DNA of 39,992 nt from Ruminococcus sp. GTDB lineage: Bacteria; Bacillota; Clostridia; Oscillospirales; Ruminococcaceae. The translations under genes were made by a program, and so were the position numbers. Below are positions 1-39,992 of this stretch, one piece after another (the stretch's first letter is position 1; each line of letters begins with the position of its first letter). The notes beneath the pieces were generated by a model. That model saw only the letters and a list, made by a program, of their open reading frames with translations. It did no database searches and was not told the origin of the DNA. Location: assembly GCA_017543595.1 (NCBI GenBank), contig JAFYFU010000002.1, positions 1 through 39,992 of the forward strand. The letters are read 5' to 3'.

Positions 1-1410
1 AAAACAAGATTTGCTCCCTCACCTACGGGATTCATGCATATCGGAAATTTAAGAACAGCACTCTATTCATACCTTGTGTCAAAATCTCAGGGCGGTAAAT
101 TCGTTCTGCGAATAGAAGATACAGACCAGGTAAGGCACGTTGACGGTGCGGAGGAAGTTATCCTCAAAACCCTCGAAATGACAGGCATAGACTACGATGA
201 AGGTCCTTATGTCCAGAGCGAAAGACTTGACATTTATAAAGAATATGCCGATAAATTAATAAAAAGCGGTCACGCTTATTACTGCTTCTGCACACCCGAA
301 AGACTGGAATCCCTCAAAGACGAAAAAGGCATAGGCGGTTATGACGGTCACTGCCGTAATCTCACGGAAGAAGAAGTCAGGAAAAATCTCTCTGACGGTA
401 TCCCTTATGTTATCCGCCAGAAAATGCCCGATACAGGTACTACTTCATATATTGACGAAGTTTACGGAGAAGTTTCAATAGACAATTCCGAACTCCGTGA
501 CCAGATTATGATAAAGGCTGACGGCTACCCGACTTATAATTTCTGTCACGTTGTTGATGATTATTTAATGGGTATAACACACGTTGTAAGAGGAAACGAA
601 TATCTCACTTCAACCCCGAAATACTGCCTTTTGTATGACGCTTTCGGCTGGGAAAGACCTCATTATGTTCATCTGCCTCTGCTTATGGGCAAGGACGCAG
701 ACGGAAATGTTTCAAAGCTTTCAAAGAGACACGGTGCTGTAAGCTTTCAGGATTTAATAAATGACGGCTATCTCCCCGAAGCAATTGTTAATTATATTGC
801 TCTGTTGGGCTGGTGTCCGAAAGACTCAAATCAGGAATTTTTCAACATGGAAGAATTAAAAAATTCTTTCTCCCTTGACGGTTTAAGCAAGTCCCCTGCC
901 GTATTTGACTACGAGAAATTAAAATGGTTCAATTCGGAATACATAAAGAAATTGCCCGATGAGGACTATAACAAAATAATGCTCCCCATACTCGAAAAAT
1001 TATGCCCCGAATATATAAACATTGAAAAGCTTGCCGTTCTTCTTCATGGAAGAATCGCTGTTTTCAGCGAAACGGAAGAAAGAATACAGTTTGTTCTTTC
1101 AAGGCTTGATATGGACAGTTCGCTATACGTAAACAAGAAAAACAAGACTACTGTTGAACTCTGCAAGCAGATTCTCGAAGAAACTCTCCCGATTCTTGAA
1201 AATCTCAATGACTGGAATAATGACAGCCTTTTCGCACTCCTTAAAGAATATTCCGCATCAAGCGGTATAAAAGCGGGTGCTGTTATGTGGGCGGTAAGAA
1301 TCGCCGTTGCCCGTCAGGGAATAACTCCCGGCGGTGCTACCGAATTAATGGAAGTTTTCGGAAAAACCGAATCCATTGAGAGAATCAAGCTCGCCATAAG
1401 CGAAATATAA
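1..1410 (+). CDS. gltX: Glutamate--tRNA ligase (GluRS), 5' end cut by window edge
   Basis: Class I aminoacyl-tRNA synthetase that charges tRNA with glutamate in the cytoplasm. The frame is open from base 1 (reading KTRFAPSPTGF before the first internal Met at base 34), so the true start lies just upstream and probably only a few residues are missing; 469 residues are in the window, close to the usual 480-500. The class I HIGH motif is seen as HIGN about residue 13 and the KMSKS-type loop as KLSKRHG about residue 238. The Met at base 34 cannot be the start because the conserved FAPSPTG strand lies before it. A hairpin terminator follows directly. Identification is secure from motifs; whether it is discriminating (Glu only) or also charges tRNA-Gln cannot be told here. 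Confidence 0.96.
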   Translation, partial: KTRFAPSPTGFMHIGNLRTALYSYLVSKSQGGKFVLRIEDTDQVRHVDGAEEVILKTLEMTGIDYDEGPYVQSERLDIYKEYADKLIKSGHAYYCFCTPERLESLKDEKGIGGYDGHCRNLTEEEVRKNLSDGIPYVIRQKMPDTGTTSYIDEVYGEVSIDNSELRDQIMIKADGYPTYNFCHVVDDYLMGITHVVRGNEYLTSTPKYCLLYDAFGWERPHYVHLPLLMGKDADGNVSKLSKRHGAVSFQDLINDGYLPEAIVNYIALLGWCPKDSNQEFFNMEELKNSFSLDGLSKSPAVFDYEKLKWFNSEYIKKLPDEDYNKIMLPILEKLCPEYINIEKLAVLLHGRIAVFSETEERIQFVLSRLDMDSSLYVNKKNKTTVELCKQILEETLPILENLNDWNNDSLFALLKEYSASSGIKAGAVMWAVRIAVARQGITPGGATELMEVFGKTESIERIKLAISEI

Positions 1411-1416
1411 AAGTTA

Positions 1417-1448
1417 TTGCCCCGTCCTCTCGGACAGGGCAATTTTTA
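1417..1448. terminator. Intrinsic terminator shared by gltX and convergent purL
   Basis: An 11-bp stem (TTGCCCCGTCC against GGACAGGGCAA, one C-A mismatch) with a 4-base loop, then a T-rich tract. It lies 6 bases after the gltX stop and just before the purL stop on the other strand. In the purL direction the tract after the stem is A/T-mixed, so it should work best for gltX. Confidence 0.75.
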
Positions 1449-1456
1449 TTGTTTTA

Positions 1457-4400
1457 TTACTTAAAGTAAGCAACTCCGCTTTCAAAGATTTTCTGGTCTT
1501 TTTCTCCGGGAACGTTCTTGCAGATATAAGTTCCCTTACGTTCCGAGTGACCCATTTTTCCGAGTACCCTGCCATCGGGAGAAGTTATTCCCTCGACAGC
1601 TTCCATTGAAGTATTGGGATTGTAGTGTATATCCATTGTCGGGTGACCCTTTAAGTCAACATACTGTGTGGCAATCTGTCCGTTGTTTGCAAGTCTCTGA
1701 ATAAGCGATTCGGGTGCTACAAAACGTCCCTCGCCGTGAGATATTGCAACGCTGTGGATATCTCCCACTTCGCAGCCGTAAAGCCAAGGAGATTTATTTG
1801 AGGCGATTCTTGTATTTACCATCATTGACTGGTGTCTTGCGATTGTGTTAAATGTAAGCGTTGCGGATTCGTCCGTCATATCGGTTATTTCGCCGTAGGG
1901 TACAAGTCCGAGCTTTATCAGTGCCTGAAAACCGTTGCATATTCCGAGCATAAGTCCGTCACGGAATTTAAGCAAATCGTGAACGGCGTCCTTTATTTTG
2001 GGATTCCTGAAAAATGCCGTAATGAATTTACCGCTTCCTTCGGGTTCGTCACCGCCGCTGAATCCGCCGGGAATCATTATAATCTGTGCATCTTTTACAG
2101 CCTTTTCAAAGACATCAACCGAGTCCTCTATATCGCCTGCGGAAATATTTCTGATTACAATGGTCTGAGCCTCTGCGCCTGCTTTTTCAAAAGCACGTGC
2201 GGTATCGTATTCGCAGTTTGTTCCGGGGAATACGGGGATAATTACCTTAGGCTTTGCGGTCTTTATTGCCGCACTTCTGCGTTCCTCGTTCTTGTAGCTG
2301 TAAGTTTCGGGCTTTGCCTCGGTAGTTTTTATTCTGCACGGGAATACGGGTTCAAGCTTGCCCTCCCATACTCTTTGGAGGTTGTCAAGGCTTACGATAT
2401 AGTCAAGACCTCTTATCATGTACTCATCGCTTGTCTTACCGATAAGGTTTTCGCCCTCCTGAACATCTCCGTCAAGTTCGATGATAAATGAACCGTAGCA
2501 GGGCTTAAAGAGTTCATGTGAAGAAAGTCTCTTGCCAAATACAAAGCCGAGTTTGTTTCCGAAACACATTTTTACGATACCTTCGGCATTTCCGCCGTAG
2601 CCTGCCGTCCATACTGCCTTTGCCCTGCCGTCCGATATAATCTTTTCAACCTGTTCAAAGCAAGCCTTAATGCTGTCGAATACGGGGAGTCCCTTTTCGT
2701 CATATTCGGGAGTTATAAGTATAACGTTGTCGCCTGCATCTTTAAATTCCGTTGAAACTATCTTATCAGCCTTTGCCGTTGAAACTGCAAAAGAAACAAG
2801 CGTGGGCGGTACGTCTATATCTTCAAAAGTACCTGACATTGAATCTTTTCCGCCTATTGAACCGCAGCCGAGTTCAAGCTGTGCCTTGAAAGCACCGAGG
2901 AGTGCTGCCATAGGCTTGCCCCAGCGTTTCGGGTCGTTCTTGGTTCTCTCAAAATATTCCTGGAATGTCAGCCAGCATTTTTTATAAGTTCCGCCTGCCG
3001 CAACGACTTTTGCTATTGATTCAACAACGGCAAGCATTGCACCGTGATAAGGGCTGTTTGACGATATATCGGGATTGTAACCCCAGCCCATAAGCGAACA
3101 GGTATTTGTTTCGCCGTCAAGTACGGGGATTTTCGCAGCCATAGCCTGTGAGGGTGTCATCTGATATGCTCCGCCGAAAGGCATGAGGACTGTTCCTGCT
3201 CCGATAGTTGAATCGAATTTCTCGATAAGACCTTTCTGCGAACATACGTTGAGATTTCCCATAAGTTCCGTCCATGAATCGGCTGTATTGCTCAGACAGC
3301 TCATTTTGAGCTTTTCGGGTGCTTCAACGGTTATATCGGTAAACTTGGGCGCACCGTTTGAATTTAAAAATTCTCTTGAAAGGTCAACGATTGTATTTCC
3401 GTTCCAAATCATTTTAAGTCTTGGTTCGTCAACAACATCTGCGACAACAGTGGCTTCAAGGTTTTCTTTCTTTGCTTCTGCGAGGAATTTGTCCAAATCT
3501 TCGGGAGCAATAACGACAGCCATTCTCTCCTGTGATTCGGAAATAGCTATTTCAGTACCGTCAAGACCTTCATATTTCTTGGGAACGGCATTGAGGTTTA
3601 TTATGAGTCCGTCCGTAAGTTCTCCGATTGCAACGGAAACACCGCCCGCACCGAAATCGTTGCAGCGTTTTATCATTGAAGTAACTTCGGGATTTCTGAA
3701 AAGTCTCTGGAGTTTTCTTTCTTCGGGGGGATTGCCTTTCTGGACTTCCGCACCGCAGCTTTCAAGGGATTCAAGAGTATGAGACTTTGAAGAACCTGTT
3801 GCACCGCCGCAGCCGTCACGACCTGTCTTTCCTCCGAGAAGTATTACAATATCGCCTGCAACGGGTCTTTCACGCCTGATATTTTCAGCGGGGGCAGCAC
3901 CGAGAACCGCACCTATTTCCATTCTCTTTGCGATATAGCCCGGGTGATATACTTCTGCAACGTGACCTGTTGCAAGACCTATCTGGTTGCCGTATGAACT
4001 GTAACCGTTAGCTGCACCGACTGTTATTTTTCTCTGGGGGAGTTTTCCCTTTATGGTATCCTCAACGGGAACAAGAGGATTTGCCGCACCTGTCACACGC
4101 ATAGCCTGATATACATAGGAACGTCCCGAAAGCGGGTCACGGATTGCTCCGCCGAGACAGGTAGCCGCACCGCCGAAAGGTTCGATTTCCGTGGGGTGGT
4201 TATGGGTTTCATTTTTGAACATGAGAATCCAGTCCTGTTCCTCGCCGTCAATGTCAGCCTTTATCTTTACGGAGCAGGCATTTATTTCTTCGCTTTCGTC
4301 AAGGTCGGGAAGAAGTCCGTCAGCTTTGAGTTTCTTTGCGGCAATAGTACCCAAATCCATAAGAGTTATGGGCTTGTCGGTTCTGCCGAGTTCCTTACGG

Positions 4401-5161
4401 ACATTTATATACATATCATAGGTATCTTTTACATACTGTTCATTGATATCGACTTTGTTTATGTTTGTGAGGAAAGTCGTATGACGGCAATGGTCAGACC
4501 AGTATGTATCAATCATTCTTATTTCTGTTATAGTGGGGTCACGCTTTTCCGTATTGCGGAAATAATCCTGACAGAATTTTATATCGTCATAGTCCATCGC
4601 AAGACCGAACTTGTCAATAAATGCACGGAGACCCTTTTCATTGAGATTGATGAAATTTTCAAGAGTCTCAACAGTTGTCGGAATATCATAATTTGATTCA
4701 AGAGTCGTGAATCTGTCAAGAGTAGCCTCACGACTTTCAACAGGGTTGATTATATAAGCCTTTATGCGGTCAAATTCCTCATCTGTTATATTGCCCTCTA
4801 TGAGATATATCCTTGCATTTCTGACACGGCATCTTTCGCCCTGTCTGAGAATCTGAATACACTGCTGACAACTGTCGGCTCTCTGGTCGAACTGTCCGGG
4901 GAGATATTCAACTGCGAATACTCTTTCGCCGTAAGAAGGTTCGGGCATTTCCCTGTAAACCAAATCAACGGCAGGCTCTGAAAATACGGTGCTTATGGCA
5001 GCCTCGAAATCTTCTTCCGAAAGCTTGTCTGCATCATAGCGGTTGAATATCCTTACATTTGTGACATTCAGTCTCAAAGCCGTTTTGATGTCATTGAGGA
5101 CGGATTGTGCCTCAACGGCAAATTCCTTTTTCTTTTCTACATAAATTCTGAATACGGACAT
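1457..5161 (-). CDS. purL: Phosphoribosylformylglycinamidine synthase, single-chain type
   Basis: Catalyses the ATP- and glutamine-dependent conversion of FGAR to FGAM in purine synthesis. At 1234 residues it is the long single-chain form, with synthase halves followed by a C-terminal class I glutamine amidotransferase domain (about residues 985-1230) that shows the start strand IPVFPGTNCEYDTARA, the nucleophile motif GICNGFQ and a late HSERKG segment. The synthase part shows DTYWSDHCRHTTF and KNETHNHPTEIEPFGGA typical of the family. The start is placed at MSVFRIYVE because GGAGG lies 5 bases before it; an ATG 12 bases further up overlaps that ribosome site and is unlikely. It lies downstream of mtaB on the same strand, separated by two tandem hairpin elements and a fragment. 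Confidence 0.96.
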   Translation of the reverse strand: MSVFRIYVEKKKEFAVEAQSVLNDIKTALRLNVTNVRIFNRYDADKLSEEDFEAAISTVFSEPAVDLVYREMPEPSYGERVFAVEYLPGQFDQRADSCQQCIQILRQGERCRVRNARIYLIEGNITDEEFDRIKAYIINPVESREATLDRFTTLESNYDIPTTVETLENFINLNEKGLRAFIDKFGLAMDYDDIKFCQDYFRNTEKRDPTITEIRMIDTYWSDHCRHTTFLTNINKVDINEQYVKDTYDMYINVRKELGRTDKPITLMDLGTIAAKKLKADGLLPDLDESEEINACSVKIKADIDGEEQDWILMFKNETHNHPTEIEPFGGAATCLGGAIRDPLSGRSYVYQAMRVTGAANPLVPVEDTIKGKLPQRKITVGAANGYSSYGNQIGLATGHVAEVYHPGYIAKRMEIGAVLGAAPAENIRRERPVAGDIVILLGGKTGRDGCGGATGSSKSHTLESLESCGAEVQKGNPPEERKLQRLFRNPEVTSMIKRCNDFGAGGVSVAIGELTDGLIINLNAVPKKYEGLDGTEIAISESQERMAVVIAPEDLDKFLAEAKKENLEATVVADVVDEPRLKMIWNGNTIVDLSREFLNSNGAPKFTDITVEAPEKLKMSCLSNTADSWTELMGNLNVCSQKGLIEKFDSTIGAGTVLMPFGGAYQMTPSQAMAAKIPVLDGETNTCSLMGWGYNPDISSNSPYHGAMLAVVESIAKVVAAGGTYKKCWLTFQEYFERTKNDPKRWGKPMAALLGAFKAQLELGCGSIGGKDSMSGTFEDIDVPPTLVSFAVSTAKADKIVSTEFKDAGDNVILITPEYDEKGLPVFDSIKACFEQVEKIISDGRAKAVWTAGYGGNAEGIVKMCFGNKLGFVFGKRLSSHELFKPCYGSFIIELDGDVQEGENLIGKTSDEYMIRGLDYIVSLDNLQRVWEGKLEPVFPCRIKTTEAKPETYSYKNEERRSAAIKTAKPKVIIPVFPGTNCEYDTARAFEKAGAEAQTIVIRNISAGDIEDSVDVFEKAVKDAQIIMIPGGFSGGDEPEGSGKFITAFFRNPKIKDAVHDLLKFRDGLMLGICNGFQALIKLGLVPYGEITDMTDESATLTFNTIARHQSMMVNTRIASNKSPWLYGCEVGDIHSVAISHGEGRFVAPESLIQRLANNGQIATQYVDLKGHPTMDIHYNPNTSMEAVEGITSPDGRVLGKMGHSERKGTYICKNVPGEKDQKIFESGVAYFK

Positions 5162-5171
5162 AATTACCTCC

Positions 5172-5266
5172 ATTTAAAATCGTCGATTTTCGCCTTTTGT
5201 GGCTTGCCATTTCATTCACTTCGCTGACGCTCCGTTCATTCTCATGGCAAGGGCGAAAATCTCCTC
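5172..5266 (-). repeat. Type A hairpin element, copy 1 upstream of purL
   Basis: A 95-bp unit joined directly to the purL ribosome site. In purL sense it starts GAGGAGATTTTCGCC, has an outer stem (GATTTTCGCC with GGCGAAAATC) and an inner stem (CTTGCCAT with ATGGCAAG), a purine-rich loop with GAATGAACGGAGCG, and ends GACGATTTTAAAT next to GGAGG. Nearly identical to the next unit. Confidence 0.9.
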
Positions 5267-5362
5267 AAATTAAAATCGTCGATTTTCGCCTTTTGTGGCT
5301 TGCCATTTCATTCACTTCGCTGACGCTCCGTTCATTCTCATGGCAAGAGCGAAAATCTCCTC
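5267..5362 (-). repeat. Type A hairpin element, tandem copy 2 upstream of purL
   Basis: Second tandem unit, about 96 bp, differing from copy 1 by a single base in the stem (AAGGGCG versus AAGAGCG) and small changes at the junction. The GAGGAG motif at its distal end and at the junction between units is shared, so the array reads SD-like motif, element, SD-like motif, element, SD. Confidence 0.9.
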
Positions 5363-5390
5363 AAAATAAAATCATTGATTTTCGCCTTTT
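5363..5390 (-). repeat. Truncated third copy of the type A element, containing the mtaB stop codon
   Basis: Only the gene-proximal end of a unit remains: AAAAGGCGAAAATC followed by a variant of GACGATTTTAATTT (here AATGATTTTATTTT). The mtaB reading frame runs into it, so the last residues (KGENQ) and the TGA stop of mtaB come from this fragment. Confidence 0.7.
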
Positions 5391-6697
5391 AATATGCCAA
5401 GACAACAGTCATGACAACCCTCTATTATTTTAACATAAAATATATAATTTTGCAAGCTTTTTTCGGGATTTCCTTTCGGGACTTTTATAAGCGTGTAATC
5501 GGGTGCGTGACCCTGATGAAATTCCGCAGAATTTTCCCTTTCAAAAAGCACTGGGACGGTTTTTCCGACTTGTCTTTCAAGATATTCCTCACGGAGTTTT
5601 TCTCCGAGGGCTTTCATGCGGTCTGCTCTCCGCATTTTTATATCTTTCGGAACTTGTTTCATTTTAGCGGCGGGAGTGCCTTTTCTCGGTGAATACTGAA
5701 AGACATGAATCTTTGCGAATCCGACTTTTTCGGCAAATGCGAGGGATTCTTCAAAATCCTGTTCTGTTTCTTCGGGGAATCCCACCATTATATCTGTCGT
5801 AAAGCTTGCATTTGGGAAATATTCAAGAATTTTCCTTGTCAGTGAGTAATACTCATCGGGATTATATCTCCTGTTCATGGCTTTCAGAGTCCTTGCACAG
5901 CCGCTCTGTAATGACAGATGAAACTGCGGACAAAGCTTTTCAATTTTTGAAAGTCTTTCAAGGTCTTTGTCAAGTATCATTTCAGGTTCAATTGAACTCA
6001 GGCGTATTCTTTCAATGCCGTTTATTTTTGAACATTCCTCAACGGCGTCCGCAAGGCGCAGATTGTATTCTTTGCCGTAAAATGCAAGATTTATTCCGAC
6101 AAGAACTATTTCCTTGTGACCTCTTTCGGCAAGCATTTTCACTTCATTTCCGAGAACGTCAAGGGGCTTTGAACGGCATCTTCCCCTTGCATATGGGATT
6201 ATGCAGTATGAACAAAAGCAGTTGCAGCCGTCCTGAATCTTCACAAATGCCCTTGTATGGCTGAAAGACGATTCATATTCCGTTATCTCGAAATCGTCAT
6301 GGTTTCCGTAGGGAATAATCTCCGATATTTTATTTTTGTTTTTAATAAATTCAATAACGAGATTGGGAATATTTTTTCTGTCTTTCGTACCCGTTATAAT
6401 ATCCGCTTCGGGGATTTTTTTATCAATATCGGGGTCAGCCTGCGGCAGACAGCCCGTAAGAACTATAACCGAATCGGGGCAGTCTTTTCTTGCCTTTCGG
6501 ACGGCATAAAGGGACTTGCTGTCGCCCGAACCCGTAACCGTGCATGAATTTATAAGTATTACATCTGCGGAATTTTTATCCTCACAGACTTCAAAGCCTG
6601 CCGAAATAAAACCGCTCCTCATGCACTCCGTTTCATATGAATTTACTTTGCAGCCGAAAGTCATAAAATAAACTTTATACGTATTTGAAGTCGTCAA
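5372..6697 (-). CDS. mtaB: tRNA t6A37 methylthiotransferase MtaB
   Basis: Radical SAM enzyme that adds a methylthio group to t6A at position 37 of tRNAs reading ANN codons. The N-terminal domain shows the MtaB hallmark MTFGCKVNSYETE and further cluster cysteines in NSCTVT and LTGCLPQ; the radical SAM site is CNCFCSYC (CxxxCxxC) in DGCNCFCSYCIIPYARG; a TRAM-type tail follows. Length 441 residues fits the family. The start is a TTG, not an ATG: AGGAGG lies 7 bases upstream, and the next Met (residue 11) would cut into the conserved first strand. Both termini touch repeat-derived sequence: the start region resembles the end of a type A element, and the stop lies in a truncated copy. Probably co-transcribed with purL downstream. 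Confidence 0.93.
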   Translation of the reverse strand: MTTSNTYKVYFMTFGCKVNSYETECMRSGFISAGFEVCEDKNSADVILINSCTVTGSGDSKSLYAVRKARKDCPDSVIVLTGCLPQADPDIDKKIPEADIITGTKDRKNIPNLVIEFIKNKNKISEIIPYGNHDDFEITEYESSFSHTRAFVKIQDGCNCFCSYCIIPYARGRCRSKPLDVLGNEVKMLAERGHKEIVLVGINLAFYGKEYNLRLADAVEECSKINGIERIRLSSIEPEMILDKDLERLSKIEKLCPQFHLSLQSGCARTLKAMNRRYNPDEYYSLTRKILEYFPNASFTTDIMVGFPEETEQDFEESLAFAEKVGFAKIHVFQYSPRKGTPAAKMKQVPKDIKMRRADRMKALGEKLREEYLERQVGKTVPVLFERENSAEFHQGHAPDYTLIKVPKGNPEKSLQNYIFYVKIIEGCHDCCLGILKGENQ

Positions 6698-6709
6698 ATT
6701 TGCACCTCC
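6683..6709 (-). repeat. Remnant of a type A element at the mtaB start
   Basis: In mtaB sense this reads AGGAGG, then GCAAATTTGACGACTTCAAAT. The latter matches the gene-proximal end of the elements elsewhere (CACAAATTTGACGACTTTAAAT at 17571-17591), but here the hairpin is absent and the AGGAGG sits on the other side. The TTG start of mtaB lies within the match. Inference: an internally deleted element now forms the translation start. Confidence 0.45.
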
Positions 6710-6910
6710 TCATAAGCCTTAATTTGAATTTTAATTGTGAATTTAAAATATCACTTTTTTATCATCATATTTACTATATTTTATCATGTTTATAATGCAC
6801 AAATTTCACAAGTATTTTTTATGCACTGTAAATAATTATTGTTTTGACTAAAATATATCAATCAAGTAATATCTATTATGTACTGATTTTACGAAATTGC
6901 CTTTTTCCCC

Positions 6911-6939
6911 TTGACAAAGGCAAAAATAAGTGCTATCAT
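6911..6939 (+). promoter_or_regulatory. Sigma-A promoter of the HPr-like gene
   Basis: Perfect -35 TTGACA (6911-6916), 17-base spacer, -10 TATCAT (6934-6939). It predicts a start near 6946 and a leader of about 310 bases before the HPr-like gene. The stretch 6710-6910 before it is AT-rich and shows no gene. Confidence 0.8.
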
Positions 6940-7013
6940 ATAGTTGCGGTCAGGGAAAGCCGCAAGGAGATTCTCAGAAGAAGATATAAACGAGAAAAAA
7001 CAAAACACACCAT

Positions 7014-7047
7014 TGACATTCACCCTTCCCAAAGGGTGCAAGTGTCA
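7014..7047 (+). promoter_or_regulatory. Leader hairpin before the HPr-like gene
   Basis: Two stacked stems: TGACA with TGTCA (7014-7018 and 7043-7047) and CACCCTT with AAGGGTG (7021-7027 and 7032-7038). No T-tract follows, so it is not a terminator. Function unknown; it lies directly upstream of the composite repeat. Confidence 0.45.
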
Positions 7048-7053
7048 GAAACC

Positions 7054-7242
7054 AGGAGGAAATTTTTGCCCTTGCCGTATGAACGAACGGAGCAAAGGGG
7101 GGTTGGGGGGAATAAGCCGCCCCTTGAATCGGGAATGAACGGAGCGCAGCGGAGTGAATGAAGATTCAAGCACCAAAGGGCGGCTCCCCCCATTCAAAAT
7201 AAAAAAGCAAGCCCCAAAAGGCAAAAATTGACGACTTTATTT
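7054..7242 (+). repeat. Composite element: type B G/C hairpin nested in a type A element
   Basis: Starts at AGGAGGAAATTTTTGCCCTTG and ends with AAGCCCCAAAAGGCAAAAATTGACG-type sequence joined to AGGAGG at 7243, the outer type A arms. The loop region holds a different hairpin (about 7096-7200): GGGGGG 7105-7110 pairs with CCCCCC 7186-7191, GCCGCCC 7116-7122 with GGGCGGC 7178-7184, and CTTGAATC 7123-7130 with GATTCAAG 7163-7170. Its loop carries the GAATGAACGGAGCG and GGAGTGAATGAA motifs also found in type A loops. Confidence 0.8.
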
Positions 7243-7256
7243 AGGAGGTAACAATT

Positions 7257-7487
7257 ATGACAAAGGCAACAATCATGCTCACAGCCATTAACGATGTAAA
7301 GGATTTCGTAGGCATCGTCATGAAGTACGATTACGACATTGACCTCATTTCGGGAAGATACGCAGTTGATGCAAAATCTATCATGGGTATTTTCAGCCTT
7401 GACCTCACAAAGCCTATCGAACTCAATGCTCACACAGATGACGCTGACAAGTTCCTCAAAGAAATTGAAAAGTACATCGTAAAGTAA
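7257..7487 (+). CDS. HPr-like protein without the active-site histidine
   Basis: A 76-residue protein with the size and pattern of the PTS phosphocarrier HPr. The regulatory serine region is well kept (KSIMGIFSLDL, Ser41 at the place of HPr Ser46), and the ends fit the open-faced beta sandwich. The usual GxHARPA motif that holds the phosphorylated His15 is absent: the equivalent stretch reads INDVKDFVGIVMKYD. It therefore cannot accept phosphate from enzyme I at that site. By analogy with Crh of Bacillus (which lacks His15 but keeps Ser46) it might serve as a regulator through a serine kinase; this is inference. The start has AGGAGG 8 bases upstream. It stands alone, with its own promoter, a long structured leader and a strong terminator. 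Confidence 0.8.
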   Translation: MTKATIMLTAINDVKDFVGIVMKYDYDIDLISGRYAVDAKSIMGIFSLDLTKPIELNAHTDDADKFLKEIEKYIVK

Positions 7488-7504
7488 GACAAAATAATAT
7501 TTAA

Positions 7505-7537
7505 GGACTGCCGCAGAAATACGGCAGTCTTTTTTTG
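7505..7537 (+). terminator. Intrinsic terminator of the HPr-like gene
   Basis: Perfect 8-bp stem GACTGCCG (7506-7513) with CGGCAGTC (7522-7529), 8-base loop, then seven Ts. It ends just before the convergent pyrB stop. Confidence 0.9.
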
Positions 7538-7539
7538 TC

Positions 7540-8619
7540 TCAAATCAGTTTTCTTTCGTCACAGTATTCACATTCAAGGAGCGTTTCATCTCCGCAGGTT
7601 ATAAAGCTTTTCGGGAGGTGCGCCTCATGATTTGTTATGCATTTCGGGTTGTCGCATTTAACTTTTCCGTATACTTTTCCTTTGAGAGTAACAGATGATT
7701 TCTTTTCTTTGAGCATGGTCATTATCAGAGCCATACGCACAAAAACTCCGTACTTAGCCTGAGTGAAGTACATAGCCCTGCTGTCGTCATCAACGTCAAC
7801 TGCTATTTCGTCAACTCTTGGAAGCGGGTGCATGACTATCATATCTTTTTTTGCGAGTTTCATTTTCTTTCTGTCGAGGACATAAGTATTCTTCTGGGCG
7901 AGATATTCTTCCTCACTTGCGAATCTTTCCTGCTGGATTCTTGTCATATAGAGAACGTCAAGTCTGCCCATAGCTTCTTCAAGGGTATTTACCTCTTCAA
8001 ACCTGCTGCCGTTAGCCTTGATGATATCCTTTATATATGCAGGCATACCGAGTTCCTTTGTCGATATGAATATGAAATTATTGTCAAACATACTCAAAGC
8101 TTTGCAGAGAGAATGGACTGTTCTGCCGTTGAGCAAGTCTCCGCACATACCGATAGTCAGACCGCTTAACGTTTTCTTTTCTATTTTGAGGGTGAGCAGG
8201 TCTGTAAGGGTCTGAGTCGGGTGAAGATGACCGCCGTCACCTGCATTTATTACCGAGCAGTCAGCCGTAAGGGAAGCAGCTTTTGCCGCACCTGCAATAG
8301 GGTGTCTTATTACGAGAATATCCGCATAACTGCTTACTATTTTTGTAGTATCCTTGATAGTTTCGCCCTTTGCGACAGAAGAATTTGCAGGGTTGTCAAA
8401 GCCGATTATCTGACCGCCGAGACGAATCATAGCGGTCTGAAATGACATCTGCGTACGGGTTGACGGCTCATAGAAAAGAGTTGCCATAATTTTCCCGTCA
8501 CATTCATGAGCAAATTTTTCGGGATTATTTTTGATTTCCTCTCCGAGTTCAACGACATTCTGCCACCATGAAACGGGGTAGTCGCTCAAATCAATAAGGT
8601 GCTGAAATTCTGATTTCAT
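7540..8619 (-). CDS. pyrB: Aspartate carbamoyltransferase with fused PyrI-like zinc tail
   Basis: Makes carbamoyl-aspartate from carbamoyl phosphate and aspartate in pyrimidine synthesis. The catalytic chain shows FYEPSTRTQMSF (carbamoyl phosphate loop) and MHPLPRVDEI. At 359 residues it is about 50 longer than a normal PyrB; the extra tail reads KCDNPKCITNHEAH and then LECEYCDE, a CxxxxC plus CxxC arrangement that matches the zinc domain at the end of the regulatory chain PyrI. No nucleotide-binding (ATP/CTP) half of PyrI is present. Start chosen at MKSEFQHL: AGGAGG lies 6 bases upstream, while the 20 extra residues before it are translated repeat. It is downstream of asnB with two tandem type A elements between. 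Confidence 0.93.
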   Translation of the reverse strand: MKSEFQHLIDLSDYPVSWWQNVVELGEEIKNNPEKFAHECDGKIMATLFYEPSTRTQMSFQTAMIRLGGQIIGFDNPANSSVAKGETIKDTTKIVSSYADILVIRHPIAGAAKAASLTADCSVINAGDGGHLHPTQTLTDLLTLKIEKKTLSGLTIGMCGDLLNGRTVHSLCKALSMFDNNFIFISTKELGMPAYIKDIIKANGSRFEEVNTLEEAMGRLDVLYMTRIQQERFASEEEYLAQKNTYVLDRKKMKLAKKDMIVMHPLPRVDEIAVDVDDDSRAMYFTQAKYGVFVRMALIMTMLKEKKSSVTLKGKVYGKVKCDNPKCITNHEAHLPKSFITCGDETLLECEYCDERKLI

Positions 8620-8631
8620 AAAAATCCTCCT

Positions 8632-8724
8632 ATTTAAAATCGTCAGATTTTGCCTTTTAAGGCTTGACATTTCGTTCACTGCACTGCGTTTCGTTCACTC
8701 TCATGTCAAGGGCAAAATCCTCCT
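8632..8724 (-). repeat. Type A hairpin element, copy 1 upstream of pyrB
   Basis: Adjoins the pyrB AGGAGG (8626-8631). Outer stem GATTTTGCC with GGCAAAATC; inner stem CTTGACAT with ATGTCAAG; loop with GTGAACGAAACGCAGTGCAG. It ends at a second AGGAGG (8719-8724), which is also the end of the next copy. Confidence 0.9.
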
Positions 8725-8819
8725 CTTATTTAAAATCGTCAGATTTTGCCTTTTAAGGCTTGCCTGTTCACTCGCTCCGTAAACTGCGCTCGCTCATACG
8801 GCAAGGGCAAAATCCTCCT
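8725..8819 (-). repeat. Type A hairpin element, copy 2 upstream of pyrB
   Basis: Same outer stem as the neighbouring copy but with a different inner stem (CTTGCC with GGCAAG) and loop (GAGCGAGCGCAG), bounded by AGGAGG at 8814-8819. The paired changes in the inner stem keep it complementary. Confidence 0.9.
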
Positions 8820-8848
8820 CTTGTCTAAGTTCACACTTTGTTACGCAT

Positions 8849-10705
8849 TTAGTTAAAATATACTTTGTACCAGACAAGGAAAGTGAACACCGTCCAGATT
8901 TTTCTGCTGTTGTCGGCTTTTCCGTCCCTATGGTCGTCAAGAAGTTTCACTATTGAATCAGTATTGAAGAATTTCCTTGAATTTTCGCTTTCAAAGGCTT
9001 CTCTCACTATCTGATAATATTTATCCTCTTTGAGCCATACTCTTATCGGTACGGGGAAACCGAGTTTTTTCTTTGAAGCGGTTTTCGCAGTCTGTTCGGG
9101 AGTATCTTTCTTTGCGGCAAGGCGCATGGCATATTTTGTTATATATTTTGTCTCATCGGTTTTCTTTGAACGTGTTACCCTGCACTCTGTCGGGATTTTC
9201 TCTGCAAGGGACATAATTTCCCTGTCGAGGAAAGGAACTCTGAGTTCAAGGGAATTTGCCATACTCATCTTGTCGGCTTTGAGAAGAATATCCCCTGCGA
9301 GCCACATATGCAAGTCAAGGTACTGCATTTTTGTTACATCGTCCTTATTGAAAACCCTGTTGAAATAAGGCTTGGTAATAATCTGCGGATTGGGCGCACT
9401 TGTCTTTATTTTCAATATTTCCTTTCGTTTTTCGGGGCTGAAAATATATGCATTTCCGACAAATCTTTCCTCAACGCTTTTACCCTTGCGGACAAAGAAA
9501 TTAACGCCTCTTTTTTCGGGGAGTTTCTCGGCGATATGACCTATTCCCCTCCTTATGCCTTTCGGCAGTTTGTCATAGAGAGTTCCGTCAGGGTCTGAAT
9601 AGACGTTATATCCGCCGAATATTTCATCTGCGCCCTCTCCCGAAAGAACAACTTTAAGTTTCTTTGAAGCTGTATTGCAGACGAAATAAAGTGCAACCGC
9701 TGACGGGTCTGCAAGGGGTTCGTCCATATGGTACTGAATTTTTTCAAGGATTCCCCAATATTCTTCGGGAGTTATGACCTTGCTGTCGTTGGCTTTTCCT
9801 ATTGCCTCCGAAAATTCTTTTGCAAAGGATATTTCGTTATATTTTTCATCTGTTCCGAAACCTACCGTGAAAGTTTTGTCAACGTCCGCAACTGCCGCAA
9901 CATAGCTTGAATCGACACCGCTCGAAAGAAACGAACCTACTTCAACATCTGCTATTTTATGCGCTCTTACGGAATCATGGAAAGTTTCGGATATTTTCTC
10001 TGCCCATTCCTCAACGGTCAAGCCTTTTTCCTCATTGAAGCAAACGTCCCAGTAAGGCTTTACGGTGAATTTCCTGTCTTTGAGTATGAAATAATGTGCA
10101 GGCAGAAGCTTATAGACATTTTTGAAAAAAGTTTCTTTTGTCGGGGAATACTGGAAAGTCAGGTAATTTTCAAGGGCGGAAGTATTCAGTTCCTTTTTGA
10201 AATCGGGGTGGTCAAGGAAAGATTTTATCTCCGAACCGAACATGAACGATTTACCCATGAAAGCGTAATACATGGGCTTTATTCCGAAGAAATCCCTTGC
10301 ACCGAAAAGCTGTTTTTCATTTTTGTCCCAGATGACAAAAGAGAACATTCCCCTTAATTTTCCGAGGAGTTCCGTACCGTATTCCTCATAGCCGTGAACA
10401 AGTACCTCCGTATCGGTATTTGTCTTGAAAACGTGACCTTTTTCCCTGAGAGATTCCCTGAGTTCACGGTAATTGTAAATCTCTCCGTTGAAAACTATGA
10501 CAATATTTCCGTCCTCATTGAATATGGGCTGATTTCCGCTTTCGCCCGTGTCAATAATACTCAGCCTGCGGTGACCGAGGGCAATATCGCTGTCGATATA
10601 TTTTCCCTCCGCATCAGGTCCACGGTGCTTGATTCTGTCCATCATATCGCCGAGAGTTTTTTCGGCATTTCCGATACTGTTTGTAAATCCGACAATTCCG
10701 CACAT
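8849..10705 (-). CDS. asnB: Asparagine synthase (glutamine-hydrolysing)
   Basis: Converts aspartate to asparagine with ATP and glutamine. An N-terminal class II glutaminase domain (about residues 1-210) begins MCGIVGFTNS, with Cys2 as the nucleophile after Met removal, and includes HRLSIID and NGEIYNYRELR. The synthetase domain carries the pyrophosphate loop SFLSSGVDSSYVA and later GEGADEIFGGY. Length 618 residues is normal. The start must be at MCG because the catalytic Cys has to follow the initiator Met; AGGAGG lies 7 bases upstream and the 27 upstream in-frame codons are translated repeat. It heads an asnB-pyrB gene pair on the minus strand behind a clear promoter and a nested repeat in the leader. 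Confidence 0.96.
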   Translation of the reverse strand: MCGIVGFTNSIGNAEKTLGDMMDRIKHRGPDAEGKYIDSDIALGHRRLSIIDTGESGNQPIFNEDGNIVIVFNGEIYNYRELRESLREKGHVFKTNTDTEVLVHGYEEYGTELLGKLRGMFSFVIWDKNEKQLFGARDFFGIKPMYYAFMGKSFMFGSEIKSFLDHPDFKKELNTSALENYLTFQYSPTKETFFKNVYKLLPAHYFILKDRKFTVKPYWDVCFNEEKGLTVEEWAEKISETFHDSVRAHKIADVEVGSFLSSGVDSSYVAAVADVDKTFTVGFGTDEKYNEISFAKEFSEAIGKANDSKVITPEEYWGILEKIQYHMDEPLADPSAVALYFVCNTASKKLKVVLSGEGADEIFGGYNVYSDPDGTLYDKLPKGIRRGIGHIAEKLPEKRGVNFFVRKGKSVEERFVGNAYIFSPEKRKEILKIKTSAPNPQIITKPYFNRVFNKDDVTKMQYLDLHMWLAGDILLKADKMSMANSLELRVPFLDREIMSLAEKIPTECRVTRSKKTDETKYITKYAMRLAAKKDTPEQTAKTASKKKLGFPVPIRVWLKEDKYYQIVREAFESENSRKFFNTDSIVKLLDDHRDGKADNSRKIWTVFTFLVWYKVYFN

Positions 10706-10718
10706 AAATTTTCCTCCT

Positions 10719-10905
10719 ATTTTAGAATCGTCAAATTTGCGCTTTCGTGGCTTGTCATTTCGTTCACTTTTATTTAAAATCGTCAAACTGTGTCTTTTGT
10801 GGCTTGCCTATTCACTCACTACGCTGCGCTCCGTTCATTCATACGGCAAGGACACAGTTTTCCTCATATTTCGTTCACTTTCATGACAAGGCGCAAATTT
10901 TCCTT
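10719..10905 (-). repeat. Type A element interrupted by another type A element, upstream of asnB
   Basis: The outer copy has arms AAATTTGCGCCTTGTCATG and the complementary CAAGCCACGAAAGCGCAAATTTG, ending GACGATTCTAAAAT beside the asnB AGGAGG (10713-10718). Its loop is split by a complete second element at 10771-10865; the loop motif AAAGTGAACGAAAT lies on both sides of the insert. Confidence 0.85.
10771..10865 (-). repeat. Nested inner type A element in the asnB leader
   Basis: A complete 95-bp unit: begins GAGGAAAACTGTGTCCTTG, has outer stem AACTGTGTC with GACACAGTT, inner stem CTTGCC with GGCAAG, loop GAATGAACGGAGCGCAGCG, and ends GACGATTTTAAAT. Its stem sequence differs from that of the outer copy while the two ends are conserved. 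Confidence 0.85.
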
Positions 10906-10937
10906 CCAAATTATTAAATAAAGATTATTTCCCAAAA

Positions 10938-10955
10938 TGACACGCCATTGTGTCA
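10938..10955. promoter_or_regulatory. Short inverted repeat in the asnB leader
   Basis: TGACAC and GTGTCA, 6-bp arms around a 6-base loop, about 40 bases after the asnB -10 box. Could be an operator or an RNA hairpin; no family is recognised. Confidence 0.3.
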
Positions 10956-10985
10956 GATTGCAGGGCTTTTAAAATTCCCTTAATC

Positions 10986-11014
10986 ATTATACTACATTTA
11001 CGTTCTATTTGCAA
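10986..11014 (-). promoter_or_regulatory. Sigma-A promoter of asnB
   Basis: On the minus strand: -35 TTGCAA (11014-11009), 17-base spacer, -10 TATAAT (10991-10986). Transcription would start about 10980 and give a leader of about 275 bases that contains the nested repeats. Confidence 0.75.
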
Positions 11015-11137
11015 CCGTTTTTTTATTTTATTTTTAAATCCTTTAATTCGGATTTATGAGTTATTACCAATAAAACAGGGCTTTGCTTGTTTATTTCAAC
11101 GAATTTTATAAAATCTGTTTTATTTTAAGAAAATTTG

Positions 11138-11146
11138 TGGTATAAT
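11138..11146 (+). promoter_or_regulatory. Extended -10 promoter of the sensor diguanylate cyclase gene
   Basis: TGG followed by TATAAT (11141-11146), an extended -10 box. The -35 region 17 bases upstream is a poor match. It lies 42 bases before the gene. Confidence 0.5.
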
Positions 11147-11187
11147 TTTATCACAGACAATTATTCTTACCGAAACGGAGTATTTTT

Positions 11188-13083
11188 ATGGATAATGAAA
11201 GAACAATAAATATTGCTGTTATGGTTGCGGGAATTGACGAGGAATACCAGAGCAATATCATTAACGGCATAAACAGCTTTACAAAAAATCACAACATAAA
11301 TATATCTTATTTCGCCGCTTTCGGCGGAATGATAGGAAGCGCACTCTATGATGCAGGTGAATACAGTATATATAATTTAATTGACTATGATTTTTTTGAT
11401 GCGGCAATTCTTATGACCAATACTATTTGCAGTCCCGAAACAAAAGAAAAAATAATAAAAGGCGTAAAGGATTCGGATATACCCGCCGTTATATTTGACT
11501 GCGCCGATTACCCCGAAATTTTCAACGTAAGCATTGACAACACCCACGCCATGAAAGAAATTATAAATCATGCAATTAAAGTTCACGGTGCAAAAACTCT
11601 CAACTATATTTCAGGTCCTATGTCAAACCCCGAAGCAAGAGACAGACTTAACGCTTTCCGTGACGTTATGGCTGAAAATAATCTCGAAGTTGATGAGGAA
11701 CGCATTTATTACGGCGAATTCAGGAGCTATGACGGAAAAGCCGCCATTGAACATTTTATGAGTACGGGTCAGTCCGTCCCCGATGCCTATATATGTGCAA
11801 ATGACGCTATGGCTCTTACTGCCGTCAGCGCACTCGAAAAATACGGTTATTCCGTACCCGAAGATGTAATCGTCACGGGATTTGACTATACTTTCAGCGC
11901 AAGGAATTTCTCCCCCGCCCTGACATCTGTAAAAAGACCTCTCGAAGAAGTCGGTTCAAAAGCCTGCGAAATCATTCTTGACATAATTAACGGAAATCCC
12001 CCGAAAAATACGATACACCTCGGTGCTTCACCCGTTTTTTCCGAGAGCTGCGGCTGTAATTCCTGTGAGGACAACGATATCAAGGCATACAAGAAAAGGA
12101 CATACAAAAAAATAGAAAAAGATAACGAGAATGTCAGAATTATAAATATGTTTACGGCAAAACTCGCAGATGCAGAAACTCCCGATGACAACTTTGAAGT
12201 AATAAGAGACTTTCTCCCGAATCTTGAATGTGAACGCTTTTCGCTCTGCCTTGTAAGCGACTGGCTTGAATCCTTTACTGACAGTGACCCCGAATTTGCA
12301 TTTTCCGCAGGCATGACCGCTCCGCTTATCTGGGACAAAGGCAAAACCTATTCTGTTGACTATTTCCTTGCAAATGAAATGTACCCCGTTGAACTTAAAG
12401 GAGGAGGAAATATAAGTTTCTTCATGCCCATACATTTCAGGGAAAGAAGTTTCGGATATTACATAATAACAAACGGCAATTTCGGAATGTACAGCCTTTT
12501 CAATCATACTTTCTCCATGAATATAGGCAATTCGCTTGAAAATGTCCGCAAATTAATACATATCAAGAAAGCTATGGACGAACTAAACCGCCTCTACGTA
12601 ATCGACCCCCTCTGCGGTATCTACAACAGAAACGGTTTCATAAACATAGTTGATACAAGCTTTAATGAATGTGTAAAGTCAAACAGCAAGGTTATGATTA
12701 CTTTTGTCGATATGGACGGGCTTAAATTCATAAACGACAATTACGGTCACAATGAAGGCGACTTTGCTATCAAAAAACTCGCCGAGGCTATAACCGAATC
12801 CGCACGCCCCGACAGCGTTTGCGCCCGTTTCGGCGGTGACGAATTTGTTATATTCAATAAAAACGTAACCGAAAAAGATGCGGAAGCTTTTGCAAGAAAA
12901 TTAAACCGTAAACTCGATACGAAAAACGAAATTTTCAAGAAGCCCTATAAAATTTCCGCAAGTGTCGGAAGTATAATTTCCGTTGCGTCCGAAAATACCA
13001 CCCTCAACAGCCTTATACAGCAGGCTGACGATGCCATGTACGAAATCAAGAAAAAAAGAAAAAATTCACGTTCTTTCGGCTGA
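11188..13083 (+). CDS. Diguanylate cyclase with LacI/periplasmic-binding-type sensor domain
   Basis: 631 residues. The first 290 or so (INIAVMVAGIDEEYQSNIINGI, then FDYTFSARNFSPALTSVKRP) match the sugar-binding fold of LacI-type regulators, but without a DNA-binding helix-turn-helix. A linker region of about 150 residues that could hold a GAF-like fold follows. The GGDEF domain starts near residue 468 (VIDPLCGIYNRNGF) and has an intact signature ARFGGDEFVIF at about 549-553, so c-di-GMP synthesis is expected. The RxxD product-inhibition site is altered (RPDS). No signal peptide or membrane segment is seen, so it should sense a cytoplasmic ligand. The start follows GGAG with a 7-base spacing. 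Specific ligand unknown. Confidence 0.85.
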   Translation: MDNERTINIAVMVAGIDEEYQSNIINGINSFTKNHNINISYFAAFGGMIGSALYDAGEYSIYNLIDYDFFDAAILMTNTICSPETKEKIIKGVKDSDIPAVIFDCADYPEIFNVSIDNTHAMKEIINHAIKVHGAKTLNYISGPMSNPEARDRLNAFRDVMAENNLEVDEERIYYGEFRSYDGKAAIEHFMSTGQSVPDAYICANDAMALTAVSALEKYGYSVPEDVIVTGFDYTFSARNFSPALTSVKRPLEEVGSKACEIILDIINGNPPKNTIHLGASPVFSESCGCNSCEDNDIKAYKKRTYKKIEKDNENVRIINMFTAKLADAETPDDNFEVIRDFLPNLECERFSLCLVSDWLESFTDSDPEFAFSAGMTAPLIWDKGKTYSVDYFLANEMYPVELKGGGNISFFMPIHFRERSFGYYIITNGNFGMYSLFNHTFSMNIGNSLENVRKLIHIKKAMDELNRLYVIDPLCGIYNRNGFINIVDTSFNECVKSNSKVMITFVDMDGLKFINDNYGHNEGDFAIKKLAEAITESARPDSVCARFGGDEFVIFNKNVTEKDAEAFARKLNRKLDTKNEIFKKPYKISASVGSIISVASENTTLNSLIQQADDAMYEIKKKRKNSRSFG

Positions 13084-13101
13084 TTATTTCCCGAACAAAA
13101 T

Positions 13102-13123
13102 ATCCCCCGTTTCTTCGGGGGAT
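13102..13123. terminator. Hairpin between the two convergent GGDEF genes
   Basis: Perfect 8-bp stem ATCCCCCG (13102-13109) with CGGGGGAT (13116-13123) and a 6-base loop. The T-tracts on either side are weak, so it may terminate both genes inefficiently. Confidence 0.55.
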
Positions 13124-13134
13124 TACTTGTATAA

Positions 13135-14904
13135 TCATATAAACGCCTGTTTCCTCAATATCGCCGAAATAAGCCTGCCGAGTATTACAAGATAATTTAT
13201 ATCTGATACCGACCATTTCTTGAATCTGCCTATATAGCAGAAAGAAATCATTCCCTTTATTATTTCCTCATCTGTTATGAGATACTGAACCGCACCGCCT
13301 ATATTTTCGGCGGACAACTGCATAAAAGCGTTGTCGTCCCTGCCTTCAAGTTCATTGACATTATCTATTACAAAAACGCTGTCGCCCGAAAATCTGTTTG
13401 TAAAATTATTTTCAAGGACATAGCCCGCATTTCTCGACAATGCATTTCCGCAGCTTAAAATAAGACTCATGTCATTACCTGCAAACACGCATATATCGTC
13501 AAGTGAAAACTGTGAGCGTATCTGTTCGATAAGCACCGATATATCGGGGATTCTTCCGAATACAAGGCTTTCCGGGAGATTTCCCACAAATGCAAGTTTT
13601 TCAGTCGTATCTTTTCCGCTGCTGAGAAAAGCTATTTTGTTTTCTATATCTTTTTCGACAGGTCCGTGCTTGTTTATATCGTATATCACATAGCGGTTTT
13701 TTCCTTTTTCCTGAGCGAGATACAGGGCTTTGTCAGCCTGCATGAAAAGTTCGTCATAATCCGTACTGTCCACGGGATATGTTGAAACTCCCATTGAACA
13801 GGTTAAATGAAAATTCTCAAAGCGTTCGGAAAAAGCATATTCGGTATTTGTGCGTATTGCCCTGAGTATTCCTCTCAAATCTTCTTCATTTCTTGTTTCT
13901 TCAAGGATTATGAGGAATCCGCCTCCGCTTATTCGTCCCGCTATGCCTCTTGTGCCGATTTCTTTCTTGACTATTGAGGCAATTGTGTATATAACTTCAT
14001 CTCCGAAAAGATGCCCGTATCTTGAATTTATCTCCGTAAAATCATCAATGTCAAGTATGACGAAATTAACATTGTAATTCGGTTTTTCCGAAAGTATATC
14101 AACCGCATAGGAAGTTACCGCCCTTTTGTTGAGAAGTCCCGAAAGAGTGTCCTTATTTGCTTCAAGGGATAAATTTATATCTTTTGCCTTATGCCGTGAA
14201 CTTATAACGGAAACTATCCCGTAGACGATTTTGTTTTTCGGGTCGGTGTGATGCGTAACACCTTTGAAAAGACAGAGTTCCTTTGTTTTTCCGTTTGTAA
14301 GCAGAGATGTTTCAAGTTCATATTCAAAGCGGTAAACTCCGTTTTTTATGTCACGGCAGAGAGTATTGAAAGTTTCGGTATACCTCGAAAGGACATATCC
14401 CGAATTTATTGCTTTTTCACGCCATTTTTCAAGGGGTTCGTCAGTTATGGTTATTTCACGGCAGCAATCGGAAATATATATTTTTATTCTTTTTGTTTCA
14501 AAGCTGTATTCAAATGCAAGGTCATTTGTAAGGCTGAGTATGAAGCGATATTTTGAAAGAAGCTTTTTTCTGCGGAAAGCGTTTTCTTCAAGGCTGAAAA
14601 TATCGCTGAAATCAATGCTGTAAAAATTTTCCTCTCCGCCCTGACCGAAAAATCTCACACCTGCGAGAACCCATCTTGTTTCGCCGTTTATGCCTTTCAT
14701 TCTTATGACGGTTTTCCGTTCGGCATTGTCCGAAAACCTGAATAATTCCTCTATTTTTCCGACATCATCGGGATTTATTGTTCTTTTTATGGAATATGTC
14801 ACATCATTTCCGAAATAGCTGAAAAATGCCTCGTCCGCACTCTGCGTATGGAAACTGCCGTCAACGACTGCCCTGCCGATTCTGTAAAGATTTCCGTTGT
14901 TCAA
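13135..14904 (-). CDS. GGDEF-fold protein with degenerate active site and PAS-like N-terminus
   Basis: 589 residues. The N-terminal 230 residues look like two PAS-type sensing modules (for example TRWVLAGVRFFGQGGEENFYSIDF). A GGDEF-fold domain follows (DTLSGLLNKRAVTSY, then FVILDIDDFTEINSRYGHLFGDEV), but the signature loop reads ISGGGF where RYGGDEF is expected, so both acidic catalytic residues of the motif are lost and cyclase activity is unlikely. The C-terminal 170 residues may be a GAF-like domain. The start is TTG, supported by AGAGGGGG 7 bases upstream; there is no ATG with a ribosome site nearby. It converges with the intact cyclase gene. It may act as a GTP or c-di-GMP sensor or a partner, which is inference. 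Confidence 0.75.
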   Translation of the reverse strand: MNNGNLYRIGRAVVDGSFHTQSADEAFFSYFGNDVTYSIKRTINPDDVGKIEELFRFSDNAERKTVIRMKGINGETRWVLAGVRFFGQGGEENFYSIDFSDIFSLEENAFRRKKLLSKYRFILSLTNDLAFEYSFETKRIKIYISDCCREITITDEPLEKWREKAINSGYVLSRYTETFNTLCRDIKNGVYRFEYELETSLLTNGKTKELCLFKGVTHHTDPKNKIVYGIVSVISSRHKAKDINLSLEANKDTLSGLLNKRAVTSYAVDILSEKPNYNVNFVILDIDDFTEINSRYGHLFGDEVIYTIASIVKKEIGTRGIAGRISGGGFLIILEETRNEEDLRGILRAIRTNTEYAFSERFENFHLTCSMGVSTYPVDSTDYDELFMQADKALYLAQEKGKNRYVIYDINKHGPVEKDIENKIAFLSSGKDTTEKLAFVGNLPESLVFGRIPDISVLIEQIRSQFSLDDICVFAGNDMSLILSCGNALSRNAGYVLENNFTNRFSGDSVFVIDNVNELEGRDDNAFMQLSAENIGGAVQYLITDEEIIKGMISFCYIGRFKKWSVSDINYLVILGRLISAILRKQAFI

Positions 14905-14987
14905 AAAATTTCCCCCTCTGCATAATTTATCAATAACAGAATTATATCACAAACTCAGACCTTCCGTCAAGAATTTTGTTCCCAAGC

Positions 14988-15005
14988 GGTTATAATATTA
15001 TAACC
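14988..15005. promoter_or_regulatory. Perfect 18-bp palindrome between the GGDEF and pflB genes
   Basis: GGTTATAAT followed by its exact complement ATTATAACC, no spacer. It contains TATAAT on both strands, so it may be a -10 region, an operator, or both. It lies about 85 bases upstream of the degenerate GGDEF gene and 80 before the pflB promoter. Confidence 0.4.
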
Positions 15006-15078
15006 CGACAATCTTGTTTGTCCGCACAGTAAAAAATAAATATTTATATCGGCTGATTTTTGATAACTTTGGATAAGA

Positions 15079-15113
15079 TTAAGATTGACAAATCTTAAAC
15101 AATGTGCTAATAT
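15079..15113 (+). promoter_or_regulatory. pflB promoter with overlapping inverted repeat
   Basis: -35 TTGACA (15085-15090), 17-base spacer, -10 TAATAT (15108-15113). A perfect 8-4-8 inverted repeat, TTAAGATT (15079-15086), GACA, AATCTTAA (15091-15098), covers the -35 box and would let a dimeric repressor block the polymerase. The geometry resembles that of Rex operators but the half-site sequence does not match their TTGT core, so the regulator is unknown. Confidence 0.75.
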
Positions 15114-15142
15114 AAATATAGTCAAAAAATTGTCAAAGGAGT

Positions 15143-17266
15143 ATGGATATGTTACATTTCATTAAAGAATTTCCAAAGGAATGGGAAGGATTCAACGAAG
15201 GACGCTGGTGCAACACCTCCGTAAACGTCCGTGATTTCATCAAGAATAATTATACACCCTATGACGGTGACGAAAGCTTTCTCGCCCCTCCGACAGAAGC
15301 TACTAAAAAACTCTGGGAACAGGTCATGGATTTATCCCATCAGGAACGTGAAAAAGGCGGTGTTCTCGACATGGACACAAAAATTATCTCCACTATCACT
15401 TCCCACGGTGCAGGCTACCTCAACAAAGACCTCGAACAGATTGTAGGACTTCAAACGGACAAACCCTTTAAACGCTCCCTCCAGCCTTTCGGCGGTATCA
15501 GAATGGCACAGCAGGCTTGCAAGGAATACGGCTATGAAGTTGACCCCTCTGTTGTCGAAATCTTCACAAAATACAGAAAAACCCACAATCAGGGCGTTTT
15601 TGATGCCTATACCCCCGAAATGAGACTCGCAAGACATTCGGCTATTCTCACGGGTCTGCCAGATGCCTACGGCAGAGGACGAATTATAGGCGATTACAGG
15701 CGTGTAGCCCTTTACGGAGTTGACATACTCATCGCTGACAAAAAACATCAGATTGAAACCTCTCTCGTGAGAATGACCTCAAAAAATATCCGCCTCCGTG
15801 AAGAACTCGCCGAACAGGTTCGTGCTTTGGAGGACTTGAAAAAACTCGGCGAAATCTACGGATTTGACATCTCAAAACCTGCCTCAACCGCAAAAGAAGC
15901 TGTACAATGGCTTTATTTCGGCTATCTCGCAGCCGTAAAGGAACAAAACGGTGCGGCTATGTCTCTCGGCAGAACTTCTACTTTCCTTGACATATTCATT
16001 CAGCGTGACCTCGAAAAAGGCATAATAACAGAAGAACAGGCACAGGAATTAATTGACCATTTCATTATGAAACTGCGTATAGTTAAATTCGCCCGCACTC
16101 CCGAATACAATTCACTTTTCTCAGGCGACCCCACTTGGGTAACAGAATCAATCGGCGGTCTCAGCGTTGACGGTCATCACCTTGTAACAAAAAACAGTTT
16201 CCGCTATCTTCACACTCTTGAAAATCTCGGTACTGCCCCCGAACCAAATATGACTGTCCTCTGGTCACAGAAACTCCCGCGAAATTTCAAGGCTTACTGC
16301 GCCAAAATGTCCATTCAAACTTCCTCTATACAGTACGAAAATGACGATATGATGAGAGTTGCCCACGGTGACGACTACGCTATCGCCTGCTGTGTATCAT
16401 CAATGAGAGTCGGAAAGGAAATGCAGTTCTTCGGAGCAAGAGCCAACCTCGCAAAATGTCTCTTATACGCTATAAACGGCGGTGTTGACGAAAGACTCGG
16501 TATTCAGGTAGGTCCTAAATACAGACCCGTTGATTCCGAATATCTTGACTTTGATGACGTATGGGAAAAATATATGGATATGATGGAATGGCTTGCGGGA
16601 CTTTATGTGAACACTCTCAATGTTATTCATTATATGCATGACAAGTACAGCTATGAAAGACTTCAAATGGCTCTCCACGACAGGGACGTAAAGCGTTATT
16701 TCGCTACGGGTATAGCAGGACTTTCAGTCGTTGCAGATTCTCTCTCGGCTATAAAATACGCAAAAGTAAAGCCCATAAGAAAAGATATCGAAATTAAAGA
16801 CAAAAAAGGAAATGTAACAGGTGTTGCAAAAAATGTTGTCGTTGATTATGAAATAGAAGGAGATTTCCCGAAATACGGAAACAATGACGACCGTGTTGAC
16901 GATATGGCTGTTACCGTTGTCCGCAAATTCATGGACTGCATAAGAAAACATCACACCTATCGTGAGAGTATGCCCACTATGTCTATCCTGACTATTACTT
17001 CAAATGTCGTTTACGGAAAGAAAACGGGAAATACCCCTGACGGCAGAAAACAGGGCGTTCCGCTCGCTCCCGGAGCAAATCCCATGCACGGCAGAGATAC
17101 TCACGGCGCAGTAGCTTCACTTTCGTCTGTTGCAAAACTCCCGTTCCGTCACGCTCAGGACGGTATCTCAAATACTTTCTCGATTGTCCCCGATGCACTC
17201 GGAAAAGATATGCAGGTATTTGTCGGAGATATCGACCTTGACAAACTCAAAGGAGAAGAAGAATGA
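15143..17266 (+). CDS. pflB: Pyruvate formate-lyase catalytic core lacking the glycyl-radical domain
   Basis: Converts pyruvate and CoA to acetyl-CoA and formate. It carries the PFL core, with the adjacent active-site cysteines in [27 protein letters not shown] and the late motif [22 protein letters not shown]. It ends at [29 protein letters not shown], the point at which the Escherichia coli enzyme continues with about 60 more residues carrying the radical glycine (RVSGYAVRF). That domain is absent here (707 residues versus 760). A 79-residue protein with this exact segment is encoded 336 bases downstream. The stop overlaps the next start by 4 bases. Start: either Met1 or Met3 is possible; AAAGGAG lies 5 bases before Met1. 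No activating enzyme gene (pflA) lies in the window. Confidence 0.93.
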
Positions 17267-17472
17267 CTCCCCACGATATGATTAAAAATGCCGAAAATCC
17301 CGAAGAACTCGCCGATTTGATAGATGCCCTCATGGCGCAGGGCAGCGGTCATGTGAATATCAAAACGGGAAACGGCGGAATAACGGTAAATACAGTAAAA
17401 AGTACAGACTGCTCAGGCACAAAAGGTGCTTGCTGTCAGCCGACTGAAAACGCTGTTGACGAAGAAGATTAA
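17263..17472 (+). CDS. Small cysteine-containing protein between split PFL genes
   Basis: A 69-residue protein overlapping pflB by ATGA, with AGGAG 7 bases upstream, so it is translationally coupled. The first half ([25 protein letters not shown]) resembles the segment that precedes the glycyl-radical loop in PFL and in the downstream protein ([21 protein letters not shown]), but there is no RVSGYAV motif. The second half has three cysteines ([14 protein letters not shown]) and an acidic end. It could be a decayed copy of the original C-terminal domain or a dedicated accessory protein, for example a linker or redox partner. No known family is recognised; the likeness to the PFL tail is by eye. 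Confidence 0.7.
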
Positions 17473-17494
17473 ATATAATTCCGAATTATTAAAC

Positions 17495-17591
17495 AGGAGG
17501 AAAATTTGTGCCTTGCACTGAGAGTGAACGAAGCGTCCGCGCAGTGAACGAAAGTGCAAGCCTTAAAAGCACAAATTTGACGACTTTAAAT
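17495..17591 (+). repeat. Type A hairpin element upstream of the glycyl-radical gene
   Basis: The cleanest single copy: AGGAGG (17495-17500), AAAATTTGTGCCTTGCACT, loop with GTGAACGAAGCG and GTGAACGAA, then AGTGCAAG and GCACAAATTTGACGACTTTAAAT, then AGGAGG (17592-17597) of the next gene. Outer stem AAATTTGTGC with GCACAAATTT, inner stem CTTGCACT with AGTGCAAG. Period from AGGAGG to AGGAGG is 97 bases. Confidence 0.92.
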
Positions 17592-17602
17592 AGGAGGTTA
17601 CT

Positions 17603-17842
17603 ATGGCAAACGATAAACAGATTGATAATTTGATTGAACTTATTGACGGCTATGTTGAAAAAGGCGGTCATCACCTCAATGTGAATGTATTCACAAGAGA
17701 AACTCTCCTTGACGCTCAGGCTCACCCCGAAAAATATCCTCAGCTTACCGTAAGGGTTTCGGGCTATGCCGTAAACTTTGTAAAGCTTACAAAAGAACAG
17801 CAGGACGATGTTATTTCAAGAACTTTCCACTCATCTCTCTAA
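17603..17842 (+). CDS. grcA: Stand-alone glycyl-radical domain, GrcA-like, completing the split PFL
   Basis: A 79-residue protein equal to the C-terminal domain of pyruvate formate-lyase: [28 protein letters not shown], the radical loop RVSGYAVNF (glycine at about residue 55) and the end [13 protein letters not shown]. In Escherichia coli the homologue GrcA (YfiD) repairs PFL cut by oxygen, but there PFL also has its own domain. Here the large protein of the same operon lacks it, so this protein should be an obligatory subunit rather than a spare part. Read from AGGAGG 5 bases upstream, which is joined to a type A element. A strong terminator follows. The symbol reflects homology; the role proposed here is different. 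Confidence 0.9.
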
Positions 17843-17848
17843 TATAGA

Positions 17849-17876
17849 AAAACTGCCGTATATACGGCAGTTTTTT
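17849..17876 (+). terminator. Intrinsic terminator of the pfl operon
   Basis: Perfect 26-base palindrome AAAACTGCCGTA with TACGGCAGTTTT around a TA centre, followed by more Ts. It is symmetrical and also serves the convergent hydrolase gene, whose stop lies inside it. Confidence 0.88.
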
Positions 17877-18648
17877 ACATATCAACGGAATTGTTTATTA
17901 TGTCTTTCAGGTACTGTGCATAGAGTTCGGGTTCTTTTGTCTGGAATCCGCAGTAATTTTTCCCCGAATAATCGGAAAAACGTGCAAGCGGATATTTCTT
18001 TTCAAGTCTTTTCTTACATTCGTGTGCGGGTTCTCTGTCGGAAAAATGGAAAATAAATTTTTTTGTTATTTCATTGTCAAAATGCGGAAGATGATAGTTA
18101 TAACAGCTTTCGGCAATATTTTTAATTGTATTTTCAGTTACCGAACCGAGATTTTTAACGATTGATTCAACGGTATCCCTGTATTTTTCAGGTTCATCAC
18201 CGCAGAACCAGAGAACAGACCTGTTTTTTAAAATTTCATCGGCTGAGGAATTTTTAAAGCTGCCCGAAAGTTTAATAAGCTTATTGCAGGCAATACTTTT
18301 TGCAATTCCTGCCAGTTTAAAAAATGAACCTGCATCAAAAAAATAATTGTCGGCGGATATATGCTTTGCCATTTCAAGGGCAACGACAGCCCCCATTGAT
18401 GTACCATGTATCATGGCTAAATTTTCAATTTCCATTTTTTGAAGTGCGATATTCAATATTCTCGCCTGCTTTGGTGCAGATGAATAATCTTTTGAATCGG
18501 GATAATGTCCGTCAAGTGTCGGAACTATCAGAAAAAAATCGTCTTCCAGATACTTTGCAAAATGCATGACAGAACCGTAATCGCAGAAAGCACCATGAAG
18601 AAGCACAATTGCAGGGTTTTTCCTGTCCCCGAAAATTCTTATTTTCAT
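17875..18648 (-). CDS. Alpha/beta hydrolase of unknown substrate
   Basis: 257 residues with an alpha/beta hydrolase fold: strand and oxyanion motif IVLLHGA (about 14-20) and nucleophile elbow IHGTSMGAVVA with Ser84. The end KNYCGFQTKEPELYAQYLKDI is where the catalytic His is usually found, but the residue there is not a His, so activity on esters is uncertain. No signal peptide, so cytoplasmic. The start is at MKIRIFG with AAAGGA upstream; an ATG 42 bases further up lies within the -10 box of the gene and can be excluded. It is transcribed divergently from the arabinanase gene. No link to a pathway is visible. Confidence 0.75.
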   Translation of the reverse strand: MKIRIFGDRKNPAIVLLHGAFCDYGSVMHFAKYLEDDFFLIVPTLDGHYPDSKDYSSAPKQARILNIALQKMEIENLAMIHGTSMGAVVALEMAKHISADNYFFDAGSFFKLAGIAKSIACNKLIKLSGSFKNSSADEILKNRSVLWFCGDEPEKYRDTVESIVKNLGSVTENTIKNIAESCYNYHLPHFDNEITKKFIFHFSDREPAHECKKRLEKKYPLARFSDYSGKNYCGFQTKEPELYAQYLKDIINNSVDM

Positions 18649-18678
18649 AACATCGTCCTTTCCTGTTTTATAATTAAA

Positions 18679-18707
18679 ATTATAACGCATTTTTCACAAA
18701 ATGTCAA
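18679..18707 (-). promoter_or_regulatory. Consensus sigma-A promoter of the hydrolase gene
   Basis: Minus strand: -35 TTGACA (18707-18702), 17-base spacer, -10 TATAAT (18684-18679). Perfect in both hexamers and spacing. Confidence 0.85.
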
Positions 18708-18745
18708 CCGTTTTTCAGAATTATATGACAATTTTTTGAAAAAAC

Positions 18746-18774
18746 TTGACAAAAAATAATATTTGTGCTATACT
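18746..18774 (+). promoter_or_regulatory. Sigma-A promoter of the GH43 arabinanase gene
   Basis: -35 TTGACA (18746-18751), 17-base spacer, -10 TATACT (18769-18774). Start expected near 18781. It is back to back with the hydrolase promoter, 38 bases away. Confidence 0.85.
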
Positions 18775-18802
18775 TATACATACAGATAATTTATGGCGAA
18801 AG

Positions 18803-18840
18803 ATACGGAATAACCCTCTCTTGTGTTCCGTATTTTTTTA
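18803..18840 (+). terminator. Leader terminator (attenuator candidate) before the GH43 gene
   Basis: Stem ATACGGAA (18803-18810) with TTCCGTAT (18826-18833), a 15-base loop, then seven Ts, all between the promoter and the start codon. Only about 22 bases of transcript precede it, too few for a usual riboswitch aptamer. Control by an RNA-binding antiterminator or by premature termination is inferred. A tiny reading frame (MAKDTE) at 18793-18813 overlaps the stem but has no ribosome site. Confidence 0.65.
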
Positions 18841-18865
18841 ATATATTTATGAAAGGAGTTTTCAA

Positions 18866-21796
18866 ATGAAAGAAAACTTTATCAAAAAGGCGGCTGCACT
18901 TATTCTGTCGGGGGCTGTGCTTTTTAATGTTTCGGATATTTCCTCTCCCTCTATGATATCCGATGCCGCAGTAAATGCCTCCCGTGTGTCGGTGCATGAC
19001 CCGTCAATCATCAAAGACCCGAAAACAGGGCAGTATTACGTTTTCGGCTCTCATGTCGAGGCGGCAAAGTCAAAAGATTTGCTCAACTGGAACAGGTTTA
19101 CAAACGGCTACACAACTCCCAGAAATGTCGAATTTGGCGATATGTCCGCAAACCTCAAAAAAGCTTTCGATTGGAGCGGTGAGGATATGGAGGACTGCAA
19201 AGGCGGTTTCGCAGTATGGGCTCCCGATGTTATATGGAATCCCGACTATGTGAACACTGACGGCTCAAAAGGTGCGTATGTGATGTACTTCTGTACTTCA
19301 TCAACCTATATACGTTCCGTTATATGCTACGCAGTTTCGCAGAATATCGAAGGTCCGTATACTTTTGTCGATACTTTGATATATACGGGCTTTACGGGAA
19401 ATGACCAGTATGTTCAGGGCGGTTCAAGAACTGTCAACAAAAAATATACCTCCACAAATATTGATGAGCTTATCGCAAGCGGAGAAGTTCAGTACAATGA
19501 CAAATGGTTCAGCAACAACAATTACAACAACAACCTTTTCCCCAATGCAATCGACCCGACTATATACTACGGCACTGACGGAAAAATGTACATGGTCTAC
19601 GGTTCATGGTCAGGCGGTATATTCACCCTTGAAATAGACAAAACTACGGGAAAATGCATACACCCGAAATCAGGCACTACCTCTGACGGAAGAATGATTG
19701 ACAGCTATTTCGGAACAAAACTCATAGGCGGTTATCACAAATCAGGCGAAGCCCCGTTTATTGAGTACAACGAAGAAACAGGCTATTATTATCTCTGGGT
19801 TACATTCGGCGGACTTCTCTCAAACGGCGGTTACAATATGCGTGTCTACCGTTCAAAGAATCCGACAGGTCCTTTTGTTGACCCGTCAGGAAAGACAAGC
19901 ATTATGAGCGCAAATTCAAATCTTGACGAACACGGACTTAAAGTAATGGGCAACTATAAGTTCAGTACGCAGAATACGGCTTATATGGCTTGCGGTCACA
20001 ACTCTGTACTCAGAGATGATGACGGAAACTGGTATCTTTTCTATCATGCTAGATTTGATGACGGCACGGAATACCATGAAGTAAGAGTTCATTCCATTCA
20101 GTTCAATTCCGAGGGCTGGCCCGTTGTTGCTCCCAATGAGTATCAGAGTGACCCCATAGATACAGGCGGTTACAATGAACAGGATATAGCCGGCACTTAT
20201 GAATACATAAACCACGGCAACGACACAGGAAGTAAAATTTATAACTATTCGACAATAAATCTCTCTGCGGACGGAAAAATTTCCGGTGCGGTTTCGGGTA
20301 CATGGTCACAGGATTCAGGTTCGGCAGATGCAGTCATAACTATCGGAAATCAGAAGTATTACGGCAAATTCCTCGCTGCAAAAGACGAAAACGGCAGAAA
20401 AGTTATGTCATTTACCGCTGTCGGAAACAACAATCAGACAATCTGGGGAAATAAAACCACCGAATTTACGGGTACTCCGAGAAGCGGAGGATATACCGCA
20501 GAAAAATTCACAGACGGTTCTGCCTTTACAATTAAGAATGTAAACAGCGGTCTTTTCATGGAAGTTGAAGGCAATAAAGCCGAAAACGGTACAAATGTTC
20601 AGCAGTGGGACTTGAACGGCGGTGACGAAAATGCCGAAAATATCCCCGATACCTGGAACACATGGAGATTGTTTGACGCTGAGGACGGTTATTACTACAT
20701 CATTTCGGAAGTCGGTGACGGTGCAACCTATGCCCTTGACGTTTCAGGCAAAAAAGCCGATAACGGCACTAATATAGGCATTTATCAGTTCAACGGCGGG
20801 GACAATCAGAAATTTAAATTAACTAAAAATGATGACGGTTCTTATAAAATCCGCACAAAGGTCTCAAAAGACAAGTCAGGCGTTGAAATCGAAAGCGGAA
20901 GCCTTGAATACGGTGCAAATGTTCAGGAATGGGAAATAAACGGCGCAAACTGTCAGGACTGGATTTTAACTTCCTCCGAAAACCACGGAATCGAAATGAA
21001 TACAAATCAGCTCTATACTTTCAAAAATGTAAACAGCGGTTTCGTTATGGATATAATCAACGGTCAGATGAAAGACAATTCCAACGTTCAGCAGTGGGAA
21101 TCAAACAATGAAAACTGCCAGAAATGGAAAATTGTTCCCTACGAAAACGGCGGAAATTATTACTATCTGCGTTCGCTTATGGACGAAAATTATGCACTCC
21201 GCTGTGACGGTTCGGAAAACGGCGGAAATCTCAGCATACAGACTTATTCCGCAGGTGACAGCTCAATGCTTTTCAAGTTCGCTAAAAACCTTGACGGCTC
21301 TTACAGAATCATGACGGGTTCATCAAAGGATTCAAAAATTCTTGAAGTCGCAAATGCAAGCAGTGAATACGGCGCAAATGTTCAGCAGTGGGAAGCAAAC
21401 GGAAATGACTGCCAGAAATGGACTGCCATTACGGAAGACTTGCCGTTTACGGAAACTACCACCACAACCGAAACAACAACTACTACCACAACGACTACTG
21501 TAACCACAACAGAGGAAACAACTGCGGATTCTACCGAAACAGTCACAACGGAAGAAACAAAAATTGTCCTCGGTGACGCAAATGAGGACGGAAATGTAAC
21601 TGTTTCCGATGCTGTCGCAATTCTCCAACACCTTGCAAATTCCGACAAATACGGTCTTACACCGCAGGGAAAACTCAATGGTGATGTCGTTGACAACGGA
21701 AACGGAATAACAGGTCAGGACGCTGCCGCAATTCAACTTATTGATTCGGGTATTCTTGATATATCCAAACTCCCCATAAAAAGCACTGACCTTTAA
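18866..21796 (+). CDS. Secreted GH43 endo-arabinanase with two ricin-type CBMs and dockerin
   Basis: 976 residues. Signal peptide about 1-38 (KK then a hydrophobic stretch). GH43 catalytic domain about 41-430 closely resembles Bacillus subtilis Abn2: VSVHDPSIIKDP (base Asp), AIDPTIYYG, GEAPFIEYNEETGYYYLWVTFGG (acid Glu), CGHNSVLRDD. A small beta-barrel domain starting DIAGTYEYINHG follows, also as in Abn2. Two ricin-type beta-trefoil (CBM13-like) domains about 547-690 and 711-855 have repeated VQQWE type QxW motifs. A Thr-rich linker about 863-900 leads to a type I dockerin (LGDANEDGNVTVSDAVAIL, second half GITGQDAAAIQ). It should cut the alpha-1,5-arabinan of pectin while docked to a cell-surface scaffold. 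Reached from GGAG 8 bases upstream. Exact substrate preference is inferred. Confidence 0.93.
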   Translation: MKENFIKKAAALILSGAVLFNVSDISSPSMISDAAVNASRVSVHDPSIIKDPKTGQYYVFGSHVEAAKSKDLLNWNRFTNGYTTPRNVEFGDMSANLKKAFDWSGEDMEDCKGGFAVWAPDVIWNPDYVNTDGSKGAYVMYFCTSSTYIRSVICYAVSQNIEGPYTFVDTLIYTGFTGNDQYVQGGSRTVNKKYTSTNIDELIASGEVQYNDKWFSNNNYNNNLFPNAIDPTIYYGTDGKMYMVYGSWSGGIFTLEIDKTTGKCIHPKSGTTSDGRMIDSYFGTKLIGGYHKSGEAPFIEYNEETGYYYLWVTFGGLLSNGGYNMRVYRSKNPTGPFVDPSGKTSIMSANSNLDEHGLKVMGNYKFSTQNTAYMACGHNSVLRDDDGNWYLFYHARFDDGTEYHEVRVHSIQFNSEGWPVVAPNEYQSDPIDTGGYNEQDIAGTYEYINHGNDTGSKIYNYSTINLSADGKISGAVSGTWSQDSGSADAVITIGNQKYYGKFLAAKDENGRKVMSFTAVGNNNQTIWGNKTTEFTGTPRSGGYTAEKFTDGSAFTIKNVNSGLFMEVEGNKAENGTNVQQWDLNGGDENAENIPDTWNTWRLFDAEDGYYYIISEVGDGATYALDVSGKKADNGTNIGIYQFNGGDNQKFKLTKNDDGSYKIRTKVSKDKSGVEIESGSLEYGANVQEWEINGANCQDWILTSSENHGIEMNTNQLYTFKNVNSGFVMDIINGQMKDNSNVQQWESNNENCQKWKIVPYENGGNYYYLRSLMDENYALRCDGSENGGNLSIQTYSAGDSSMLFKFAKNLDGSYRIMTGSSKDSKILEVANASSEYGANVQQWEANGNDCQKWTAITEDLPFTETTTTTETTTTTTTTTVTTTEETTADSTETVTTEETKIVLGDANEDGNVTVSDAVAILQHLANSDKYGLTPQGKLNGDVVDNGNGITGQDAAAIQLIDSGILDISKLPIKSTDL

Positions 21797-21808
21797 ACAG
21801 CAAAAAAT

Positions 21809-21838
21809 CAGGGTACTCTTAAAAGTACCCTGTTTTTG
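21809..21838. terminator. Bidirectional terminator between the arabinanase and pseudokinase genes
   Basis: Perfect 9-bp stem CAGGGTACT (21809-21817) with AGTACCCTG (21824-21832), followed by T5GT3 on the plus strand and preceded by A6 (T6 on the minus strand). Confidence 0.88.
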
Positions 21839-21839
21839 T

Positions 21840-23117
21840 TTAGTCGGAACTGTGTGACTGTTCATTTATGAAATCCTTGAAAGACTCAACTTTTCCCGTT
21901 GCTTTCAGTGAATAGTATTTAAGTATAAATCCCGCATCGGAAGAATCAACAACGCCGTCCGCATTGATGTCATAGACTGCCATTTCAACATCTGAAAGTT
22001 TTCTGCCTGAAGTTGCAGCCTGAGAGTAAACCGAAAGAAGTTTTGAAGAATCTACCGTGTCAATTTTTCCGTCATTGTTTATATCACCGAATTTTATATT
22101 CAGTCCTTCAAATTCTTCGGGTTTTTCGGCAGTTGCCTCGTCAGGCTTTTCAACGGATTTTTCATCGGGTTCTTCCGTAACTGTTTCCGAAACTTTTTCG
22201 CTTACGACTGAAAAAGAAGGGGAACTTTTATGACCTGAAATAACGACTGCCGCAACAATTCCCGCAGTTACAACAAACGCCGCTGCTGCGGAAATCATAT
22301 ACACAGGGGTTTTATTTTTTCGGGATATGCTTTCGATATCGGTTATTATTTCGTCAATCGTCATATATCTTTCATACTTGCTGATATCGCAGGCACGTTC
22401 AACTATACGGCTTATTTTCTTGCTTCCCGTGCGGTTGGAAAACATATTTCCGGGGAGATTACTGACTATATAGCTGAGGCATTTTCCGAACATATATATA
22501 TCGGACTGTCTGTCGTAAGTTCCGTCATACAACATTCCTGAGGAATCAAGCCTTCTCTCATCGGAAACAACCGCAGCCCTGCCGAGTTTGTATCTTCCGT
22601 TTTCGCCAAGAAATATATTTTCGGGAGTTATATACATATGCGTTTCGCCCTCGTCATGAAAGGCTTTTAGTGCCTTGCATACGTCTATTGCGAGTTTAAG
22701 AACATTCTGCTCGGTATTTTCAAAGCGGTTTTCTTTGAGGAGTTGTTCAACGCTCACGCCGTATTCGCTGAGGGAAATCAGATACCATATTTTACTGTCG
22801 TTACTGCCTTCAAGAACGTGACATTTCATTGAAAAATTATCGTGCTGATATTTTAAAAGGCTTCGGCAGGAATAAAATTTAACCATAACGGAAAGTCTTT
22901 TGTTTATGCTTTCGATATCTTTCATAACTTCCTTATGGTTTTTCGGGTCGTAAAAATGAAGTTTCTGCGCTCTCATTCGGTACTTCACGCCAACCGATAC
23001 CAAATCAAAATCCGCAATATCATCATTTTCGTAAGCAATGGCAGTACGGTATTGTTTTCTGAAATTCTGGAATGAATAGCCGTTCAATATCTCATCGGCA
23101 ATTCTGTCAACCGACAT
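21840..23117 (-). CDS. Membrane-anchored pseudokinase with extracellular dockerin
   Basis: 425 residues. Residues about 60-265 follow a Hanks-type Ser/Thr kinase pattern (CKALKAFHDEG, then THMYITPENIFLGENGRYKLGRAAVVS, and the C-lobe motif YDRQSDIYMFGKCLSYIV), but the HRD aspartate is Tyr (HMYITPEN for HRDxKPEN) and DFG is LGR, so it should not transfer phosphate. A single membrane segment about 271-294 (VYMISAAAAFVVTAGIVAAVVI) is followed by a Glu/Lys/Pro linker and a dockerin at about 343-406 (FGDINNDGKIDTVDSSKLL, YDINADGVVDSSDAGFILKYY). Topology predicts the kinase fold inside and the dockerin outside. GGGGTGG lies 4-5 bases before the ATG. It lies behind the pilin-like gene and its terminator, so expression may be by readthrough. 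Role unknown. Confidence 0.85.
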   Translation of the reverse strand: MSVDRIADEILNGYSFQNFRKQYRTAIAYENDDIADFDLVSVGVKYRMRAQKLHFYDPKNHKEVMKDIESINKRLSVMVKFYSCRSLLKYQHDNFSMKCHVLEGSNDSKIWYLISLSEYGVSVEQLLKENRFENTEQNVLKLAIDVCKALKAFHDEGETHMYITPENIFLGENGRYKLGRAAVVSDERRLDSSGMLYDGTYDRQSDIYMFGKCLSYIVSNLPGNMFSNRTGSKKISRIVERACDISKYERYMTIDEIITDIESISRKNKTPVYMISAAAAFVVTAGIVAAVVISGHKSSPSFSVVSEKVSETVTEEPDEKSVEKPDEATAEKPEEFEGLNIKFGDINNDGKIDTVDSSKLLSVYSQAATSGRKLSDVEMAVYDINADGVVDSSDAGFILKYYSLKATGKVESFKDFINEQSHSSD

Positions 23118-23139
23118 ATAACCACCCCTTTTCCAAAAA

Positions 23140-23160
23140 AGCGGACAAAAAATGTCCGCT
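23140..23160 (-). terminator. Intrinsic terminator of the pilin-like gene
   Basis: Perfect 8-bp stem AGCGGACA with TGTCCGCT, 5-base loop, followed on the minus strand by TTTTTTGG. It separates the pilin-like gene from the pseudokinase gene. Confidence 0.85.
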
Positions 23161-23189
23161 TTTTATACTTTTAGGATTTAATTTTTACA

Positions 23190-23702
23190 TCACGCATAAG
23201 CTTTGTCGGGGCTTGGGAAAACTCTGTATGAAGGAGTACCGGACGTATCACCCGTCCATACTTCAACTCTGTTGTTCTCATCGCTGTAACCGACTACCCA
23301 GCAGTTTGTATCTTTTCTTGCGCCGTGGTACTTAACCTGATTGCCGTCAATCATATTTGATTCTTCGTTGAGAAGTTCGGCAAACTCGTCCGAAGTGCTG
23401 TCAAAAGCTTTCCATGTGTCACCGTTGCTCATGCAGAGGGCAGTAAACTTATAACTTTCAGCACCGTTTGATGTCAAAGCACTTACCGTAAAATCTGAAC
23501 CGCCTGCGAATATATCTTTTTCGGTATTTTCTGCATTGACACCCATAGCCGCTTTGCCGATTGTGCAGGCAGCGGATTTGTCGGCAGACTTTCTCGCCTT
23601 ATTCAGATATCCGAGCATGGAGGGGATAAGTATTACTGCGAGAACGCCTATTATGGCGATAACAGTGACAAGTTCGATAAGTGTAAATCCGTTTTTTCTC
23701 AT
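23190..23702 (-). CDS. Type IV pilin-like protein with class III signal
   Basis: 170 residues. N-terminus MRKNGFTLIELVTVIAIIGVLAVILIP is a prepilin signal: short charged leader, cleavage expected between Gly and Phe, Glu at mature position 5, then a hydrophobic helix. The rest is a hydrophilic globular domain with two cysteines (CMSNGDTW and CWVVGY). Start at MRKN is fixed by GGAGG 7 bases upstream and by the expected leader length; a TTG 15 bases further up overlaps the ribosome site. It stands alone with its own promoter and terminator; no prepilin peptidase, assembly ATPase or other pilin gene lies in the window, so it probably uses a machinery coded elsewhere. Confidence 0.88.
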   Translation of the reverse strand: MRKNGFTLIELVTVIAIIGVLAVILIPSMLGYLNKARKSADKSAACTIGKAAMGVNAENTEKDIFAGGSDFTVSALTSNGAESYKFTALCMSNGDTWKAFDSTSDEFAELLNEESNMIDGNQVKYHGARKDTNCWVVGYSDENNRVEVWTGDTSGTPSYRVFPSPDKAYA

Positions 23703-23767
23703 AATTAAAACCTCCAATTAAGCAATTCACAAATCATTAATAAGTTATTAACAATTTATCTTACTTT

Positions 23768-23796
23768 ATTATACTATCTAATGAGAAAAAAGTCAA
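23768..23796 (-). promoter_or_regulatory. Sigma-A promoter of the pilin-like gene
   Basis: Minus strand: -35 TTGACT (23796-23791), 17-base spacer, -10 TATAAT (23773-23768), with a leader of about 60 bases. Confidence 0.8.
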
Positions 23797-23842
23797 TTGT
23801 ATACACCCACAGAAAATTCCAACGGTATTTTTTATATATTGG

Positions 23843-26083
23843 TTAAAACGTCAATTGATTTGCGTCACCGAGTTCCTTTGCAGGTTTTCCCGCAGCAGGC
23901 ACGGCATTTGCACGGTATTTTTCAAAGTCGGCGGTATTCTCCGCAGGGATAATTTTTGCGGAGGCAAGCACGGCATTTTTTTTCAGATTTATAATCTGCA
24001 CGCCCTGAGAATCCCTTGTTGATTTCTGCAATATCAGCGAAGAATTGAAAAGAATCGTATGACCGCCCGATGCCCTTACAAGTATATCACAGTCATCGGG
24101 AACAAACAATGCCGAAACAAGGGGCGATTTGTCGGAATACGCTTTCATAAGCTTACGGCGGTTTGTTTTTGTCTCATAGGATTTAAGGGGGACTTTTGCG
24201 GCTTTTCCGTTTTCAAAGAAGAAAAGCATATATCCGCTGTAATCGGTTGTCGGGACAAGGAATTTAAGGCTTTCGCCCTCGTCAAATCCGAGTTTTGCGG
24301 GGATATAGTCGCCCATAACGCTTGCTTTTGTATCGTCAAAAGAGCTTGCCTTTGACTTGTAAGCCTGCGCCATATCGGAGAAGAAAATCAAATCCGTTTT
24401 GTTTGTCGCCTCAAAATTCTGAACTATGCTGTCTCCCTCTTTGAGTTTATGTTCACTGCTCATTCTGAGCGACTGCGGAGTTATTTTCTTGAAATATCCG
24501 CTTTCGGAGACAAAAATATTAACGGGATAGTCGGGTGTATCATCAGCAATTTCTTCTTCCTGAACATCAGACTGATAATAGAAAAGAGTTTTTCTGGGCT
24601 GTGCGTAATTTTTAACAACGTCTTTTAATTCTTTTACTATTATTTTTCTTATTTTTTTCCTGTCCTGCAAAACATCTTCCATTTCGGCAATATCGGCTTT
24701 AAGGCTGTCAATTTCCTCAATTCTGCGGAGGATATACTGTCTGTTGATGTTTCTGAGTTTTATTTCCGCAACATATTCCGCCTGAATTTCGTCAATGCCG
24801 AAATTTTTCATAAGATTCGGGACAACTTCCGATTCCTTTTCGGTTTCACGGATAATTTTTATAGCCTTGTCCAAGTCAAGAAGAATTTTTGAAAGTGCTT
24901 CAAGGAGGTGGAGTTTTTCTTTTTTCTTCTGCAAATCGAAATATGTGCGTCTTTTTATGCACTCCTCACGGAAAGCAGTCCATTCCGTCAGAATCTCACG
25001 CACACCCATGACTTTCGGAGTACCTGCGATAAGTATGTTAAAATTACAGGGATAGCTGTCCTGCAAGGGCGTAAGCCTGAAAAGTTTCTGCATGAGTTTT
25101 TCGGGGTCAGTGCCACGTTTCAAATCTATTGCAATTTTAAGACCGTCAATGTCGGTTTCGTCACGGATATAGGAAATCTCCCTGATTTTCCCCTGTTTTA
25201 CCAAATCAACTATTTTGTCAATAACCGCCTCAATTGTAGTGGTATAAGGGATTTCTGTTATTTCGACACAGTTTGCGGACTTGTCGTAATTATATTTTGA
25301 ACGGATTTTAACGCTTCCCCTGCCCGTTTCGTAAATTTTTTTAAGTTCGTCCTCATCATAGAGCATAAAGCCTCCGCCGGGAAAATCAGGACCTTTGAGC
25401 GTTGACAATATATCATGATTCGGATTTTTCATAAGTTCTATTGTAGTTTCGCATACTTCTTTCAGATTGAACGGGCATACATTGCTTGCCATTGAAACGG
25501 CTATACCCGTATTTGAATTTACAAGCACTGTCGGGAAAGTCGCAGGCAAAAGAGTAGGTTCTTGCATTGTATTGTCATAATTCGGGACAAAATCAACTGT
25601 TTCCCTGTCAATATCACGGAAAAGCTCATTACATATTTTTTCAAGCTTGACTTCCGTGTATCTGGGTGCGGCGAAATGCATTTTGCTTGAATATTGCTTT
25701 CCGAAATTTCCCTTTGAATCTATATAAGGGTGCAGGAGGGATTCATTTCCCCTTGTCATGCGGACAAGAGTTTCATATATAGCCTGGTCGCCGTGGGGAT
25801 TCAATTTCATTGTTTCGCCGACAACGTTTGCAGACTTTGAACGTTCCTTATCGGGGTTAAGGAGTCCTCTTTTGTACATCATATAGAGCAGTTTTCTGTG
25901 AGAGGGCTTAAAACCGTCTATTTCGGGCAAAGCCCTTGATATTATAACGCTCATCGCATAGGGCATATAATTCTTTTTGAGAGTATCGGTAATTTTCTCA
26001 TCAACGATACTTCCCGAACCTTCTATATAAGCCTCATGTTTGAATACAGGTTTTTTATTTTTTATTTCTTTTTTTCTTGCCAT
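23843..26083 (-). CDS. Type IIA topoisomerase subunit A, topoisomerase IV-like (ParC-like)
   Basis: 746 residues; breaks and rejoins DNA as the A subunit of a type IIA topoisomerase. It has the usual N-terminus (MPYAMSVIISRALPEIDGFKPSHRKLLYMMY), the catalytic tyrosine in FAAPRYTEVKL, the coiled-coil hinge (NFGIDEIQAEYVAEIKLRNINRQYI) and a C-terminal beta-pinwheel region (for example TRDSQGVQIINL). The QRRGGKG box that enables gyrase to wrap DNA is not seen, which favours a decatenase of topoisomerase IV type or a clostridial paralogue. Read from AGGAG 8 bases upstream. Last gene of a three-gene operon with subunit B and a membrane protein. Confidence 0.88.
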   Translation of the reverse strand: MARKKEIKNKKPVFKHEAYIEGSGSIVDEKITDTLKKNYMPYAMSVIISRALPEIDGFKPSHRKLLYMMYKRGLLNPDKERSKSANVVGETMKLNPHGDQAIYETLVRMTRGNESLLHPYIDSKGNFGKQYSSKMHFAAPRYTEVKLEKICNELFRDIDRETVDFVPNYDNTMQEPTLLPATFPTVLVNSNTGIAVSMASNVCPFNLKEVCETTIELMKNPNHDILSTLKGPDFPGGGFMLYDEDELKKIYETGRGSVKIRSKYNYDKSANCVEITEIPYTTTIEAVIDKIVDLVKQGKIREISYIRDETDIDGLKIAIDLKRGTDPEKLMQKLFRLTPLQDSYPCNFNILIAGTPKVMGVREILTEWTAFREECIKRRTYFDLQKKKEKLHLLEALSKILLDLDKAIKIIRETEKESEVVPNLMKNFGIDEIQAEYVAEIKLRNINRQYILRRIEEIDSLKADIAEMEDVLQDRKKIRKIIVKELKDVVKNYAQPRKTLFYYQSDVQEEEIADDTPDYPVNIFVSESGYFKKITPQSLRMSSEHKLKEGDSIVQNFEATNKTDLIFFSDMAQAYKSKASSFDDTKASVMGDYIPAKLGFDEGESLKFLVPTTDYSGYMLFFFENGKAAKVPLKSYETKTNRRKLMKAYSDKSPLVSALFVPDDCDILVRASGGHTILFNSSLILQKSTRDSQGVQIINLKKNAVLASAKIIPAENTADFEKYRANAVPAAGKPAKELGDANQLTF

Positions 26084-26102
26084 TTCTATCTCCTGTTTAT
26101 AA

Positions 26103-27197
26103 TTATTTTTTATATTCGCTGTACTGTACAGCTATTCTGTTTTCGGGCTGTTTATCGAACAAATAAAGCACAAACACAAAAAGCCATTCAAGGGGTTTCA
26201 TTAAAATATATACTATATCAGCCCTTAAAGGCGTTGTGATATGCTTTGAAATCGGATAGCCGTATTTGTTATAAAAATTTCTTATTTTCCTGTGAATTTT
26301 CGGAACTCTCTCCGCAATTAAATCCTCAAAGGCATTTGCTGCGGCAAGCTGACGGTTCACAAGAATAATATTTTTTCCTCTTTTGCCGTAGCGTAAGGGC
26401 TTTACCAGTTTTTTATGACCTCCTGCGGCAACGGTGCATAAATAATGCCCGTCATGTTCAAGGGGCGGAGGCGGCTGCTGCATTGAAAAAGTCCAGTCCG
26501 CAGTATCTGTAAATACCTTTATAAAGCCGTCCGCACCCTGTCCGAAAAGTATATAAAGAACCTCAATTATAACCGCTATGGGCAGTATCATCATAAAGCA
26601 GAAAGATGTCATTTTTGAGATATCCCTGCATTTTTCGGCGAGTTTTTCGGCGAATTTATTTCTGTAAACTCTTTCGGTATCGTTTGCGATTCTGACATTT
26701 TCGGTTATATGAACTCTTGTCCGCCTTGCGAATATAAGTAAAAGATTTGCATAATATACCCATGCCATAAGGTCAATAAAACTGTAATCCGCCATAAGCT
26801 GAATATTTATCAGCAGGAATATTATAAGCCCGACCGCTGACATGGATATTGCAAATGCCGAAAGTATCGGAGTGAAATTTTTCGGATTCACAAATATAAG
26901 TATCAGAAATGCAATAATCGTAAAAAACGCTGCTATCCATATAACATCGGTATATTTTGAGCTTAAAAGCTCATGCTTGCTTCCGACATATACAGGTTCA
27001 GACCAGTATTTTTCGGATATTTCGTGTGCTGCAACCAGCAAACTCCAACAGAATCCGCCAAAGGCACAGGTCACAAAGTCGGAAATACTCTTTTCTTCGT
27101 CAGCTTTAAGAAATAGTTTTACATTTACATAAGTCAGATAAAAAGGATATATCAGAAAAAGCAGGATAAAAATAAAACCGCCAATTCCTGAAACCAT
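26103..27197 (-). CDS. Multi-pass membrane protein between topoisomerase subunits (DUF6688-like)
   Basis: 364 residues, with hydrophobic segments near 3-24, 40-58, 84-105, 110-132 and 205-226. The C-terminal third is soluble and shows conserved-looking motifs: QQPPPPLEHDGHYLCTVAA, GHKKLVKPLRYGKRG, NKYGYPISKHI and PLEWLFVFVLYLFDKQPENR. It looks like the uncharacterised DUF6688 group; that name is from memory and should be checked. Start at MVSGIGG is set by AGGAGG 7 bases upstream; the 33 in-frame residues before it are translated repeat. Its place between the two subunits, 19 bases before subunit A, suggests co-expression with them. No function can be given. Confidence 0.7.
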   Translation of the reverse strand: MVSGIGGFIFILLFLIYPFYLTYVNVKLFLKADEEKSISDFVTCAFGGFCWSLLVAAHEISEKYWSEPVYVGSKHELLSSKYTDVIWIAAFFTIIAFLILIFVNPKNFTPILSAFAISMSAVGLIIFLLINIQLMADYSFIDLMAWVYYANLLLIFARRTRVHITENVRIANDTERVYRNKFAEKLAEKCRDISKMTSFCFMMILPIAVIIEVLYILFGQGADGFIKVFTDTADWTFSMQQPPPPLEHDGHYLCTVAAGGHKKLVKPLRYGKRGKNIILVNRQLAAANAFEDLIAERVPKIHRKIRNFYNKYGYPISKHITTPLRADIVYILMKPLEWLFVFVLYLFDKQPENRIAVQYSEYKK

Positions 27198-27209
27198 AGC
27201 CAACCTCCT

Positions 27210-27360
27210 ATTCAAAATCGTCAGATTTGCACTTTGGGCTTGCTTATATTTAAAATGGGGGGAAGCCGCCCTTTGTAATCTTGTGCTTTCGTTCACTGCA
27301 CTGCGTTCCGTTCACTTTCAGCACAAGGGGCGGCTTTTATCCCCCCAAGCCCCCCTTATT
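27210..27360 (-). repeat. Composite type A/type B element upstream of the membrane protein gene
   Basis: Beside the AGGAGG (27204-27209) is one type A arm (in gene sense GTGCAAATCTGACGATTTTGAAT). Next to it is a type B hairpin: GGGGGG 27257-27262 with CCCCCC 27341-27346, GCCGCCC 27265-27271 with GGGCGGC 27328-27334, TTGTGCT 27281-27287 with AGCACAA 27320-27326. The far type A arm and its AGGAGG are missing. It fills the whole gap between the topoisomerase subunit B gene and the membrane protein gene. Confidence 0.8.
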
Positions 27361-27372
27361 ATAATTCCGAAT

Positions 27373-29352
27373 TTATGAAATATCCGCAAGTTCGAGGTAA
27401 TCCGCACCGTATTCGGATATATAGTCTTTTCTGCCCTGCAAATCATCTCCGAGGAGCATTTCAAAAACTTCCGCAGATTCGGTTATATCATCGGCAGTAA
27501 CCTTGATAAGTCTGCGTGTTTCGGGGTTCATGGTAGTTAAACTCATCATGTCGGGTTCATTTTCGCCGAGACCTTTTGAACGCTGAATAGTATATTTTTT
27601 ATTTTTGAGTTCATTGAGTATGCGCTGTTTTTCATGCTCGGTATAGGCAAAATAAGTTTTTTCCTTAGTATTTATCTCAAAGAGAGGAGATTCCGCAATA
27701 TAAACATATCCCTGCTCTATAAGCGTAGGTGTCAGGCGGTAGAGCATTGTAAGAATCAGGGTTCTTATCTGAAAGCCGTCAACGTCTGCATCAGTGCATA
27801 TTACTATCTTATTCCAGCGGAAATTTTCTATGTTGAAAGTTGAAAGTTCCTTATTTGCCTTTGAAGTGACTTCAACTCCGCAGCCGAGAACTTTTATCAA
27901 ATCGGTTATTATTTCGCTCTTGAAAATTTTGGCATAGTCTGCTTTAAGGCAGTTGAGAATTTTTCCTCTTACGGGGATTACAGCCTGAAATTCCGCATCA
28001 CGGGCGAGTTTTACCGAGCCGAGGGCTGAATCTCCCTCAACGATATATATTTCACGCCTTGAAACGTCCTTTGTACGGCAGTCCACGAATTTTTCAACCA
28101 TATTCGAGAGGTCAATAGTTCCCGTAAGTTTTTTTCTTACGTTAAGCCTTACTCTTTCGGCATTTTCACGGCTTCTCTTGTTTATAAGTACCTGTTCGGC
28201 TATTTTTCGGGCTTCATCGGGATTCTCTATGAAATACACTTCAAGATTGTGCCTTAGAAATTCCGTCATAGCCTCACGGATAAATTTATTTGTTATAGCT
28301 TTTTTAGTCTGGTTTTCGTAGGAAGTCTGCGTTGAAAATGATGACGACACAAGCACAAGACATTCCTCAACATCATTGTAATTTATTTTTCCCTCATTCT
28401 TCTGATAGGCGTTGTTCTGCTTCAAATAAGCGTCTATCTGTGCGACAAAGGCACGTTTCACGGCATCTTCGGGAGAACCGCCGTGTTCGAGAAAGCTTGA
28501 ATTGTGATAGTATTCGGTAAGCTTTATTTTATTTGAAAAAGTAAGTGCAACATCAAGCTTTACTTTATATTCGGGCTTGTCCTCACGGTCTTTTCCGATT
28601 TTTTCGGCAGTCCAGTGCTGAATTGAAGTCAGTGAAATTTCTCCTGCCATTTCCTTTACATAGTCTGTTATGCCGTTTTCGTAGATAAATTCTTTTTCTT
28701 CAAATTCTCCGTTTTCGTTTTCAGACCTGAACACAAATAATATATTCGGGTTTACGACTGCCTGTCTTTTGAGAATATCAAAGAAATACTCATCTGACAC
28801 GGCTATATCTGTAAATACTTCCAAATCGGGCTTCCAGCGAGTTTTAGTACCCGTCTGTTTTTTTCTGCACGGAGATTTTTCAAGACCGCCGATATTTTCG
28901 CCCTTTTCAAAATGCAGATTATATTTGAATCCGTCACGGATAACCTCAACGTCCATAAATTCAGAGGCAAACTGAGTTGCACAAAGTCCCAGTCCGTTAA
29001 GACCGAGCGAAAACTCATAGGATTCCGCATTGTTGTCATACTTACCGCCTGCATAGAGTTCGCAGTAGACAAGTTCCCAGTTGTAACGCTGTTCGTTGTT
29101 GTTGAAATCAACGGGACAGCCTCTGCCGAAATCCTCAACTTCTATTTCATGATTCCTGTAATGAGTGATTATTATTTTATTTCCGTAACCTGCACGGGCT
29201 TCATCAATTGAGTTTGAAATAACTTCAAATACAGAGTGTTCACAGCCGTCAAGACCGTCCGAACCGAAAATGACCGCAGGACGTTTTCTTACCTTGTCAG
29301 CACCTTTAAGCATTGTAATGCTGTCGTTGCCGTAATCTGTTTTCTTAGCCAT
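27373..29352 (-). CDS. Type IIA topoisomerase subunit B, topoisomerase IV-like (ParE-like)
   Basis: 659 residues; ATPase subunit that partners the A subunit encoded 1.3 kb downstream. GHKL ATPase motifs are SVFEVISNSIDEARAG, VEDFGRGCPVD and SLGLNGLGLC; the TOPRIM domain shows YIVEGDSALGSVKLARD and the metal motif CTDADVDGFQIRT; the end has RSKGLGENEPDMM. The length fits ParE or short GyrB. The N-terminal start MAKKTDYGNDSI has AGGAGAT 6 bases upstream. The type (gyrase or topoisomerase IV) is set mainly by the partner, which lacks the gyrase box. First gene of the operon. Confidence 0.9.
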   Translation of the reverse strand: MAKKTDYGNDSITMLKGADKVRKRPAVIFGSDGLDGCEHSVFEVISNSIDEARAGYGNKIIITHYRNHEIEVEDFGRGCPVDFNNNEQRYNWELVYCELYAGGKYDNNAESYEFSLGLNGLGLCATQFASEFMDVEVIRDGFKYNLHFEKGENIGGLEKSPCRKKQTGTKTRWKPDLEVFTDIAVSDEYFFDILKRQAVVNPNILFVFRSENENGEFEEKEFIYENGITDYVKEMAGEISLTSIQHWTAEKIGKDREDKPEYKVKLDVALTFSNKIKLTEYYHNSSFLEHGGSPEDAVKRAFVAQIDAYLKQNNAYQKNEGKINYNDVEECLVLVSSSFSTQTSYENQTKKAITNKFIREAMTEFLRHNLEVYFIENPDEARKIAEQVLINKRSRENAERVRLNVRKKLTGTIDLSNMVEKFVDCRTKDVSRREIYIVEGDSALGSVKLARDAEFQAVIPVRGKILNCLKADYAKIFKSEIITDLIKVLGCGVEVTSKANKELSTFNIENFRWNKIVICTDADVDGFQIRTLILTMLYRLTPTLIEQGYVYIAESPLFEINTKEKTYFAYTEHEKQRILNELKNKKYTIQRSKGLGENEPDMMSLTTMNPETRRLIKVTADDITESAEVFEMLLGDDLQGRKDYISEYGADYLELADIS

Positions 29353-29420
29353 ATATCTATCTCCTTTTAATAATTCGGAATTATTTTTCTGAATTTGTCA
29401 CTTACAGCTCAGTAATTTTT

Positions 29421-29524
29421 TTTAGAGGATTGAGAGGATAACACCCATTTTCAAACTCTTTTATAATTTTTTTCTTTTTTTTGAAAGAAGTTATAAAACC
29501 CTCAAATCCTCTCAACCCTCTAAA
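29421..29524. repeat. Long imperfect inverted repeat in a divergent intergenic region
   Basis: Outer arms TTTAGAGGATTGAGAGGAT (29421-29439) and its complement with one mismatch (29506-29524); inner arms TTTTATAA (29459-29466) and TTATAAAA (29491-29498). The centre is a T-rich stretch. Unlike types A and B. Could be a terminator-like structure or another repeat family; no second copy was seen in this window. Confidence 0.6.
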
Positions 29525-29540
29525 TTTTTCAGATTTATTT

Positions 29541-29600
29541 AATATCATCAAATTTGCGCTTTTGTGGCTTGACTTTTATTTTGAATGGGAAAAGTCCCCC
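29541..29600 (-). repeat. Degraded type A/type B element fragment
   Basis: In minus sense it ends GCGCAAATTTGATGATATTAAAT, matching a type A right end, preceded by CAAGCCACAAAA and by CCCATTCAAAATAAAAG, as at a type B/type A junction. No AGGAGG follows, and it lies about 190 bases upstream of the topoisomerase subunit B start. Confidence 0.6.
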
Positions 29601-29672
29601 TCAGAATAAACATACCATAATATTGTAACACAAAACTTTTGTTTTTGCAACTGTTTTTTTCAAAGAAAATTA

Positions 29673-29701
29673 TTGACAAATCTCATCTGTCATAATATAA
29701 T
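29673..29701 (+). promoter_or_regulatory. Consensus sigma-A promoter of the hexapeptide transferase gene
   Basis: -35 TTGACA (29673-29678), 17-base spacer, -10 TATAAT (29696-29701). Both hexamers are perfect. Confidence 0.85.
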
Positions 29702-29755
29702 ATATTTAGTCGGCATTTTCAGGTGTCCGAAAAAAATTTAATTTTGGAGATTATT

Positions 29756-30421
29756 ATGGAAAATATAAAGATTACAGAACTTTTTGACCTCACACATACA
29801 ATCGCCGCTGATTACTTAAATCAGTTCACATACCCTTGGGAAGCTCTCAAAGGCATAAGCGAATTTATAATAAGCATCGGAAAAACTTTAAGCCCCGATG
29901 AGTATGACAATCCCTCGGAAAATGTCTGGATTCACAAGACCGCCAAAGTTTTCCCCTCCGCATATATAGGCTCTCCCTGCATTATCGGTGCGGATACGGA
30001 AGTCCGCCACTGTGCATTCATAAGAGGAAGTGCCTTGATAGGCAAAAACTGCGTTATCGGAAATTCCGTTGAACTTAAAAACGTCATTATTTTTGACAAT
30101 GTTCAGACACCGCATTACAACTATGTCGGTGACAGTATTCTCGGCTATAAATCCCATATGGGCGCAGGTTCGATAACTTCAAACGTAAAATCCGACAAGA
30201 CCAATGTCGTTATAAAATCAAATAATGAAGAAATAGTAACGGGTATCAAGAAAATAGGCGCAATGCTCGGAGATTTCGTTGAAGTCGGCTGTAACAGCGT
30301 CCTCAACCCCGGAACTATCGTAGGAAGAAATTCAAGTATCTACCCCACAAGCTGCGTAAGAGGAGTTATCCCCGAAAACAGCATATGCAAGACAAGCGGT
30401 GTAACTGTCATAAAAAAATAA
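29756..30421 (+). CDS. Left-handed beta-helix (hexapeptide repeat) transferase-like protein
   Basis: 221 residues. After a helical N-terminal part (ELFDLTHTIAADYLNQFTYPWEAL) comes a hexapeptide-repeat beta-helix (VWIHKTAKVFPSAYIGSPCIIGADTEVRHCAFIRGSALIGKNCVIG) and a second helix stretch (GCNSVLNPGTIVGRNSSIYPTS). The layout resembles the acetyltransferase half of GlmU and related sugar-nucleotide proteins (SILGYKSHMGAGSITSNVKSD), without a nucleotidyltransferase domain. It probably acts on a sugar phosphate or nucleotide sugar; the substrate cannot be given. The start at MENIKI is supported by TTGGAG 7 bases upstream; an in-frame ATG 33 bases earlier lacks a ribosome site. Confidence 0.78.
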   Translation: MENIKITELFDLTHTIAADYLNQFTYPWEALKGISEFIISIGKTLSPDEYDNPSENVWIHKTAKVFPSAYIGSPCIIGADTEVRHCAFIRGSALIGKNCVIGNSVELKNVIIFDNVQTPHYNYVGDSILGYKSHMGAGSITSNVKSDKTNVVIKSNNEEIVTGIKKIGAMLGDFVEVGCNSVLNPGTIVGRNSSIYPTSCVRGVIPENSICKTSGVTVIKK

Positions 30422-30522
30422 CCTTTTTTCAGCAAAAATATGTCAGATAATTACTTTTGTGTAAGATTAATGTTCATTTTGTGACTTTTTTTAAAATTAT
30501 TGATTACAAATTTGCAAGTGTC

Positions 30523-30551
30523 TTGACAAATCGCTCGCTCTTGTGTATAAT
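30523..30551 (+). promoter_or_regulatory. Consensus sigma-A promoter of the cohesin-like lipoprotein gene
   Basis: -35 TTGACA (30523-30528), 17-base spacer, -10 TATAAT (30546-30551), about 50 bases before the start codon, which follows GAAAGGA. Confidence 0.85.
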
Positions 30552-30601
30552 TAGTATGTAAATAAAGTCTGTAAGATTACAGAAACGAAAGGAACAGAAA
30601 A

Positions 30602-31621
30602 ATGAAAAATATTACAAGAAAAATAGTTGCTATCGCTGTACTTCTCTGTGTGGCTGCATCGGGCATTGTTTCGTGCGGTTCTTCAAATAAGGAAAGCGAA
30701 AGCGAAGCTCCGAAGGCAACAGAAGCTCCCGTGCTTAATTTCCCGTTTGAAATCGGTACTGCCGCTCCTGATGAGTCAGACGATTCCCTCAATGTCGCTG
30801 ACCCCACGGAAGCTCCCTCAGATTCCGAAGGTTCGTCCGAAAGTGCAGAAACCGAACCCCCTGTAACGGAAATCCGGAAAGTAACCGATGAAAAAGGTCA
30901 GAATGTAACCGAAGTTGTACCCGTTACCGATGCAAAGGGTCAGCCCGTAACAAAGGCTGACGGTCAGCAGGAAACTCAGGTTGTTGAAGTTACAAGCGTT
31001 TACGTTGCAAACAGCATTACTCCTCATTCCGAAAATGACCCCAACAGAAACAGCAACAATAACAACAACAGCAGTAATAACAGCTCAACAACAACCCCAA
31101 GCGGCAATTCGGGTTCAACAGCTTCCGACAGCGGAAACTCCGAATATCAGCCGAGCATTGACGGAAGATATGCTATGTGGCTTGACATCTCAAAGGACGA
31201 AAACTTCCTCTTTGAAGGTAAGTTTATAAAAATCACTTTCAAGATAAAAGACGATACTCCCGACGGAGATTACAGAGTAAGAATTTCTCCCGACCTCTCA
31301 AATATCGCAGGTCAGACAGTAAATCCCGGAAAAGTTGTTGACGGTACTATAAGAGTAAACAAGGGCGATATCGAACCCGCAGATGATACAGATTCAACAA
31401 AGGATTACTACTACGGCGACAATGTTGCCTGCAAACAGGGCGATACCATTGATTATTACCTCAATGTAAAGAATAATACAGGTCTTGCCGCTTTCTGCGT
31501 ATGGTTCTATTATGACAAAAATGCTATGGAACTCGTAAGCGCAGAACCTACGGGCGAATTTGCCGAAATCGCCGCACAGTCTCCTGAATTTGGTGCTGCA
31601 CCCAGTCAGGCTGCCGAATAA
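30602..31621 (+). CDS. Lipoprotein with cohesin-like halves in swapped order
   Basis: 339 residues. Lipoprotein signal ending GIVSC with Cys25 as the lipidation site. Residues 26-180 are a low-complexity linker rich in Ser, Glu, Thr and Asn, with repeats of the type VTDxKGQxVT. Residues about 181-250 (FEGKFIKITFKIKDDTPDGDYRVRIS, ending VVDGTIRV) look like the second half of a cohesin domain; residues about 275-330 (QGDTIDYYLNVKNNTGLAAFCVWFYYDKNAMELVSAEPTG) look like the first half. The order is thus reversed relative to normal cohesins. It may be a circularly permuted cohesin or the remains of two. If it folds it could tether dockerin proteins to the membrane. The assignment is by pattern only. 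Confidence 0.75.
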   Translation: MKNITRKIVAIAVLLCVAASGIVSCGSSNKESESEAPKATEAPVLNFPFEIGTAAPDESDDSLNVADPTEAPSDSEGSSESAETEPPVTEIRKVTDEKGQNVTEVVPVTDAKGQPVTKADGQQETQVVEVTSVYVANSITPHSENDPNRNSNNNNNSSNNSSTTTPSGNSGSTASDSGNSEYQPSIDGRYAMWLDISKDENFLFEGKFIKITFKIKDDTPDGDYRVRISPDLSNIAGQTVNPGKVVDGTIRVNKGDIEPADDTDSTKDYYYGDNVACKQGDTIDYYLNVKNNTGLAAFCVWFYYDKNAMELVSAEPTGEFAEIAAQSPEFGAAPSQAAE

Positions 31622-31635
31622 TAATATAAAAAATC

Positions 31636-31666
31636 AAGGACTTGCAAAACGCAAGTCCTTTTTTCT
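31636..31666. terminator. Terminator between the lipoprotein gene and the trp operon
   Basis: Perfect 10-bp stem AAGGACTTGC (31636-31645) with GCAAGTCCTT (31651-31660), 5-base loop, then TTTTCTT on the plus strand. On the minus strand the tract after it is TGATTTTTTATATT, so it also serves trpA. Confidence 0.88.
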
Positions 31667-32442
31667 TATGCCTCCGAAACTGCCTGTTTCATGCTTTTAA
31701 CATATTCGCCTATGTAAGACGGCGCATCTTTTCCGTATTTTTCGAGGAGTTTTATTATTGCCGAGCCGACAATAGCACCGTCCGAAAGACCTGCCATTTT
31801 CTTTGCCTGTTCGGGCTTTGAAATTCCGAAACCTACCGCACAGGGAATATCCGTATTTTCACGGATTATTTTCACTATCTCGCCTATATCGGTATTTATT
31901 TCACTTCTCATGCCTGTAACTCCGAGACTTGAAACGACATATATAAATCCGTCTGCTTCTTTGGCTATCATTTTTATTCTGCCTGCGGAAGTCGGTGCGA
32001 TAAGAGAAATCAAATCTATTCCGTACTGTTTCGCAACAGCCGAAAATTCGCCTTTTTCCTCAAAGGGCAAATCGGGGAGGATTATTCCGCCCACGCCCGT
32101 TTCACAGCACCTTGCCATGAATCTTTCCGCATCATAGGAATACACAACATTTGCATAGGTCATGAATACAAACGGAATTTTTACATCTCTGCGGAGTTCC
32201 GCAACAAAGTCAAATATTTTATCAGTAGTTATTCCGCCCGCAAGCGCACGGATATTCGCACCCTGAATTACAGGACCTTCCGCTGTCGGGTCTGAAAAAG
32301 GTATTCCGAGTTCGATTAAATCCGCACCATTTTCAGCCATTTCACGGATTGCCTTTGCAGTAGTTTCAAGGTCGGGGTCTCCGCAGGTTATAAAAGGTAT
32401 AAATGCCTTGCCGTTTTCAAAAGCTTTTCTTATATCACTCAT
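31666..32442 (-). CDS. trpA: Tryptophan synthase alpha chain
   Basis: 258 residues. Cleaves indole-3-glycerol phosphate to indole for the beta chain. The TIM barrel shows the catalytic Glu and Asp in [19 protein letters not shown], and phosphate-binding [10 protein letters not shown] and GAIVGSAI. Start at MSDIRKAF with AGGAG 9 bases upstream; it overlaps the end of trpB by 8 bases (ATGAGTGA), pointing to translational coupling of the two subunits. Last gene of trpEGDCFBA. Confidence 0.96.
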
Positions 32443-33625
32443 TGATATTCTCTCCTCTGTATCTTGCAATAGCGGCACAGTCCTTGTCGCCCCTGCCCGA
32501 AATTGTTATAATTATTATCTTGTCCCTGTCCATAGTCGGAGCAAGTTTCATGGCATATGCAACAGCATGAGCCGATTCTATTGCGGGAATTATTCCCTCC
32601 GTCCTTGAAAGAAATTCAAAGGCATTTACTGCTTCGTCATCTGTCACGGGAACGTATTCCGCACGCTTTATATCATGCAGATATGCGTGTTCAGGTCCTA
32701 CTCCCGGATAGTCAAGACCTGCCGAAATTGAATAAACAGGTGCTATTTGACCGTATTTATCCTGACAGAAATATGATTTCATGCCGTGGAATATACCTAT
32801 TCTTCCCGTGTTTACGGTTGCGGCTGTCTCAAAGGTGTCAATTCCCCTGCCTGCCGCCTCACAGCCTATCAGTTTAACATTCTCATCGGGAATGAAATGG
32901 TAAAAGCTTCCTATTGCATTTGAACCGCCTCCCACACAAGCTATTACCGCATCAGGGAGTCTGCCTTCTTTTTCGAGAATCTGCGCTCTTGCCTCACGGG
33001 AGATTACTGCCTGAAAATCCCTTACAATAGTCGGGAACGGGTGCGGACCCATTACCGAACCGAGACAATAATGTGTGTCGTCAATTCGTGAAGTCCATTC
33101 CCTCATAGCCTCCGAAACGGCATCTTTGAGAGTGGCTGTTCCTGATTTTACGGGGATAACGTCTGCTCCGAGGAGTTTCATTCTGTAAACGTTCAAAGCC
33201 TGACGCTTTGTGTCTTCTTCACCCATGAAAACTACACATTCCATACCCATAAGAGCCGCAGCCGTTGCTGTTGCAACGCCGTGCTGACCTGCTCCCGTTT
33301 CGGCAATAAGACGGGTTTTTCCCATTTTTTTCGCAAGGAGAGCCTGTCCGAGTACATTGTTTATCTTGTGTGAACCCGTATGGTTTAAATCCTCACGTTT
33401 GAGATATATTTTTGCTCCGCCGAGTTCATTTGTCAGCTTTTCCGCATAGTAGAGCAGAGACGGTCTGCCTGCGTAATTATTGAGCAAATCTGTCAGTTCC
33501 CTGTTAAAATCGGGGTCATTTCTGTAATGATTGTATGCGTTTTCAAGTTCGATAACCGCATTCATGAGAGTTTCGGGAATATACTGTCCGCCGTGTACTC
33601 CGAAACGTCCTTTTGATTCTGCCAT
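32435..33625 (-). CDS. trpB: Tryptophan synthase beta chain
   Basis: 396 residues. PLP enzyme joining indole and serine. The PLP lysine lies in [32 protein letters not shown] and the phosphate-binding [12 protein letters not shown] are present, and ISGRGDKD near the end. Standard TrpB1 length and motifs. Start at MAESKGRFG, one base after the trpF stop, with GGAAGGG upstream; a Met 27 bases earlier lies in trpF. Confidence 0.97.
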
Positions 33626-33626
33626 A

Positions 33627-34226
33627 TTATTTTTCCCTTCCTGCGTCCGCAAACGCTTTCATTTTATCAAAATCTTTAATTTTATCTGTTTCAATCCCTG
33701 AACTTACATCAACGGCATAAGGGGAAAATTTTTCAATTATCCGCCTTATGTTTTCGGGATTCAGTCCGCCCGCAAGGAAATACGGACGGTTTATATTTTT
33801 AAGAAAATCGTGGTTGAACAACTCTCCCGAACCCTCCCCCGAATCAAGGAGAATCATATCTGCCTGCGAATTTTCGGCATTTTTTACATCATCAACGCTT
33901 TTTACTTTAAAAGCCTTTATTATCGGGAGATTTGTTTTCTTTCGGAGAGTATTTATATAATCATCGTCTTCATTTCCGTGAAGCTGGATTATGTTTATTA
34001 TTTTTCTCTCTGCGATATCGGATATGTATTCAATATCGGCATTTACGAAAACTCCGACAGGATTAATTCTTTTGTCAAGAATTTCCGTAAAGCTTTCAGC
34101 CTTTTCGGGAGTTATAAACCTCCTGCTTTTTTCCGCAAATATATATCCGACAAATTCAGGGAGAATTTTATTTGCATATTCTATATCTTCAATACGGCAC
34201 ATACCGCACATTTTAATCTTTGTCAT
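33627..34226 (-). CDS. trpF: Phosphoribosylanthranilate isomerase
   Basis: 199 residues. Third step of the Trp branch, an Amadori rearrangement. [14 protein letters not shown] carries the catalytic Cys; [33 protein letters not shown] and [11 protein letters not shown] match the family, and DVSSGIE is the phosphate site. It overlaps the trpC stop by ATGA. Confidence 0.95.
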
Positions 34227-35002
34227 AAGCCCCTCAGTTCTTTGAGTTTGGCGGTTTTATCGGGGGCTTTCATGAGAGTTTCACCGATTAAAACTGCATC
34301 TGCGCCTATTTCACGAAGAATTTTTATATCCTCCGCAGATTTCACACCGCTTTCCGAAACGAATATAATATCATTCGGAACAAGTTCACGCATTTTCCTG
34401 CTGTTATTTGTATCAACGGAAAAATCTTTAAGATTCCTGTTGTTTACGCCTATGATTCTTGCGCCCGCATTTACCGCTGTTTTTATTTCTTCGCTGTCGT
34501 GAGCCTCAACAAGTGCGGATATTCCCAGATTATCGCAGATTTTTATATAATCTGATATCTGCTTTTCGGTCAGTATCGAACATATCAGCAAAATAGCCTT
34601 TGCACCTAAAATTTTTGCCTCATATATCATATATTCATCAACCGTGAAATCTTTTCTTATGCAGGGAATATTTACCTTTTCGGCAATTTCCCTGAGATAT
34701 TTCTCACTTCCGAGAAAATATTCGGGTTCGGTGAGTACGGATATACAGTCTGCACCTGCTTTTTCATATTCTTCGGCAATTTGCAGATACGGAAAATTTT
34801 CCGCAATTATTCCCTTTGACGGGGAGGCTTTTTTACATTCGCATATAAAAGATATATCGGGCTTTTTCAGTGCATTTTCAAACTCAAAACAACCTTTTTC
34901 CATTGAAAGGGCTTTATTTTTTATCTCGTCTGCGGAATGTAATTTCTTTGCATTTTCGACACGCTTTAAGGCAAGTTCAGCCAGTTTGTCAAGAATTGTC
35001 AT
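34223..35002 (-). CDS. trpC: Indole-3-glycerol phosphate synthase
   Basis: 259 residues. Fourth step, ring closure to indole-glycerol phosphate. Motifs FICECKKASPSKGII (catalytic Lys), RKDFTVDEYMIYEAKILGADAIL-type strand, GVNNRNLKDFSVD and FVSESGVKSAEDI. Separate from trpF, unlike the fused enzyme of enterobacteria. Overlaps trpF by 4 bases and lies 8 bases after trpD. Confidence 0.95.
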   Translation of the reverse strand: MTILDKLAELALKRVENAKKLHSADEIKNKALSMEKGCFEFENALKKPDISFICECKKASPSKGIIAENFPYLQIAEEYEKAGADCISVLTEPEYFLGSEKYLREIAEKVNIPCIRKDFTVDEYMIYEAKILGAKAILLICSILTEKQISDYIKICDNLGISALVEAHDSEEIKTAVNAGARIIGVNNRNLKDFSVDTNNSRKMRELVPNDIIFVSESGVKSAEDIKILREIGADAVLIGETLMKAPDKTAKLKELRGL

Positions 35003-35010
35003 ATTTTACC

Positions 35011-36030
35011 TCACTTGTTTGAAAGTTCAACGAATTTTTCAAGGACTTCGTAAGCCTTTCCGCTGTCAATCAGTTCAGCGGCTTTTGAAATTCCGTCTGC
35101 GAGGGTTTCAGCTTTTCCGCCTATATATATAGCCGCACCTGCGTTCATAAGAACGGTGTTTCTCATATGACCTTTTATTTCTCCCCTGAGAATTTTCTTT
35201 GTGATTTCGGCATTTTCTGCGGGAGTACCGCCCTTTAAATCGTCTTTTGTACATCTTTCAAAACCGAACTGTTCGGGTGATATTTCGTAGGTTTTGAGCC
35301 AGCCTTCTTTATATTCGCATACAGTCGTTGAGGAGCTTAAAGAAATTTCGTCAAGCTTGTCATTTCCGAAAACTACCATTCCGCTTTTTGAACCGAGTTT
35401 CATGAGTACCTGTGCAACAGGTTCAACGAGTGAACGGTCATAAACTCCCAAAAGATGATGTTTCGGGCTTGCGGGATTTGTAAGCGGTCCGAGAATGTTG
35501 AACACCGTTCTTATGCCGAGTTCTTTTCTTATTCCGCCCACATATTTCATTGATGTATGATATTTCTGTACAAAGAAAAAGCAGAATCCGACTTTTTCGA
35601 GAAGTTCACGGCATTTTTCGGGGTCAAGGCTTATGTTTGCGCCGAGCGATTCAAGACAGTCTGCTGTTCCGCTGAGAGATGATGCCGCCCTGTTGCCGTG
35701 CTTGGAAACTTTTATTCCTGCCGCCGCAGTTACAAATGCGGAAGTTGTCGATATATTGAAACTCTGTGCATTGTCGCCGCCTGTGCCTACGATTTCGAGC
35801 AAATCCAAATCGTTTTCAAATTTTGTTGCCGCATCTCTCATAGCTGCCGCACAGCCTGTTATTTCGTCAATGGTTTCGGATTTGGTGCTTTTTGTTGAGA
35901 GTGCCGCAAGAAATGCAGCGTTCTGGGTGGGAGTTGTTTCGCCCGACATTATTTCAGAAATTACCTGATATGCCTCATCATATGTCAAATCCTGCTTGTC
36001 AACGATTTTAACAATAGCTTCCTTAATCAT
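35011..36030 (-). CDS. trpD: Anthranilate phosphoribosyltransferase
   Basis: 339 residues. Joins anthranilate to PRPP. Shows the PRPP-binding [36 protein letters not shown] and [15 protein letters not shown]. Stand-alone, not fused to the glutaminase trpG that precedes it by 15 bases. Start with GGAGG 8 bases upstream. Confidence 0.96.
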
Positions 36031-36045
36031 TTTAAATTCCTCCGA

Positions 36046-36612
36046 TTATAAATTTATAAAGTTTTCGAGCATTTTCTTTCCGTCAGGGGTCATTATTGAT
36101 TCGGGGTGAAACTGCACGCCGAATATTTTGTATTCCCTGTGCTGTACTGCCATGATTTCCCCGTCATCTGCGACAGCCGTCACTTCAAAGCAATCGGGAA
36201 TTGTTTCGGGGGCTGCCGCAAGGGAATGATATCTTGCAACAGGGGCATTTTCGTCTATACCCTTGAATATCGGGGAATCTCCCGTGAATTTTATAACGGA
36301 CTGCTTGCCGTGCATGAGTTTCTTTGCATAGGTTATTTCTGCACCGTATGCGGAACATATAGCCTGATGTCCGAGGCATACGCCGAGTGTGGGAATCTCT
36401 CTGCACACGGTTTCAGCAGCCTCAATTATAATTCCTGCGTCTTCGGGTCTGCCCGGTCCGGGGGAGATTATAATTTTTTCAGGGTTCAAAGCTTTTATTT
36501 CGTCAACGGTCATTTCGTCATTTCTTATAACCTTTATATCGGGGTTTATTTCTCCGACAAGCTGAAAGAGATTATATGAAAAGCTGTCGTAATTGTCTAT
36601 CAATAATATCAT
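36046..36612 (-). CDS. trpG: Anthranilate synthase glutaminase component
   Basis: 188 residues. Class I glutamine amidotransferase that feeds ammonia to TrpE. Shows LLIDNYDSFSYNL, SPGPGRPEDAG, the nucleophile in GVCLGHQA and the His-Glu pair in GVQFHPES. The start overlaps the trpE stop by ATGA, fitting its 1:1 partnership. It could also serve p-aminobenzoate synthase, as in Bacillus; not decidable here. Confidence 0.95.
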   Translation of the reverse strand: MILLIDNYDSFSYNLFQLVGEINPDIKVIRNDEMTVDEIKALNPEKIIISPGPGRPEDAGIIIEAAETVCREIPTLGVCLGHQAICSAYGAEITYAKKLMHGKQSVIKFTGDSPIFKGIDENAPVARYHSLAAAPETIPDCFEVTAVADDGEIMAVQHREYKIFGVQFHPESIMTPDGKKMLENFINL

Positions 36613-38075
36613 AAGTCTGCCTCCTGTGCGAGTTTAAGGGCATTTATAACAGCCTGTGCCTTGTTTATACATTCCTGATATTCTTTTTCGGGTACGGAAT
36701 CAGCGACAATTCCTGCTCCGCTCCTTACGAAAACCTTGCCGTTTTTCTTGTAGGCGATTCTTATTGCTATGCAGGTATCGAGGTTTCCCGTGAAATCTAT
36801 ATAGCCTATTGCACCGCCGTAAATTCCTCTTTTGTTGTTTTCAAGTTCGGAAATAAGCTGGCAGGCTCTTATTTTGGGCGCACCCGAAAGAGTTCCCGCA
36901 GGGAGTACGGCACTTACTGCGTCAAGAGCATCATATTTTTCCTCTATTTCTCCCCTGACTGTTGAGCCTATATGCATAACGTGGGAAAATCTCTCAATGC
37001 TGTGGAGTTTCTCAACTTTGACCGTTCCGAATCTGCTGATTTTTCCGAGGTCATTTCTTCCCAAATCAACAAGCATATTGTGTTCTGCGAGTTCTTTTTC
37101 ATCTGAAAGCAAATCTCTTTCGAGTTCTTTATCTTCCTGTTCGGATTTTCCACGGGGTCTTGTGCCTGCAAGCGGAAAAGTATGAAGTATACCATTTTCA
37201 AGCTTTACGAGGGTTTCGGGCGATGCACCTGCAATTTCAACATCTGTTCCCGAAAAATAAAACATATACGGGGAGGGGTTTATAGTTCTCAGTACACGGT
37301 ATGTGTCAAATAAACTGCCCTCAAAATCCGCACTTAATCTGTTTGAGAGGACTATCTGGAAAATATCTCCTTCAAAGATGTGATTCTTTGCTTTCTCAAC
37401 CATTTCGCAGTATTCCTCTTTGCTGAAAAGAGGAGTTACTTCACTTTTAAGACAGCCTGCCTTTTCGATTTTTCTTTCGCCGTTTCTCAGGAGGTCAGCT
37501 ATTTGTTTAAGTTCAAGTTTAGCCTTGTTATAGCCTGTCTGCGGGTCTGAAAGCGACATATTCGCAATTAAGATTATCTTGTGGCGGAAATGGTCAAAAG
37601 CTATTACTTTATCGAAAAGCATTAAGTCAACGTCCTTGAAATTTTCCGTATCGTTTACGCTGTTTCTTAAAGTTTTTTCTTTGTATGCAAGGAAATCATA
37701 GGAGAAATATCCCGTGAATCCGCCTGTAAATGACGGTAAATAATCAAATCTCGGACTTCTGTACGATGAGAGAATCTGTCTTATCTGTATGCTTGGGTCA
37801 TCTGTTTTCATTGTGATATCGCCGATTGTTATGCTGTCGCCTACTGCTGTCACCTGCATTTTCGGGTCAAAACCGAGAAAAGTATATCTTCCCCATTTTT
37901 CGCTGTCAGATGCCGATTCAAGCATATAGCAGTGGTTTGAGATATTTTTGAGTATACGCACGGCTTCTATGGGAGTGCATATATCCGACATTATTTCGCA
38001 GCTTACGGGGAGTATGTCGTATTTTCCGCTTTTTGCAAATTTTTCTACGTCTGAAAATTCGGGTAAAAATTTCAT
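36609..38075 (-). CDS. trpE: Anthranilate synthase component I
   Basis: 488 residues. Makes anthranilate from chorismate. The feedback-site region CYMLESASDSEKWGRYTFLG (LLES-type) suggests tryptophan inhibition. Catalytic motifs SPETLVKLENG, AGTRPRGKSEQEDKELERDLL, DLGRNDLGKISRFG, PAGTLSGAPKIRA and GGAIGYIDFTGNLDTCIAIR. First gene of the operon, read from AAAGGA 9-10 bases upstream, downstream of a T-box leader. Confidence 0.96.
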   Translation of the reverse strand: MKFLPEFSDVEKFAKSGKYDILPVSCEIMSDICTPIEAVRILKNISNHCYMLESASDSEKWGRYTFLGFDPKMQVTAVGDSITIGDITMKTDDPSIQIRQILSSYRSPRFDYLPSFTGGFTGYFSYDFLAYKEKTLRNSVNDTENFKDVDLMLFDKVIAFDHFRHKIILIANMSLSDPQTGYNKAKLELKQIADLLRNGERKIEKAGCLKSEVTPLFSKEEYCEMVEKAKNHIFEGDIFQIVLSNRLSADFEGSLFDTYRVLRTINPSPYMFYFSGTDVEIAGASPETLVKLENGILHTFPLAGTRPRGKSEQEDKELERDLLSDEKELAEHNMLVDLGRNDLGKISRFGTVKVEKLHSIERFSHVMHIGSTVRGEIEEKYDALDAVSAVLPAGTLSGAPKIRACQLISELENNKRGIYGGAIGYIDFTGNLDTCIAIRIAYKKNGKVFVRSGAGIVADSVPEKEYQECINKAQAVINALKLAQEADL

Positions 38076-38111
38076 AGAGCAAATTCCTTTCGCATATTTT
38101 AAATCTGAAAC

Positions 38112-38149
38112 AAAAAAGTCCCTGACAGAAAATAAATTCTGTCAAGGAC
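38112..38149 (-). terminator. Regulated terminator of the trp T-box
   Basis: Stem GTCCTTGACAGAA with TTCTGTCAGGGAC (one bulge/mismatch), short loop, then T6. It is the off-state of the T-box and competes with the antiterminator that includes the T-box core. Confidence 0.85.
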
Positions 38150-38388
38150 GAATAAACTTATCCGTGGTGCCACCTTGATTCATGGAAAATCCATGCACTT
38201 TTACAGGATACTGTCATATCCCTGATGATTAACGCACATCATAACGTCACGGAATACTCAGGATACAAAATCCCTTTGACCATGCCCTCAGCGGTCCATT
38301 TACCGACTTGTTTTTCACCCAATTCTCAGCAGCGTGGGTTCTCTGTGGAAGCATCATCGGCTTTATCTCCGCCTCAACGGTTTCATTG
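38112..38388 (-). ncRNA. T-box riboswitch leader of the trp operon (tRNA-Trp)
   Basis: In trpE sense the leader shows a stem I with the conserved AGAGAACCC and GCTGCTGAGAA segments, a specifier on its 3' side, GGTAAATGGACC, with TGG (Trp) at 38298-38296, the T-box core AAGGTGGCACCACGG (about 38177-38162), and a terminator, GTCC and TGACAGAA paired with TTCTGTCA and GGAC, followed by six Ts (38149-38111). The TGGC of the core would pair with a GCCA tRNA end, as expected if tRNA-Trp has discriminator G. Uncharged tRNA-Trp should bind and allow trpEGDCFBA to be read. Confidence 0.93.
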
Positions 38389-38394
38389 TCTTGT

Positions 38395-38423
38395 ATTATA
38401 TCACGTTAAATCAAATTTGTCAA
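38395..38423 (-). promoter_or_regulatory. Consensus promoter of the trp operon
   Basis: Minus strand: -35 TTGACA (38423-38418), 17-base spacer, -10 TATAAT (38400-38395). It starts only 25 bases after the stop of the upstream dockerin gene, with no terminator in between. Confidence 0.88.
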
Positions 38424-38447
38424 GAGGAAAATAAAATTTAATATATT

Positions 38448-39992
38448 TTACTTTTCTTCAACGGGAAATACAGTTATAACTCCTGCGTCATATTTCTGAA
38501 TTTCAACCGCATCTCTGCCCGTAACACCTGCAACTCCGTCAACATCTGCATTTGCAAGGGCTTTTTCGTCAAACGGGTATTTGTCGGAATTTGCAAGATG
38601 TTGAAGTATTGCAACGGCATCGGAAATTGTTACATTTCCGTCACAGTTTGCATCGCCATGAAGAACATTTCCCTGCGGTTCGGATTCAATATAATCGGAA
38701 TCCCTGAGAGTAATTTTGTACTCCGAGGTGTTGAAACTGCTTGCCTGAATGTGCATATAATAATTTCCTTTTGCGAGGGCAAGACCTTCTGTGGAGGTAA
38801 GGCTTTCATTGCCTTTCATGTAGTAACGCTCTAAGTAAGTCCCTTTTTCGTCAATGATTCCGACAACCCAGTAAGTCGTTGTTGTTCCGTCCATAGGTCT
38901 TTCAAAGTCAATGAATATTGTTCCGTCCTCGGTCATTTCAAACTTATAGTAATCGGTATCCGGGCTTTTCTTCAGATTTCCTTTTTTGGTGCTGTTCATA
39001 GCAAAGAAATTTGCTGTGTCCTTTGTGTTGTTGTATTCCTGTTCCCAGTTCTGGGATTCCTCATAGCTGAGTTTTACGGAATAATTTTCCTTAAAGGTTG
39101 AATTGGGCTTTACTCTCACGAAATAAGTACCCTTTGCAAGACCTATGTTACCCGATTCAACAAGTTCATCGCTGCCCTTAATCTGGACAGTGTATATAAC
39201 TGTATGTTCTTCCGTTGAATCCATAAGTTCCATTGTATAGTATGTCACGGCATTTCCGACAGCCTTGCTGATGAAATCAAGGTTTATATATCCGTCATTT
39301 TCGAGGGTGAATTTATAGTAGTCCTTGTCGCCTGAACTCATAAGGCAGCCGCTTGTTGTGGTATTGGGGAGTATTTCGTCTGCGGTATCGAAATCGTTGT
39401 TAAATTCGCTCTCCCACTTTTCGTCCTCAACGAAATTAAGATTTAATTTATAGTCATCGGCAACCCACGAATAACTGCGGATTCTTGCATAATATTCGCC
39501 CTCGTCAAGACCTATGTCATCAGTGATATTTGTCTCCTCGCCAGCCTTGAAAGTCTTTTCATAGAAAGAGGATTTACTGTCTGCATTTTCAAAAAGTTCA
39601 AGTTTCCATTCTCCGCTTTCGGCAGAAGTTTCAAAGTCAAAGTTCACATAGCCTTTTCCGTCAACGGTGAATTTATACCAGTCAGCATCACTGTTTGACG
39701 AAAGACTTCCCTTTACAAAGCCGTTTAATTCGTCTGCTGTTTCGGCTGAATTGTTGGGTTCAGTTTCATAGTTCGGGTCTGCTGTGAAATTAACGGAAAA
39801 TTTATAATCCTTGCCATTGTAGTTATTGGGATTTACAAGCTTTGCATAATACACTCCTGGGTCAAGACCGTATTTATTTGAAACGGCTTTTCCGTCCTCG
39901 CCCTTGAAATTTACCGTGTACATACTGCTTGCGTTGTCTCCGCTGTAAAGTTCAAGTTTCCAGTCATACTTACTGCCCGTACTGCTTGCAAA
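38448..39992 (-). CDS. PPC-repeat surface protein with C-terminal dockerin, N-terminus outside window
   Basis: The frame is open to the window end (reading FASSTGSKYDWKLELYSGDNASS before the first internal Met at 39923), so the N-terminus and any catalytic domain are missing; 514 residues remain. There is part of one and then three full repeats of about 110-120 residues, each starting with an ETEPNNSAETADEL-type motif followed by DADWYKFTVDGKGYVNFDF and GLDEGEYYARI; these look like pre-peptidase C-terminal (PPC) domains. The end is a type I dockerin (LHGDANCDGNVTISDAVAILQ, then GVTGRDAVEIQKYDAG). Its first half is nearly identical to that of the arabinanase. It is likely a secreted enzyme of a cellulosome-like complex; PPC domains often follow proteases, but the catalytic part is not visible. 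Confidence 0.85.
   Translation of the reverse strand, partial: FASSTGSKYDWKLELYSGDNASSMYTVNFKGEDGKAVSNKYGLDPGVYYAKLVNPNNYNGKDYKFSVNFTADPNYETEPNNSAETADELNGFVKGSLSSNSDADWYKFTVDGKGYVNFDFETSAESGEWKLELFENADSKSSFYEKTFKAGEETNITDDIGLDEGEYYARIRSYSWVADDYKLNLNFVEDEKWESEFNNDFDTADEILPNTTTSGCLMSSGDKDYYKFTLENDGYINLDFISKAVGNAVTYYTMELMDSTEEHTVIYTVQIKGSDELVESGNIGLAKGTYFVRVKPNSTFKENYSVKLSYEESQNWEQEYNNTKDTANFFAMNSTKKGNLKKSPDTDYYKFEMTEDGTIFIDFERPMDGTTTTYWVVGIIDEKGTYLERYYMKGNESLTSTEGLALAKGNYYMHIQASSFNTSEYKITLRDSDYIESEPQGNVLHGDANCDGNVTISDAVAILQHLANSDKYPFDEKALANADVDGVAGVTGRDAVEIQKYDAGVITVFPVEEK

Follow-up and report, generated by a model that had tools for sequence, protein, structure and literature searches.

Several known families of small repeats share features with the element that we describe here. 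REP and REPIN sequences with TnpA_REP (RAYT) are short, imperfectly palindromic repeats that lie outside genes in many copies and have a conserved short sequence at the 5′ foot of the hairpin. Our element is similar in these respects. However, its foot reads GAGGA (alignment A1; 67 of 75 array ends), whereas PMC6006769 gives GT[AG]G for REPs. REPINs, as presented in PMC3116915, are RAYT-linked inverted doublets, and the present element looks different: its arrays appear to be direct and not inverted pairs, and it adjoins a Shine-Dalgarno sequence (SD) in one orientation to genes. IS200/IS605 elements and their non-autonomous derivatives have a strand-specific hairpin, insert 3′ of a short target and leave no general target duplication. 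Our element is like them in this, and also in that its 3′ end (AAATA) resembles its 5′ flank (AAAYA), but a single hairpin spans it and an SD lies on its 3′ side. MITEs are likewise small, non-coding and present in many copies, with empty sites in relatives. Unlike them, our arrays show no sign of target-site duplication, and the conserved feature is a fold, not the terminal inverted repeats of DDE transposons. Integron attC sites act as a folded single strand whose structure is better conserved than its sequence, and their cassettes form head-to-tail arrays. Our element shares the folded strand, this pattern of conservation and the head-to-tail arrays, but has no cassette gene. The nearest start-codon repeats that we met in the literature are the TAACTGA repeats of Beggiatoaceae, which are 7-nt direct repeats, mostly forward, just upstream of many start codons (PMC4679880). 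They mostly lack an SD, and the accessible part of that paper describes neither a hairpin nor an insertion event. In the open-licence PMC literature we found no description of a Ruminococcus hairpin element next to an SD.

The DNA analysed here (the window, 39,992 nt) is contig C101 of a Ruminococcus sp. genome (G000; 2.41 Mb in 127 contigs, 93% complete). A preliminary description of the window had listed units of about 95 bp at six places, the full copies always in the same orientation to the downstream gene. The sequence, repeat families and covariance matches (R1) bore this out, with units present at all six places and an identical orientation at every one. A further remnant (29536-29575), missing from that list, has no SD adjoining it. 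The copies are as follows.

5163..5267, minus strand: full element (R1 E 2.7e-26), the one nearest to the gene 1457-5161, minus strand; tail adjoins the SD TGGAGG, ATG at 5161 (from the sequence; ATG checked)
5259..5363, minus strand: second full element of this tandem array (R1 E 1.6e-24)
5354..5390, minus strand: hairpin-less 3′ remnant (from the sequence; repeat family D5)
7054..7093, plus strand: 5′ half of a split element, starting AGGAGGAAATTTTTGCCC; 3′ border approximate
7094..7206, plus strand: type-2 (G-run ... C-run) hairpin within the split element; borders approximate, HMM positions 14-73 only
7204..7249, plus strand: 3′ half of the split element; tail adjoins the SD AGGAGGT, ATG at 7257 (checked)
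8623..8726, minus strand: full element before a gene with its ATG at 8619 (checked); R1 E 1.2e-27
8719..8821, minus strand: second full element of this array (R1 E 6.3e-24)
10713..10768, minus strand: 3′ half of an outer copy; tail adjoins the SD AGGAGGA, ATG at 10705 (checked)
10763..10866, minus strand: full element nested in the tip of the outer copy (R1 E 2.4e-25; sequence)
10869..10904, minus strand: 5′ half of the outer copy (sequence and HMM)
17496..17600, plus strand: single full element (R1 E 5.8e-26); tail adjoins the SD AGGAGGT, ATG at 17603 (checked)
27203..27244, minus strand: 3′ half of an element; tail adjoins the SD AGGAGGT, ATG at 27197 (checked)
27246..27353, minus strand: type-2 (G-run ... 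C-run) hairpin upstream of the half at 27203..27244; borders approximate
29536..29575, minus strand: 3′ remnant (HMM positions 57-96, E 9.3e-5), about 180 nt upstream of the ATG at 29352 (checked)

The segment 5163-5390 holds two full copies and a hairpin-less remnant. At 7054-7249, a single copy is interrupted by a second, G-run/C-run hairpin, and at 10713-10904 one copy carries another inside its tip. In a related genome (G028), the orthologous site of the copy at 17496..17600 (locus 78) holds two different copies. Elsewhere in the window, four 81-nt repeats at 20559-21422 lie in the open frame 18866-21796 and form a repeated protein module, and a T-box leader is found at 38141-38386 on the minus strand (93.2 bits against a gathering score of 93).

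In gene direction, a full unit of about 95 nt begins with RGAGGA(A/G), followed by the first strand of an outer stem (about 10 bp) and the inner hairpin CTTGnnnn...nnnnCAAG, which has a purine-rich tip. A linker of the CCnnAAAA type then leads into the other strand of the outer stem, and GACGATTTTAAATA forms the tail. The SD and the start codon of the gene come next. The element's own 3′ end is TTTTAAATA. The second hairpin type, AGGGGGGCTTGGGGGG...CCCCCCATTTTAAATA, has a CTTG/CAAG core and a purine-rich tip in common with the first and also occurs before start codons. It is several times fused to the 3′ half of the first type (window 7094-7206 and 27246-27353; C37:23841, C91:63164; L312, L306), and a regular expression for it matched 18 times in the examined G000 sequence and 10 times in that of G028.

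The preliminary description had proposed a genome-wide count with the orientation and position of the copies, and its picture of units beside ribosome sites held up on this scale. In G000, blastn found 46 places. A covariance model built from 53 copies gave at least 148 matches, a lower bound because 150 candidates were scored, and one that includes some type-2 hairpins. They were grouped as 104 arrays (71 single, 24 double, 7 triple and 2 quadruple). By script, 80 of the 104 ran in sense from the tail through an SD-like sequence to an open frame whose start codon lay no more than 36 nt away. Applied to random positions in these stretches, the test succeeded in 1817 of 31321 cases (5.8%). In five further arrays an SD was visible by eye, although one of them (C68:29078) had no clear start codon. 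These five comprise three of the five tails that the script could not parse and two rows that it scored as 'no SD'. Of the remaining arrays, five sit within the tip of a further copy, to which inspection by eye adds two, and in three a second-type hairpin comes next. Contig ends account for five of the 104, four of them scored by script and one by eye. This leaves four, namely C66:21276, C80:1125, C91:2513 and C123:37980, the last being a second-type hairpin. C91:2513 and C80:1125 adjoin the start codon itself, and C66:21276 adjoins a parS-like palindrome. The latter is a three-copy array (C66:21276-21568, L021) that ends at TGTTCCACGTGGAACA instead of an SD, a motif that looks like a parS site.

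A search for the tail followed by an SD gave 59 matches in G000, 31 in G028 and none in eight other genomes of the genus, and the same pattern read backwards gave none in all ten. We inspected 12 stretches around such matches. In six from G000 (L408, L411, L412, L414-L416) the SD was immediately preceded by a tail that lacked a hairpin, three in G000 had the second-type hairpin fused to the 3′ half, and three in G028 had hairpins. Among 54 pairs of copies within arrays, 12 were at least 97% identical and 25 were at most 80% identical. Thus, local duplication and the arrival of different copies both seem to enlarge the arrays. No inverted doublets stood out by eye among the G000 matches, in which multi-copy arrays are same-strand by construction. 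An AT-rich repeat (AATTCGGAATTA-like in G000, AATTCATAATGCATAATTA-like in G028) also lies upstream of several genes beside element sites, e.g. at loci 75, 80 and 81.

The preliminary description had offered, as a simple reading, that the AGGAGG-like motifs at both ends are an insertion target and its duplicate. We compared the two ends of 75 arrays. The left end was near-constant (GAGGA in 67, AAGGA in seven and GGGGA in one), while the right-hand SD varied. The left 5-mer was found again at the right in 12 arrays. At least five bases were shared between the left end and its own right flank in 24 of 75 arrays, compared with about 23 for shuffled partners, and at least seven bases in four, compared with about 1.6. 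The two ends therefore carry little trace of a common origin. The AGGAGGA-like left end is most likely part of the element and not a copy of the target, judging from these sequences. Insertion at ribosome sites, in one orientation and leaving an SD to the gene, stands; duplication of AGGAGG as a general rule was rejected, as the left ends fit their own right flanks no better than shuffled ones.

A short target was seen on the left side. The left flanks of 60 first copies had the motif AA[AT][CT]A, with 0.49-0.83 bits per position, compared with 0.10-0.27 upstream of 328 element-free SDs, a baseline that was aligned on the SD motif rather than on the insertion point. These 60 were kept from 100 flanks after those with tail or type-2 sequence were dropped, and they still include nested copies. 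The motif resembles the element's own 3′ end, TTTTAAATA, and the joint between two elements, AAATA|RGAGGA, resembles the target, AAAYA|RGGAG. Nested copies sit in tips at GGAGCA|TGAGGA, where inner and outer types differ. Insertion thus leaves an SD to the gene and makes a joint that again resembles the target, in keeping with the head-to-tail arrays and the nested copies.

Filled and empty sites could be compared in both phage and bacterial DNA. Two phage genes encode capsid-like proteins that are 96% identical, and their upstream sequences are similar. The empty site (L398) reads ...TTAATTAAACA GGAGGAAATT ATG and the filled one (L397) reads ...TTAATTAAACA [97 nt] GGAGGAAATT ATG. More exactly, L398 has TTATTTTAATTAAACA GGAGGAAATT ATG, and in L397 the 97 nt lie between ...TTAAACA and GGAGGAAATT ATG. 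The insertion is directly 5′ of the SD and is resolved to the base, the only pair for which this is so. Taken alone, its sequence would also fit a 9-nt duplication (AGGAGGAAA on both sides). At a second phage gene, L465 is empty, L464 and L466 have the remnant GAGGAAAATTTGACGATTTCAAATA, and L463 and L467 have the remnant and a full copy. The remnant consists of both element ends, with the hairpin missing between two AAATTT repeats. The site at a third gene is empty in L340, holds the tail only in L319, L324 and L325, and holds the tail and a full copy in L321. We infer that copies later lose the hairpin, leaving short tails.

In the two bacterial genomes, 34 loci had both flanks matched, and the 30 with a gap below 450 nt were compared by eye. 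Of these, 17 were called empty in G028, 10 were occupied in both, one had the second hairpin type in G028 and two had remnants there; the G000 copies at some of the 30 are type-2 or nested. An SD was seen in 16 of the 17 empty sites. Locus 54 had no visible SD, and locus 31, which was called empty, has the tail-like ATTAAATA before its SD. At about 82% identity, these sites are too diverged to fix the junctions. Related sites without the element, which the preliminary description had suggested looking for, therefore exist in G028 and in the phage pair alike. The spread of the element, in both bacteria and phages, has been by insertion immediately 5′ of SDs and in sense with the gene.

The fold of the element is conserved. 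In the model set, double changes were seen in 17 of the 24 pairs. In G028, which was absent from the model set, 97.2% of the cells were paired and 19 of the 24 pairs had double changes, with an alignment fitted to the model's structure, which favours pairing. There, 318 cells were changed on both sides compared with a shuffled mean of 97, and pairing fell to 30-43% when the partners were slid by one to three columns. Most tips follow the pattern RY-GA-RY-GNA-RY-NNN-RY-GNA-RY-GA-RY. All seven pairing and G-A features that we scored were present in 48 of 53 distinct copies in G000 and 61 of 78 in G028, and in none of 6550 shuffled tips. In the copies with all seven, every one of the 654 two-base steps was purine-pyrimidine, which was not itself scored. 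The exceptions were an A/T-rich Watson-Crick tip in four of the 53 G000 copies and the lack of at least one feature in 17 of the 78 G028 copies. G-A pairs with such flanks form sheared pairs in DNA and RNA. The opposite strand has a pyrimidine-rich tip that is unable to form them. As the G-A pairs are possible on the sense strand only, the tip, if functional, would act as a single sense strand.

A folded sense strand, a short 5′ target, a matching 3′ end and no general duplication together correspond to the logic of IS200/IS605 and REP elements as PMC6006769 describes it. The element behaves like a mobile hairpin of this kind, probably one that is processed as a single strand. Our main reading, to which we give a probability of roughly one half, is that its spread by insertion 5′ of SDs depends on an activity that acts in trans and recognises the folded sense strand. 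This strand would more likely be single-stranded DNA than RNA, and the element joint would be exchanged with a matching SD joint, as in IS200/IS605, REP and other folded single-strand recombination sites. Several points speak against it, among them the outcome of the searches for a Y1 transposase or reverse transcriptase described below, the single pair resolved to the base, the tips that depart from the pattern and the copies that do not adjoin an SD. The canonical IS200/IS605 logic would need a 5′ target only and by itself would leave the SD on the 3′ side unexplained. The folded strand could equally be RNA.

The position directly before the SD, the sense orientation, the conserved fold and the AU-rich tail that adjoins the SD in sequence would also suit a cis-regulatory leader RNA, i.e. 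a standby site or protein-binding hairpin that primarily tunes translation and whose mobility is incidental. However, the downstream genes differ and include phage genes, and sister species differ at orthologous sites in the presence, number and type of copies. At the gathering score, Rfam matched nothing over the element in the window, where the T-box was the only match; one weak match over the array at 8600-8840 reached 16.2 bits of the 50 needed (E 0.83). Of the explanations for the element as a biological entity, we consider this the least likely, although a cis-acting RNA, the alternative named in the preliminary description, may be an additional role of the element.

The element occurs in three Ruminococcus genomes (G000, G028 and UBA4383) and in some phage sequences. 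Among 60 relatives, only G000 and G028 matched (0 of 34 other genomes of the same genus, 0 of 24 genomes from other families), and in a scan of 394 genomes from the order, G000 was the only one to match. In both scans the filters were stricter and few candidates were scored for each genome, so that weak copies may have escaped them. Among the matches listed for named species genomes were Ruminococcus sp. UBA4383 (G060), with at least 109 matches, Ruminococcus sp. RGIG4914 from roe deer rumen, which was taken as G028, and Eubacterium sp. RGIG9271, with a single copy near a contig end. G028 had 99 matches in the 0.77 Mb examined. Model matches were found in eight of 23 viral stretches with the tip pattern (10 matches in all, on seven contigs), and the contig of L467 is an eighth viral contig with the element. 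The element sits upstream of phage genes, two of which look like genes for major capsid proteins. The carriers from the named-species scan are metagenome-assembled genomes, five of the 104 arrays are at contig ends and the Eubacterium copy is near one, which might suggest an artefact of assembly or binning, or contamination. Such an origin is highly improbable, given three separate genomes and seven viral contigs with different copies at orthologous positions.

Hairpins with a similar tip were also seen elsewhere. A CCGCC...GGCGG hairpin, mostly with GCAATCTTTGATTGC, in Gastranaerophilales/Melainabacteria has a similar GA/GNA tip by eye (L252, L255, L262, L267, L276-L278, L289 and others), and further hairpins with the tip pattern were found in Bacteroidetes by a scan that had selected for this pattern.

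The viral contigs L296 and L299 have a common upstream sequence, and directly downstream their capsid-like genes differ, with the border of this module exchange at the element. Such a border could arise by template switching during replication or by short-homology strand annealing, with no dedicated enzyme. Both ends of the element are AAAYARGGAGGAAA-like, so that a nascent strand at one SD could move to another SD that bears the element, copy the element and then return. The resemblance between the target and the element joint, the nine identical bases (AGGAGGAAA) that flank the exchange in L398/L397, the local duplication evident from the 12 near-identical pairs within arrays, and the outcome of the profile searches for Y1 and reverse transcriptase, which found no dedicated enzyme, all favour this process. 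It leaves unexplained why two species have kept the hairpin and its G-A tip conserved, with covariation. Moreover, carriers are few (2 of 60 relatives, 1 of 394 genomes in the order), although SDs are everywhere. We therefore regard it as unlikely, while placing it first among the alternatives to processing of the folded strand in trans.

The preliminary description had suggested a search for a Y1/REP-associated transposase. With PF01797 (Y1), there was no match at E≤0.001 in G000, which is 93% complete (best E 0.014), and none at E≤1 in UBA4383. G028, which is 73% complete, had a 77-aa fragment of a Y1 transposase (C28:8723-8881), the only match over the cut-off in the element-rich carriers. 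In this the element is unlike REP/REPIN and IS200/IS605. With PF00078 (RVT_1), no match over the cut-off was found in G000, G028 or UBA4383, which sets it apart from derivatives of retroelements or group II introns. These negative results are limited by the carriers being incomplete metagenome-assembled genomes. Full Y1 and reverse transcriptase genes were present in G061, a genome with a single element copy (one PF00078 match). A Y1 transposase or a reverse transcriptase as the mobiliser in the element-rich carriers was thus not supported, as no full gene passed the cut-off. The enzyme may be missing from the assemblies, borne by a phage, of another family, or absent.

In target-primed reverse transcription, an element RNA with its SD would pair with a nicked CCTCC strand and be copied into DNA. 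The sense orientation and the strand-specific fold agree with this, as do the many copies that keep the 3′ tail without the 5′ part. Hits lacking the 3′ part numbered six in G000, where inspection by eye showed them to be split or nested or to lie at a contig end, and four in G028, covered by the model at full length or at a contig end. Against it stand the RVT_1 searches and the remnants L464 and L466, which keep both ends and have lost the hairpin alone between the AAATTT repeats, as expected for a deletion after insertion. The view of tail-only copies as 5′-truncated retro-copies is weakened by this loss. Furthermore, loss of the 3′ end would remove the SD of the gene, so selection would give the same asymmetry. 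Reverse transcription seems improbable, and we rank it below template switching, which in turn ranks below single-strand processing in trans. A role in translation is compatible with all three.

Processing of the folded single strand could also take a more specific form, which we put forward tentatively and hold to be rather doubtful. The element might belong to a recombination system that uses the ribosome-binding site as its attachment site. Its joint would mimic an extended SD (AAAYA-RGGAGGA), and an enzyme not seen so far would read a single-strand helix that follows the rule RY-GA-RY-GNA-RY-NNN-RY-GNA-RY-GA-RY. If this were true, almost any gene or phage would be a permissive target. The similar tip on unrelated bacterial hairpins, such as those of Gastranaerophilales seen by eye, may mark a wider class of elements.

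Insertions just upstream of genes often disturb expression. The present element appears to avoid this by inserting directly before the SD, so that it can sit before many different genes, including those of phages. It offers a natural library, in which one kind of folded leader stands before about 85 genes of one genome and a sister species is without it at many of the sites. Both the effect of a 5′ hairpin beside the SD and the spread of a small repeat with no visible enzyme are thereby directly testable.
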